From a virus, in IMG/VR virus record IMGVR_UViG_3300009504_000007, positions 1-48,678 of that record: a stretch of DNA of 48,678 bases. One strand, given 5' to 3'. The notes beneath the pieces are model-generated. The model saw only the letters and a program-made list of their open reading frames with translations. It did not search any database and had not been told where the DNA came from. This document shows, in pieces, positions 1 through 48,678 of the stretch (its first letter is position 1; each line of letters starts with the position of its first letter). Both the position numbers and the translations under genes were made by a program.

Positions 1-3000
1 GAACTAAGTCTTTTATTATCTACGTTGTAGAATTTATCCGATAGAAACTCTTCTAAAGCTGAAGTTTCTCCTGCAAGTATTTGTTTCTTAGTAAGTTCAG
101 TGTTACCAAAAACTACGGCTGTATAATTAGTACTAGTACCCTGACCTGAAGTTTTTATGTAGAACTTAGATTTAGTTTTCCCTTCAAACTCTTTACTTCT
201 ACCTTTGGCTTCGTGAACCATGTAGGCGTAAGTATTGATTAGCTCAAAGGCGTTGTTATAATTATCAAGTGTTGGATTTAATAGCAGATGTTTAATTACA
301 TTTATAATATTATCCCTGTCTGTTTTTCTAAGTCTAACTCTGTCAGCAGGTATAATCATACCATCTACTTCAGCGTAGATAAATCCAGGTCTTACACCCC
401 TAGTCTCTCCAGTAACTTCGTTAACCAAAGTATCGTTGATAGGTACAAGTATGGTTGTTTGTTTAGCTTCTTCTTTAGTAAGAGTTCTAGATTGTTGTTC
501 TAAACGAATAGCGCCAGAGGTTTTACCTGTGATTTTAAGTTGCAACCCTTCAACTTCTTGCACAACTGCTTGTCTGATAGTATTCTCAAATTGTTTTACA
601 GCTTCTGTATAAGCCTCTTCTGGATTAGTGGTATCTTTCATATCCACTAACTCTTCACCACTAGTTCTTTTATTAAATGGTATATTACCGTTAACGTCAG
701 TTAAGTCTGACATAAACGCAAACTGAATGGTGTTACTTTCAGAGAAGTGTGATTTCTGCTCAATAGCGTTACCTTTACTATCTGAAAGTACTAAAATAAC
801 ACTATAATCATCCCTATAAAGACCTGAAGCTTCTAGTCTCGATAATAAATCTTGTGAAAGTTTATCTGCAAATTTAGCTTTAAAACTTGCCCAAGTATAA
901 GCTACAAGAGTTTCTTTACTTTTGGGATTCCACTTATCTATAAACTGTTGAAATCTGATAAGTGGTTCGTATACAGGAGCTAGGGAATTATCTTCCTCTA
1001 CGAACTGTATAAACTTATGTTGGGCATTTGTAGTTCTAAGAAAACTTGAGGGGCCAACAAACGGCTGTCTTGGATTGGTATTTTTAGGGTCTTCATTAAG
1101 TTGAGGAGAATCTTCGTACTCTTCTTCAAGAACAGTTCTATCGCTACTTTCAGGTTTTGTAGATGTTTTCTTGGGGGTAGCTGCTTTAGTTTTCTTAGCT
1201 TCTTTTTTAATAGGAGTACCTTGCAGCTTAACCATAGTAGCTTCGAGTTCTTCGTTAGCTTGATTAACTAACCTCTCATGCTCTTCTTTAGTAATATTTT
1301 TAGCTTTTAAATCAGCGTCAAGTTGAGTGATTTTTTCCTGAAACTCCTCTATAGCAACATCTTCGTTCTGCGCTGTTACTTCTTCTGTAGCTTCTGGATT
1401 CGCCTCTTTAACTTCATCGGGAACGTTTTGTGGATTCTTCTGTGCTTCATCTAATTTATCTAATAATTGCATTTCAGCATCTACTACAGCATCGTAATAT
1501 TCTTGAATTGCAGCTTTGTCGATAAGCATGTCAAAGTCTTTAACTAAATTTCCTATAATCTTCGGAATTTCAGATTGAGTCTTTTGAAGTCTTTTAGTTT
1601 CTGCGATAATATCCTTAGTTTGCGTAGGGTTATTTTGCAGTTCTAATATTTTTGCAGTAACTACGTTAAGTCTTTCCTGAAGAAAATCTATGTTATTAAG
1701 AGTGTTTATTTGAGCATAGGTAATTTGCTGTCCAAAATAAGCTTTAAATGTATTAAACTCCTTTTTAGGTACTTCGTGAGTATTCTCTAATCCATAAAGA
1801 AATTCTCCATAATTATCGTTAACTCTATCTACAATTTCCTGTAACTTAGCTACCTGTTTCTTCAAAGCAATCTTGTGTTGCTCAAAAGACATCTTATCTT
1901 TTGTTACTTCTTTACCTTTTACGTAATCGTTATAAGCGTCTTCAGTAACTTTATCAATTTGTTTATTAAGTAATTCAATACCCCCCTCAACAGTGAGTAG
2001 CTTATATCCCCACGAAAGCAACGCACTTCTCTCTATCATACCTACTAACTCTTCTTTAGCTGCTAAGGTACTTAAATCTTTGATAGTATCCTGTTTAGTA
2101 ATAGTAGCTACCCCCTCTAACTTACTATATACATCTATAACCGCTTTAGAGAAAGATTTAGAATCAGTAAGATTAAATGTACTTCTATCCACTAACGTTT
2201 CAAGTACCATATTAGGATTACGCATAACTATATCATTAAGCGCAGCCACCCGTCTGTTAATAGCTTTATTTTTAGATACAGCACCCTTAACACCTCCAAG
2301 ACCACCTAATACTCCTCCGAGAAATATAGCTTTCTGAAAATTTACGTCCCCCAAACTTTCCCAATAAGTACTTAATACTCCATTAATAAATCCCTTATCA
2401 GTCTCATCAAACGCAAGAGCCTTGAAATATTGAGAAGAGCTTTCTTGTAGCCCCTCTTCCCAAAATCCTTCGGAAAGAATACCCTTACTTACATTTTGTG
2501 TAATTCTTGCAAAAGCTTCTTTACGAGTAACTGCAGACCCCGCACGTAATAATCCAGCATCGTCTATAAATCTACCAGCAATAGAAGCAGGAGAGTCAAA
2601 TAACTTTCCGAACAACATTCTGTTCATTATAATATTAGGACCAATAAGTATGCCTACGTTAGCTGCAAAAGTACCTGCTTGCGCATCTGCAATTTGTACA
2701 TCAATCTCTTGACTTCTTTGTAGTACTAATTCCTCTATCTGCTCAGATGCAACCCCTTGTTTAGATAATTCGTATTTGTACTCTTCAAGTTTTCTATCTC
2801 TTTCTTCTCGCATCTCAATACCTAGATGGGCTGCTTCTGTACCTGCTTCACCCACAGTTTGCAGAGCAGTAGCTACGCCAAGACCTATATTTCTGGCTAA
2901 AGATGATGAAACCCCTAAAGCTTGTAATCCAGGACCTAATCCCCCCGTTAAATAACCTGTAGCAGCAGCAGCAGCAAAAAACGCAGCAGCATCAGTACCT

Positions 3001-3521
3001 TCTTCCATCCAAAAGGAAAGAGATTTAATATGCTCCCATAGGTTACCGTCCTTTACGTTCTTAGGGTAGTATATTGGAAAAATTTCTTTAAGTTTTTTTT
3101 CAGCACCTCTAAACAACTCTGAAAGGGGGTTATCAGTCATTGCACTAATATCTCCTGTCATAGCCCATGCTGGTGCGGATAATGCGTACCCTGACATCTC
3201 AGCAAATTTAGTAGCTGTAGTTACAGGGAATCTAATAACTGCCCCATGAACTAATTTATCTAACCTGCTTTGCTGCCTGCCTCTCCAATCTGGAATACCA
3301 CTAGGATCTTCTATGGCGTGAAATGGGGTACCTTCGTCAAACTTACTAGTGCCGAAGGTTTTAAAAGTATGCCCCATCTGATGAACAGGAGTACTTACAT
3401 CACTAAGTTGAGTTAGAGGAGAAGACGTAGCTTGTCTTTCATATACTTCAGGTCGATTTGTAGGCAGTATAAGGCTTTTTTCCTCAAACGCCTTAGCCTC
3501 TTCAGGTGTAAATCTTATCAT
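1..3521 (-). CDS. Giant internal virion (cargo-type) protein, 3' end beyond the window
   Basis: An open frame starts with ATG at 3519-3521 (MIRFTPEEAK...) and runs without a stop for 1173 codons to the left edge, so it is partial. The N-terminal third has Ala/Gly-rich hydrophobic stretches (around residues 165-200 and 260-290). The middle is long charged helix, and a Lys/Glu/Pro-rich linker lies near residues 690-790. I recognise no enzyme motif. In crAss-like phages the genes just after the tail muzzle encode very large proteins stored in the capsid and tail and ejected with DNA. Position, size and the hydrophobic segments fit that role, but this is inference. A fragment of the virion RNA polymerase is less likely, because no polymerase motif is visible in this part. 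Confidence 0.7.
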   Translation of the reverse strand, partial: MIRFTPEEAKAFEEKSLILPTNRPEVYERQATSSPLTQLSDVSTPVHQMGHTFKTFGTSKFDEGTPFHAIEDPSGIPDWRGRQQSRLDKLVHGAVIRFPVTTATKFAEMSGYALSAPAWAMTGDISAMTDNPLSELFRGAEKKLKEIFPIYYPKNVKDGNLWEHIKSLSFWMEEGTDAAAFFAAAAATGYLTGGLGPGLQALGVSSSLARNIGLGVATALQTVGEAGTEAAHLGIEMREERDRKLEEYKYELSKQGVASEQIEELVLQRSQEIDVQIADAQAGTFAANVGILIGPNIIMNRMLFGKLFDSPASIAGRFIDDAGLLRAGSAVTRKEAFARITQNVSKGILSEGFWEEGLQESSSQYFKALAFDETDKGFINGVLSTYWESLGDVNFQKAIFLGGVLGGLGGVKGAVSKNKAINRRVAALNDIVMRNPNMVLETLVDRSTFNLTDSKSFSKAVIDVYSKLEGVATITKQDTIKDLSTLAAKEELVGMIERSALLSWGYKLLTVEGGIELLNKQIDKVTEDAYNDYVKGKEVTKDKMSFEQHKIALKKQVAKLQEIVDRVNDNYGEFLYGLENTHEVPKKEFNTFKAYFGQQITYAQINTLNNIDFLQERLNVVTAKILELQNNPTQTKDIIAETKRLQKTQSEIPKIIGNLVKDFDMLIDKAAIQEYYDAVVDAEMQLLDKLDEAQKNPQNVPDEVKEANPEATEEVTAQNEDVAIEEFQEKITQLDADLKAKNITKEEHERLVNQANEELEATMVKLQGTPIKKEAKKTKAATPKKTSTKPESSDRTVLEEEYEDSPQLNEDPKNTNPRQPFVGPSSFLRTTNAQHKFIQFVEEDNSLAPVYEPLIRFQQFIDKWNPKSKETLVAYTWASFKAKFADKLSQDLLSRLEASGLYRDDYSVILVLSDSKGNAIEQKSHFSESNTIQFAFMSDLTDVNGNIPFNKRTSGEELVDMKDTTNPEEAYTEAVKQFENTIRQAVVQEVEGLQLKITGKTSGAIRLEQQSRTLTKEEAKQTTILVPINDTLVNEVTGETRGVRPGFIYAEVDGMIIPADRVRLRKTDRDNIINVIKHLLLNPTLDNYNNAFELINTYAYMVHEAKGRSKEFEGKTKSKFYIKTSGQGTSTNYTAVVFGNTELTKKQILAGETSALEEFLSDKFYNVDNKRLS

Positions 3522-3530
3522 ATTATTTGT

Positions 3531-5630
3531 CTAATCTCTTTGGTAGAAAGTTCTTCTTTCTGGTTGTGCGTTAAGTTTCCAACTAGCGATTTGATTAATC
3601 TGAGTGTTTAGTCTTTCCATTACTTCGTGCATCTCAACTTCTCTAACACGGGGATATTCTATAGTTCCAGTTTCAGAGTTTCTAGTAGGTCTAACTACCC
3701 ATATCCTTGTATCTATAATTCCAGGTATTCCCTGTCCAGTAGCTGCATATCCTGGATTAGGTACAAATTCTTTAGCGGCATAATAGGCGTCTGTCCCTAA
3801 ACTAAATATTCCTGCCCAAGCTTCGTTTTTAGTGTAAAAATCTAAAAAGTCTTCAGTATTCTTCATCACACCTTTAAGAGGGTTAGGTAAATTATTATAA
3901 GGAAGAATATATTCTCTGTCGCCTACATTTAAAGTAAAGCTTCCCTTACCTGGAATAATGCCTGTATCGGTAGATGTAGCATCTTCCAACAATCCTACAA
4001 ATCCTCTTTTTCTAATACTTCTGGAGTTATCTTTTTCTAATTTTCCTTGAGCGTTATAAAACTCTACTCCGTCTACAGGGATAGGTAAAGTTCTAGCCCA
4101 TAAATCAATATTCTTTTTAGCTTCTTCACTTAAAGAGTGTAACACCGTGTAGTTAAGATGGGTGTTTTCAGTTTCGTGAAATTGTGCTACTTGAGCAGCC
4201 TCATCAAAACTCAACCCGTGCTGATTCTGTAACACTCCTACAACAGGTCTTTCAGCGATAAACTTCTCTCGCTCTTTTTCAATCCTATTAAGTTGATTTT
4301 TAACCACATCTAAAGCGTTCTCTCCCCTATCTAGGAAGGAACCAATAACTTCAGCGGGTCTAGACCCAGGAACATCCATATCCATAGAACTTCTACCTGT
4401 AGTTCTTCTCTGAGGAGAATCGGCCTTTACTTCTAATAAACCGTCAGGTCTTCGTGTAAGTACTTGTTCAAAGGATTGGGGATTAGCTAACGCATAATAT
4501 TCTAACAAATCTTGCTGTATTCTTAAATCTTCTTCAACAAGTGAATCAGGGGCTACGAGAAAGTCTCTTACATTCTTATCAGGAATAAGTTCTATCTCTT
4601 TAAAGATACCCGATCCTTGTTCTAAATTAGAAACAATGTTTCCTAATCTCTGTAATCTATGCTCTGTCTCTGTAGCCTTTTTGTAATCACCGCTAACTCT
4701 ATTAGAATTGGCTTGAACTTCTGCGCCTCTTTCTGTTGTAGGTATATTTCCTAATAATGAAGTTTCTCTCCCACCGTCTGAAGACTGAAGATAGGGATTT
4801 CCAATATAACTTAAATTAGTTTTACTATGTTCTCTACCAGCCCAATTAGACAACAAGAAGTCTACAATACCTTCATCGCTTTGAGTCCAATCATACGCTT
4901 CTCTATTTTCAAACTGCATGTTTGGAGCTGCTGCTTTGAAAGCACCTACCATCTGATTAGCTACTTCCATAAGTTTTTGTCTGCTAATACCAGATCTTGA
5001 ACCGTGCTGTAAGAAAGCAGACATGCCCCTCTCTTCAATGTCTCTTATCTGAGCAGAGCTAAGTCCAAGTGCTTGCATATCAGCTTCTATAGTAGAACCA
5101 AGCTTTTGAGCTATTCCTGTATAATCGGGAGCTTGAACTACTTGAGTATCTAACTTACTTAAGTCTCCACTGTCCAAAGCCTCTCTAAGTGCTCCAGGTC
5201 TTCTCGGGTCATTAATCCACAGTGCATCCGCACCGTATCTTAAAGCAGCTTCCTGAGCCATTCTAGCCTGTTCTACGTGATATCTGTTAGCATTGTAGTA
5301 TGGATTTGAAGCTTCTTTACCTATCCTCTCTACAAGTTTAGAGGCTGCATTAGCGTAGTGTCCCCCATACTCTCCAGCTATCTTATCCAGGTCTTCTTTA
5401 TAAGCATCTAACGTTTCTCGTTGTAACTCTAAATCAATAGCAGGCATTTCACCACGTCTAGTTCTATCTTGAGCTATTTGACTTGTAACTACGTCGTGTC
5501 TCTGCTGAGTGTCTTGCATAGTCTGAGCCATCATTTGTGTGAAGGCAGGGTCATATTGTGGTTGATAGCCTACAGCTAAAGGAAGATGTTGCTGTTGATT
5601 TGCTGGATACATTCGTTGTCTTTGTGGCAT
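3531..5630 (-). CDS. Putative internal virion/cargo protein (699 aa)
   Basis: A 699-residue, mostly helical, Gln- and Glu-rich soluble protein with no signal peptide or membrane segment. Its N-terminus is very Gln-rich (residues 1-50). It lies 9 nt upstream of the giant cargo-type gene and 13 nt downstream of the 718-residue protein, so the three form one operon after the promoter at 7822-7852. I recognise no domain. By synteny with crAss-like phages, genes after the muzzle encode proteins packaged inside the head and tail, and I infer that role. It could also be a tail-lumen protein. Confidence 0.6.
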   Translation of the reverse strand: MPQRQRMYPANQQQHLPLAVGYQPQYDPAFTQMMAQTMQDTQQRHDVVTSQIAQDRTRRGEMPAIDLELQRETLDAYKEDLDKIAGEYGGHYANAASKLVERIGKEASNPYYNANRYHVEQARMAQEAALRYGADALWINDPRRPGALREALDSGDLSKLDTQVVQAPDYTGIAQKLGSTIEADMQALGLSSAQIRDIEERGMSAFLQHGSRSGISRQKLMEVANQMVGAFKAAAPNMQFENREAYDWTQSDEGIVDFLLSNWAGREHSKTNLSYIGNPYLQSSDGGRETSLLGNIPTTERGAEVQANSNRVSGDYKKATETEHRLQRLGNIVSNLEQGSGIFKEIELIPDKNVRDFLVAPDSLVEEDLRIQQDLLEYYALANPQSFEQVLTRRPDGLLEVKADSPQRRTTGRSSMDMDVPGSRPAEVIGSFLDRGENALDVVKNQLNRIEKEREKFIAERPVVGVLQNQHGLSFDEAAQVAQFHETENTHLNYTVLHSLSEEAKKNIDLWARTLPIPVDGVEFYNAQGKLEKDNSRSIRKRGFVGLLEDATSTDTGIIPGKGSFTLNVGDREYILPYNNLPNPLKGVMKNTEDFLDFYTKNEAWAGIFSLGTDAYYAAKEFVPNPGYAATGQGIPGIIDTRIWVVRPTRNSETGTIEYPRVREVEMHEVMERLNTQINQIASWKLNAQPERRTFYQRD

Positions 5631-5643
5631 AGTCTATAATATT

Positions 5644-7800
5644 TTAACCCACTCTGGGGGAAGTTCTAAACCTACGATTTTCAAATAATCTACGTGGGTC
5701 TGCAGTTCCGTACCTTGAAGCCTGTTGTTCAAAGTCGTAATTAGCGCTTTGAGTAGCAATCCAATTAGCGTCACGCATACTACGTTGTCTGTCAGCCATA
5801 TACTGTCCAGGAACGTTCATCATATTACCAAGATATCCAAGTTGCTGTTGTCTATGCTGGTCTGCTAACTGTCTGTTAGCCATAGTTTCCTGACCAGCAA
5901 TTCCAAAACCAACTTCTTGAGCTCTTTGACGTGCTTGCATATTAGTAGTCTGCTCCATCAAATGAGACTGTCCTACCTGTTCCCCAAGATTACGTTCTAT
6001 ATCAGAACCCATTGTTTGCATGTTACCCATATAAGCACCCGGAGTTAGTCCTGTATCTCTTAAACGTCTTGCACCAGTAGCACGAGCACTTGTAGCTCTA
6101 TTACGAGCAGCAACTCTTTGTGCTTCCAGATTAATCTGTTCTGGAACCATTCTACCAAGTCTGATATCGTCTGGACGTTTGTTGGCCGCAAGTCCTATTA
6201 AGTTACCTACAACAGCTGGAGCCATAGACCACGGAGAAATATCTCCAGAGTAAGTTTCCCAACCGTCTCCTGCTGCTTCTATAGGAGCTGTTGCTTCAGG
6301 TACACCCATAAGTCCGGGAGTTCCTGTCTGCAAAGCACCCATGTTAGGCTGCTGCATAGGACTCGGAGCTCCAAACTGACTTCCCATATAATCGTTCCAA
6401 GCAAGTTGAGTTCTTGGTCCCATAATATTATCAATAGGCCCAGGATTAAACCCTTGACCCTGAAGGAATTGCTGCTGTTGTCTAACATTTGAGAATTGTG
6501 GTACTGCACCACCGCCACCTTGTAGCTTAGGTAGCCTACCGCCCATACGCATCATAGGAGCTTCTCCCATACCCTGTTGAGCCATCATCTGCTCTTCTTG
6601 CATCATAGCTTGCTCTTCAGGAGAACCTGACATCTGTTGTTGTTCCATAGCCATCATTTGCTCTTCCATCATAGAGTTAACGTCGTCCTGATGGACTGTG
6701 TTACCCTTGATAGTTTCTTGCAACATCATCAGTTTATCAAGTTCTCGCTCTAGAGCAGATTGTGATATATTATCTTTCTTATCGAGCTTATCGCCCAAAT
6801 AGAATTTATATTTATTTTTAATTCGTTTAGCTTCATCAGAAAAGGTTCTCTTCTTGTTTCCAGGAAGTTTAGTTGTATCTGAAAATACATATCCGTTGAA
6901 AGCAACCTCGCCTTTTTCTGTGAGAGCTACAGGGTTACCACCACTCATAGCGGTAGGTTGTCCCTGAGAATCCACAGGAATACCTTCGTCTGGCCCAGTA
7001 TGCGACTGTCCTACGTTGTAGTCAACGAATTGTCCAGCACTACCTACAGCTCCACCGTCAGCCTTCTTAGGAAGATATGGATTTCTTGCACTGTATTGAG
7101 GAAGTGTTCTGCCCCGTCTGGGATTATACATGCCCGGAGTAGTCATAAACTGAGGGTTAGAGGTAATACCTGTAGTTCTACCCAAAGTGTAATCAGGATT
7201 TTCAGCCCTACCAAGTACGCTATTACCTGACTCATCGACTTCGTAGTTTAACATATACCTATCTCTAGGTGTAATGCCCTGATTATAAGAGCTTACTATC
7301 TGATTGTAATCTCTGGACTCTGTAGGTATAGAGGTTAGTGTATCAAAAAACATACTGCCCCTTTTGTTAGAGTCATCAGTTCTTACAGCTTGTCTAAGAC
7401 CTGGGGTTATATCAGGCAGTCCACCGCCTGTTTGGTATCTACGTTTCATATTTCCACCGTATTTGAAAGTTGGGGTATAAGATTGTTGCATTGTTGGGTC
7501 AGGGTTATAGGGAAGTGGTTGCGGAGGTTGTTGCGGAGCTCCTGCTGTAGCAGCACCAACTCCTTGTTGAAGTTGGCCCATACCAGCACCAGCCATAGGC
7601 CCACCCAAAGCAGTAGCACCTATTTTACCTACAATAGGATTTATAACGTCTCCTACCTGATTAAGCCCTTTACCTAATTTAGTTTTGTAGTCGTCTTCTC
7701 CTATGACATCAGTAGCTCCAAAAGTCCCTAAGACCCTGTCAGCCATGAATCTACCATAGTCACCCAATAAGTGTCCTGCTTTTCTGAAAGTTTTACGCAT
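5644..7800 (-). CDS. Putative internal virion protein with peptidoglycan-binding-like repeat
   Basis: A 718-residue low-complexity protein: Gly/Ala-rich near residues 60-95, Gln/Pro-rich near 88-110, and Met/Gln/Glu-rich near 375-420. Residues 436-475 resemble one PG_binding_1 repeat: QQFLQGQGFNPGPIDNIMG followed by PRTQLAWNDY, matching the family pattern QxxLxxxGxxxGxxDGxxGxxTxxA. Residues 298-370 carry a charged segment starting NGYVFSDTTKLPG. It is the first gene of a three-gene unit with its own promoter. Peptidoglycan contact during ejection is an inference from the repeat. The rest of the protein looks structural and is unrecognised. Confidence 0.6.
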   Translation of the reverse strand: MRKTFRKAGHLLGDYGRFMADRVLGTFGATDVIGEDDYKTKLGKGLNQVGDVINPIVGKIGATALGGPMAGAGMGQLQQGVGAATAGAPQQPPQPLPYNPDPTMQQSYTPTFKYGGNMKRRYQTGGGLPDITPGLRQAVRTDDSNKRGSMFFDTLTSIPTESRDYNQIVSSYNQGITPRDRYMLNYEVDESGNSVLGRAENPDYTLGRTTGITSNPQFMTTPGMYNPRRGRTLPQYSARNPYLPKKADGGAVGSAGQFVDYNVGQSHTGPDEGIPVDSQGQPTAMSGGNPVALTEKGEVAFNGYVFSDTTKLPGNKKRTFSDEAKRIKNKYKFYLGDKLDKKDNISQSALERELDKLMMLQETIKGNTVHQDDVNSMMEEQMMAMEQQQMSGSPEEQAMMQEEQMMAQQGMGEAPMMRMGGRLPKLQGGGGAVPQFSNVRQQQQFLQGQGFNPGPIDNIMGPRTQLAWNDYMGSQFGAPSPMQQPNMGALQTGTPGLMGVPEATAPIEAAGDGWETYSGDISPWSMAPAVVGNLIGLAANKRPDDIRLGRMVPEQINLEAQRVAARNRATSARATGARRLRDTGLTPGAYMGNMQTMGSDIERNLGEQVGQSHLMEQTTNMQARQRAQEVGFGIAGQETMANRQLADQHRQQQLGYLGNMMNVPGQYMADRQRSMRDANWIATQSANYDFEQQASRYGTADPRRLFENRRFRTSPRVG

Positions 7801-7821
7801 GGTTTAATCCGGATTAATTAA

Positions 7822-7852
7822 CAAAAGTACTAATTTATTTTGATATAAACAA
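7822..7852 (-). promoter_or_regulatory. Bacteroides-type promoter for the cargo operon
   Basis: Read on the minus strand, TTG (7850-7852), a 20-nt spacer and TACTTTTG (7822-7829) match the Bacteroides vegetative promoter (TTTG or TTG, 19-21 nt, TAnnTTTG). It sits in the only sizeable gap between the muzzle and cargo genes, about 20 nt before the ATG at 7800. Confidence 0.75.
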
Positions 7853-7895
7853 GTGATTTATGTAATAAATTTACTATCAAAAGATTGTGAATATG

Positions 7896-10800
7896 TTACT
7901 GTTTTACGGTAGAACGGAACTTAGTAACTATATCGTGTAGGGTTAGTTTATAGTTACTTATGTTATCATATTGCAAATCCATAAATATACTTGCGCTACG
8001 AAGTCTTGGCTCATCGACTTCAGTATTGTCTATGAGAGTGTTAAGTCTCCACGTACGGAACCTTTGAACTATGTTGTCATCTGGTGTAAGTAGCAGATTA
8101 CCAGTATCTTGATACTCGTTATACATACGTATAGAGTCTACACATAGGTTCTCTGTGTTATCGTTATCGTTTCCAGATAGTTCAAAAGTTAATTCTATAA
8201 CGTCATATACACACACATTATTACCAAGAGGGTTAACTATAATTGTAAGTTTAGAAGGTGCTATTTCGTTATCATAGAACACTCCATAATCTCCTACATT
8301 GTGTAGGTGTATCCGTGACGGATTATCAAGAGGTACTCCATACAAGTTTCTGGAGAGTTGTAAAAAGAATTTAGAGGCGTAAGAGTGAAATCCAGAAAAC
8401 GTATCCAGAAGTTCGCTAAACACTAAAGTCTTAATACCATCTATAGACATAAGAATTTCAGAGTAATCGTTGTCGTTAGCAAATACTACCTCATCTGAGG
8501 GTATCATAGCTTTAACTAAAGAACTTATACTCTTTATATCTGATAGAAATCTAGCACCGTTTTCTTCAACTCTGCAAATCTTTCTGTTAAGTCTGTCATA
8601 ATAATAGATAGACTGTTTACTTCCAGTAAGTCCGAAGTAATCAGATAGCCCAGAGTTAGTAGCATAGTAGTGATATCTGTCAAGAACTCCGCCTGTACCT
8701 GCAATAAGAGGTCCAGGAGTGCTAGACTGTACAAGTTCTTTGGGCTCTATAAACAAAGCCCCAAACCCTTCAGGTTGAAAGTAGAACATTGTATCCCTGA
8801 AGTTAAATAACCTCGTTATCTCTCCGTATCTAGTATCTACGTCTAGGAAATTGTTAGGTCTAAACTTAGTCCACCTGTCTGCGAATTCTCCAGGAATCTT
8901 TCTATCCGAGTGGTAAATTCTATACGGTCTGGTTGTAACAAGTTGTACGTCAACAGGTGCCGGGTAAAACTTCTTAGCGTCATTTTGTTTAGAGTAGACG
9001 CTATTGTAAGTGTATAGGTTAAAAGTTTGATTGAAGAAATCTCCTCCTGCAATCTGCCATGAACCTACAGTTTCTTGCATACCTCTGATTTCGATAGTAT
9101 TCATAAAATCGTCTACACCATCGTACAAAGAATTGAAAGTATCGTTATTAATTATCTGTAAGTTTATAGTACTTTCTACAGGATGTATCTCGTTTACTAC
9201 AAGTCTCTTCTCAGGCTCTCTCCCTTCGTAATCCCATATGGTTCTTAGATATTCGTGATATCCTATATAAGTATCACCATTGAATACAGGAATAAAACCT
9301 TCGAGTGCTGGGTCATCAACCTCGTAAATATCGCTTACAGCTATATATTCGGAAGTACCTAAGGATGACTCAGTTATACCTCCGTAAGGATACGATGAAT
9401 ATCTTCTCCTGCCCAGTATCCCGCTAGAATGCGTGGAGCCGTAGATATCAGTAGCTGTTTTCAGTAATTTACACGAACCTTTAGTACCTGCGATAACTGC
9501 AGGGTCACCAAGCCCAGTATCGTACTTAGCTTCATTCTTTATGAAGTCTGCACCAAATGTAGTTATAGAATCTGTATTTTGACTGTGAAGATGGTTACCT
9601 CCGTTAGATATTTCCGCCTTCACGAAGTCAGTTATGAAAGAATATGTTTTAGACTTAACAACTTTCATTTGGTCGTTAAATGTGAATTCATCTACAGTAG
9701 ATGTTAGTGCAGCCAGACTTTCAAAGTGGTTACCTACAACCCCATAAGCTCTGTTAAACAAATGTTCTGGAGAGTGATAATCTATATCGGTTCTGTTGTC
9801 CCCTATAATGGGGATACCTGAAAATCTTTTTGTATAGCTTGCAAATACGTGAGTAAGCAGAGTACTGGCTACTCCCATATCTACTACTGTCCTGTTAGTG
9901 CCATCCCTTTTAACTCGTACTATTTGAATAGCTTTAACTTCTTCAGGAAGCTCATCTACGTTAATTTTAAACGCGGGGTGTAATACGTGAGCATATAAAT
10001 CACCACCGTCTTCTGAAGTAAGTGCGTAATCGTTCTCGACAGCTTCAGTAGCTCCTGGAGGAAGTGCAAAAGCGCTATAAGCACCTATACTTACCCCATA
10101 TAAAATATCTAGCGATGCTGGGTCTAAATCTGCATCCCAAGAAGTAGCAAAATCACTAGTATCGCATCTGAACGTTATGTCGAGAGTATGTCCAGTTACA
10201 TCTGTATCGTCATAACTGTCTATAAATATTCTATTGAACGGTTCGTTACCGTTAAACGAGGAGAAAAACATTTGGTAACTCTGCCACCAAGTTCTATCCG
10301 TACTGTGTTCAAATATAACAGTAACATCATTACCGCCTATAGTAAAAGTTATCTCATAAGTAGCTTCGTATGTGGGAAGGGGGTCTAGATCGTTATCAAG
10401 TAATAGTGTTATTGTTTGATACGCAGGAGTTACAGGGTCTCCGCTGTAAGCTGAAGCAAAATAACTTTCAGTACCATCATTAAAATCTGGAAATCTGATA
10501 TCATCTACCCACTTAACGAAAGACCGTCTCATCTTAGCGTCATATCCTACGAAGCCAAATCTGTAAATCTCATCACGTTGGTATCCTACATACTTAGTAG
10601 AATTCTCTTGTTTAGCATAAGAGTATATACTTGCAGGGGCTTCCCCGAACAATCTACCGTTTACAGTAGAATCAAGTTTAATCTTTTTTGTTCTAAATTG
10701 GTATTCAATAGCATCACTTTTACCTCCGAGAATAGTATTAGCCCCCAGTGCAGTGTGGTATTTATACAAGTCTACAGCAGTTTTAAAGTAGTTATTGTAT

Positions 10801-11912
10801 GGATTAAAAAGTCCAGTATAAGTTTGCTCTGAGCCTGCATCATCTCTATACCTGAATACCTGCGCATCAAACTCAAAATCAAATGAATCTTCTTCGGTAT
10901 TAGCTATGAATAAAAAGTTATTTTTTGTTTCGAGAGTTTTTGGTATAGGATTTACAAGAAGTTCATTAAGTTCTTCTATAGTAAGTTCCCCCAAAGTAGC
11001 GGTACCAAAATCAGAGAAGTTAAAAGTTTCTCCATGTATAAACTGCCCTTCATAGACAATAGATATCTCAGGTTCTAAGTTTAAATCCTCATAAAGTATG
11101 CGTACAACTCTAAGCCTGTCAAACCTGGCGTCTATATTATCTATACTAATCTCAACCCCTTTACCGGAGTCTGTGCCTACATCTGAACCTTTGAAAGTTC
11201 TCACAGACACAGTTTCGTTAGAAGTAGTCAAATTCACTAAATCGCTAGTAGCTGAGAAAGTTGACTCCGCACCATTTATATTATAGAGTTGGTAGGCGTA
11301 CTGTACTCTACCGCTTTTAAGTCTGCCTGAAATAAGCCCTACGATATCAGGACTATTAAGTTCTACGTCAGGTACTATCTCAAGTCTGCTTACTGGGGTA
11401 TTGAGTAGGGTAAGTCTATTCTCCTCAGATACATTCATAAAACGAAGAGGGGTTTCCCCATCAGTAAAATATATTTTATGCAGGTCTTCGTTTTCTTTTC
11501 TCGATACTATGCGAAGTTTACTATCCGCAGTGAACCCAAAATCTCCATTGTAATATAAATATGAAGAGACTGTTGAGCCTACCATTATTTCCAACCCACC
11601 AACTTCAATTTCTGATATCGGAATAACGTATACAAGAGTACTGCTTCTCGTTACATTATATATAAAAAATATTACTCTTTCAGCAATTCTGTCTACGCCT
11701 ATTATTTTAAATTCGTCGGGAGGAAGTTTAGAAGTTTTAAACTCTACTTTTAATTCAGTACCTTTAACGTTTACAATAGCTCCAGTAGAACTTTCCTCGT
11801 TTATAATAATACGAAAGTTCTCCGAATTGAAGAACTTCGAGTTAGAGTATTTATTTACTGAACTGTCTTTATCTAAACCTTCTATAAAAGTATTCTGGTG
11901 TCTCTGCATCAT
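7896..11912 (-). CDS. Tail muzzle / tail stabilization protein (crAss family)
   Basis: A 1338-residue, beta-rich protein beginning MMQRHQNTFIEGLDKDSSVN; that 'NTFxxGLdkDsSvnk' start is typical of crAss-like tail stabilization proteins, which play the role of P22 gp10 or the T7 nozzle. Repeated short beta-strand sequences suggest beta-propeller or barrel domains. It follows the tail tubular gene by 8 nt, the expected order. It should form the distal end of the short tail. Either of two adjacent Met codons could be the start. The family assignment rests on the N-terminus, size and synteny. Confidence 0.85.
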   Translation of the reverse strand: MMQRHQNTFIEGLDKDSSVNKYSNSKFFNSENFRIIINEESSTGAIVNVKGTELKVEFKTSKLPPDEFKIIGVDRIAERVIFFIYNVTRSSTLVYVIPISEIEVGGLEIMVGSTVSSYLYYNGDFGFTADSKLRIVSRKENEDLHKIYFTDGETPLRFMNVSEENRLTLLNTPVSRLEIVPDVELNSPDIVGLISGRLKSGRVQYAYQLYNINGAESTFSATSDLVNLTTSNETVSVRTFKGSDVGTDSGKGVEISIDNIDARFDRLRVVRILYEDLNLEPEISIVYEGQFIHGETFNFSDFGTATLGELTIEELNELLVNPIPKTLETKNNFLFIANTEEDSFDFEFDAQVFRYRDDAGSEQTYTGLFNPYNNYFKTAVDLYKYHTALGANTILGGKSDAIEYQFRTKKIKLDSTVNGRLFGEAPASIYSYAKQENSTKYVGYQRDEIYRFGFVGYDAKMRRSFVKWVDDIRFPDFNDGTESYFASAYSGDPVTPAYQTITLLLDNDLDPLPTYEATYEITFTIGGNDVTVIFEHSTDRTWWQSYQMFFSSFNGNEPFNRIFIDSYDDTDVTGHTLDITFRCDTSDFATSWDADLDPASLDILYGVSIGAYSAFALPPGATEAVENDYALTSEDGGDLYAHVLHPAFKINVDELPEEVKAIQIVRVKRDGTNRTVVDMGVASTLLTHVFASYTKRFSGIPIIGDNRTDIDYHSPEHLFNRAYGVVGNHFESLAALTSTVDEFTFNDQMKVVKSKTYSFITDFVKAEISNGGNHLHSQNTDSITTFGADFIKNEAKYDTGLGDPAVIAGTKGSCKLLKTATDIYGSTHSSGILGRRRYSSYPYGGITESSLGTSEYIAVSDIYEVDDPALEGFIPVFNGDTYIGYHEYLRTIWDYEGREPEKRLVVNEIHPVESTINLQIINNDTFNSLYDGVDDFMNTIEIRGMQETVGSWQIAGGDFFNQTFNLYTYNSVYSKQNDAKKFYPAPVDVQLVTTRPYRIYHSDRKIPGEFADRWTKFRPNNFLDVDTRYGEITRLFNFRDTMFYFQPEGFGALFIEPKELVQSSTPGPLIAGTGGVLDRYHYYATNSGLSDYFGLTGSKQSIYYYDRLNRKICRVEENGARFLSDIKSISSLVKAMIPSDEVVFANDNDYSEILMSIDGIKTLVFSELLDTFSGFHSYASKFFLQLSRNLYGVPLDNPSRIHLHNVGDYGVFYDNEIAPSKLTIIVNPLGNNVCVYDVIELTFELSGNDNDNTENLCVDSIRMYNEYQDTGNLLLTPDDNIVQRFRTWRLNTLIDNTEVDEPRLRSASIFMDLQYDNISNYKLTLHDIVTKFRSTVKQ

Positions 11913-11920
11913 GGTAGTAA

Positions 11921-12685
11921 TTATCTAAAGTTACGGGCAAATCCGTGTACATCTTTATTGAGAGAAAGTACTTTACGTTTAAAGTTTTCCATCTCCGCTA
12001 AGTCCATAGTATGTGCTTTTGTTTTCGCAGAAGCTACATTAAATAAATAGTCCTGCTTAATCATCTCGTACTTCCTCTCCGATAGTTTATCGGATAACAT
12101 CATTTTAAAAGCTAGTCTTTCTCCTACGTACCAAACAACAGCTCTGATAACTTTAGGGTCATCTGGAATAAGAGGAAACATTCTATCGTCAATTGGAAAC
12201 GCAGTATACCGCATCTCTAACTCAATCTCTTTCACGTTAGTAAAGATGTGGTTGTTACTTATAGTGTAGGTATAGTCAGCGTAATCGTGGTCAGGTACTA
12301 TAATAGAAGCGTACTGAGTTCCGTCAGATATTATATCATCATCTGAAACCACAGATTCTCCATCAACGTTTACACGTACAGCTGATAAATCTATTTGGTC
12401 ACTCTGCTGAAACAAGTTAGCCGACTTACGAAGAACGTATCCAGTACCTTTATCTCTCAACATGTGTTCTGTGAGAGAATATAAGTCTACGGGAAGAGGG
12501 GCTCTCCAGTTCTCTACTGTAACATCTGCTATCTTCTCTATAAACATTTGTGGTACCGCCATAAAACCCATAACGTCCCAAATCCATTCACGAACATCGT
12601 CAGCGTAGACATCCTCGAAACCAAACTCTCGTCTGATTCTTTCGAGGATTTCCTCTATAGACGTGTATTTAGTGTTTAAACTCAT
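11921..12685 (-). CDS. Tail tubular / ring protein (P22 gp4-like)
   Basis: 254 residues. The helical N-terminus (EEILERIRREFGFEDVYADD) is followed by a beta-rich centre and a helical C-terminal region around the stretch VWYVGERLAFKMMLSDKLSE. This plan is that of tail tubular proteins of short-tailed phages and of the crAss protein that precedes the muzzle. It probably forms a ring of the tail tube on which the muzzle assembles. It starts 2 nt after the stop of the gene upstream. The specific ring position is inferred from gene order only. Confidence 0.7.
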   Translation of the reverse strand: MSLNTKYTSIEEILERIRREFGFEDVYADDVREWIWDVMGFMAVPQMFIEKIADVTVENWRAPLPVDLYSLTEHMLRDKGTGYVLRKSANLFQQSDQIDLSAVRVNVDGESVVSDDDIISDGTQYASIIVPDHDYADYTYTISNNHIFTNVKEIELEMRYTAFPIDDRMFPLIPDDPKVIRAVVWYVGERLAFKMMLSDKLSERKYEMIKQDYLFNVASAKTKAHTMDLAEMENFKRKVLSLNKDVHGFARNFR

Positions 12686-12687
12686 AA

Positions 12688-12987
12688 CTAATCAAATATT
12701 GATGGTGAATAAACAGACTTCTTCATATCCTCAATAAGTTTCTTCTCCTCCTTGAACTCATCGTCTAAGTCTTCAAAGGGGTTTTCTTTTGTAAATATCT
12801 CTTTAGTGTCATCGAAGTACTCGTTCTCACCCTCACTATTCTTCCTGTTACCGTATTTTTGTACGGTTACAATATACCCGTTATCTATTTTGCGAGCTTC
12901 TATACACTTTGTAACACCGTCTTTTGTAATAGATTTCTTCCAGCGTCCTTTGTCTGAATCTGAATCTGCATAAATTGAGCTACTCAT
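12688..12987 (-). CDS. Small acidic protein of unknown function in the tail module
   Basis: A 99-residue, highly charged protein with an acidic C-terminal half (residues 55-90) and no recognised domain. It overlaps the upstream gene by 8 nt and ends 2 nt before the tail tubular gene, so it is translated within the tail operon. Its size and charge would fit a tail assembly chaperone or minor tail component, which is only a guess from context. Confidence 0.6.
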   Translation of the reverse strand: MSSSIYADSDSDKGRWKKSITKDGVTKCIEARKIDNGYIVTVQKYGNRKNSEGENEYFDDTKEIFTKENPFEDLDDEFKEEKKLIEDMKKSVYSPSIFD

Positions 12988-13516
12988 AATATAAGTTTTT
13001 TAAGTTTGGTAAATTCTTCCAAGCTTTTGCCGCTTCTCGTTTCATAGAACGTATGGGTTCAAACCTGTAAGCTGATTGATTTTTTATGTTAGAAGTTACT
13101 TTATCCCAGAACCATTTAAATACTGTACCGTCTGTATGTTCGTTAAGGTGATACACAATTGGCTTATCTGGTATACCTCTAATCTCTTCAGAAGTTTTAT
13201 CTGGATAAAGTTCTCCCCACTTCTTTAACGTTTTACTCCAATTAGGTTTTAGCTTGTTGGCTATCTCACCATCTTCGCCAAGTCTTAGAGAGTTATCAAA
13301 TCTTTTAATACGTATAGAACCAAGTCTGAAAGCCATAGAATAGTCTAGTCCGTCGTAGATTATCATCCTAAGTATTTCCAGATTGTATTCCTGAAGAATC
13401 TGTCTGAATATTTTACCGTTCACAGCCTTAGAGTATTTATTCTTATAAAACTTAAGAACGTCTTTGGATGTATAATCTACTTTTACTTTATTGTTCCCCC
13501 TCTTAAAACAAACCAT
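12980..13516 (-). CDS. Putative tail/connector structural protein (178 aa)
   Basis: A basic 178-residue protein with a Lys/Tyr-rich N-terminus, a motif region around LGSIRIKRFDN (about residues 66-76) and a W-rich middle. Proteins of this look sit between capsid and tail genes in many Bacteroidetes phages, but I cannot name the family. It is tightly packed between a ring-like protein (2-nt gap) and the small acidic protein (8-nt overlap). The start codon is ATG (MVCFKRGNNK). Confidence 0.55.
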   Translation of the reverse strand: MVCFKRGNNKVKVDYTSKDVLKFYKNKYSKAVNGKIFRQILQEYNLEILRMIIYDGLDYSMAFRLGSIRIKRFDNSLRLGEDGEIANKLKPNWSKTLKKWGELYPDKTSEEIRGIPDKPIVYHLNEHTDGTVFKWFWDKVTSNIKNQSAYRFEPIRSMKREAAKAWKNLPNLKNLYYE

Positions 13517-13518
13517 AA

Positions 13519-14217
13519 TTAACCCTTAGATATATTAGTGATGTCATCCTCTTCGTTAGCTGTCTTATCAACCAGAGGAGTCATAACAAAAGCAAGTTTA
13601 GTTTTAGTTATAATCTCTTCCATACTGTCAACAAGTGTTCTGCTTATCGGATAACCATCGTCGTCTGTATATGACGGGTTTTTAATCTTTGCGGCCTCTA
13701 CAGGATTTTGAAATACTCCACGAATGTCAATATATTCCAGATGCTTAAAACTGTTCAAGTCTCTAGCTATTACGTATACTTTACCATCCAAGTAAAAAGC
13801 ATACACATCTCTGTTATTGAACTTTCCGTACCCACTTACAAGAGCAGTTTCAAAAGTTACTACTTTGAAGCGGTGTTCAAGCCTGTCTGCAGGCCCTATA
13901 CGGCTGAACGCACCTACAGCCCCTCTACGTTCAATTGTAGGTGGGATATCTATAACGGTGCGCATCATAAACCTATCAGAAGGAACTCCTGGAACTATTG
14001 AACTATCCACAGGCTCTAACTCTATAGACCCCAAGTCTTGAACTACGTTCTCATCCATTATAGCCATAGGCTTATCGAGCTTTTGCTTAAGTAGCATAGC
14101 TCTGGTAGAGTGTATCCAATCTTTTACAAGTCTTACAGATAAACTATCTGTATTCTTGTATTGAGCTCTATAAAGTCCTATGAGTCTATAGGCTAGTTGA
14201 TTTAGCGATATATTCAT
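13519..14217 (-). CDS. Putative tail-tube ring/connector protein (232 aa)
   Basis: A helical N-terminus of about 55 residues is followed by a beta-rich body (residues 60-185) and a helical segment containing DDDGYPISRTLVDSMEEII. It is the most upstream of the tail ring genes that lead to the muzzle protein. crAss virions have several stacked ring proteins between portal and muzzle, and this gene fits one by order and size. Its start overlaps the protease stop in an ATGA junction. No sequence motif proves the assignment. Confidence 0.6.
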   Translation of the reverse strand: MNISLNQLAYRLIGLYRAQYKNTDSLSVRLVKDWIHSTRAMLLKQKLDKPMAIMDENVVQDLGSIELEPVDSSIVPGVPSDRFMMRTVIDIPPTIERRGAVGAFSRIGPADRLEHRFKVVTFETALVSGYGKFNNRDVYAFYLDGKVYVIARDLNSFKHLEYIDIRGVFQNPVEAAKIKNPSYTDDDGYPISRTLVDSMEEIITKTKLAFVMTPLVDKTANEEDDITNISKG

Positions 14218-15005
14218 TTCTTAAACCATTTAAACAAAGAGCATCTTGGCTTTTTGTAATTATTTAAAAGTTCTTCTAACTTCTCTTGGCACGAGTCTGC
14301 ATCCAGAGTTGTCCAAGCTTCCCAGTGCATGCCCCACTCTTCAAAAGGATAGAGTGTATAACCTCTATTACCCCAATAAGTTCCCCAACTGTTACGTATG
14401 ATAATACCTTCTTTAGTCCAACCTACACCTGCTACAGCGTGTCCGCCAATCATAGGCTGACCGTTGTATTCCTGAATCCAGAACTTAGGATTGTTAGGGT
14501 TGTATACCGGAAATCCAAAATAGATTGGACCATTAGCGAACATAGCGGCTTTAGCAGCTTCTAGTGTATGTAACCTACCGTAACTATATATTTTAAAATT
14601 AGCAGCTTCACGAAGAAGTTTATCTCCAATAGCTTTCCTGCTACCATATGGATATACAACTTCAGGAAGTATTCCACTCTTCTGAAGAATCTGCATAGTG
14701 TTACGTGGGGTCATCCCCTCGCTGTGACTGTTATCTCTGAGGTTATAAACAAACTGTGGAGACATATGGTCTGTGAATCCGAGGTCTTTACGTTCTTGAT
14801 ACTCTTTCATAACAGCAGCAGTCATAGCTGAACACGAACCCTGTTCTCCCTGATCTCTCACAGGAGGTAATTCAGGTATTGTAGTATACTCCTCAGGTAA
14901 TTTAGCAGTACCGTAATATACAGTTTCTACTACATAATCTCGTTTATCAAACTCTGACGGTAACAGGTCAAATTTATACCTATATAATTCTTCTCTATGT
15001 TTCAT
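14214..15005 (-). CDS. Papain-like (C1A) cysteine peptidase
   Basis: 263 residues with a complete papain active site: Gln52 and Cys58 in VRDQGEQGSCSA, His189 in GGHAVAGVGW, and Asn205 in IIRNSWGTYWGNRGY. There is no signal peptide and only a short N-terminal extension, so it resembles a mature enzyme. It overlaps its neighbours on both sides (11 nt upstream, 4 nt downstream) inside the tail module. Possible roles are prohead or tail protein maturation, cell-wall cross-bridge cleavage, or cleavage of host proteins. The sequence shows the catalytic class but not the substrate. Confidence 0.9.
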   Translation of the reverse strand: MKHREELYRYKFDLLPSEFDKRDYVVETVYYGTAKLPEEYTTIPELPPVRDQGEQGSCSAMTAAVMKEYQERKDLGFTDHMSPQFVYNLRDNSHSEGMTPRNTMQILQKSGILPEVVYPYGSRKAIGDKLLREAANFKIYSYGRLHTLEAAKAAMFANGPIYFGFPVYNPNNPKFWIQEYNGQPMIGGHAVAGVGWTKEGIIIRNSWGTYWGNRGYTLYPFEEWGMHWEAWTTLDADSCQEKLEELLNNYKKPRCSLFKWFKK

Positions 15006-15192
15006 ATATTTCTTCAGGTTTAGTTATTATTCCGTAAGTTAAAAATATTTTATCTACTCCTTCTTTCTCCGCAAGTTTGTCTCTCCACGTATCAACTTCT
15101 TTCAAGGACTTGCAGTATATTTCATCATCTAATTGTTTTAGTATTGGATTATCTCCTATGTGTAAATGGTAGTGAAGTAGTTTTATCTCCAT
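14995..15192 (-). CDS. Small protein of unknown function
   Basis: A 65-residue protein (MEIKLLHYHLHIGDNP...) with mixed alpha/beta character and no recognised domain. It ends inside the start of the protease gene, sharing 11 nt, and begins 3 nt after the upstream gene, so it probably is translationally coupled to the protease. I see no evidence for a function. Confidence 0.55.
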   Translation of the reverse strand: MEIKLLHYHLHIGDNPILKQLDDEIYCKSLKEVDTWRDKLAEKEGVDKIFLTYGIITKPEEIYET

Positions 15193-15195
15193 AAA

Positions 15196-15792
15196 TTAAT
15201 TTGCGTAAAATAGTTTAAAGTTTCTTAATTCAATGTGGTACCCAATTCTATGTTCTTTGTGTATAAGATCATAGTGGTATGTAATCAGACCTTTTTTGTT
15301 ATCTGTATATCCAAACCCAAGAGCTACTCCCTGACCGTACATACCTGTGCTTAATTCTCCACCTACAAATATCCTAGGTGTAGTTATAGGTACTGGTACT
15401 GGATACGGTTCTTTTATGTAAGCTTTAACAGGTTGACGATTGATAAAAGTTAACTCTCTTTCAGTTATTCTGTTTTTGTACACTGTTTCAGCTAGAGCTA
15501 TAAACGCAGAACTATCATCCAGAAGCACATCAAAGTACTTTACCTTAGAGAAGTAATCAGCGAGTATAGCAAGAGTGTCTATATTGTGAGGTAGATATTC
15601 GGTAACAATTATAGTGTCTATTCGTAATTCAGTTTCTTTCTGAATTATAATCTTTGGGATAGTATCATAAACATACACTATCTCAGGGGGTTCTACGATA
15701 ACTGTAGGCGGTTGAACACAACTTCTCTGGAATATTACTACGATAAGTAATATAAAAGCAATAATCCAACCAGTCCATTTTAAGTTTTCCAT
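15196..15792 (-). CDS. Membrane-anchored periplasmic protein (spanin-like candidate)
   Basis: 198 residues with one N-terminal membrane segment (about residues 6-23) and a short positive N-terminus, followed by a Pro/Val-rich stalk (PPTVIVEPPEIVYVYDTIPK) and a C-terminal beta-rich domain after residue 130. The topology predicts an inner-membrane anchor with a periplasmic domain. Lying near holin-like and DUF5675 genes, it could be a spanin-type envelope-disrupting protein. The large C-terminal domain is unusual for a simple inner-membrane spanin, so this stays tentative. Confidence 0.55.
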   Translation of the reverse strand: MENLKWTGWIIAFILLIVVIFQRSCVQPPTVIVEPPEIVYVYDTIPKIIIQKETELRIDTIIVTEYLPHNIDTLAILADYFSKVKYFDVLLDDSSAFIALAETVYKNRITERELTFINRQPVKAYIKEPYPVPVPITTPRIFVGGELSTGMYGQGVALGFGYTDNKKGLITYHYDLIHKEHRIGYHIELRNFKLFYAN

Positions 15793-15794
15793 AG

Positions 15795-16655
15795 TTATTT
15801 GTATTTAGCTCTTAGAGGTGCGGTTTTGTATACTTCTTCTTGAGTCATCATTACATACGTTTCATTTATTCCCGTACTAGCCCCGTAGGCACATCGACCG
15901 GCAGTTACCAAAGCGGCCCATTCTACATTTGTAAAATAGCCTGAATTTGCACCCTCAAAAGGTATTAAAACACCATTAGAAAACTTTGTTTCCGCTAAGT
16001 TTTCGGCCATCCAAACTTGCGTACCTATTTTTACGGTTTTATATTTTTTACCGTCATTCCCTGTATAGTGTTTGCAATATGTTCCATCTGCTAGCTTTAA
16101 TTCATCTGATGTGGCTAATCTAACAAACCTGATCGAACAAGCAGTTCTTAAATCGGTGAATCCAGTATTTATGCTACCGGAGTTATTTCGTGTCCTTAAA
16201 TGATATTTACTTGTTCCGCTTGTTGGTGTTTTTGTGAAAAATGTTGAAATTGCTCCTAAATCAAAAAAATCAGAACCGCCAACCGATGTTCTATAACCAG
16301 CAGGCAACATGTTAAAATTAAAAATATCCCTCCCGTAATGTGTTGAGTGTTCATTCCATCTTGGATGGTCAGATGTTGCACAATCACCACCTAATGGTGA
16401 ATTTACCTGTCTGCATGATTTTATTTGGTTCCCAGCAGATGTCAAAACGGGGTATCCTAATGAAATTAAATAATCAACAAAAAGATTTGTATCATCGTAC
16501 GATGGCACATCCCATCCATCCTCTGTATTAACAAATCCATTTACATCCTCAATACAATACCAATTATATAAATATCCATATTGCACGGGCAATCTTTTTA
16601 AATCGTAACCACCAACAGTCCTAATCTTATTCCTCAAACAAATCAATCTACTCAT
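15795..16655 (-). CDS. Adhesin/tail-associated protein with Fib_succ_major domain
   Basis: 286 residues, almost all one Fibrobacter succinogenes major paralogous domain. Landmarks are LPVQYGYLYNWYCIED (about residue 21), SCRQVNSPLGGDC, YTGNDGKKYKTVKIGTQVWM, AENLAETKFSNG and FEGANSGYFTN. These are shared almost word for word with the 466-residue protein at 38849-40249. The domain is a C-type-lectin-like binding module found in secreted and phage surface proteins. Only about 20 N-terminal residues precede it, so it needs another protein for attachment to the virion. The segment before IRFVRLA aligns with the variable region of the paralogue but differs strongly. Confidence 0.75.
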   Translation of the reverse strand: MSRLICLRNKIRTVGGYDLKRLPVQYGYLYNWYCIEDVNGFVNTEDGWDVPSYDDTNLFVDYLISLGYPVLTSAGNQIKSCRQVNSPLGGDCATSDHPRWNEHSTHYGRDIFNFNMLPAGYRTSVGGSDFFDLGAISTFFTKTPTSGTSKYHLRTRNNSGSINTGFTDLRTACSIRFVRLATSDELKLADGTYCKHYTGNDGKKYKTVKIGTQVWMAENLAETKFSNGVLIPFEGANSGYFTNVEWAALVTAGRCAYGASTGINETYVMMTQEEVYKTAPLRAKYK

Positions 16656-16659
16656 AACT

Positions 16660-17466
16660 CTAAGCTTTTAGAAGTTCTTCAAGTGAAGCGTTACCTGTGT
16701 GTCTCCATTCATCTACTATAGTTAACTTAAACTTAGTTCCTAACGGAAGATGTACTTCAAGTTTATCCATAGTTACCTGACTTTGACTAACATCTATAAC
16801 ACCATCTTTATCCAGGTCTGCGAATTTCTGTCCTGGAGCAATACAACCTTTAAGTTGTCTAACGTAGTTAGCTGTATGTACCATAATCTCAGTTCTGTTA
16901 GGTACTGGGTCTATATGGATAGCGTATTTACCGTTAGAGCCTCGTGGAGTTGCTACACAGTTATAAGTCCCTTGTGGTATACAACTTATGAAACGTTCAT
17001 TGTTAGTCCACGGTAATTCTATTGTTTTAAACTCTTCTAGTATTGTGTTACCTTCTACAAGTATTCCAAACCCAAGAGTCTTTATATGATTAGAGAATAC
17101 TCTGCGTATAAGAATCTCAGGTTCAGCAGGAGTTTCTGGTATCTCTGGTTCTACAATTGGTGTATCTGGTGCTGGAGGAATATTTGTTGGTCTGGTACTT
17201 ATCGGACTACCTCCAATAATAGCTTTCACTTCTTCACGTTTCTGCCACACTTTACCTGCAACTCCAAGTATACCTGTACCGAATACGGCCATAAGTATTT
17301 CAGGAAGACCTGCGTAACCGTTAGTATTACCTGTAAACGCTTCTTTAATAAATACTATTGACCATACAAAAACTATGTATCCTATTAGGATGCCTACGTA
17401 CAGTAATAGCACTCTTAAGAACGAATCGTTTCCACTATCGTCCTGTAAATATTTACTTTTTGGCAT
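16660..17466 (-). CDS. Membrane-linked DUF5675 protein, probable lysis function
   Basis: 268 residues. Two N-terminal membrane helices (about 17-42 and 55-75) are followed by a Pro-rich linker (residues 92-118) and a C-terminal DUF5675-like domain. That domain shows TIELPWTNNERFISCIPQG, then HIDPVPNRTEIMVHTANYV and RQLKGCIAPG, the family pattern of conserved Pro-Gly-Tyr, His and Gly-Cys-Ile. DUF5675 is common in phage lysis cassettes and may act on the cell wall. Holin-like genes lie immediately upstream. Fusion of a holin-like membrane part to this domain is notable. Confidence 0.7.
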   Translation of the reverse strand: MPKSKYLQDDSGNDSFLRVLLLYVGILIGYIVFVWSIVFIKEAFTGNTNGYAGLPEILMAVFGTGILGVAGKVWQKREEVKAIIGGSPISTRPTNIPPAPDTPIVEPEIPETPAEPEILIRRVFSNHIKTLGFGILVEGNTILEEFKTIELPWTNNERFISCIPQGTYNCVATPRGSNGKYAIHIDPVPNRTEIMVHTANYVRQLKGCIAPGQKFADLDKDGVIDVSQSQVTMDKLEVHLPLGTKFKLTIVDEWRHTGNASLEELLKA

Positions 17467-17470
17467 AGTG

Positions 17471-17827
17471 TTAGAAACTTATGGCACTAAATAATTCTTT
17501 AATTTTCATAAACCATTCAGGACCTCCCATGTACAGTACAATTAATACTGCTACACCTATTGCTTTGGGGTTCTTTCTGGCTACTCTGATAACTGTTGTG
17601 TCTTTATAAGCTTCGTCCCACTTAACCCTGTCTTTACCGAGCTGTTCCATGCAGGACTTTTGTGTTACGGTTAAATTATTACTGTTTAATGCAGAGTCAT
17701 CTACTTTATTTTTTAACTCTTTTAAGTCTGTTTTAATTTCAGTAAGATGCGTCTTTAGGTCTATAGAGAAAGCCTGTATTTTAGTGTCTACAGAGTTTAG
17801 AATGTCTATAACGTCTTTGTTTTCCAT
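17471..17827 (-). CDS. Coiled-coil, single-membrane-helix holin-like protein
   Basis: I choose the ATG at 17825-17827 (MENKDVIDILNSVDTK), giving 118 residues, because the longer open frame upstream begins with a low-complexity Ser/Asn/Leu tract before the conserved-looking helix. Residues 10-50 form an amphipathic coiled coil and residues about 85-103 (PKAIGVAVLIVLYMGGPEW) a membrane helix. This order resembles XhlA-type hemolysin/holin accessory proteins. It lies between the holin candidate and the DUF5675 gene, supporting a lysis role. Confidence 0.6.
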   Translation of the reverse strand: MENKDVIDILNSVDTKIQAFSIDLKTHLTEIKTDLKELKNKVDDSALNSNNLTVTQKSCMEQLGKDRVKWDEAYKDTTVIRVARKNPKAIGVAVLIVLYMGGPEWFMKIKELFSAISF

Positions 17828-17877
17828 AGTTATATTTAGTAGTAGTAGTGAGGAGGAATTAGTTGAATTGGAATAAA

Positions 17878-17906
17878 CCACCCAGACTCTGAATGAATCT
17901 GGGTGG
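17878..17906 (-). terminator. Hairpin after the holin gene, possible terminator
   Basis: CCACCCAGA (17878-17886) pairs with TCTGGGTGG (17898-17906), a perfect 9-bp stem with an 11-nt loop, 11 nt beyond the holin stop. The T-tract on the minus strand is weak (TTTATT), so it may be an attenuator or processing site rather than a full terminator. Confidence 0.6.
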
Positions 17907-17916
17907 AATAATAAAT

Positions 17917-18339
17917 TTAAGCTTCTTCTGTTACGTTATCTTCGTATCCGAATAACGCTTTAATAATAGTACGTACTACGGGAACACCGTACAGACCGTT
18001 AGCTGACAGGGCAATAAGAATACCCATAATAGCAGCATGCCACCATACAGTAGCGATAGCCATAATACCAAAGCTGAGAGCCCAGAAACCTACACCTGTA
18101 CCTGCTCCAATAAACCAAGAGTAGATATAGGGAAGCCATTTAGAGCTTTCTCCAGCTACGTAACCTGTAAGCTTTTTGAAGCCTTCAGTAAAGAGTATAA
18201 TCAGTACAGCGATACCACCAAAGTTACCTACAAGCAATTTGACTTCTTCGGGATCGGACAATTCCGGAAACAGAAGTCCAATAACAGGAAGCAAAAGTGC
18301 TACCAACCAACCAGTTACATTTTTCAAAGTTGTTTTCAT
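17917..18339 (-). CDS. Putative phage holin
   Basis: A 140-residue membrane protein with about three to four hydrophobic helices (residues 9-24, 38-53, 74-98 and 99-118) and a charged C-terminus (GYEDNVTEEA). Size, topology and the neighbouring coiled-coil membrane protein and DUF5675 gene fit a phage holin that permeabilises the inner membrane at the end of infection. The AT-rich gap upstream (18340-18392) has no clear host-type promoter. The specific holin family was not identified. Confidence 0.65.
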   Translation of the reverse strand: MKTTLKNVTGWLVALLLPVIGLLFPELSDPEEVKLLVGNFGGIAVLIILFTEGFKKLTGYVAGESSKWLPYIYSWFIGAGTGVGFWALSFGIMAIATVWWHAAIMGILIALSANGLYGVPVVRTIIKALFGYEDNVTEEA

Positions 18340-18392
18340 AAAATTTTGTTTTGATTTAAAATTAAATTAATTAATTAAAGATTTAACGAATG

Positions 18393-18677
18393 TTATTCCC
18401 CCTCTTTCCAAATCTTAAGTCGTGCGGGTTCTGATGGTACACCATCATAGGGAATTGGAAATTCTATAAAAGCCCATATAGTCCACATACCTTCTTTAGA
18501 TAAAGAGCTAACTCTAACTAAAGTATAATCATCTTCTAGGGTTATACCTGTTGTAAAAGTACCTTCTACACCGTCTGGGTCTATGTACTTTATAATAATA
18601 TTACTAGCTACCGACAGATCATCTGATAATCTCAGACGTATAAGGAACGGTTGATTTACATATATTTTACCTCTCAT
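18393..18677 (-). CDS. Small beta-sandwich fibre-associated protein
   Basis: A 94-residue protein with the pattern GKIYVNQPFLIRLRL, IIKYIDPDGVEGTF and GMWTIWAFIEFP. This resembles small phage tail proteins whose segment reads 'KIY.GQ..., I.Y..PDG..G.w, L...G.W', usually located next to tail fibres. It shares an ATGA stop/start overlap (18674-18677) with the glycine-rich fibre gene, implying coupled translation and perhaps a shared complex. It could be a fibre adaptor or chaperone. Confidence 0.55.
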   Translation of the reverse strand: MRGKIYVNQPFLIRLRLSDDLSVASNIIIKYIDPDGVEGTFTTGITLEDDYTLVRVSSLSKEGMWTIWAFIEFPIPYDGVPSEPARLKIWKEGE

Positions 18678-20329
18678 ACTAGTAGTCTTAATTCCCTGTA
18701 AAACTCTCTGGTTATTTTTACATTTTCTGTAAAGTCTAAATCAGCTAGTTCTGCAAAGATAGTTAAATTTTTTGATATGTACAAATTATTTGTAAAATTT
18801 ATTTCAGCTAAATCTAAGTTTTGTGTAAACTCTCTTGTAATTTTTAACTTAGCGTGAAATATTTCTAACTCAGTATAAACGCAAACAGCACTTCCAACTA
18901 ACAATCCTACACCTAAACACTGACCAGAGTTATCCGTTTCAACATTACTTTCTCCTGTAAGAGTTCCTGTACCGATAGTTTGACCTGAACCTAATTCTAA
19001 TCTGGGAGCTGTTCCTGTTAAAGTACCTATACCAAGAGTAGCTCCTGATGCCAAGTGTAGTGTGTAAGATTGTGCTTCTCCTACTAATAATCCTACACCT
19101 ATTATCTCACCACTACCTTCTATGGGCGGAACTATTACAGCATCTCCGGTAAGTATACCTATACCCAGAGTAGCCCCAGACGCTAAAAGAAGCGTATTAA
19201 CTGCAGCTTCTCCCACTAAAAGCCCTATACCAATAACCTCACCGCTGCCTTCCCAAACAACGGAAGTAGTAACTTCCGCATCGGCTGAGAGTATTCCTAT
19301 ACCTAAAGTTGCCCCTGCAGCTAATACAAGTGTATTTACTTCGGCATTTGCAGACAGTAACCCTACCCCAATAGCATCTCCGCTACCCTCAACAACAACA
19401 GGTTCTTGAATTTCACCATCTCCGGATAGTAATCCTATACCTAAAACAGCCCCAGAACCTTCGAGAATCTTGAATGTAACAGCGTCACCAGTTAAATCTC
19501 CTGTCCCTGTAATAGAACTGCTCCCCTCCCAAATCGTAGCTTCTATAACTGTAGCATCTGCTGATAGTAATCCGATACCAAGAGTAGCACCTTCGCCAAG
19601 TATAAGAGCGTTGACTGTAGCATCTCCAGTTAATTCACCAATTCCTGTAGTTGATCCTGAACCTGTTACTATGGGTTCATATTCTATCTCTACATATCCA
19701 GCAGCCCCAGCACCACCGCTTGTAGCATTACCTCCTGAACCGCCTCCACCACCGCCTCTTGTAGAACCTACCTGACCGCCTGCGTTATTATTACCCCCGT
19801 TACCACCATTACCACCAAAAGATGTGCCTCCTGTACCGCCTGTACCGCCAGTTGAAGTTATGTTTGCACTTCCATCCCCGCCCAGTTCAGTCGTACCAGC
19901 AGCTCCTCCACCTCCAGCACCTCCATGATTATTCGTATTAGTTGCGGTACCACCGTTACCCCCTTGAAAAGATTCTATAACGTTGGTATCAACTTGAGGA
20001 GCTCCACCTAAAGCTCCGTTTCTTGTAGTAGTGCCTAATCCCCCATTAGCTAATACGGTTGTACTCTCCCCACGTACTCTGGAAAATCCACCGTTTTGAG
20101 TAGCAGCACCGCCAGCACCAACAGTAATATTATAAATACTACCTGAATTAACGTCTACGTACCCTTCAGTAAAGGCACCTCCTCCACCACCTCCTCCAGG
20201 TCTTATTGAATTGATGCCTGTATTTGAACCTCCCCCACCAGCACCCCAAGCACGTACTGTAATAGTGCCTGTAATAACGCTAGTCCAGGTATAACTACCT
20301 GGTGTAGGGTAAGTTAAAATAACAGCCAT
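18674..20329 (-). CDS. Glycine-rich repeat tail/head fibre protein
   Basis: 551 residues in three parts. Residues 1-215 form a glycine-rich domain (YTWTSVITGTITVRAWGAGG, then runs of Gly/Asn/Thr) like the distal domain of receptor-binding fibres. Residues about 223-486 hold 12 units of roughly 22 residues built on G-x-G-x-x-x-GIG-x-L-x-G-x-A-x-V. The C-terminal 60 residues repeat the motif KITREF. It is likely a trimeric fibre or adhesin. The order is unusual, since the glycine-rich domain usually sits at the tip and here is N-terminal. Confidence 0.7.
   Translation of the reverse strand: MAVILTYPTPGSYTWTSVITGTITVRAWGAGGGGSNTGINSIRPGGGGGGGAFTEGYVDVNSGSIYNITVGAGGAATQNGGFSRVRGESTTVLANGGLGTTTRNGALGGAPQVDTNVIESFQGGNGGTATNTNNHGGAGGGGAAGTTELGGDGSANITSTGGTGGTGGTSFGGNGGNGGNNNAGGQVGSTRGGGGGGSGGNATSGGAGAAGYVEIEYEPIVTGSGSTTGIGELTGDATVNALILGEGATLGIGLLSADATVIEATIWEGSSSITGTGDLTGDAVTFKILEGSGAVLGIGLLSGDGEIQEPVVVEGSGDAIGVGLLSANAEVNTLVLAAGATLGIGILSADAEVTTSVVWEGSGEVIGIGLLVGEAAVNTLLLASGATLGIGILTGDAVIVPPIEGSGEIIGVGLLVGEAQSYTLHLASGATLGIGTLTGTAPRLELGSGQTIGTGTLTGESNVETDNSGQCLGVGLLVGSAVCVYTELEIFHAKLKITREFTQNLDLAEINFTNNLYISKNLTIFAELADLDFTENVKITREFYRELRLLV
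18872..19663 (-). repeat. Twelve-unit coding repeat in the fibre gene
   Basis: Twelve protein units of about 22 residues (LGIGLLSADA, IGVGLLVGEA and variants) are encoded in tandem. The DNA copies are diverged but still similar (for example repeated CCTATACCTAGAGTAGC-like stretches). Unit number could change by recombination. Confidence 0.75.
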
Positions 20330-20339
20330 AAGTCAGTGC

Positions 20340-20738
20340 TTATTGTACCGATACTAAAATTTGACCTAGTGGAAATTTGAAGATGTCGCCTGCGTTAACT
20401 GTCCTAGGAGTTGTAAGGGCTCCCCACATAAGAAAATTACTTGAGTCATCAAATATTCCAAAGTGGGTAATTGTTCCCCAATCAGCACTAGCGGCATCCC
20501 AAGCAATTTCAGCAGTGTTAGATGAGTTTCCGCTTGATGGGGCGGTTAAAGCTATAACCTTCCTTGTATAACCACCACCAGACTGTTCGCTGGTTATAAT
20601 TCCTTCTTCTAATTCTGGTTCAATAGAAGAGCCTCCTTTGAAAAGACCCAGACCCAATTGAGTTGGAGCACTGACTGGGCTGTCGTTTCTCATCCAATTG
20701 ATTATGAGATCTTCCATGTAATCTGTAAAATTCGCCAT
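20340..20738 (-). CDS. Gp80-like phage structural/fibre protein
   Basis: 132 residues with the family pattern of small phage structural proteins related to mycobacteriophage Gp80: short helix (YMEDLIINWMRN), TQLGLGLFKG, SGGGYTRKVIAL, IAWDAASADWGTITHFGIFD and a hydrophobic C-terminus. Such proteins lie beside tail fibre genes. It is 10 nt upstream of the glycine-rich fibre gene. The assignment is by pattern only; attachment of fibre to virion is the likely role. Confidence 0.6.
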   Translation of the reverse strand: MANFTDYMEDLIINWMRNDSPVSAPTQLGLGLFKGGSSIEPELEEGIITSEQSGGGYTRKVIALTAPSSGNSSNTAEIAWDAASADWGTITHFGIFDDSSNFLMWGALTTPRTVNAGDIFKFPLGQILVSVQ

Positions 20739-20761
20739 TTTGTTTATATTTTAAGTTATTA

Positions 20762-21934
20762 TTAATCTTTAAGTATTGTAAAATTAAGTTTTTCTACGGT
20801 AAAGTTTCTAGCTACAACATCGTTTTTGTTAAAGATAGCTATTCTATTCCCGAAAGAAAGTGTTACAGGAGTTATAAGAGTTACAGAATCCCATTCGTTT
20901 TGATTTTGAAACCGCATACTGGACATTTTGTTTTCAAGAATAGTCCAAGTAGCTCCACCATCTGTAGACTTACCGATGGCAAAGTCTACAATTTGTGCTC
21001 CTGTATTATCCGGATTAACGGTGATAGGAGCATAAACAACCATATCTCTAGCGATTCTACTGGTATATACAGCTTCCCAAGCCTGCCCTATCTGCTCTAT
21101 TACAAACCTTCTGGAATTACCGTTACAAGGAATGTTTTCAAAATCCCACTCTACGGCTATAACTTTAGTCCAATCAGACACGTTAGTGCCTAAAGTTGGT
21201 GCAGAAGTGTTTATACTTATATCAAGTTTAACGCTGTTTTTATATACACTTATAACATCCCAGTGAGGCGCTTGCCACATATGGGCTTTTAAGTTAAGAT
21301 ATTCTTTAGGTACAACAAGTTCTACTTTTTCCACACCTAAAATAGTATCACTACCGCTTGTAAACAGATATGCCTTATTACCGTTACCGCCTGCTTCAAT
21401 ATATACTTCAAGAAACTCTCTTTCGTTTTCATAGGTTGAAGGGGGCAACTCTACTACAATAGGATTGGTAGAAACGTCTACAGCAACAACAGAAGAAGTT
21501 TCAGCTACAAAAGCTTCCATGACAATATATGTCGTACCTGCTGCCGATATAAAAGCAGCGTCTCTATCAAAAGTAAAAGTAGTTTCAGTGTTAGAAACTA
21601 TCCTCATACATTCATCAGGTATAGGGCAATACTGAGTGAGGTTTGAATATGTTAGTACAACATATTTACCTGCATGTTCGTCTACTACCATAGTCTTAGA
21701 GCTGTCTGTAAGACTATTAAGTGTACCTCCTGTAGCTGTTCCGGTAAGAACAGGTGTTCCAGATATATCATCAAAAGTTTCCTGAAGAAGTTGTATGAGA
21801 TTATTCCAACTAGCGGTATTAATATATTTCCACTGTACCCAACCTTCAGCTATACGAAATTCTACGAACCTGTCTACTTCGTTATCTATGAGAAACTTAG
21901 GTGAGTATGAACTTCTTTGACTACGTGTTGCCAT
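20762..21934 (-). CDS. Virion fibre/decoration protein of unknown fold
   Basis: 390 residues, beta-rich, with Thr/Val-rich segments and no recognised domain. The N-terminal 45 residues contain the conserved-looking FRIAEGWVQWKYINTASWNN, often seen as a short attachment module in phage fibre proteins. It begins 3 nt after the upstream helical protein and precedes the Gp80-like and glycine-rich fibre genes, so a head or tail fibre component is likely. This is an inference from context. Confidence 0.5.
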   Translation of the reverse strand: MATRSQRSSYSPKFLIDNEVDRFVEFRIAEGWVQWKYINTASWNNLIQLLQETFDDISGTPVLTGTATGGTLNSLTDSSKTMVVDEHAGKYVVLTYSNLTQYCPIPDECMRIVSNTETTFTFDRDAAFISAAGTTYIVMEAFVAETSSVVAVDVSTNPIVVELPPSTYENEREFLEVYIEAGGNGNKAYLFTSGSDTILGVEKVELVVPKEYLNLKAHMWQAPHWDVISVYKNSVKLDISINTSAPTLGTNVSDWTKVIAVEWDFENIPCNGNSRRFVIEQIGQAWEAVYTSRIARDMVVYAPITVNPDNTGAQIVDFAIGKSTDGGATWTILENKMSSMRFQNQNEWDSVTLITPVTLSFGNRIAIFNKNDVVARNFTVEKLNFTILKD

Positions 21935-21937
21935 AAT

Positions 21938-22210
21938 TTAAATATTGTTTAAGTCTTTTAAGAGGAGTTCCTTCTTAACTACCTCTAACAAATCCAGAAT
22001 ATCGTTTTCCGTTATCTCTGTCTGTTCTTTATCTTCAATAGATAAATAGAAGTCTATAACATCAAAGTGTACGTGCAGAGCTTTGAGAGCTTCTTGAAGT
22101 CTGTTAACTGTAGTAAGACTGCTTATAGAACGCATGCGGATGTACCTGTTGTACATAGACAACATTTGCTTCTTAGCGTTTAAAGTAGCCTCTTGAATAA
22201 GTTCATCCAT
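21938..22210 (-). CDS. Small helical protein of unknown function
   Basis: A 90-residue, almost entirely helical protein (coil-forming through residues 1-55 and 65-88) with no recognised motif. It is placed 3 nt after the 178-residue structural protein and 3 nt before the fibre-like protein. It may serve as an assembly factor for its neighbours, but the sequence shows nothing specific. Confidence 0.55.
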   Translation of the reverse strand: MDELIQEATLNAKKQMLSMYNRYIRMRSISSLTTVNRLQEALKALHVHFDVIDFYLSIEDKEQTEITENDILDLLEVVKKELLLKDLNNI

Positions 22211-22213
22211 AGC

Positions 22214-22750
22214 TTATTTCATTTTGTAGAGCTGGTCTAAATTCAGTTGGAAGTATTCTAATTGTCCAGTTTCAGCCGCATAGAACAAATTATTCTTAAG
22301 TCTGATACGTTCTAAGATATATTCCCTGTGAGATTTAGACTGAGCTTCCCTGTAAGTCAAGGCTTCGCCCATAACTTTACGTATAATCTGAGCTGCAAAA
22401 CCGTTTACACTTTCAAATTCGTGCTCACCTTCTACAGTAAACACAAGTTTAACAGTAAAGTCATAAACTCCATCCAGGTATTCACTACCTGGGTACGCTA
22501 TGTCCCCTGTAAATATCTCTATACCCTCTGCCCATATAGTTTCAAAACCTGCACCTACAGGTAAATCATATGGTAGAGTTAATTCACCATCCTGAAATTC
22601 CAGAATTAGTTGTGCTGATTCTAAATCAGCTTTTAATCCAGCTGTCCAACCTGTAATGTTAGTTACTGAATATTCTCCTGTAAGGTCTGTAAATACAAAC
22701 GATTTAGCGTCAGGGGATTCTTCTATTGAGAAGTTTAAAATTAAGTCCAT
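22214..22750 (-). CDS. Putative structural protein (178 aa)
   Basis: 178 residues: a beta-rich N-terminal domain of about 120 residues and a helical C-terminus (residues 125-178) containing SHREYILERIRLKNNLFYAA. It is the first gene after the promoter at 22770-22800 and heads the fibre-gene unit. Similar two-part proteins occur in structural modules of Bacteroidetes phages, but I cannot name the family. Confidence 0.5.
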   Translation of the reverse strand: MDLILNFSIEESPDAKSFVFTDLTGEYSVTNITGWTAGLKADLESAQLILEFQDGELTLPYDLPVGAGFETIWAEGIEIFTGDIAYPGSEYLDGVYDFTVKLVFTVEGEHEFESVNGFAAQIIRKVMGEALTYREAQSKSHREYILERIRLKNNLFYAAETGQLEYFQLNLDQLYKMK

Positions 22751-22769
22751 AGCTATGTAATATAATTTG

Positions 22770-22800
22770 TAAAGTTACTAAAAATTTTGATAGAAACCAA
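22770..22800 (-). promoter_or_regulatory. Bacteroides-type promoter for the fibre unit
   Basis: On the minus strand, TTG (22798-22800), 20 nt and TAACTTTA (22770-22777). This matches TAnnTTTG except for the last base. It lies just beyond the hairpin that ends the previous gene and about 20 nt before the ATG at 22750. Confidence 0.55.
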
Positions 22801-22841
22801 GAAAATATATAAAAATATTTCCTAACATATTTTAGTAGTTA

Positions 22842-22873
22842 TAACAAAGGGGGTACTAAGACCCCCTCTGTTA
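22842..22873 (-). terminator. Strong hairpin after the 402-aa virion protein gene
   Basis: AGGGGGT (22848-22854) pairs with ACCCCCT (22861-22867) around a 6-nt loop, and flanking TAACA/TGTTA extend the stem. It is 27 nt past the stop at 22901. The poor T-run suggests partial termination or 3'-end protection of an abundant mRNA. Confidence 0.65.
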
Positions 22874-22900
22874 GAAAATTCAATCAATTGTTAAACCCAA

Positions 22901-24109
22901 TTAAGCAAGAGCCATACCAGTGAAGTACAATACATCACCATTATTTGCACCAGCAGCTTGATCTAGTGCGGGGTTAATCCTCACATAGATATTAAACTGT
23001 GAAATAGGAGCTTGACCAGTTGTGGGAGACCTGTAACCAGCATCTATAGCGTTGATTACAACAGTAGTATACAGCGGAATAGCTACACTTGCGCCACGAC
23101 GGTAGTTGAATGGGGGATACGTACTCAACTGAGCGTTACCTTCATTGAAAGTAGAGTAAACTTCCATAACAGCAACGTCTTTGTAAGTACCTTCACCACG
23201 AGCAGCACCTACAGCGTAAGTGATGGTAGTGGGGTCAGCAAAAGCGAAAGCAGGAGCTTCTACCCTGTCAAAGGTGAGTTTAAACTCTACCAAACGATTA
23301 ATGTCGGTTACAGCTTCAAACTGAGCATTCGGGAATGCTACACCAGTGAAACGAAGACCTACGTCAATTGGAGTAGCGGGACCCCAAGCGGCAGCAGCTA
23401 CAGCAGCGTTGGTTGCTCCTTTGTAGGGAGAATCCAGAGTGAAAGTAGCGGCAGCAGTTACTGTAATTTGATACAATACACCAGCAATCTCTACCCAGTC
23501 ACCTGTAGCAAGACCGTGAGCACCTGAAGCTACAACACCAGTTGCGCCATTAGTTACAGCAAGAGTCTCAGCGATAGTGTTCAGACCAGCTTGGTCATCA
23601 CCAACACGCTCGCATACAATATACTGACGAGGTTCACGAGCCATAATACGGTCGAAAGCAGTCAACAGAATAGTTGCGAGTTCGAGTTGAGTCCCACCTG
23701 CATTGAAAGCGGGAACAGTTTTTACCATACTGGTGTTATTAAGAACGCCAGCAGTGTGTGTTAGGTGTACTCCAAGAGTATAGGTAGCCTGTGCGGTAGC
23801 GTCAAGCTGACCGTTAGTACCGTTATAGCCCAAGAAGCTTACCTGTTGCGTATCGGCAACACCGCCAATAACAGCCCTACGGGTGTTAGTGTTGATGAAA
23901 TACGGGGAGTAAACCATTTGACCGTTAATACGTTGTGCTACCCTCATAGGGGTGCCTACTACAGCTGCTTGAGCTGCTGTTAGAATAACGTTATCAAGTC
24001 CTACGAGTGCTACTGCGCCTTCGGCTAAAGCAGCTACATCGGTTACAGCGTCTCCGCCTCCACTTACGTTACCGATAAATTGATAAGTTACAGAAGTTTC
24101 TGTGTACAT
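22901..24109 (-). CDS. Abundant virion protein, probable auxiliary capsid protein
   Basis: 402 residues rich in Ala, Thr, Val and Asn with few charges, as in major structural proteins. A segment near residues 187-235 (NGATGVVASGAHGLATGDWV) looks like a small beta domain. Strong codon regularity, its own hairpin terminator and position two genes after the major capsid unit suggest high expression. In crAss-like phages an auxiliary capsid protein is encoded downstream of the capsid gene, and this fits by place and composition. A tail protein is the alternative. Confidence 0.5.
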   Translation of the reverse strand: MYTETSVTYQFIGNVSGGGDAVTDVAALAEGAVALVGLDNVILTAAQAAVVGTPMRVAQRINGQMVYSPYFINTNTRRAVIGGVADTQQVSFLGYNGTNGQLDATAQATYTLGVHLTHTAGVLNNTSMVKTVPAFNAGGTQLELATILLTAFDRIMAREPRQYIVCERVGDDQAGLNTIAETLAVTNGATGVVASGAHGLATGDWVEIAGVLYQITVTAAATFTLDSPYKGATNAAVAAAAWGPATPIDVGLRFTGVAFPNAQFEAVTDINRLVEFKLTFDRVEAPAFAFADPTTITYAVGAARGEGTYKDVAVMEVYSTFNEGNAQLSTYPPFNYRRGASVAIPLYTTVVINAIDAGYRSPTTGQAPISQFNIYVRINPALDQAAGANNGDVLYFTGMALA

Positions 24110-24146
24110 TTTTGTAAAAATTTAATTAAACAATAAAAAATATAAT

Positions 24147-24812
24147 TTAGTTTTGATTCTCTAGTGCTTGAATTTGATATCCAAGCTGGTTATTGGTATA
24201 TGCGTGTGCTAGTCTTGCGGCTACAGAAACAATTTCTCTGTGAATAGAGTGATCCAGTTCACAGTCTGTTACAGCTGTAGTCCCCTCAATAGCAGTTGCC
24301 GCAGTTAATTCTTTGGTTACAATCGGCTTAGGACGTTTAATATACGTAATCACATACGAAGTTAATGGTGTTCCATCTGTAAGAACTGTGACTCCTCTAT
24401 TAGAAGACAGTCTCCAAAACTCTTTGTCGTACGGTTTATCAAACGGATTGTCTACGTTAGCGTGCAGATAGTCATAAGATACAGGCTTTACCCTAATTCC
24501 GTTATTTGCAGTATCTTGTACTATGTACAAATAGTTATCTTCAAGTTGTATATCATACGAGTTTGGAAGATGTGCTACAGATACAAACGGGGGCATCGCT
24601 GTTTGGGTAGAAATAAGTTTAGAGATTGCTCTCCTGTTAAACTCATTTTTATCCATACCATCTCTGGCTATACTACGAACTACTTTCTCTTGAGCTTGGG
24701 TTAGAAGTATAGACCATTGCCTAGAAGTATAGCCTGGTGCATCAGCACTGGCTATAGCTTCATAAGCAACTTTTGCTTCGTATTCCATTTCTCTAGCAGT
24801 AAGTCCTGCCAT
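24147..24812 (-). CDS. Putative head-tail connector / adaptor protein
   Basis: 221 residues. The helical N-terminus (AREMEYEAKVAYEAIASADA) is followed by a beta-rich middle with VSYDYLHANVDNPFDKPY and VLTDGTPLTSYVITYIKRPK, and a helical C-terminal segment (HSIHREIVSVAARLAHAYTN). This layout is common in Bacteroidetes phage head-tail joining proteins, where the C-terminal helix carries a conserved His and Glu. It follows the 300-residue protein by 5 nt. The function is inferred from pattern and synteny. Confidence 0.55.
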   Translation of the reverse strand: MAGLTAREMEYEAKVAYEAIASADAPGYTSRQWSILLTQAQEKVVRSIARDGMDKNEFNRRAISKLISTQTAMPPFVSVAHLPNSYDIQLEDNYLYIVQDTANNGIRVKPVSYDYLHANVDNPFDKPYDKEFWRLSSNRGVTVLTDGTPLTSYVITYIKRPKPIVTKELTAATAIEGTTAVTDCELDHSIHREIVSVAARLAHAYTNNQLGYQIQALENQN

Positions 24813-24817
24813 AATTT

Positions 24818-25720
24818 CTAAGCTTTTTGTGTGTTAATTTGAGCTTCCATCTTCAGATAGATGGGGTCTGTACTGTCTTTCAGGAACTTAATGTGTGCTA
24901 TAAACTCTGCAAGGTTGTATTTACTATCTTCGTTTCCTACAGTATAGTAAGTACCAACACCTTCTTTCATAATAGCGCCAACTCTGATACCTTTTGCTAT
25001 AAAGTTTTTAACCTGTAAATCAGGGTCGTTAATTACAGCGTATACACCTTCTTTATCTGAGTCAATAAGTTTCTTAATCTCTGAAGTCAAGAACTCTTTT
25101 GTAGCATCTGCAGGAACATCTTTAAGTGTTCTCTTAGTCATCCAGTAGATAGCCAAGAAATCTCTCATCTTTTTAACTGAAGATTTAACTTCACCCCAAT
25201 AAGTCCAGATGGTTTCCATCATATCCATCTCTTTGTTGTGAACTATCTCTTCGTAATCTTCTTCTACAAACGCAAACCTGTATTCAATATGACTAAAACG
25301 TTCTTCCCAAGATGGTGCAACTTCTTTTTGTTGTTTTAAAATCCTAATCCTAATATTATCCATAGGGTCAGAAAGATCGTAGGGAATTCCATTAGCCATA
25401 AGGTTGTGATCTTTCGTAATTTTAACATAGAAGTCGTGCCAAAAGTTAGTATCCTTTTTATAAATATTCAAATCTATGTCCAGAATTTCTGAGAAAAACC
25501 GTTCCTCATCTTCCGAGCTAAAGGGATTAATAAGCATCCCATATTTGTTTGCAAGTAAACAAAAGTGTTTACTAGCACCCTCCCACATAAAATACCCTGA
25601 GTGCTTAGGGTCTGAAATCATTTTGTTACCTCTGGGTATTGGCTTAAGATATAGTTTCTTTTTCTGCAGATACCCTTTACTAATACCGTACTCTACGGTA
25701 GCCATAGTTTTTGTGTCCAT
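24818..25720 (-). CDS. crAss-like head-module structural protein (300 aa)
   Basis: A 300-residue, mainly helical, charged protein with no recognised domain. It follows the major capsid gene after a strong hairpin, in a 124-nt gap without a clear host-type promoter. The gene directly after the capsid gene in crAss-like phages encodes a virion-associated protein of this size, so a head component is likely. Its exact place in the virion cannot be read from sequence. Confidence 0.5.
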   Translation of the reverse strand: MDTKTMATVEYGISKGYLQKKKLYLKPIPRGNKMISDPKHSGYFMWEGASKHFCLLANKYGMLINPFSSEDEERFFSEILDIDLNIYKKDTNFWHDFYVKITKDHNLMANGIPYDLSDPMDNIRIRILKQQKEVAPSWEERFSHIEYRFAFVEEDYEEIVHNKEMDMMETIWTYWGEVKSSVKKMRDFLAIYWMTKRTLKDVPADATKEFLTSEIKKLIDSDKEGVYAVINDPDLQVKNFIAKGIRVGAIMKEGVGTYYTVGNEDSKYNLAEFIAHIKFLKDSTDPIYLKMEAQINTQKA

Positions 25721-25794
25721 ACTCTAATTTTACCAGATTTGTTTAATTTAATTTTTTATCGATAATCGTTCCGCCAAGAACTTTTAGTGAAAAT

Positions 25795-25824
25795 GTAGAG
25801 GGGGATTGAAACTACCCCCTCTAC
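25795..25824 (-). terminator. Terminator after the major capsid gene
   Basis: GTAGAGGGGG (25795-25804) pairs perfectly with CCCCCTCTAC (25815-25824), a 10-bp stem with a 10-nt loop, followed on the minus strand by ATTTTC. It lies 21 nt past the capsid stop and would end or stabilise the capsid mRNA. Confidence 0.8.
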
Positions 25825-25844
25825 CTTTTTAGTGAGTGAATATA

Positions 25845-27338
25845 TTACCGCAATGTTGCAGGCATAATACGTCCAGTTTTCAGAGGATTGCGAAGCATAA
25901 TACCACCGATAAACTGTTTGTATACTGAGTAACCATCAACAGAACTAGCAGCCATTTGAGGACTAGAAGGTTTGTTATACGGGGTAAACGGGTCACGCAT
26001 ACCGGGGATATAACGGAAGAACTCTTCGTTATCTTTCACAGCAACTTTCTGAATGTTGGCTTCACCATTAGTAGTACCAAAGTCCCAAATATCATAGATA
26101 CGTGAGCTCATCAGACCACCGTTGGGGTGCATAATTTTGTTACGTACTGGGTCGTCTTTCATCGGATCAAGCATAACGTTGAACTCGATACCGTTAACAG
26201 AGATATACCTCATCATCTGACCTTCGTCAAGAGTTACCTTGCCGCCAGAAGTTTTGAAGTTATGACCACTCTGCAACCAAGTGAATCCGCTAGCTTTCTC
26301 AGAAGCAGCTTTGTGGAATTCGTACATTCCATATTCACCAGTTGAAAGAACGAACTTACGACTGTCTTCCTTCAGTTTACCTACAGAAATCTGCATAGCA
26401 AAGTCAGTAAGTGAATCTAAGCGGAAGCGGTTGTAATACATCAGGTTACCACCGTCCATCTGCTCGTAAAGACCGAAGCCTGCGCGAATAGTATTTCCGG
26501 ATTCACCCTTGTTGCCATACTGACCATCAGCAAGTTTATTAGACTTACCGTGCAAAAGCAGGCGACCAATATCCCTACGGAATTGGGTCATAAAGTCCCA
26601 ACCAAGCTTGTCAATCCAGCGAGTTTGAGTCTTACCGTTTTGATCGATAAACGCAAACGCAAACGGTTTGTTTTTACCTTTGGTAATCATGTTACCGGGA
26701 ACATCGTAGTTCTTACGAATTACAGATGTAACGTTCTCCATCATCAGAGGACTTGAGTGGTGAACAGTGTTACCCCTCTTAGAGAGTTCGTGTTCTACCA
26801 GACCAAATTCTTCTGACCAACGTGTACCAGCTGCGAGGTCAGCAACAGGAACAAACATGTTGTCGTCACCGTTAAGCAACTCAACACGGTATCTCCAACC
26901 GCCAGGTACGTGAACTGGGTCTTCAACAACCCTAAGTGAATAAGCGTCAGGGTTTTCACCTACGATAACTGAAGTAGCTTCAAAGTACCTTTCGGGGAAA
27001 AACATGTAAAACTGACTCCTACCGATACCAGGACGATCTGTAGCAATAACAGGAGCAGCAGCTACGCCTGTAAGAGAAGCAACTGACAGAGGAATATTAC
27101 GCTCATCGGAGCCGTGAAGCATCCAGCGATACGTACCTTCTTCGTCAAGATAGTGAGTTGGGAATTGTTCCAGGAAGCTAACAATATTGTCAGCACCATA
27201 ATTAACCTCATAGAGAGTGTTAATCACCTTGCTGATATATTGGGGGTCCTGCATACCAAGCCAACCCAAGTGAGATTCCCTAGTAAGGTTAGACCAATAC
27301 TTAGGGTCAACAATTTGTAATTTAGAAATTTTGTCCAT
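25845..27338 (-). CDS. Major capsid protein (HK97 fold, crAss family)
   Basis: 497 residues beginning MDKISKLQIVDPKYWSNLTR. The early block GMQDPQYISKVINTLYEVNYG and the DEEGTYRWMLHG segment are typical of crAss-like major capsid proteins. It lies downstream of portal and the acidic scaffold candidate, has its own strong terminator and shows the most even, GC-richer codon choice in the head module, as expected for the most abundant protein. The fold is known for the family; here it is assigned by sequence resemblance and gene order. Confidence 0.9.
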   Translation of the reverse strand: MDKISKLQIVDPKYWSNLTRESHLGWLGMQDPQYISKVINTLYEVNYGADNIVSFLEQFPTHYLDEEGTYRWMLHGSDERNIPLSVASLTGVAAAPVIATDRPGIGRSQFYMFFPERYFEATSVIVGENPDAYSLRVVEDPVHVPGGWRYRVELLNGDDNMFVPVADLAAGTRWSEEFGLVEHELSKRGNTVHHSSPLMMENVTSVIRKNYDVPGNMITKGKNKPFAFAFIDQNGKTQTRWIDKLGWDFMTQFRRDIGRLLLHGKSNKLADGQYGNKGESGNTIRAGFGLYEQMDGGNLMYYNRFRLDSLTDFAMQISVGKLKEDSRKFVLSTGEYGMYEFHKAASEKASGFTWLQSGHNFKTSGGKVTLDEGQMMRYISVNGIEFNVMLDPMKDDPVRNKIMHPNGGLMSSRIYDIWDFGTTNGEANIQKVAVKDNEEFFRYIPGMRDPFTPYNKPSSPQMAASSVDGYSVYKQFIGGIMLRNPLKTGRIMPATLR

Positions 27339-27363
27339 AGTTATGTGAATTTAAAAGTATTTT

Positions 27364-28554
27364 TTAGAAATTGAAAACACCTTTCATAGACTTGAGTGCA
27401 TCTTCCGCTGCTTCTTTCTCATAGATATCTGAAGCTTTAGGTTTAGTTTTGAAACCTGTGTTAGAATTAATCTTCCTCTTTAAGTCGTCTATTGTCTGCG
27501 TTTTAGTTGTTTTTAACAGTTTATCCCATTTACCCTCAAATACTCCTATACTGTCTAAAGCAGCTATGATTGTATCAAATTTGAATGGATCTTCAAGTCT
27601 TTTAGCCCAGATAGCGTTAACAGGTTGTCCGTTAACTTCTTTTACAGGCTTTGTAATCTTTTCGTAGATTTCACTACGAGTCTTAGGCGTCAATTTAATT
27701 CCTGGAACAATCTCTTCAATCTTATCGACTTTCTCTCTAAGTTCTTTGAGCTGTTTCTTCTGAAGTTCTTTGTAATCTTCGTTTTGTTTCAGAGCTTGTT
27801 TTTTCTCTTCTACAATCCTGTCGTTATAAAACTTCTTCAGTTCTCCAATAGCTTCTTCAGCTTCTTCAACATCTTCACCCAGACTTACAGCTCTTTCAAC
27901 AAGCTTGTTAATCTTTTTATCATCAAAATTGGTAGTGATACGATACTTTTGTTTTAGAATTTCTTTACGAAGTTCTTCTTTATCCTCATCACCAATTTCA
28001 GATACGTCAATACTGTCAAAATACTTTTTAGCACTTGCCGCATCTTTAGCAAGATTTGGATCAACTCCGCTATCAACCATGTCCAGATACAACTTAACGT
28101 CTTCGTCATAAGTATCTAATAGTTCATTGCGGATTTTCTCCACTTCTTTGTTCCAGAGACCTGATAGAGCAGTGTCTTCACCACTCTCTTCAACCTCTTT
28201 CATAAACTCTTCTTCGTCAAAAGTGGTGAGATTCCCCTGCTCCGATAGGAATCTGGCAAAGAGAAGAGTGGCGGGAACATTATCGTCTGAAGATTTTTCA
28301 GAACGCTTGTTACTATCAAGAGCAGGGGACTCACCTTTACTGTCTTTGTTGACATCTTCAGCAGTCTGTTCCTCTTCTTCACCTTCTCCAGTGTCTTCGT
28401 TTTCTTCTACACCTTCTTCAAAAAGAGCGTTTATATTCAATTCGTCGGAAGTATCCGTTGTTTCTTTTTCCTGAGTTCTGGTGTCTTCCGCCTCACCATC
28501 ACCCGAACTATCCTCAAACTGGAATAGTTCTTCAAAATTAATCTCTTCTGCCAT
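27364..28554 (-). CDS. Acidic coiled-coil protein, probable scaffold
   Basis: I choose the ATG at 28552-28554 (MAEEINFEELFQ), giving 396 residues; an in-frame TTG two codons upstream is less likely. The first 110 residues are extremely acidic and disordered, and the remainder is long charged helix with coiled coils. It sits between portal and major capsid genes, where tailed phages place the scaffolding protein that guides procapsid assembly. Composition and location support this; no protease domain is visible. A Bacteroides-type promoter lies about 20 nt upstream. Confidence 0.65.
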   Translation of the reverse strand: MAEEINFEELFQFEDSSGDGEAEDTRTQEKETTDTSDELNINALFEEGVEENEDTGEGEEEEQTAEDVNKDSKGESPALDSNKRSEKSSDDNVPATLLFARFLSEQGNLTTFDEEEFMKEVEESGEDTALSGLWNKEVEKIRNELLDTYDEDVKLYLDMVDSGVDPNLAKDAASAKKYFDSIDVSEIGDEDKEELRKEILKQKYRITTNFDDKKINKLVERAVSLGEDVEEAEEAIGELKKFYNDRIVEEKKQALKQNEDYKELQKKQLKELREKVDKIEEIVPGIKLTPKTRSEIYEKITKPVKEVNGQPVNAIWAKRLEDPFKFDTIIAALDSIGVFEGKWDKLLKTTKTQTIDDLKRKINSNTGFKTKPKASDIYEKEAAEDALKSMKGVFNF

Positions 28555-28572
28555 TGCCAATTAAAATTTTTA

Positions 28573-28604
28573 CAAATATAATACATTAAATCTAAATAAC
28601 CAAA
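28573..28604 (-). promoter_or_regulatory. Strong Bacteroides-type promoter for scaffold and capsid
   Basis: Minus strand: TTTG (28601-28604), 20-nt spacer, TATATTTG (28573-28580), a full match to the consensus. The 117-nt gap between portal and scaffold genes also has an imperfect GATAG...CTATC stem-loop (about 28626-28658) that could end portal transcription. Confidence 0.85.
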
Positions 28605-28677
28605 TTAATTCCTGATAATATTTTGATAGTATAGCATAAATCTACTATATTCTATCAGTTATCCTACTAATCTGAAG

Positions 28678-31251
28678 TTACTTTTTCTTAGTTTCGCCCG
28701 ATACAGGATTCTTAAGAGCAGTTTTAGCTTTCAATTTCTCTCTATCCATAGCAGCTTTATCTTTCTGTTTCTGAATACGTTCCTGAATCTTAAGCTTCTG
28801 CTCTTCGAGTTTAAGCTTCTGCTGTTCAATACTTCTTTTAGTGTCAACTTCTTTCTGCTTCAAGTCGAGTTCTTTATTACGACTGAAGACATCAGAAGAT
28901 GTTCTAAGTTCTTCTATAGCAAGTTTACCCACCTCAAGTTGGTCAGGAATTTGATTGTTATTCATATCCTGATCTTGCTGGAACCTGAAAGCGTTAATTT
29001 CAGCTACTCTGATCCTGGTATAGTTATCTTGGTCAATCTTGTACTGTGCAATCTCTCTATCAAGTTCTTTTTCCTGTTGCTCGATATCGAGTTTCATCAT
29101 CTCAAGTTCCATCTCTTCCTGACGAGCAGCGGCTTCAGCTTCCATAGCAGCCTGTTGTGCGGCTTCGGCTTGTTCACGAAGCTCTTGTTCAAACTGTTCA
29201 ATCTTCTTCTGAAGACTTCCAATATCTTTAGTTCTGTAAAGTTCAGCAACCATAGACATAGTAGCACCGTTCTGAAGCATTGGTTGAGCAAGTCCTCTCA
29301 TCTGTTCAAGTAAGTTTTGATTGTCACTATCAGAGTTAAGATAACCACCGTAGCTAGACTCTTTAAAGATTTCACTATCGAAGTCCAGAACTGCTTCCGT
29401 CTGGTCATCCATTACGAAGCTACGTGTAAACGATTTCTTATCCCAAGCAACTTTAGCTGCTTCAAGAAGAACTTCCAAAGAACGAATCTTGAAGTCATCG
29501 TGAATACCAAACCACTTTTCAGTGATGTGACTTGACTGCATAACAGCACGTTCTACTCCACCAACAGTTTCTCTGTTGTCTATGGCACCCTTACGTTGAG
29601 GTGTAATACCTGTAATCTGGTCTACCCTACCCTCAATAAATTGCAGAATACCTAGGTGTTGTTGAATAAATTCAGCGTCTCCAATTTCAGTACTATTACC
29701 TGTCTGCGACATACTTCCAGCAAGTTTACCTTGTGAAAGACCTTTTGTACCTTCGTTGAAGGGGTCTTCAATCATCAGGTTCATATTGTAGAGATAGTAT
29801 AACCACTTGTCCATAGTCCAACCATCGGGAATCATAGCAGAGTTGACTTTACCTACTTTACCAATATACTTAGCAATAGCACTTTCTGTCCTGTGCATAA
29901 TATTGTTATAGAGATACTGATAGTCTTTAGTCATATCTACCATAGACATAGCCTTAAACGAACCTACGTTAAAAGCACTACCTACGATACCAGGACTTGA
30001 AGAAGCTAAATTATCCAAAGTTCTTATTTGCATTTCCAGAGGTTGCAGCTTAACGTAAATATCGTCAGCTATCCTAGTACCTTCGTACCACTCTGTAACC
30101 CAAGTCCACTCTACTTTCTCACCACGTTCTTTGTCTGCTTCGTAAGTTTCTGGAACTAAGTCTTTAACAAAGTTACCATCCTCATCCCAATATTCTATAA
30201 TACCAATCTTACGCATACCTCTCCAGACAACTCTGGTTACGTGTACGTTACCTTCACTGTCAAAGGCACCACCGAAGTAGGTATTCCCCTGCTGATTAAG
30301 TCTGATTATATTACCAATACCAGCCTCTTCTACAATATCGTTAAAAGAGATAGGTTGATTAAGAAGTTGTTCTTTGAACATACTCTTCTTAGCTGTGGTA
30401 GTAAAAGAATATCCTGACTCTATTTTATCTATTTCTGAAGGCTTTAGAAATTCTCTGTACCTGTCAATACACTCACCAGGAGGCAAGTAACCGTCTTCGA
30501 CAATAATTTCGTTATCTTCTATCTTGTAACTATCTCCACCCCTAAGTGTGTAGAAGTTAATAGGGTTACCTTTTCTGAGAATAGGTTCGTTACCTATAAT
30601 TTCTATAACTGCAATTTCTTCTGAAGCTATAAGCAGATCTTCAAAAGCTCTGCTATAGACTTCTTTCAGATTCTGTGTGTAATACAGATACTGAATAACT
30701 TGATTTGCCATACGTTCTCTGGCATCTTTGTAGGTGTAATTCTTCCACCTGTCAAAGTTTTTTATTTTAGTTGCAAGCCTCTGCTCATCAGTTTCCCCGG
30801 CTATAACTGCTTGAATAGCTAACTCGTGGAAAGACTCTGTAATATGTCTAACTTTCTCTGTAACAGCGTCACTACTAGTAAGTACAAACATAGGATTAAA
30901 CCTACGTTTACGCTCTTCACCTATTAACAGGTTTATATTAGCGTTTACCAGAGGATAGTTTTTATATGATACAGGAGTTTCATTCTTAAACTGTATGTTA
31001 AAAGGGTCAGTAGCTTTTTTAGCTTCTGTTGGGTCTACAATATTGTTATACAAATTGTAGTTTATAACCTTGTTTTTTCTTGTAGCACGTATAGCAGATG
31101 AACCGAAGTTATCTTGTGCCCATCCAGACATACCTGCTCCAGCATCTACACATTTCCTAAAGAACTCTTTTGTCTTTTGAGAAGTATTCCTGCGTTGATA
31201 CGGGAAAGATGCTGTCTGGAATCCTGAAGTTAGACCTAAAGTTGATGACAT
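28678..31251 (-). CDS. Portal protein (crAss family)
   Basis: 857 residues, the expected size for crAss-like portals. The body (residues 1-650) contains the typical early segment around DAGAGMSGWAQDNFG and a central long-helix region with GITPQRKGAIDNRETVGGVE, a conserved portal stretch. Residues about 680-850 form a Glu/Lys/Gln-rich coiled coil, which probably forms the portal barrel. It forms the dodecameric ring through which DNA is packaged and to which TerL docks. It lies between TerL and scaffold as expected. Confidence 0.9.
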   Translation of the reverse strand: MSSTLGLTSGFQTASFPYQRRNTSQKTKEFFRKCVDAGAGMSGWAQDNFGSSAIRATRKNKVINYNLYNNIVDPTEAKKATDPFNIQFKNETPVSYKNYPLVNANINLLIGEERKRRFNPMFVLTSSDAVTEKVRHITESFHELAIQAVIAGETDEQRLATKIKNFDRWKNYTYKDARERMANQVIQYLYYTQNLKEVYSRAFEDLLIASEEIAVIEIIGNEPILRKGNPINFYTLRGGDSYKIEDNEIIVEDGYLPPGECIDRYREFLKPSEIDKIESGYSFTTTAKKSMFKEQLLNQPISFNDIVEEAGIGNIIRLNQQGNTYFGGAFDSEGNVHVTRVVWRGMRKIGIIEYWDEDGNFVKDLVPETYEADKERGEKVEWTWVTEWYEGTRIADDIYVKLQPLEMQIRTLDNLASSSPGIVGSAFNVGSFKAMSMVDMTKDYQYLYNNIMHRTESAIAKYIGKVGKVNSAMIPDGWTMDKWLYYLYNMNLMIEDPFNEGTKGLSQGKLAGSMSQTGNSTEIGDAEFIQQHLGILQFIEGRVDQITGITPQRKGAIDNRETVGGVERAVMQSSHITEKWFGIHDDFKIRSLEVLLEAAKVAWDKKSFTRSFVMDDQTEAVLDFDSEIFKESSYGGYLNSDSDNQNLLEQMRGLAQPMLQNGATMSMVAELYRTKDIGSLQKKIEQFEQELREQAEAAQQAAMEAEAAARQEEMELEMMKLDIEQQEKELDREIAQYKIDQDNYTRIRVAEINAFRFQQDQDMNNNQIPDQLEVGKLAIEELRTSSDVFSRNKELDLKQKEVDTKRSIEQQKLKLEEQKLKIQERIQKQKDKAAMDREKLKAKTALKNPVSGETKKK

Positions 31252-31273
31252 AGCTTGTGGGGTATATAATTTA

Positions 31274-31304
31274 CAAAGATAGTTATTATTTCTTTAATAT
31301 AAAA
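31274..31304 (-). promoter_or_regulatory. Bacteroides-type promoter for the portal gene
   Basis: Minus strand: TATCTTTG (31274-31281) matches the TAnnTTTG element; 20 nt upstream the -33 site is TTTT rather than TTTG. It lies in the 85-nt gap between TerL and portal, about 23 nt before the portal ATG. Confidence 0.6.
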
Positions 31305-31336
31305 ATTTAATTTCTCGTACTATAGCTTATTTGTTA

Positions 31337-33604
31337 TTATTTGAAGAATGGGTCGTTAAAAATATCTCTGACTTTCGATTGTGAAGTCCGTATTTCTATA
31401 CGCTTCATATCCTCTCTGAGAATCATAAGCATACCCATAGCAGATACACGGTCAGCGTTAATATCAGGGTGCCAGTATATTAACTCTTTTACGTACCCTA
31501 TACTTCTAAGCTGCTGTAAATTCATAATAGGGGGAATCTCTTTACCGTCTTCGTCTTCACCGCCAGTACCATAAGCGTTAGATACTAACCAGTCTGCTTG
31601 AAGTCTTCTACCCCATCTATTAATTTCTACACCAGAGTTAGTTCCTTTTTTCTTGTTTCCGTAGTTGTTCTGTATCTTAGCTAAGTCTTTCTCTCCAAGT
31701 ATCTCTGGATTATCACATAGAAGATGTAGAGCATTCTTATTATAGAAATAACCGTACAGCCCCTTTTTATCGTTCTCATAATTAGCAAGTGCTCCGTAGA
31801 ATCTAAGCAGACGTAAACATATCTCATAAAATTCACTGGCTGTAGCAGGTCTACCTGTATATTCAGCCACTATTCTGTCCGTGTACCTGTCAAATATAAA
31901 GATACTCCCCAGAGAGTTAGTCGTACTGTGATCGTCGTCGTAAGTGTCAATACCTGCTATATACCTGTATTTATCTATATATCCATTCTGTAACGACTTC
32001 GGAAGTTCAAATATTTCTATAGCACCTGACTTATCGAGGTTATCTTTTATAGGAAATTCTCGTATAGGGTCTATAGTTTCACTATAGTTGAAGTTTATCT
32101 TACCGTCTGAAGTTACAGCGAGTCTACCAATATAGTGTCCCGATACAAACTTACGAAGGTTTACAGAAATCTCTGATAAATAGTCTTTTAAGTCTTGTAC
32201 AGGAAACAAACTTCCCTCTGTACGAAGAACAGCTTCTTGTGGAGTTATAGGTGCTTCAGCTTTTTCCTGTACTAAGTCGTTAGGGTCAGAACTATTATTA
32301 CGCACTTCTTGACGCTGTATCATAGTCTCTACGAGAGCTTTAATAACATCAGAGTTACCGTCTTTGTCGTAACACCCCTGTCTGTTCAGATATTCAGGTA
32401 TAAACAGAGCACACTCAGCTTCTCCACTTTTAATAACGTCAAATACGTTCTTAAGATGTTTTATTCTATAACCTTTAGGGTGATAGAAGAAAGCCTCAGC
32501 AGCTTCAAAGTCACTACCTTCAACACCTCCCGTACCTGCAGTAAGCATAAATCCGAACACACTTCTTCCCTGCTCCACAGATTTACGAGCAACAGCCCAA
32601 GTCTTTTTGAGACCGGGAAACACACCAGATTCGTCAAAGAATAGTAGTTTACCACGTTTACCACGACCTTTGTCTGGGTCGTTCTTACAGGTAACACCTA
32701 AGATTTCAGTCATAATACCACGCTCTGTCTTACGTTCTACATCTTTGTAAGAAGCTCGTTTGTGCATCTCCGTATCTTTGTAGTCCCTGGGTTGAGTAAA
32801 CGGAGTGAAGTTGTCTATAAAGTTTATATTAGACCAAGCCTTTGTTAATATACCATCCCTGATAAGATATTCAGTTTCAGAGGCAAACGCATAAGATTTA
32901 CTACTTTTAATCATAAAGTAGTTTCTAGCCATCATAGAACCGCCCTTGAAGGAATATCCACGACCTCTACACTTAAGTACTGAACCGTGTTTACCTTCAC
33001 TCTCAGCTTGTTCTACGTAGTGAAAGAACAGATAGTCACCATCCCAGATATCAGGAAAGTCTTCTACCCTTTCAGCTTGAATACCAGAGTTTATCTCTGT
33101 TAAAGCTTCTTCTACAAGTTCAGCTATATCTCCGTTTTCATCTTCCAGAGAGTCCCATACTTTATCGTCTTCTACTTTAAGTATAGGAGAATAGTTTAAA
33201 TAAAAGTAGTGGTACCCTGTAATCCATTCACCATCAGACTCTCTGACATATCCCTCTTTACAACGTCTACGCTCTTCATCCCAGAACTTCTTATATTCAG
33301 AACCTGGAGCAGCGTTAGGGTATATATTAGTATAGGTTTTATGCTTCCTGAAGTGATCAGCTCTTTCTGTAAAGTAGCTCATATCTTCAAGAATGTGTGG
33401 ACTAATTATATCCACAATAATCTTACCCTGATTATCCCTAGGTCTGTCTTTAGCTCTCTTTCTATTAGTATCAGTAAGATTCCTGGCAAACTCAATCTCC
33501 GTTAGGAAACTGAAGAAGTCAGTTCTGGACTTACTATCTAATAATTCTAAAAGTTTATCTGATATTTGAGTTTGTCTCTCGTTGAATTTAGGATATTCTT
33601 CCAT
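31337..33604 (-). CDS. Terminase large subunit (TerL)
   Basis: 755 residues. The ATPase part has a variant P-loop at residues 211-223 (KCRGRGYSFKGGS) and a clear Walker B LLFFDESG at 320-327. The nuclease part begins with an acidic RNase H-like strand at 549-559 (IAGIDTYDDDH). It pumps DNA into the procapsid through the portal and cuts concatemers. It starts 1 nt after the stop of the upstream gene and is followed by portal, the standard packaging order. The lack of a classic GxxxxGK[ST] P-loop is usual for this phage group. Confidence 0.9.
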   Translation of the reverse strand: MEEYPKFNERQTQISDKLLELLDSKSRTDFFSFLTEIEFARNLTDTNRKRAKDRPRDNQGKIIVDIISPHILEDMSYFTERADHFRKHKTYTNIYPNAAPGSEYKKFWDEERRRCKEGYVRESDGEWITGYHYFYLNYSPILKVEDDKVWDSLEDENGDIAELVEEALTEINSGIQAERVEDFPDIWDGDYLFFHYVEQAESEGKHGSVLKCRGRGYSFKGGSMMARNYFMIKSSKSYAFASETEYLIRDGILTKAWSNINFIDNFTPFTQPRDYKDTEMHKRASYKDVERKTERGIMTEILGVTCKNDPDKGRGKRGKLLFFDESGVFPGLKKTWAVARKSVEQGRSVFGFMLTAGTGGVEGSDFEAAEAFFYHPKGYRIKHLKNVFDVIKSGEAECALFIPEYLNRQGCYDKDGNSDVIKALVETMIQRQEVRNNSSDPNDLVQEKAEAPITPQEAVLRTEGSLFPVQDLKDYLSEISVNLRKFVSGHYIGRLAVTSDGKINFNYSETIDPIREFPIKDNLDKSGAIEIFELPKSLQNGYIDKYRYIAGIDTYDDDHSTTNSLGSIFIFDRYTDRIVAEYTGRPATASEFYEICLRLLRFYGALANYENDKKGLYGYFYNKNALHLLCDNPEILGEKDLAKIQNNYGNKKKGTNSGVEINRWGRRLQADWLVSNAYGTGGEDEDGKEIPPIMNLQQLRSIGYVKELIYWHPDINADRVSAMGMLMILREDMKRIEIRTSQSKVRDIFNDPFFK

Positions 33605-33605
33605 A

Positions 33606-34163
33606 CTAGTCCATATAAATACCCTTTTTACGATTACCTCTAAGTCCTTTTTCAGCTTCTTGTTCTTTCCGTACAGCTTCCTGTAACTCTTTGAGAGCGT
33701 TTACAATAGCTGGAATCTGTCTAATCGTATCAGCGTATTTCTTAATATCGTGTTTAGGTTTTACTTCTCCTGTCTTAGTGTTTATCTCAGCCTCATCAAA
33801 GTTAATATCACGTAGATACGTTGACAACTTTGATACGCCTGATATAGAATCTTCTAATAAATTAAGTGTAGGAGTTCTCTGCATTTGCCTGTAGAATTCC
33901 TGAGCTTCTCTAAGTTTATCGTCAGGCTCCCACTTCTTAGGTACACTTAGATACTTCATAACTTCTTCTTCCCTCTGTTCTTCAGGGGTAGAAAAGAAGT
34001 TAGATTTGTAGTCTACTGTGTAATAGACGAAAGCTATCTCAGCTATAGCTCTCTCTTTCAACTTCGTTTTGTCTCTGTCCCAGAGTTCTTTAAACGGTTT
34101 TAGGGTATAAGCTATAGGGTCTACTTCGAGTATACCTACGTTGTTAATCTGAAACAGATTCAT
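33606..34163 (-). CDS. Unknown packaging-module protein, possible small terminase
   Basis: 185 residues: N-terminal segment YTLKPFKELWDRDKTKLKER and a conserved-looking AEIAFVYYTVDYKSNFF, then a long helix and a basic C-terminus (GLRGNRKKGIYMD). Proteins of this type precede TerL in many Bacteroidetes phages. A small terminase subunit is the natural candidate by position, but no helix-turn-helix motif is obvious, so this is a suggestion only. The start overlaps the upstream gene by 20 nt. Confidence 0.5.
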   Translation of the reverse strand: MNLFQINNVGILEVDPIAYTLKPFKELWDRDKTKLKERAIAEIAFVYYTVDYKSNFFSTPEEQREEEVMKYLSVPKKWEPDDKLREAQEFYRQMQRTPTLNLLEDSISGVSKLSTYLRDINFDEAEINTKTGEVKPKHDIKKYADTIRQIPAIVNALKELQEAVRKEQEAEKGLRGNRKKGIYMD

Positions 34164-34389
34164 CTTTTATATTTTTAGTTTCAAATACTTTCTTCAAATA
34201 TTCTGGACAGTAGAATGTTCCCCATCCAGGAAGTCTTATAGCTGGAAAGTGCAGCTCCTCACGATTAGAGTACTTACCAATAACGTTAGCAACGAACTCT
34301 TCTTGAGAAGCTACAATCTCTTCTACTTGCCTCAAAGTAACTCCGTACTTCTTAGCTATTTGTCTTTTTAAATCGTGTTCGTTAGTCAT
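34144..34389 (-). CDS. Small HU/IHF-like DNA-binding protein
   Basis: 81 residues. Helices LKRQIAKKYGVTLRQVEEIV and EEFVANVIGKY are followed by IRLPGWGTF, which parallels the 'hydrophobic, x, Gly-[Phe/Trp]-Gly-x-Phe' turn of HU/IHF proteins. The long DNA-embracing arm is missing or very short. IHF-like small proteins are part of the conserved crAss gene set. It may bend DNA for packaging or regulate late genes. It overlaps both neighbours, so it is in a tight translational chain leading to the TerL module. Confidence 0.6.
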   Translation of the reverse strand: MTNEHDLKRQIAKKYGVTLRQVEEIVASQEEFVANVIGKYSNREELHFPAIRLPGWGTFYCPEYLKKVFETKNIKDESVSD

Positions 34390-34591
34390 ATAACAAATCC
34401 TCAGTTCCTGAATTTAATATTCGAGCATACTCAGCTTTCCACTCTTTTTCACACTGTAAACACAAAGGATACTTATCGTTATTAAGTAGTCCATCAATGT
34501 CTACATAGACTTCTGCTTTCTTTTCTACGCCTCTAGTTTCACAGCGAAAGCAGTTAAACTCTGAAGCTGGTTTATTCTCGAACTTTTTCAC
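34382..34591 (-). CDS. Small zinc-binding protein (two CxxC pairs)
   Basis: 69 residues with Cys14/Cys17 (NCFRC) and Cys44/Cys47 (LCLQC), spaced to bind one zinc ion. The only start consistent with the frame is GTG at 34589-34591. It overlaps the HU/IHF-like gene by 8 nt and lies downstream of the exonuclease gene. Its role is unknown; small treble-clef or ribbon proteins of phages often bind nucleic acid or host proteins. Confidence 0.6.
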   Translation of the reverse strand: MKKFENKPASEFNCFRCETRGVEKKAEVYVDIDGLLNNDKYPLCLQCEKEWKAEYARILNSGTEDLLYD

Positions 34592-34612
34592 AGCACAAAT
34601 ATTTTAAAGTTA

Positions 34613-35593
34613 TTACCTTGGAATCGAACTGATTTGCTTCTTGTTTGTGTATTTTTCACCTGTTTTAGTACGACTTACCGCACCACAGTTATTACACCTG
34701 TATAGTTTGTACTTAACTGCTTGAGTGTAAAAGAACTTACCGTGCATAACTTTGACGTTACTACTTCCACAACTTGGACAGTGAGGTTCATCTGAATCCA
34801 TATACAAATCTAAATTAGGATGTCCTTTGATGTATGGACGAAGTTTAATATAGACTTCTTCAAGTACTCTAACATCTTGAACGTTATAGTCTTCCATCTC
34901 TACAAGAGCTTCTTTAACACCTTTGACTGCTCTCTTCCAGAGATTAAAGTCAGTATCGTGTTTACCCTGAAATCCAAATAGTTCAGCAAGAGCCTGTAGT
35001 TTATTACTTGAAAATCCAAAAGTTCTCGAAGCAACTTTCTTTGTGTCTATCTGCTTGTAGTTAGACGGAGGTACAAGACCGTGTACTAAGAACCTGCTGT
35101 TAAGTTTAGGTATATCAAATTTATCCCCGTGATGTGCTATAATAATATCTGCTTCGTCTAGCAAAGCCCATATCTCTTCAGTTATACGTCTGTCGTCTTC
35201 CTCAATGGCTTCTAACGAGCTCAAACGTGCAGAGAATACTTCTTCCTCACCAAGCCATTTAGCAGCCCAGGTGAGCATATACCAGTTAGATATAATCTGG
35301 TCAATGTATACATTCTGATCCCACAGTCCCCAAACATACGCTGCGATAGGCGCGGTCTCAATATCTAGTACTAATATTTTAGCTTTACTTTCTGCGGGAA
35401 CTACTTCAACTATGTTCTCTTCAATAATTTCTCTCCATTTATAACCTTTACAGGTCTTAGTAGGATGATTTAAACGTTTACGTATTGAGGACTCATCTAC
35501 TTCATGTTCTCTGGCTGCTTCAGCTACAGTACTGTACTCAGCTAAAACTTTTCCAGTTATAAGGCTTACTTTGAGGATTTTACGTTGTATCAT
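34613..35593 (-). CDS. NUMOD/HTH plus RNase H-like 3'-5' exonuclease plus zinc ribbon
   Basis: 326 residues in three modules. Residues 1-55 resemble a NUMOD1-type DNA-binding repeat (GKVLAEYSTVAEAAREHEVD, then SIRKRLNHPTKTCKGYKW). Residues 72-250 are a DnaQ/RNase H-like exonuclease with acidic residues in LDIET (Asp77, Glu79), HHGDKFDIPKLN (Asp157 or Asp160) and YNVQDV (Asp240). Residues 272-303 are a zinc ribbon (CPSC...CNNC). NUMOD domains are usually found in homing endonucleases, so the combination is odd. It might process DNA ends, degrade host DNA, or be a domesticated homing enzyme. Confidence 0.75.
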   Translation of the reverse strand: MIQRKILKVSLITGKVLAEYSTVAEAAREHEVDESSIRKRLNHPTKTCKGYKWREIIEENIVEVVPAESKAKILVLDIETAPIAAYVWGLWDQNVYIDQIISNWYMLTWAAKWLGEEEVFSARLSSLEAIEEDDRRITEEIWALLDEADIIIAHHGDKFDIPKLNSRFLVHGLVPPSNYKQIDTKKVASRTFGFSSNKLQALAELFGFQGKHDTDFNLWKRAVKGVKEALVEMEDYNVQDVRVLEEVYIKLRPYIKGHPNLDLYMDSDEPHCPSCGSSNVKVMHGKFFYTQAVKYKLYRCNNCGAVSRTKTGEKYTNKKQISSIPR

Positions 35594-35594
35594 A

Positions 35595-35765
35595 TTAAAT
35601 ATTTATAAAATTGTGTCGGACAATATAGACACCAGCGCCTATGTAAACTTGATGGTTGTGGCTGTAACCTTTGTTACCTTTAAAGATATAGTCTACTTCG
35701 TTTAAGTGACGTACAAGTGTATCAAGGTTTGTAAATCTATAATTTACAGAATAGTTTTCCGTCAT
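35595..35765 (-). CDS. Small protein of unknown function (56 aa)
   Basis: A 56-residue frame (MTENYSVNYRFTNLDTLVRH...) exactly fills the gap between its neighbours: its ATG overlaps the upstream TGA in an ATGA junction and its stop is 1 nt before the exonuclease ATG. It is Tyr/His/Asn-rich, with no recognised motif. Coupling on both sides is the main evidence that it is real. Confidence 0.65.
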   Translation of the reverse strand: MTENYSVNYRFTNLDTLVRHLNEVDYIFKGNKGYSHNHQVYIGAGVYIVRHNFINI

Positions 35766-36127
35766 ACAAATTTTAGTGTAAATTCTTCCATATCTGGAAT
35801 TATAAACTTTTTATTAAGATTCTTTTTAGTCATCAAACCCTTCTTCCGTAAATCACCGAAGAGGTTATAAACAGTATCCATAGCTAAATTTTCCAGACGT
35901 GTAGAGATTTCTACTCTACTGTCATAGGAGAATATAAGTTGGTTTCTTTCAGTTTCAGGAATGTTCTTATACTTCTCGTTGTAAAAGTACAGAAGTATGG
36001 CGTAAACCTCTAGCTCTCTGTTTCTTAAGTCGCAGAACGGCTTAATCTTAGGGTTAGTGAGGTTCGATAGGATTTGAAGTATCGCTAGATACTTGTGGTG
36101 TTCGGTAAGTTTTAATTTAATTTCCAT
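35762..36127 (-). CDS. Winged-helix-like protein, possible transcription regulator
   Basis: I use the ATG at 36125-36127 (121 residues; a GTG one codon upstream is weaker). Residues 35-110 run as helix-helix-helix-strand with RVEISTRLENLAMDTVYNLF and DLRKKGLMTKKNLNKKFIIP, resembling a winged-helix recognition helix and wing. It is the first gene after a strong promoter and precedes the exonuclease and HU-like genes, so a regulator of this operon or of late genes is plausible. No family could be named. Confidence 0.55.
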   Translation of the reverse strand: MEIKLKLTEHHKYLAILQILSNLTNPKIKPFCDLRNRELEVYAILLYFYNEKYKNIPETERNQLIFSYDSRVEISTRLENLAMDTVYNLFGDLRKKGLMTKKNLNKKFIIPDMEEFTLKFV

Positions 36128-36148
36128 CACTCAATTTCTTTGCTGTTG

Positions 36149-36179
36149 CAAATATACAACAAATATTTCTAATATGCAA
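36149..36179 (-). promoter_or_regulatory. Bacteroides-type promoter for the regulator/TerL operon
   Basis: Minus strand: TTG (36177-36179), 20-nt spacer, TATATTTG (36149-36156). It follows directly after a terminator and lies about 22 nt before the ATG, so it starts a new transcription unit that may run to TerL. Confidence 0.85.
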
Positions 36180-36196
36180 GTTTTTCTATAAAAAAA

Positions 36197-36220
36197 TAGC
36201 CTGTCTGTTTCAACAGGCTA
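36197..36220 (-). terminator. Intrinsic terminator before the regulator operon
   Basis: TAGCCTGT (36197-36204) and ACAGGCTA (36213-36220) form an 8-bp stem with an 8-nt loop. On the minus strand it is followed by a run of T (36190-36196), a classic Rho-independent terminator 22 nt after the stop at 36242. Confidence 0.85.
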
Positions 36221-36241
36221 TTTCACAACGTAGTTCCCCAA

Positions 36242-36487
36242 CTACTCAAGCTCTTTCAATTCCTTTTCGAGCTTAATCAAATTCTCTTCGTTAGCGTCAA
36301 GAAGCTTTCCGTAATACTTAATCTTTTCTCTGAGTTCAGATATTAACTCTTTCTTGTTTACAATACGATTCTCAAGTTGTTTCTGTCTCCATTCTTTTTT
36401 CTCTACGATGTCGTAACGATCTGGATCGTAGAATTTTACATAGGGGTTAGTAGAGCCTCCAAAGTTTGCGTGATAATAGTACAACAT
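36242..36487 (-). CDS. Small coiled-coil protein
   Basis: 81 residues from the ATG at 36485-36487 (MLYYYHANFGGS). A longer frame would begin inside the upstream gene, while this ATG is 4 nt after that gene's stop. The N-terminal 35 residues are aromatic and the rest (residues 38-81) is a Lys/Glu/Leu coiled coil. It ends just before the intrinsic terminator, so it is the last gene of its unit. Function unknown. Confidence 0.6.
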   Translation of the reverse strand: MLYYYHANFGGSTNPYVKFYDPDRYDIVEKKEWRQKQLENRIVNKKELISELREKIKYYGKLLDANEENLIKLEKELKELE

Positions 36488-36491
36488 AATT

Positions 36492-36728
36492 TTAATCAGT
36501 TTTAGGTTTGACATAAGTGTTAGTTACTTTTCTGAATTGTTTTGTTCCAGGAATTTCTACTAGTTGAGAAGATATGTGAATATACTTCCCACTCAAGTAG
36601 CTCTTCATCAGCTTTTTAGCATCTTTCCTGTACTTCTTAAAGTCATCAAACTCTATGCCTTCAGGTCTTTCACCACGCATAACTTGAGTAATCTGCCAAT
36701 CTGTCAAATCTTTTAAAGTTTTTTCCAT
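36492..36728 (-). CDS. Small basic protein of unknown function
   Basis: 78 residues, Lys-rich, with a helical first half (LTDWQITQVMRGERPEG) that resembles a short DNA-binding helix pair and a beta-strand second half. It begins 1 nt after the upstream stop. I recognise no family; binding of nucleic acid is possible from the charge only. Confidence 0.55.
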   Translation of the reverse strand: MEKTLKDLTDWQITQVMRGERPEGIEFDDFKKYRKDAKKLMKSYLSGKYIHISSQLVEIPGTKQFRKVTNTYVKPKTD

Positions 36729-36729
36729 T

Positions 36730-37224
36730 CTATACTGACGTTTTTACATTTAACATTTTAAGTAATTTTTTAAGTTCTGATTTATTTTTCACTGTACCAT
36801 TGAATAAATGATGTCTTTCCCCAAGACTCATAGTTTGATTGTTATAAATAGAGATAATAAGTTTCATATCTCTATTTTCATAGTAATCTATAAGATAAGT
36901 ACAGTGGTCTTTTTGTAGGTAAAAAGGCTGATAATCGTTATAGAATAACTCTCTTTCGATTTGACTATAATGTCCTGTACCTTCTGTAAATCCTAACTCT
37001 TCTATATCAGCTTTGTCAAGGTGTTTTACTCTTACATCACCAACCTCAATTGACCTATTAATTATGCTAAAAGTCTCTTTTGTTTCTTCTCCCCAAAAGA
37101 TACTTTTATGCCATTGTGCAGGTTCTCTTATAGCTAAAGACTGACTAATCATACTATCGTCCCATTCGTATTCAAATCCTACATAAAACTCCTCAATCTC
37201 TGGGGTATAATATTTAATTTCCAT
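36730..37224 (-). CDS. Hypothetical protein (164 aa)
   Basis: A soluble, acidic/aromatic alpha-beta protein starting MEIKYYTPEIEEFYVGFEYE. The FYVGFEYEWDD and aromatic-rich middle are seen in hypothetical proteins of many Bacteroidetes phages, without known function. It is part of an accessory operon with small membrane proteins. No catalytic motif is visible. Confidence 0.55.
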   Translation of the reverse strand: MEIKYYTPEIEEFYVGFEYEWDDSMISQSLAIREPAQWHKSIFWGEETKETFSIINRSIEVGDVRVKHLDKADIEELGFTEGTGHYSQIERELFYNDYQPFYLQKDHCTYLIDYYENRDMKLIISIYNNQTMSLGERHHLFNGTVKNKSELKKLLKMLNVKTSV

Positions 37225-37241
37225 TCTTTTCTGTTAAAGTG

Positions 37242-37337
37242 TCACCAAAATTTAGTTATAATCTTCTTATCAATAAACTGTATAATAGGTACATGTAGTA
37301 CAAACAACACATATCCAACCACTAGAAACTCAACCAT
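37242..37337 (-). CDS. Membrane micro-protein (31 aa)
   Basis: MVEFLVVGYVLFVLHVPIIQ is a hydrophobic helix followed by a basic tail (DKKIITKFW). Its ATG lies inside the end of the 150-residue membrane gene (16-nt overlap) and the frame fills most of the gap to the next gene. The small size makes coding uncertain; overlap plus a clean membrane-segment pattern favour it. Confidence 0.4.
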   Translation of the reverse strand: MVEFLVVGYVLFVLHVPIIQFIDKKIITKFW

Positions 37338-37774
37338 AGTTTTATAAAATTAAAAAATTGTACAAATGCTTTAAATTCAGTCCATACTAAATACATACCA
37401 GCTGTAAATAAGACTCCCTTCATTATAAATTGGAACTTACCGAAAGTTGTATCTAACCAAGCTGTAGTACCAACGTGCCACCATCCCCAACCACTAAATT
37501 TATTCAACAGTAAGTCCATAAATACCCACCGTGTTATGGCTATAGTAAAAGCTATCTGAACCAATAGGAATACGGTAAATACTATTTCATAGTTGAGAAG
37601 TAAACACGGTAACACTGTTATCATCCAAGCACGTTCTATAACATCCCACTTCTTCCACTTTTTATTATGTTTAGGGTCGTTAGTTTGGCACCACTTTATA
37701 ACGTGATAATCGTGTCTGGCTTCTGCTATAGCGGCTATAATACCGTATAAAGTTAACAGGATTATGAACTCCAT
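37322..37774 (-). CDS. Multi-pass membrane protein (150 aa)
   Basis: About four hydrophobic helices: residues 1-17, 50-85 (probably two) and 115-135. Charged loops lie between, including WCQTNDPKHNKKWKKWD. It starts 3 nt after the stop of the 42-residue membrane protein. Together with neighbours it forms a cluster of membrane proteins whose role (superinfection exclusion, envelope change, lysis timing) cannot be told from the sequence. Confidence 0.6.
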   Translation of the reverse strand: MEFIILLTLYGIIAAIAEARHDYHVIKWCQTNDPKHNKKWKKWDVIERAWMITVLPCLLLNYEIVFTVFLLVQIAFTIAITRWVFMDLLLNKFSGWGWWHVGTTAWLDTTFGKFQFIMKGVLFTAGMYLVWTEFKAFVQFFNFIKLWLSF

Positions 37775-37777
37775 TGG

Positions 37778-37906
37778 TTACTTTTTAAAAATATTTTTAA
37801 CCCAGTTAATAACCTCTACCCCAACTGCATAAACAAGTTTGTGGAAGAACACTAAAAACACGAGTACTATTAATAGATAAAACTTCCAATCATAGTTACT
37901 TTCCAT
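37778..37906 (-). CDS. Membrane micro-protein (42 aa)
   Basis: MESNYDWKFYLLIVLVFLVF starts a single membrane helix (residues 9-26), followed by an amphipathic, Lys-ended tail (NWVKNIFKK). It exactly fills the gap: start 4 nt after the upstream stop, stop 3 nt before the next ATG. This spacing matches real genes in this operon. Confidence 0.55.
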   Translation of the reverse strand: MESNYDWKFYLLIVLVFLVFFHKLVYAVGVEVINWVKNIFKK

Positions 37907-37910
37907 AGTA

Positions 37911-38723
37911 TTAATTTTTTAAATTTAAACTGTTACAATATTCTCTGTAATCTTTCAAAGCTTTAGTGTCCATTTTCTTAATGTTTAGTTTAGCTCTAAA
38001 CTCTGGCCATCCTGTGTAATAACTCCAACCTTGAAAAATTTCTACACCTATTAAATAACTCCATAAGTTTTTAATGACTGCGTACCTATAATTAAATCTC
38101 AATTTATTTCGTTTAACTGTTCTAAATTTTCCTAAGTGTATACCCTCTAACGTGCAAGATTGGACTGGATAATTATGTACTTTTGGAAATAGATAGTACT
38201 TTCCTTTGTTTGCACTATAAGAACCCTGATAGTCTGTGTATTTAAGTTGTGGAGTTATTACTGTACTTTTCTTATACTCATCTATCTTTAAACGGTGTTT
38301 TATTATTCCTATATCTTTAACCTCTAAACCATCCCACAACCCGCCCTCTTCAAAGAGTTCTCTACTTAAATTCCACATATAATTCCTAATAGCTCCCCAC
38401 CTGTAAGCCATGTAGAAATATATAAGTTTTTGCTTAAAAGTTTTTGGTATTGGGTCGTTACCTAATTCTTCTGAGAACTCATTAAAATATTTTAACTTCA
38501 AAGAACTTAAAAACCAAAATGGCCCTGTGTACCAATCCCCCCTATCGTAGTATTTTGTAAAAAACCAACTACACCATTGAAGAGGATGCCATCCCAGTAA
38601 ACCGTTTTCTTCTGTGTATCTGTAAGCTTTGTTTCTAAATGGATAGACTATTGGAAACAGTACAACACTTGGTACAAACATTAACAGTCTTATCAACAAG
38701 ATTACCAGATACTTAAAATACAT
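37911..38723 (-). CDS. Membrane-anchored protein of unknown function (270 aa)
   Basis: The start is the ATG at 38721-38723 (MYFKYLVILLIRLLMFVPSV). An upstream in-frame TTG lies inside the promoter -7 element and cannot be in the mRNA, so the promoter decides the start. An N-terminal hydrophobic region (residues 3-28) anchors the protein. The remainder is rich in Trp/Tyr, with YMAYRWGAIRNYMWNLSREL and GWSYYTGWPEFRAKL. Similar Trp-rich membrane proteins recur in phages, but I do not know their function. Confidence 0.6.
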   Translation of the reverse strand: MYFKYLVILLIRLLMFVPSVVLFPIVYPFRNKAYRYTEENGLLGWHPLQWCSWFFTKYYDRGDWYTGPFWFLSSLKLKYFNEFSEELGNDPIPKTFKQKLIYFYMAYRWGAIRNYMWNLSRELFEEGGLWDGLEVKDIGIIKHRLKIDEYKKSTVITPQLKYTDYQGSYSANKGKYYLFPKVHNYPVQSCTLEGIHLGKFRTVKRNKLRFNYRYAVIKNLWSYLIGVEIFQGWSYYTGWPEFRAKLNIKKMDTKALKDYREYCNSLNLKN

Positions 38724-38738
38724 CCCTAATTGTTTCTG

Positions 38739-38769
38739 CAAATATACGAAATTTTATTGGATAAAACAA
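38739..38769 (-). promoter_or_regulatory. Bacteroides-type promoter for the membrane-protein operon
   Basis: Minus strand: TTG (38767-38769), 20-nt spacer, TATATTTG (38739-38746). Transcription would begin about 10 nt before the ATG at 38723. It directly follows the terminator of the adhesin gene. Confidence 0.85.
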
Positions 38770-38798
38770 GTGTTTCTATAAGTTTTTTACAAAAAAAA

Positions 38799-38826
38799 TT
38801 CCCGTCACCTGTTAAGATGACGGGAA
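38799..38826 (-). terminator. Intrinsic terminator after the adhesin gene
   Basis: TTCCCGTCA / TGACGGGAA (38799-38807 with 38818-38826) form a perfect 9-bp stem with a 10-nt loop, followed on the minus strand by eight T (38791-38798). It ends the adhesin transcription unit. Confidence 0.9.
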
Positions 38827-38848
38827 GATGGTTATAGTGGGAGAGTGG

Positions 38849-40249
38849 TTATGTCGTAGTTGATACAATTCCAGCGTTGTCTACAACTAATTTATAGAGT
38901 GTTCCATTAGGGCTTTTCAATACTATTGAAGCCGTACCGTTTTGTTTAAACGTACCATCGGCCTCAAAGGTGGTGTTGTTTGTTTCCGTTCCAAATATGG
39001 CTTCCGGCACTCTTATCTTCTTTTCGTCTTTAGGTCTTATTTGGTCGTAATATGGTGCATCTTCCAAATCGGCCATCATTACATACGTTTCATCTGCTGA
39101 ACTACTTGCCCCCCATGCGCATCGCTTCGGAGTTGTATCTGCAATCCATTCAGCGTTTGTGTAGTATCCTGAATTTGCACCCTCGAAAGGAATATCATCG
39201 TCATCGGAATACTTTGTTTCTGCTAAGTTTTCTGCTGTCCAAATCTGTGTGCCTATTTTAACGGCCTTGTATTTTTTACCATCATTGCCTGTATAATAAT
39301 CTACAAAAGCCCCATCCCTTAAAAGTTGCTCATCAATGGTGGCATCTCTTACAACCCTAATTGCATGGCCGTATTTTTTTGCGCCATATTGCGAAATCCC
39401 AAAACTAAAGTTGCTGCTGGAAAACATTTGTGCAATCCAAGCATTAGTTGTGTTAAAGTTCGTTGCCGTCCACAAATAAGCACCATACCCCAATCCCCCC
39501 GGTGAGCTTGCATAAAAAGAACCATTTGTATTGCTCCTGTTTGAACTTGGAACAATACCCATACCAAATGTATTATGGCCTGAATATGATGAACTAACCC
39601 ACCTTGGATGCTCACTTGTTAAACATTCGCCCCCAAGTGGTGAATTTACCTGCCTACAGGATTTTAAATATCTGCCTTGCAGGCTTGATGTTATTCCTAG
39701 CAAATCTAAATAAGAATTTAAATCTGTGTAATCTGCACTTGTTGGCATACGCCATCCATCACTTGTGTTTATTATACCGCGAGCATCGTCAACGGCATAC
39801 CAATTATAAAGGTATCCGTATTGAACAGGCAAACGCTCAAAGGTATCATTTTCCCATTTACTTTCATCAAACGAAACATAACCCTTATTACCATCTTCAT
39901 CTGTACCATAAGATTTACCAGGCCCAGGACTTTCCTCATCTCCAACAAGTTGTAGGTTACCACCATCAATCTCTATAGAGTTCTTAGGTTCTATTACAGG
40001 CATCTCTATCGTAGTACTTTCTCCATCCTGTAAATTTATAGTAAACGTACCATCGTTATTGTCTACAATACTGTCTATACCCACTTTAGACATTCTAGCT
40101 AACCACTCATTCAATTCTCTGACCATAATACGTCTATAAGTCATAAATAACCTCTCGTGTTGCGTACCAAAGATTTTTATGAAGTTAGAACCGTCTACAG
40201 CTAAGTCTGAGAAAGTTATTTCTTCAGGTATTTTATATTCTTCTGACAT
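38849..40249 (-). CDS. Tail adhesin with Fib_succ_major domain and variable-region-like segment
   Basis: 466 residues. The N-terminal ~140 residues (EYKIPEEITFSDLAVDGSNF and a beta segment with IDSIVDNNDGTFTINLQDGE) probably attach it to the virion. Residues about 140-400 are a Fib_succ_major (C-type-lectin-like) domain: LPVQYGYLYNWYAVDD, SCRQVNSPLGGEC, the segment LWTATNFNTTNAWIAQMFSS, YGHAIRVVRD, then GTQIWTAENLAETKYSDD. The Asn/Ser-rich stretch before HAIRVVRD looks like variable regions of retroelement-diversified proteins. It is paralogous to the protein at 15795-16655. Probable role: host surface binding. Confidence 0.75.
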   Translation of the reverse strand: MSEEYKIPEEITFSDLAVDGSNFIKIFGTQHERLFMTYRRIMVRELNEWLARMSKVGIDSIVDNNDGTFTINLQDGESTTIEMPVIEPKNSIEIDGGNLQLVGDEESPGPGKSYGTDEDGNKGYVSFDESKWENDTFERLPVQYGYLYNWYAVDDARGIINTSDGWRMPTSADYTDLNSYLDLLGITSSLQGRYLKSCRQVNSPLGGECLTSEHPRWVSSSYSGHNTFGMGIVPSSNRSNTNGSFYASSPGGLGYGAYLWTATNFNTTNAWIAQMFSSSNFSFGISQYGAKKYGHAIRVVRDATIDEQLLRDGAFVDYYTGNDGKKYKAVKIGTQIWTAENLAETKYSDDDDIPFEGANSGYYTNAEWIADTTPKRCAWGASSSADETYVMMADLEDAPYYDQIRPKDEKKIRVPEAIFGTETNNTTFEADGTFKQNGTASIVLKSPNGTLYKLVVDNAGIVSTTT

Positions 40250-40326
40250 GTTAGTATTTTAAGTTATACACATTATTATAGTCGTTTTTTCTTCTGCGTT
40301 TTTTAGTGCTCGTTTCATACGTGCAA

Positions 40327-40752
40327 TCATAGGTACAAGCCGAGCCGCACCCCGAGGTCCGTCAGACGACGCGCTGACGAATCGTAGAAGCTCAGGCAGA
40401 AGGGCCCCGAATTAACGCCATCGATCAGGCCACCCCCGACGAGAGCGACACGCCAACCAGCAGAGGTGGAGGCATAATGATAATCGCAATAGTAAGTGTC
40501 AGAACCCACACCGGTACCTCCAACTGTTTTAGGAACTATCTCACCAAGGTGCATTTCTTTTACATAACCACTTGCTGTTAACGCCCCCACTGTTTCGTAG
40601 CCATCTGGGGGCACGCCGTCCGCATCTGCCCCATTAGCAAACTGATTATAGTTGGTGCATTTATAGGCCGTTCCAACACCAGATGCGGTATAAAACAGAG
40701 CTATGCCATCGAGAAATTCCCAGATATGACCAAAGAAATCTTCAATACCCAT
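40327..40752 (-). CDS. DGR-type variable C-type-lectin domain, lacking its own N-terminus
   Basis: 141 residues beginning MGIEDFFGHIWEFLDG. The C-terminal part has SAGWRVALVGG (about residues 97-107), SGPFCL (115-120) and DLGVRLGLYL (132-141), the pattern of Bacteroidales diversity-generating-retroelement target proteins. The family conservation continues upstream of the ATG (FVGGTTDLETEVVSF in frame), so a longer ancestral protein was cut. The frame is shared with the gene at 40828-41436 but interrupted by TAA at 40828 and again at 40816. The 3' end is much more GC-rich than the surroundings. No reverse transcriptase or template repeat was seen nearby. Confidence 0.75.
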   Translation of the reverse strand: MGIEDFFGHIWEFLDGIALFYTASGVGTAYKCTNYNQFANGADADGVPPDGYETVGALTASGYVKEMHLGEIVPKTVGGTGVGSDTYYCDYHYASTSAGWRVALVGGGLIDGVNSGPFCLSFYDSSARRLTDLGVRLGLYL

Positions 40753-40827
40753 AAATGATACTACCTCTGTTTCTAAATCGGTTGTGCCGCCTACAAATTT
40801 TCTCGTTTTTAAGTGTTAATTATTCTG

Positions 40828-41436
40828 TTATGGAGTCGGAGGTACAAGTACTATTTCAACACTTATAAACCCCTCTATATTCTTGTCAGAGTCACCGCTT
40901 GAATTAAAAACTAAAAATACTCCAAAATCATTTGTCGCACTTACCCCGCAATTTTCAACGGTATTACTACCAATATCAAGGAAACTGAAATTTTTAACCA
41001 AAACCATGCTCGCATCAAAGTTTTCGATTCCTTCTGGGGGTATTAAAATAAAAATAAATGGTGAAATACCATCTAATAACCCTGTTGATATATTATAACC
41101 TGTACTGTTAAAGGGTACATCAGCGATTTGTATTTGTGTTTTGCTTTCAATCCCGTTGATTAATAAGTGTGCTTCTTTATACCCCTTAACGGGCCACGGT
41201 GTACCAGCAGGTAAACTACTTTCACCCTCAACTATTCCACGCCACATTGTACCGTTGTAAAGTACCTGTTTACCTGTGGGTATTGTTGCGGGGAGTTCGG
41301 CAACTACCATGTAAGCTGATTCCGCTTGTGGTTGTTCTGCTTGTGGTTGTTCTGCAAGCTCCTTTTGTACCCACCTGGCTATTTCTACTCCTTTTTTTCC
41401 ATATCTGGAAATTACTTTACCATAATCTATACTCAT
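40828..41436 (-). CDS. Tail adhesin/adaptor with SRYGKKG N-terminal module
   Basis: 202 residues. The N-terminal 25 residues (YGKVISRYGKKGVEIARWVQ) match the start of the 468-residue protein at 41714-43120 and are likely a shared virion-docking module. A short AEQPQ repeat (residues ~29-38) follows, then a beta-rich domain (MVVAELPATIPTGKQVLYNG onward). It ends with PPTP and TAA, in the same frame as the variable lectin domain downstream. It may be the original N-terminal half of a DGR-target adhesin, or a stand-alone appendage. Confidence 0.6.
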   Translation of the reverse strand: MSIDYGKVISRYGKKGVEIARWVQKELAEQPQAEQPQAESAYMVVAELPATIPTGKQVLYNGTMWRGIVEGESSLPAGTPWPVKGYKEAHLLINGIESKTQIQIADVPFNSTGYNISTGLLDGISPFIFILIPPEGIENFDASMVLVKNFSFLDIGSNTVENCGVSATNDFGVFLVFNSSGDSDKNIEGFISVEIVLVPPTP

Positions 41437-41468
41437 AATGTTTTTTGTTTAGCTTTTATACAAATAAT
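41434..41468 (-). repeat. 35-bp identical repeat before adhesin start, copy 1
   Basis: This 35-bp stretch, including the start codon's ATG, is identical to 43118-43152. Both copies lie directly upstream of genes with the SRYGKKG N-terminal module. The coding parts that follow have diverged far more at the DNA level. Confidence 0.85.
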
Positions 41469-41479
41469 CCCGTTTCAAA

Positions 41480-41698
41480 TTATTCTTCAACGAACATTTC
41501 CCTGATATGGTGGGGCATGGGGAATCTGGTAAGCCCTTGAAGAAATTCCGTACCCACAACAAACATTCCGTCTCGGGTAAATATCTCTTCTTCATTTGGG
41601 GGAGTGAACTCAACCCCCTTTGCTCTGGTTAATACTTGACATAACTGCTTGGTAACGCCAATTAACTGTTCTTTTGATTGTGATTGTATATACTTCAT
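41480..41698 (-). CDS. Small protein between adhesin genes
   Basis: 72 residues (MKYIQSQSKEQLIGVTKQLC...) with a helical start and a C-terminal TRFPMPHHIREMFVEE. No family recognised. It lies 15 nt after the 468-residue adhesin and just before the repeat-led 202-residue adhesin. A fibre chaperone or small structural protein is possible from the setting only. Confidence 0.5.
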   Translation of the reverse strand: MKYIQSQSKEQLIGVTKQLCQVLTRAKGVEFTPPNEEEIFTRDGMFVVGTEFLQGLTRFPMPHHIREMFVEE

Positions 41699-41713
41699 GA
41701 TTCTTTATTTTTA

Positions 41714-43120
41714 CTATAAGAATGAAATTCTTGGAACTGTCTGGGACACGAACTCCCCGGCATTGTTCAGGTAGACAACTTTATAGGCATCCGCTGCGAC
41801 TGAGTTGCCTGTGCGAAGTATCTGAAATGTTGCCGTGCCTGATATACTGTACAGACCCGTTAAGTCCAACCCTGAACTTGTGGATGGTGGGTAGTAGTTA
41901 CACTCAACACATCGTAAGTTTCTTGTATCGGTTGAATAAAAAAGAATGAAGCTCCCTTTAGAAAACAAAAAACCACCCCTGGTGTATACTGAATCTATAT
42001 ACCCATGAATTTCAAAAAACGACTTGATGCTTGAACTTCTCATATATGAAATTATTCCACCAACTAAACTAACGCCAATAACGGAGTTACTGATATCAGT
42101 TATATAATTATTCCCAGACCACCCAGAGGTAAAAGTAAGGAATGTAGAAATATACGTACTTCGAATAAAACCATTAATTACAAAAGTTGAGTGTATCCCC
42201 ATATACCAATCATTTTCACAAACAAGAACACCAACCATTTCCTTACCCGAGCCATAAAAATAGGGGGACAGCCTAAATACAATATTTACAATAGTTGAAT
42301 TGTTTGCAGTACTTTCTTGATATGGGTTATTACTTGCCGCAAACCCCTTTATGTGAACATTATAGCAGTAATCTTCGCCGCCATCAAACGTGTAAAAGTC
42401 CTGGTAATCTTCTGGGTCAGATTGTACCTTTGCAAACTTATTTATCACTATTTCTTCATCCGTTGGGGAAATGTATGCGTCGGGGTAATATTCATTATTT
42501 ACCCCTTCAGTGAGATTAGCGTCCCCACCAGTGTATTTCCATCTGCGAAACTTCACGTTACGCCAGTCATAAGTGGTTGAGATATCAAGTTTTGTATCAT
42601 GGCGGAAATAGATTACACCCTTTAATCCTGGTATATACTCATGCACCCAACCTACTTGTTTTCTGTCGGCATAATTGGTAAAAGAAATATCCCAGTAGAA
42701 ATTCCCATTATTCCAGTCATAGTGCAAAATGTCCTGTGGGTGTTTCTCGGAGTATGCTTCGTGGGATAGTTTATTTTCCGATAAGGCAACAACAATCAAT
42801 GGTTCTATTTCACATTGCCTCACTTCATATTCTGTGAATTGTAAATATTCTGATGGCGAATCCGGATTCCAATTACCGTATTTAAGTTTCGTAGGGTAAT
42901 AAACCGTTTGGTAGTCGGTTATGCGATAATAAGCGCCTTTAGATAATTCCTCTGCTTGAATTTTACTAACCAACCCTTCATATGTCACATCAGTGATGCC
43001 TCCACCACCTGGAGTAGGGAGTGGTACATTCTCTTCTATAGCCCTTTTTCCCCATTTTATAATTTCAGCCCCCTTCTTTCCGTATCTAGAGACTAGTTTT
43101 GTGTAATCTAATTCATTCAT
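41714..43120 (-). CDS. Tail adhesin with SRYGKKG module and beta-helix-like body
   Basis: 468 residues. The N-terminus YTKLVSRYGKKGAEIIKWGK is the module shared with the 202-residue protein. A Pro/Gly linker (PLPTPGGGG, residues ~33-41) leads to a domain with AYYRITDYQTVYYP, then a long series of short strands rich in Ser, Tyr, Ile and Asn (residues 270-430), as in right-handed beta-helix fibres, and a C-terminal NAGEFVSQTVPRISFL. It is probably a receptor-binding or depolymerase-like appendage. No catalytic residues were identified. Confidence 0.6.
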   Translation of the reverse strand: MNELDYTKLVSRYGKKGAEIIKWGKRAIEENVPLPTPGGGGITDVTYEGLVSKIQAEELSKGAYYRITDYQTVYYPTKLKYGNWNPDSPSEYLQFTEYEVRQCEIEPLIVVALSENKLSHEAYSEKHPQDILHYDWNNGNFYWDISFTNYADRKQVGWVHEYIPGLKGVIYFRHDTKLDISTTYDWRNVKFRRWKYTGGDANLTEGVNNEYYPDAYISPTDEEIVINKFAKVQSDPEDYQDFYTFDGGEDYCYNVHIKGFAASNNPYQESTANNSTIVNIVFRLSPYFYGSGKEMVGVLVCENDWYMGIHSTFVINGFIRSTYISTFLTFTSGWSGNNYITDISNSVIGVSLVGGIISYMRSSSIKSFFEIHGYIDSVYTRGGFLFSKGSFILFYSTDTRNLRCVECNYYPPSTSSGLDLTGLYSISGTATFQILRTGNSVAADAYKVVYLNNAGEFVSQTVPRISFL

Positions 43121-43152
43121 AATGTTTTTTGTTTAGCTTTTATACAAATAAT
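43118..43152 (-). repeat. 35-bp identical repeat before adhesin start, copy 2
   Basis: Identical to 41434-41468 over 35 bp. Here it spans the 3' end of the small membrane-protein gene and the adhesin leader, showing that the repeat extends into different upstream coding contexts. Confidence 0.85.
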
Positions 43153-43355
43153 ATAAAAGCAAGTGTGACTCCTAAAAAGTTAAATAACATATCCTTAAAC
43201 TCACAAACTCCTCTACCAAGCAGAAAGTCGTGAAATATCTCTTTTATAAATCCAATAAACAGCATCCAGAAAGACGCTGCTACAACATTTCCAAGAAGTG
43301 TATACAATATAATTACACCAAAGAAACTAAAGATGAAGTGTAATAGTTTATCCAT
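43140..43355 (-). CDS. Small VanZ/YfiM-like membrane protein
   Basis: 71 residues with two or three hydrophobic helices. The pattern MDKLLHFIFSFFG... GFIKEIFHDF... DMLFNFLGVTLAF follows the DK-x-x-HF / KE-x-x-D / D-x-x-x-N-x-x-G signature of small VanZ/YfiM-type envelope proteins. Phage members of this type often lie near lysis or tail genes. It starts 2 nt after the stop of the 52-residue gene. Function is not established. Confidence 0.6.
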   Translation of the reverse strand: MDKLLHFIFSFFGVIILYTLLGNVVAASFWMLFIGFIKEIFHDFLLGRGVCEFKDMLFNFLGVTLAFILFV

Positions 43356-43357
43356 TA

Positions 43358-43516
43358 TTAATCAGGAGCTCCATCTAACTCGTCTTCAATAGCTTTAACC
43401 CTAGCTTCCAGAGAAATGATTGTGTTAGCCAGTGATTGCATCCTGTTATAGAATTCTATAATAAGATGAGAAATACGTTTACCGTAGAACTTAATAAGAT
43501 TTTTGTGATCTAACAT
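43358..43516 (-). CDS. Small helical protein (52 aa)
   Basis: MLDHKNLIKFYGKRISHLII... ends with the acidic coiled-coil-like LEARVKAIEDELDGAPD. The ATG is at 43514-43516, 42 nt after the tRNA, and its stop lies 2 nt before the next ATG. Length and coupling support a real gene; function is unknown. Confidence 0.6.
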   Translation of the reverse strand: MLDHKNLIKFYGKRISHLIIEFYNRMQSLANTIISLEARVKAIEDELDGAPD

Positions 43517-43557
43517 GGTATGTGAGGTGTTAAGTTTATATCATTTATGAACTGTAG

Positions 43558-43630
43558 AGCCTGGAGAGAGACTCGAACTCCCAACAACTTCTTTACAAGA
43601 GAAGTTTTCTACCGATTGAAATACCCAGGC
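43558..43630 (-). tRNA. tRNA-Thr(UGU)
   Basis: A complete 73-nt cloverleaf: acceptor GCCTGGG/TCCAGGC (last pair G-U), D stem TTTC/GAAA with AATCGGTA loop, anticodon stem CTTCT/AGAAG with loop CTTGTAA (anticodon TGT), 5-nt variable loop, T stem GGGAG/CTCTC with loop TTCGAGT, discriminator T. The 3' CCA is not encoded. It reads ACA codons, common in this AT-rich genome. It is carried on a transcript that begins about 220 nt upstream. Confidence 0.9.
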
Positions 43631-43850
43631 TAGTACTATGTACTAACTATCTAACTACCTTAACTTTCTTTCACTCTTGGATACACGAGGGGTATCCCCT
43701 GTTCCGAGTTTTCCCATTTCTGTAGTTTAATAGGCGGTACGATACCCTCATTACACCCAACCCAGGGAGATTGTTACCCACTCTTATTCCTGGCCCTATT
43801 AGTGACTACCGAATGTACTGTCCAGATTAAACATCATAGACTACCCAATA
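43631..43850 (-). ncRNA. Structured, GC-richer RNA leader upstream of tRNA-Thr
   Basis: The 220-nt stretch between the promoter and the tRNA holds no open frame of note. It can form GAGGGGTATC/GATACCCTC (43687-43696 with 43741-43749), an alternative perfect hairpin AGGGG-TAT-CCCCT (43688-43700), CCAGG/CCTGG (43762-43766 with 43789-43793) and AGTAC-TAT-GTACT (43632-43644). It is visibly richer in G and C than neighbouring non-coding DNA. It does not fit a tRNA. A stable phage RNA released when the tRNA is processed is my inference. Confidence 0.4.
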
Positions 43851-43857
43851 GTATCTG

Positions 43858-43889
43858 CAAATATACAACAATATTTTATAATAACCAAA
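43858..43889 (-). promoter_or_regulatory. Strong Bacteroides-type promoter for the RNA leader and tRNA
   Basis: Minus strand: TTTG (43886-43889), 20-nt spacer, TATATTTG (43858-43865), a perfect consensus. Predicted start is near 43851, at the edge of the structured region. The remaining gap to 43943 is plain AT-rich DNA. Confidence 0.85.
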
Positions 43890-43943
43890 TAAAACTTAAG
43901 ATTTTTTCAAAATATTTTCTTGGAGTATAGCTAAAGTTTAACT

Positions 43944-44123
43944 TTATCCTCCTATGAAGTTCATATTACTCCAACCAGCACCCCACCACTTCTTCTTAAA
44001 CGTAACTTTCTCTAACCATCGTACTTCAAGTTTACCACTACTCCATACACTTACAGGTAACCAAGCAAATCTAGTTACAGTTTTAACTTCATCTATTTCA
44101 GGCCATCGTTTTGTAAACTTCAT
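43944..44123 (-). CDS. Small Trp-rich basic protein (59 aa)
   Basis: I choose the ATG at 44121-44123 (MKFTKRWPEIDEVKTVTRFA), 1 nt after the upstream stop, rather than a longer frame that would overlap the neighbour by 71 nt. The product is basic and Trp-rich (KKKWWGAGWSN near the end), probably a single small beta domain. Function unknown. Confidence 0.6.
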   Translation of the reverse strand: MKFTKRWPEIDEVKTVTRFAWLPVSVWSSGKLEVRWLEKVTFKKKWWGAGWSNMNFIGG

Positions 44124-44124
44124 A

Positions 44125-44460
44125 TTATATATCTTTAATACTTTCTGAGAATATTTTAACTTTAAAACTTTTTGGATTGAATACTTTGAATACAATACGC
44201 TCTAAAAAGTTTCTTGGCGTAAAACTAACTTCTTTAATTTTATACATATAAGTAGTGTTTTCTACAGTTTCAAAAACATCTAACCACCTATCCTCTTTAA
44301 CCACTGATACCGGAGTAGCTATGTCTTTAAGAAGATTATTAAGCTTACCTACATTCAAAGTCTCGTTTAATATTTTAGTGTGTTCCAGTTCTTGCATACG
44401 TCTATACTCTTCTTTAAACTCCCTACTCTTAAACCAGTTACCGCTGTTAATCTCTTCCAT
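44125..44460 (-). CDS. Hypothetical protein, first gene of the late block
   Basis: 111 residues: a charged helical N-terminal half (EEYRRMQELEHTKILNETLN) and a beta-rich C-terminal half. No recognised domain. It is the first minus-strand gene from the divergent region, with a Bacteroides-type promoter about 25 nt upstream, and is coupled to the 59-residue gene. Confidence 0.6.
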   Translation of the reverse strand: MEEINSGNWFKSREFKEEYRRMQELEHTKILNETLNVGKLNNLLKDIATPVSVVKEDRWLDVFETVENTTYMYKIKEVSFTPRNFLERIVFKVFNPKSFKVKIFSESIKDI

Positions 44461-44481
44461 ACAATAAGTTTTAAATTTCTA

Positions 44482-44512
44482 CAAAGATACTAATAATATC
44501 TGAAGTTTCAAA
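44482..44512 (-). promoter_or_regulatory. Bacteroides-type promoter of the divergent region (leftward)
   Basis: Minus strand: TTTG (44509-44512), 19-nt spacer, TATCTTTG (44482-44489). It drives the first late-strand genes. No matching promoter facing right was found in the same region. Confidence 0.8.
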
Positions 44513-44594
44513 ATTTATTTTATAAAATTTTTATGTGACTAGGGACAGATGAGTGTACTATAACTTTTTGTAAAAATTTTTTGTGTTAACAAAA

Positions 44595-44658
44595 GTGAGG
44601 AGGTTATCCAATCAACCACCCCACCTCAAATTTGCAGGGGAGCATAGTCCCCACTCAC
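44595..44658 (+). promoter_or_regulatory. Structured leader element of the rightward genes
   Basis: GTGAG (44595-44599) pairs with CTCAC (44654-44658), enclosing GGTT/AACC (44602-44605 with 44614-44617) and GGGG/CCCC (44637-44640 with 44649-44652): a possible three-way junction just before the first rightward gene. The rest of the divergent gap is AT-rich with no other clear feature. Confidence 0.4.
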
Positions 44659-44664
44659 CTTATT

Positions 44665-44680
44665 AGTAACCTAAATTCAC
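44665..44680 (+). promoter_or_regulatory. Start-proximal early motif, copy 1
   Basis: AGTAACCTAAATTCAC ends 6 nt before the ATG of the 59-residue gene. It belongs to the family AGTAACCACTTAATTCAC found at a similar distance before several rightward genes. Confidence 0.5.
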
Positions 44681-44686
44681 ACTCCG

Positions 44687-44866
44687 ATGAGAACTGTAAC
44701 AATCACTTGGAAATCCAACAAATCAGACCGCTTTTGGCTCGGCACCAAAGAACTTCTTAGCTCAGGCTTTTACGCTCGGTACACTATTGAAGTTACCGAA
44801 GAGCTATTCGCTACAATTGGTGAAGTTAGCGACGAAATCGAAGTACCTACCGAAGCTCTGCGATAA
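44687..44866 (+). CDS. First rightward gene, small beta-rich protein (59 aa)
   Basis: MRTVTITWKSNKSDRFWLGT..., ending EVPTEALR. Predicted mainly beta-strand, soluble, no recognised motif. It is notably GC-richer with well-chosen codons than its non-coding flanks and is the first gene on the rightward strand, preceded by the shared start-proximal motif and a structured leader. This suggests an early, well expressed protein of unknown function. Confidence 0.7.
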   Translation: MRTVTITWKSNKSDRFWLGTKELLSSGFYARYTIEVTEELFATIGEVSDEIEVPTEALR

Positions 44867-44891
44867 GCAGAGTTTTCGGTTCGTATTTATA

Positions 44892-44931
44892 CGTGTGGTT
44901 CGCAACCCGCCAAAAAGTTGCGAATCACACG
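44892..44931 (+). terminator. Long perfect hairpin after the first rightward gene
   Basis: CGTGTGGTTCGCAAC pairs with GTTGCGAATCACACG over 15 bp (one G-U) around a 10-nt loop. No T-run follows, so it may be a processing or RNA-stability element rather than an intrinsic terminator. Confidence 0.65.
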
Positions 44932-44959
44932 AGATTGTAAAACAATTCAATCAACCAAT

Positions 44960-44975
44960 CAACCACTAAATTCAT
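44960..44975 (+). promoter_or_regulatory. Start-proximal early motif, copy 2
   Basis: CAACCACTAAATTCAT ends 6 nt before the ATG at 44982. It closely resembles the copies before 44687, 45370 and 46126. Confidence 0.45.
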
Positions 44976-44981
44976 ATAGTG

Positions 44982-45065
44982 ATGAAGAAACAAACTGTGT
45001 ACGTACAGAATCCTGATGGCTCTTTGAGTATCAGAGGACAGCATACGTCTTACGATAGGAAGTAG
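44982..45065 (+). CDS. Possible micro-protein (27 aa)
   Basis: MKKQTVYVQNPDGSLSIRGQ ... YDRK. The only support is the start-proximal motif at the usual distance and a plausible soluble sequence with a DGS turn. It could be a chance frame. Confidence 0.35.
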   Translation: MKKQTVYVQNPDGSLSIRGQHTSYDRK

Positions 45066-45066
45066 T

Positions 45067-45262
45067 AACTTTGGTATGAAGGAATAACCACACTGTGATG
45101 CTGTATTAACAGATAGTCAGTCAAGAGAGTACGTGGGGATTACTAAAGTTCTATTTTTGATTGTAACTTGTTGATTTAGTGTGGATTGAGGGGGAGTAGC
45201 AACTCCTCCCCTCTCCACGCTCAATTTCCAATATCAGTAAACCCATTGTGGTTTATAGATAT
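45067..45262 (+). ncRNA. Gene-free stretch with three stem-loop structures
   Basis: The 304-nt gap 45066-45369 has no credible gene. AACTTTGGTA (45067-45076) pairs with TACTAAAGTT (45141-45150, one G-U) and encloses CTGT-ATTA-ACAG. GTGGA...TCCAC (45181-45218) encloses GGAGT/ACTCC with a G/C-rich stem. ATATC-AG-TAAACC pairs with GGTTTA-TA-GATAT (45231-45262). A CACTC-ATT-GAGTG hairpin follows at 45283-45295. The density of stems suggests structured RNA. Confidence 0.4.
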
Positions 45263-45346
45263 AGCATAACTATTAACACAGCCACTCATTGAGTGAGAGT
45301 CCAAAGCCTCTGTAAATTGTGGATGGATAGTCAGAAATTCATAGTA

Positions 45347-45362
45347 TCAACCATAAATCTAC
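45347..45362 (+). promoter_or_regulatory. Start-proximal early motif, copy 3
   Basis: TCAACCATAAATCTAC ends 7 nt before the ATG at 45370, similar to TCAACCACTAAATTCAT before the 27-residue frame. Confidence 0.4.
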
Positions 45363-45369
45363 AACCAAC

Positions 45370-45567
45370 ATGACAACTTACATCATAATAGACGGGTATT
45401 CCATAAGTGACAAACACAAATGGGAAAGCGCAGAAACTCCTCACGAAGAACCTGTAAAAATAGTAATTGTTCACAGTTATGTGGAAGAAATAATTACTGA
45501 TAGGTTAAAACTGAAAGAGTATTTGTCTGATGCAGTGTTAGGCAAAGATTATTTAATCCGTAATTAA
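45370..45567 (+). CDS. Small rightward-gene protein (65 aa)
   Basis: MTTYIIIDGYSISDKHKWES... has a hydrophobic strand at the start (YIIIDGYSI), a beta strand VKIVIVHSYV and a C-terminal helix. Soluble, alpha/beta, no recognised motif. It has the upstream motif and is followed by a branched stem-loop structure. Function unknown. Confidence 0.6.
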   Translation: MTTYIIIDGYSISDKHKWESAETPHEEPVKIVIVHSYVEEIITDRLKLKEYLSDAVLGKDYLIRN

Positions 45568-45578
45568 CTTTAATCTAT

Positions 45579-45675
45579 TTTGATAGTAGAACAAACAGAG
45601 TGTTATTAAGGACGTATACTTAATAACTGAAACCATTGGACTAACACTGAGCTGTAAAGTGCCACTACTATCAAA
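45579..45675 (+). ncRNA. Branched stem-loop element between rightward genes
   Basis: TTTGATAGTAG (45579-45589) pairs perfectly with CTACTATCAAA (45665-45675). Inside, GTTATTAAG (45602-45610) pairs perfectly with CTTAATAAC (45619-45627). AGTGTTA (45599-45605) can instead pair with TAACACT (45642-45648), giving two mutually exclusive folds. A 97-nt structured RNA or processing element is likely. Confidence 0.45.
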
Positions 45676-45694
45676 GTCTTAGATATTAAATACA

Positions 45695-45710
45695 AGTAAT
45701 CACTTAATAT
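45695..45710 (+). promoter_or_regulatory. Start-proximal early motif, copy 4
   Basis: AGTAATCACTTAATAT, 8 nt before the ATG at 45719. With its flank it shares 17 of 18 bases (TACAAGTAAYCACTTAAT) with the copy before 46126. Confidence 0.55.
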
Positions 45711-45718
45711 ATAAGAAA

Positions 45719-45793
45719 ATGGTACTTCCAATAACTCTTTTTTGGGCTCTATTCTTCATAGTTCTCTTATCACTAAACAATGATGAGACATGA
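45719..45793 (+). CDS. Membrane micro-protein (24 aa), coupled to the next gene
   Basis: MVLPITLFWALFFIVLLSLN is one hydrophobic helix with a short polar tail. Its TGA overlaps the next ATG (ATGA, 45790-45793), a coupling junction, and the start-proximal motif lies upstream of this ATG rather than of the next gene. These two facts support translation. Confidence 0.6.
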   Translation: MVLPITLFWALFFIVLLSLNNDET

Positions 45794-46014
45794 AGATATA
45801 TTGTGTTAGTGCTGTCGATATGTTCGCAGACTACCCTTATAGGGCAGAAACAGTATCATATCACAAGTCTTTAGAGTCTGCAACAAAAGCTGCAGATGAA
45901 ATCAACAAATCTTATAGATTTGCTAAAGAAAACAATTGGTATGATGAGAACGGTAATCCGTTATGTAATTACCAATCTGAAGCGTCTATTGGAGAAATAG
46001 ATGTTTTAGACTAA
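45790..46014 (+). CDS. Small rightward-gene protein (74 aa)
   Basis: MKIYCVSAVDMFADYPYRAE ... SLESATKAADEINKSYRFAK. A start strand followed by 'Y-hKSLESATKAADEI' helix resembles small phage proteins that begin with 'MKIYVVS' and contain an 'A-x-x-A' helix; function is unknown. It is translationally coupled to the upstream membrane micro-protein. Confidence 0.6.
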   Translation: MKIYCVSAVDMFADYPYRAETVSYHKSLESATKAADEINKSYRFAKENNWYDENGNPLCNYQSEASIGEIDVLD

Positions 46015-46017
46015 TCC

Positions 46018-46093
46018 ATTAACTGAATACGATGTAGATGTAAGAAGATGAAATAGTTCCAACAGAGCTTAGCTTTACATCGTATCAGTTAAT
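46018..46093 (+). terminator. 18-bp long-arm hairpin between rightward genes
   Basis: ATTAACTG and ATACGATGTA (46018-46036, one bulged A) pair with TACATCGTAT and CAGTTAAT (46076-46093), 18 bp, around about 39 nt. It lies 4 nt after a stop codon and 8 nt before the next start motif. It might act in termination, RNase III cutting or mRNA stability. Confidence 0.55.
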
Positions 46094-46100
46094 TAATACA

Positions 46101-46118
46101 AGTAACCACTTAATTCAC
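46101..46118 (+). promoter_or_regulatory. Start-proximal early motif, copy 5
   Basis: AGTAACCACTTAATTCAC, 7 nt before the ATG at 46126; the best example, agreeing with copies 1, 2 and 4 at most positions. Confidence 0.55.
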
Positions 46119-46125
46119 AAATCAA

Positions 46126-46359
46126 ATGATAACAATTACAGTAATCCACGATAGTCTTCGCAATGGTAAATTTCCAGTTGAGAAGATTGAAGAAATCCAA
46201 GGTATGACCGTATCAATGGAGAAAATAGATACTTTCAAAGAGAAGTACTCTATAACTGTCGATACAACTATACATACAGATCCAATTCAAGACATTGCAG
46301 TTGAGATAGGTATGATGATACAATCGTACATCATGCTTGAACTGTACTTGAAGAAATAA
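46126..46359 (+). CDS. Small rightward-gene protein (77 aa)
   Basis: MITITVIHDSLRNGKFPVEK ... A strand-helix-strand first part and a hydrophobic C-terminal helix (VEIGMMIQSYIMLELYLKK), perhaps membrane-associated or part of a dimer interface. No recognised family. It lies between a long hairpin and the next small gene, 27 nt apart, so these two genes may share a transcript. Confidence 0.6.
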   Translation: MITITVIHDSLRNGKFPVEKIEEIQGMTVSMEKIDTFKEKYSITVDTTIHTDPIQDIAVEIGMMIQSYIMLELYLKK

Positions 46360-46386
46360 TGAAGTATTCACTTAACACCTAACCAA

Positions 46387-46656
46387 ATGAAATTTCCTGA
46401 TGACTTTGAAGTAAGCCCTCATTCAATAATTCCTGGTGCTAAACAATGGTCACTAAAAGTACCAGATGACTCACCTATTATAGAAACCAGTGATTTCATT
46501 GCAGGACAGACTATTATATCTGTTGTAGGCGGTGGAATGGGACTATATGGAAATGGAGTTACCACGTTTGAAATGTGGGACTACAGAGAAGATGATATTC
46601 ACGGACACTTAAGCGCAGAGGATATAAACACTCATTTAGAGAAGAATCCTCTATGA
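46387..46656 (+). CDS. Small rightward-gene protein (89 aa)
   Basis: MKFPDDFEVSPHSIIPGAKQ..., Gly-rich centre (VVGGGMGLYGNGVTTFEMWD) and acidic C-terminus (YREDDIHGHLSAEDINTHLE). Soluble, beta-rich; the sequence is clearly protein-like, with regular codon use, but no family is recognised. A weaker start-proximal motif (CACTTAA) lies 11 nt before the ATG. Confidence 0.65.
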   Translation: MKFPDDFEVSPHSIIPGAKQWSLKVPDDSPIIETSDFIAGQTIISVVGGGMGLYGNGVTTFEMWDYREDDIHGHLSAEDINTHLEKNPL

Positions 46657-46667
46657 CAATATAATAT

Positions 46668-46730
46668 AGCAGGAACGTAACAAAGAGACAGCATAAGAAT
46701 CTTTGAAAGCTTGTCCTCCTGCTGTATTTT
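46668..46730 (+). terminator. Probable terminator with two stems
   Basis: AGCAGGA (46668-46674) pairs with TCCTGCT (46717-46723) and encloses CAAAG/CTTTG (46681-46685 with 46701-46705). TGTATTTT follows, so this is the rightward hairpin in the region that looks most like an intrinsic terminator. Confidence 0.55.
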
Positions 46731-46770
46731 AATACTTAATTCTTAATTTACTAATTTAATACCAAAAGAT

Positions 46771-46956
46771 ATGAGAATCATTTTAGCGTTAGTAATGTTT
46801 ATAGTCCATATAATAGCTTCTATATGGGCAGTAGTAAGCTTTTTAGTATGGCTGGTTAAAGACCTGCCTTTCAATTGGTGGAGTGTTGTTGTATGCGTAT
46901 CTAGCTTATTAATAGGTCTTATTCTATGGATTATAGAAGCTATGCACAACGAATAG
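46771..46956 (+). CDS. Two-helix membrane protein (61 aa)
   Basis: MRIILALVMFIVHIIASIWA... has two membrane helices (about residues 3-28 and 36-55) with a short loop KDLPFNWW and a short C-terminal tail. Small early membrane proteins often change the host envelope or block superinfection, but nothing in the sequence shows which. It is isolated between structured elements. Confidence 0.6.
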   Translation: MRIILALVMFIVHIIASIWAVVSFLVWLVKDLPFNWWSVVVCVSSLLIGLILWIIEAMHNE

Positions 46957-46964
46957 CATAACTT

Positions 46965-47026
46965 CCTCTCACACACTATTATACAGTTTTAACCTTGACA
47001 GTTTTACAATGTAGTGTGTGTAGAGG
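46965..47026 (+). terminator. 14-bp hairpin after the membrane protein gene
   Basis: CCTCT and CACACACTA (46965-46978) pair with TAGTGTGTG and AGAGG (47012-47026, one bulged T). The left arm is part of a short repeat also found after the gene ending at 47764. Confidence 0.55.
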
Positions 47027-47052
47027 AGGTTTAATAACTAATTCATACCCAT

Positions 47053-47130
47053 ATGGTAGAGAAGCATAAAGTAATAATGCTATATGAGTGGGTTATGTGC
47101 AACCATTACCCTAAACCTTTTCTATCTTAA
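47053..47130 (+). CDS. Possible micro-protein (25 aa)
   Basis: MVEKHKVIMLYEWVMCNHYP..., preceded by ACTAATTCAT like the start-proximal motif. The same DNA also forms the left arm of a 12-bp inverted repeat (47074-47085 with 47142-47153) and is part of a direct repeat, so an RNA element is as likely as a gene. Confidence 0.25.
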   Translation: MVEKHKVIMLYEWVMCNHYPKPFLS

Positions 47131-47173
47131 ATAAGAATCTTATATAGCATTATCTTATTATTTTATACCTTAG

Positions 47174-47400
47174 AGTCGCTAAGCGTCTTGATGGTAGAGA
47201 AGTATAAAGCAATGATGAAAATACTGTGTATTGAACTATTAAACAAACTACGAGGTGTTCGGCATAATAATGCTTGTAGTTTAACAGTATATAATCTAAG
47301 TAGTCAGTGTGGTGGCAGCATATAATGCAGTTTAAGTGGAATTGGCTTGATCCAATCGGTTATATGCCTCAATAGTAGTAATACTATTGTAGTAGTTGTA
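47174..47400 (+). ncRNA. Multi-hairpin structured RNA candidate
   Basis: The stretch 47131-47551 has no convincing gene. ATACTGT/ACAGTAT (47221-47227 with 47284-47290) encloses AAACTACGAG/CTTGTAGTTT (47245-47254 with 47273-47282). CATATAA/TTATATG (47319-47325 with 47360-47366) encloses ATTGG/CCAAT (47341-47345 with 47352-47356). CAATAGTA/TACTATTG (47370-47377 with 47382-47389) closes a GTAA loop of GNRA type. Nested arms in series with a GNRA tetraloop are typical of functional RNA. The flank 47401-47551 shows only another copy of TAATAACTAATTCAC. Confidence 0.45.
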
Positions 47401-47551
47401 AAGGTTTTATTAATTGAAACTGGAGTAAAAGTAACTTATATATAGGATTAACAGTGGAAACAGAGTTACTAACCTAACAACATTGTGCGAGTGGGTTGAT
47501 TACCCATTAATAACTAATTCACAAAAAGTACTAATTCAAAAACATAAAACA

Positions 47552-47764
47552 ATGAAATACACAAAAGAAGAGTTTAAAAGACTTTGGGAATCCGATAACA
47601 ATGGTGGAGGATTGACATTTGATGATGTAGCTGACTGTGCTAAAGATTGGGGAATTAGTCAAAATCCTAGAATCAGACCAATGCTGGTAGTAAGATATCA
47701 AGTATTAAAAGCTGCCGATGTAGTAGACGCTGAAAATTATTTTCCTAATGAGGATGATTATTAA
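47552..47764 (+). CDS. Small acidic rightward-gene protein (70 aa)
   Basis: Start taken at ATG 47552 (MKYTKEEFKRLWESDNNGGG), not the longer frame from 47483, because the coding-like character begins here and an A-rich leader precedes it. It has a helix, then LTFDDVADCAKDWGIS and a C-terminal helix VRYQVLKAADVVDAENYF. The pattern 'TFDDVADCAKDWGI...P......V.Y.VLKAA' is seen in small phage proteins of unknown role. It probably heads a three-gene run. Confidence 0.65.
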   Translation: MKYTKEEFKRLWESDNNGGGLTFDDVADCAKDWGISQNPRIRPMLVVRYQVLKAADVVDAENYFPNEDDY

Positions 47765-47848
47765 CATAATCTCCTCTTACACACTGTTATTGAATTAATT
47801 ACCCACTAATAACTAGTTTAAAGATTCTTTAACTTAAAAACACATAAA

Positions 47849-48124
47849 ATGGAAATTCATTTAATTTTCTGGATATTGTATACTTTAATTAGTTTCGCAA
47901 TATCGTCTTGGACATATAACAACTTTGTTCAAGAGAATACTCTTAAATCTATAGCTACTTTCGTGGCTTTGATTGGAATTGCACTCTTAATTATATGGGT
48001 GCAAGACATTCTGTTCATTGAAGCAATTTATACAACATTATTATTGTGTAATATGTTTCTTATGGTAGTATTATATTTCCATAAAGACCTTGTAGAGTAT
48101 TTTGAAGAGGAGGAGATGTTATAA
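47849..48124 (+). CDS. Three-helix membrane protein (91 aa)
   Basis: Hydrophobic helices at about residues 3-22, 34-52 and 57-75, then an acidic tail (VEYFEEEEML). Its TAA shares an A with the next ATG (TAATG), so it is translationally coupled to the zinc-ribbon gene. Possible holin-like or envelope-modifying early protein; no family recognised. Confidence 0.6.
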   Translation: MEIHLIFWILYTLISFAISSWTYNNFVQENTLKSIATFVALIGIALLIIWVQDILFIEAIYTTLLLCNMFLMVVLYFHKDLVEYFEEEEML

Positions 48125-48279
48125 TGTACTCTTTAGAGTGTCCAGTATGTGGAGAAACGCTAAAAGTAGAACTCAATGAAGAGTTAGACTGTCCTTCTTG
48201 TAGTACAAAACTTTATATGGATTTTAGTCTAAACGAAGATTTAGATGAAGTTCCAGGATTGTTTATAGACAAACAATAG
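48124..48279 (+). CDS. Small zinc-ribbon protein (51 aa)
   Basis: MYSLECPVCGETLKVELNEE with a second pair LDCPSCSTKL: two CPxC knuckles about 18 residues apart form a compact zinc ribbon, followed by an acidic tail. It starts in the TAATG junction with the membrane protein gene. Such mini-ribbons may bind host RNA polymerase, DNA or a partner protein; which one cannot be read here. Confidence 0.7.
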   Translation: MYSLECPVCGETLKVELNEELDCPSCSTKLYMDFSLNEDLDEVPGLFIDKQ

Positions 48280-48282
48280 ATT

Positions 48283-48499
48283 AAACAATCGCTTGACTTG
48301 CAACAAGCAGATCGATGTAATAGGAGTCTAATTGAGTAATCATGCAAGGCCGACCTCATTGATTAGCATCTTCCAATGGTGTTTAGGTTTGTGTAAGTGT
48401 ATTCGACATGAACTCTATAATAATGTAATTACCCATTGTGGTTTTTATTGTAGGCTGTATTCTAAGATTACCCCTAATTGGAGGGGCAAGCGATTGTTT
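48283..48499 (+). ncRNA. Structured RNA candidate closed by a 13-bp helix
   Basis: AAACAATCGCTTG (48283-48295) is perfectly complementary to CAAGCGATTGTTT (48487-48499), closing a 217-nt domain. Inside: CTAAT.TGAG with CTCA...ATTAG (48328-48366), CCCCT/AGGGG (48471-48475 with 48482-48486), and an alternative GCTTG/CAAGC (48291-48295 with 48304-48308) that competes with the closing helix. Open frames inside are short and not gene-like. It begins 4 nt after the zinc-ribbon stop and ends 7 nt before the tRNA-like element. Confidence 0.5.
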
Positions 48500-48506
48500 T
48501 TAATAT

Positions 48507-48647
48507 GGAGTGGTGGCGGAAAGGTAGACGCTCTTGTAACAACAAGGATTTCATAAACAGGGTACAGCCATAGTAAGAAACGCTTCTGAAGATGGCTTCT
48601 TGTGATAGCGTGATTTGAAAATATAGGTTCGAATCCTGTCCACTTCA
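48507..48647 (+). ncRNA. tRNA-like element with class II D-arm and large pseudoknot-capable insert
   Basis: The ends form a tRNA frame: acceptor GGAGTGG (48507-48513) with CCACTTC (48640-48646, one G-U) and discriminator A; T-arm ATAGG-TTCGAAT-CCTGT (48623-48639); D-arm GCG-GAAAGGTAGA-CGC (48516-48531), as in tRNA-Leu. The middle does not give a 7-nt anticodon loop: CTTGT-AACA-ACAAG (48533-48546) has a 4-nt loop. About 75 extra nt follow. There AGCCAT/ATGGCT (48566-48571 with 48592-48597) and ACGCT/AGCGT (48580-48584 with 48606-48610) can form an H-type pseudoknot. It is too short for a known group I intron or a normal tmRNA. Confidence 0.6.
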
Positions 48648-48678
48648 CAAATAGTTTCAATATTAACTTAAATTCACA

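Follow-up and report, generated by a model that had tools for sequence, protein, structure and literature searches.

A truncated C-terminal part of a putative DGR-type tail protein in the fibre region of a crAss-like phage

Features of the locus

The analyzed window comprises the whole of the IMG/VR record IMGVR_UViG_3300009504_000007, a viral contig of 48,678 bases. Using PHROG profiles, a large terminase and a portal protein of the crAss type were identified, the gene pair by which membership of the Crassvirales was judged here. The large terminase (TerL) matched those of the crAss-like phages listed at 39–42%, and its nearest named relatives include cr111_1 (42%) and cr85_1 of the Steigviridae (41–42%). 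TerL proteins of IMG/VR contigs matched at up to 65–74%, and these contigs stop before the fibre region. No IMG/VR contig spanning the equivalent fibre region was found via the domain described below or via the 202-, 468-, 276- and 466-aa proteins of the window.

The gene of a 468-aa fibre-like protein (41714..43120, minus strand) carries a 36-nt leader (43117..43152, −), which is repeated exactly as the leader (41433..41468, −) of the gene for a separate, complete-looking 202-aa protein (40828..41436, −). The first ~30 residues of both proteins, with the N-terminal peptide DYxKxxSRYGKKGxEIxxW, are common as well. The 202-aa gene is followed by an ORF of 141 aa (40327–40752, −), hereafter called the fragment, and 77 nt downstream of it by the gene of a 466-aa protein with Fib_succ_major domain(s) (38849..40249, −), possibly a receptor-binding protein. 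A third likeness, at 43358–43516, was weak and not significant. At the ends of the window (1–3500 and 43400–48678), no frame longer than 115 aa was present with translation table 11, and the ORFs of either strand were mainly small; with tables 4 and 15, a few longer frames arose there, but only through several stops.

The first and sole in-frame ATG of the fragment is located at 40750..40752 (−). The frame is open from 40815 to 40330 (−) and bounded on its 5′ side by a TAA codon at 40816–40818, whereas the TAA at 40828–40830, 12 nt away, ends the 202-aa ORF. In the 162 codons of this open frame, neither an internal stop nor a frameshift was detected. The frame is that of the 202-aa ORF, an agreement for which the odds of an accident are one in three. 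The ORF, its ATG, both TAA codons and the common frame had been described in a first-pass annotation of the window and could all be confirmed. That annotation had taken the 202-aa ORF and the fragment for the two halves of a broken adhesin targeted by a diversity-generating retroelement (DGR), for two parts that are made separately and then assemble, or for a protein with a minor read-through form.

Homology and truncation of the domain

The PHROGs search assigned the fragment to phrog_5302 (tail protein; E 1.5e-29; positions 398–540 of 548), whereas no match was obtained in Pfam. A family profile of 428 positions, derived from 14 homologues, matched the frame in the window at positions 282–423, roughly its final third (E 1.1e-36). 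The C-terminal motif GWRVALVGG ... SGPFCL ... GVRL that had first drawn attention to the frame is real, with a homology far above chance, and 16 of 17 near-invariant family residues are retained in the fragment.

Using the domain as a tblastn query, 25 phage records were obtained, mainly of Bacteroides phages and crAss-like phages; many of the matched genes are labelled "tail protein", and several of the records have a reverse transcriptase (RT) beside the tail gene. Further IMG/VR homologues were gathered with a degenerate pattern for WRVALVGG. The domain was not confirmed in any member of a set holding one genome per prokaryote species, and no DNA similarity of the region was observed among the named phages. 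In the PDB, the sole match of the family profile was 5vf4, the DGR variable protein TaqVP of Thermus aquaticus (E 5.8e-4). The fragment is therefore homologous, in a C-terminal domain of the lectin type, to known targets of DGRs. AlphaFold2 modelled the fragment with a mean pLDDT of 44 and a full-length homologue with one of 41, a confidence too low for use. The profile matches support the view that the fragment represents the C-terminal end of a broken variable tail protein of the DGR type, and to this extent the earlier interpretation as a broken DGR adhesin stands.

The homologous part occupies 40327..40785 (−), and no start codon is present 5′ of its conserved portion. Upstream of the ATG, homology reaches only ~8–11 residues, starting from ~40776 (PHROGs) or ~40785 (family profile); the break-point zone of 40786..40830 (−) thus contains the end of homology and the two TAA codons. 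The region 5′ of the ATG corresponds to a linker of differing length across the family. Conserved residues had been noted there before, and the ~8–11 residues next to the ATG are indeed homologous, whereas a homology of the "FVGG" sequence could not be demonstrated. Neither table 4 nor table 15 extends the frame upstream.

All 17 homologous loci that are not cut off at the domain encode it within a single chain, with 260 to 759 residues ahead of it. Locus L064, a short piece cut by its own end and of the sequence type of L067, was left out of this count. A domain that invariably occurs by itself with its own start would have spoken against a broken gene; this was not observed, since all uncut homologues are long single chains. 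The first 281 positions of the family profile are absent from the window in all six frames (N-terminal profile, best E 2.6). Alignment A2 has 26 invariant columns, M1 not counted, and 16 of them lie in the missing part.

The lectin fold of TaqVP starts at residue 112 (PMC6328139), and the fragment aligns with TaqVP only from approximately residue 194. Since this alignment starts after strand beta-1 and helix alpha-1, both elements, in addition to the N-terminal part, are missing from the fragment, which hence does not hold a complete fold. Beta-1 is the strand that pairs with beta-5, which lies where the variable region ends.

These observations bear on the idea that the 141-aa frame is expressed alone from the ATG at 40752, a second protein supplying the rest of the lectin. 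The base composition 5′ of this ATG lies inside the range of real genes, so the short frame, which is open and has an ATG, might be translated. However, the ATG coincides with a residue inside the family proteins: it is located at the conserved (R/M)GIE(N/D) motif, where the full-length protein of LoVEphage has an internal Met, and therefore it does not have to be a start codon. Translation from this ATG would yield a product without beta-1 and alpha-1, the record encodes no partner that carries the N-terminal half, and none of the homologues stands alone. Independent production of the 141-aa protein is consequently regarded as very unlikely. The earlier proposal of two parts that are made separately and then assembled is likewise unsupported, as it needs the N-terminal half, which the record does not contain.

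Independence of the 202-aa protein

Two IMG/VR contigs (L002, 5011–5598, and L003, 4723–5310) were found to encode relatives of the 202-aa protein. Both are free-standing proteins of 195 aa that are 48–49% identical to the body of the 202-aa protein over the best segment, and they end in a proline-rich tail, as does the 202-aa protein. The 202-aa protein showed no similarity to the DGR tail proteins in their N-terminal half. The 202-aa ORF is therefore not the missing half of the target gene; the real N-terminal half is absent from the window. An uninterrupted version of the two ORFs, for which a comparison of relatives had been suggested, was not found either: the relatives of the 202-aa protein are free-standing, and the homologues of the domain have a different N-terminal half. 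The locus is hence an example of how a frame shared by chance can mimic a split gene.

Read-through into a longer, minor variant of the 202-aa protein, for which the common frame would speak, appears extremely improbable. Two TAA codons 12 nt apart would have to be passed, and TAA is not recoded in this phage: 28 of the 43 main genes of the record end in TAA, and TAA, TAG and TGA all serve as gene ends. Moreover, proteins related to the 202-aa protein terminate at a comparable position, and a fusion would not complete the fold, beta-1 and alpha-1 being absent from it as well.

The leader and N-terminus common to the 202-aa and 468-aa proteins point to a swapping of bodies between fibre genes. 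The genes around the 195-aa genes of L002 and L003 look by eye like the contractile-tail genes of a different type of phage, which suggests an exchange between unlike phages.

In Rhs and CDI genes, orphan tips are C-terminal tips without an N-terminal part that lie downstream of another tip-bearing gene. By analogy, a fibre gene of the present phage might have swapped its C-terminal part for another with a stop codon of its own, with the old tip remaining downstream as a silent donor that could be recombined back. The 202-aa protein is indeed chimeric, combining the leader and N-terminal peptide of the 468-aa protein with a body as in another phage type, and the old tip would lie downstream, in frame and undegraded. 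The 5′ flank of the fragment and the fibre genes, however, have no repeat in common, which leaves no visible route back by homologous recombination, and there is no sign that the old gene had the N-terminal peptide of the 202-aa and 468-aa proteins. Such a displaced tip is thus considered improbable. In contrast to the Rhs/CDI orphan tips, no homologous joining sequence was found here and the fragment is not a toxin, so that the resemblance is one of likeness only.

DGR components and origin of the fragment

In 11 of the 17 homologous loci (L005, L007, L008, L010, L011, L055, L060, L063, L066, L067 and L068), the target gene is immediately followed by a template repeat (TR) that differs from the variable region wholly or almost wholly at adenines. 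The same adenine rule revealed no TR in the whole 48.7-kb record. Neither a match to RVT_1 nor, by tblastn with five DGR-associated RTs (best E 0.04), an RT was detected in it. At many homologous loci, TR and RT are located where the gene of the 466-aa protein is found in the window. A hairpin after the variable region was not above shuffled sequences (z 0.15), and the same was true for the promoter and terminator scans. The record of 48.7 kb compares with 97–104 kb for the named crAss-like genomes compared here, and RT and TR may lie in the rest of the genome.

The variable-region-like 3′ end of the fragment (WRVALVGG...GVRL; 40327..40461, −) has an adenine content of 9.6% compared to 27.7% in the rest of the frame, and a GC3 of 0.70. 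This low adenine content is in agreement with past adenine mutagenesis, without proving it. In locus L058, a second copy resembling a variable region (2424–2446) was observed right behind the target gene; it is poor in adenine and thus no ordinary TR. Loci L067 and L068 (records G002 and G003) contain a target gene and a TR with no RVT_1 match within the available record; their RT may have diverged or been lost, or may have been cut off.

The nearest named relatives carrying the domain are cr85_1 and cr111_1. In both, an RT remnant of ~125 codons was found right behind a whole DGR-type tail gene (cr85_1, locus L009, NC_055883, 6503–6883; cr111_1, locus L004, NC_055880, 12520–12915), and a TR was not found in either. 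These loci can be regarded as putative decayed DGRs in two Steigviridae.

In a metagenomic record, the truncation could also be an artefact of assembly, the contig joining two fibre regions at 40785–40830, in which case the true genome would have a full-length target gene, perhaps with a DGR. Hypervariable, repeat-bearing DGR and fibre regions, here with an exact 36-nt repeat nearby, favour such mis-joins, and the retained part is undamaged. On the other hand, the 36-nt repeat is not located at the break, published crAss genomes often carry fragments of the target gene (PMC7290462), and TR and RT are missing just downstream as well, so that one mis-join cannot explain both sides. An assembly artefact is therefore rated as unlikely.

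The fragment is probably what remains, amid other fibre genes, of a decayed DGR cassette. The intact gene would have encoded a tail or receptor-binding protein ending in a C-type lectin domain, and the last ~40 residues of this tail tip would have been rewritten by adenine-directed mutagenic retrohoming. Its 5′ part would then have been lost, presumably through recombination or deletion in the fibre region, and so would TR and RT as far as the record shows. The remnant would now be flanked by the genes of other fibre-like proteins, the 202-aa protein upstream and the Fib_succ_major protein downstream. Most likely it makes no working protein, since its sole ATG is an old internal methionine and the product would be without beta-1 and alpha-1.

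Given an open frame that retains 16 of 17 near-invariant residues, the loss was probably recent; no close relative spanning the fibre region, by which it could be dated, was found. The undegraded state of the retained part also speaks against a remnant: it is expected for a very recent loss but also for a part under selection. That selection maintains the undamaged piece, as a silent tip donor or as a half-lectin completed by a partner elsewhere in the genome, is considered improbable.

With a remnant of this kind, the crAss phages carrying decayed DGR cassettes would include a Steigviridae-like one. Together with the RT remnants of cr85_1 and cr111_1, it hints at a former presence and later loss of DGRs in this branch.

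Compared to the phrog_5302 tail proteins, with homologues in the Bacteroides phage LoVEphage, cr60_1 and cr53_1, the fragment matches profile positions 398–540 of 548, whereas positions 1–397 are missing. With TaqVP (PDB 5vf4) it has the C-terminal variable region (VR) in common, but TaqVP is complete and the fragment aligned only after beta-1 and alpha-1. The crAss-like DGR cassettes, ordered target gene-VR-TR-RT (PMC7290462, PMC11054128 and PMC12386605), likewise have a C-terminal lectin of a tail protein with the VR at the 3′ extremity. In contrast to these, only the 3′ part of the target gene is present here, in a 48.7-kb record without TR or RT. In addition, the phage is a distant relative of the Steigviridae, a family that is not named among the earlier DGR carriers in the available part of PMC11054128. 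Target-gene fragments and incomplete cassettes have been published as common: in AlphacrAssvirinae candidate genus I, 22 of 90 genomes had a target-gene fragment only and 73% carried incomplete cassettes (PMC7290462), and in some Epsilon phages the RT has been fragmented or deleted (PMC11054128). The putative remnant is in line with these precedents and would be an ordinary outcome of gene decay or swapping.
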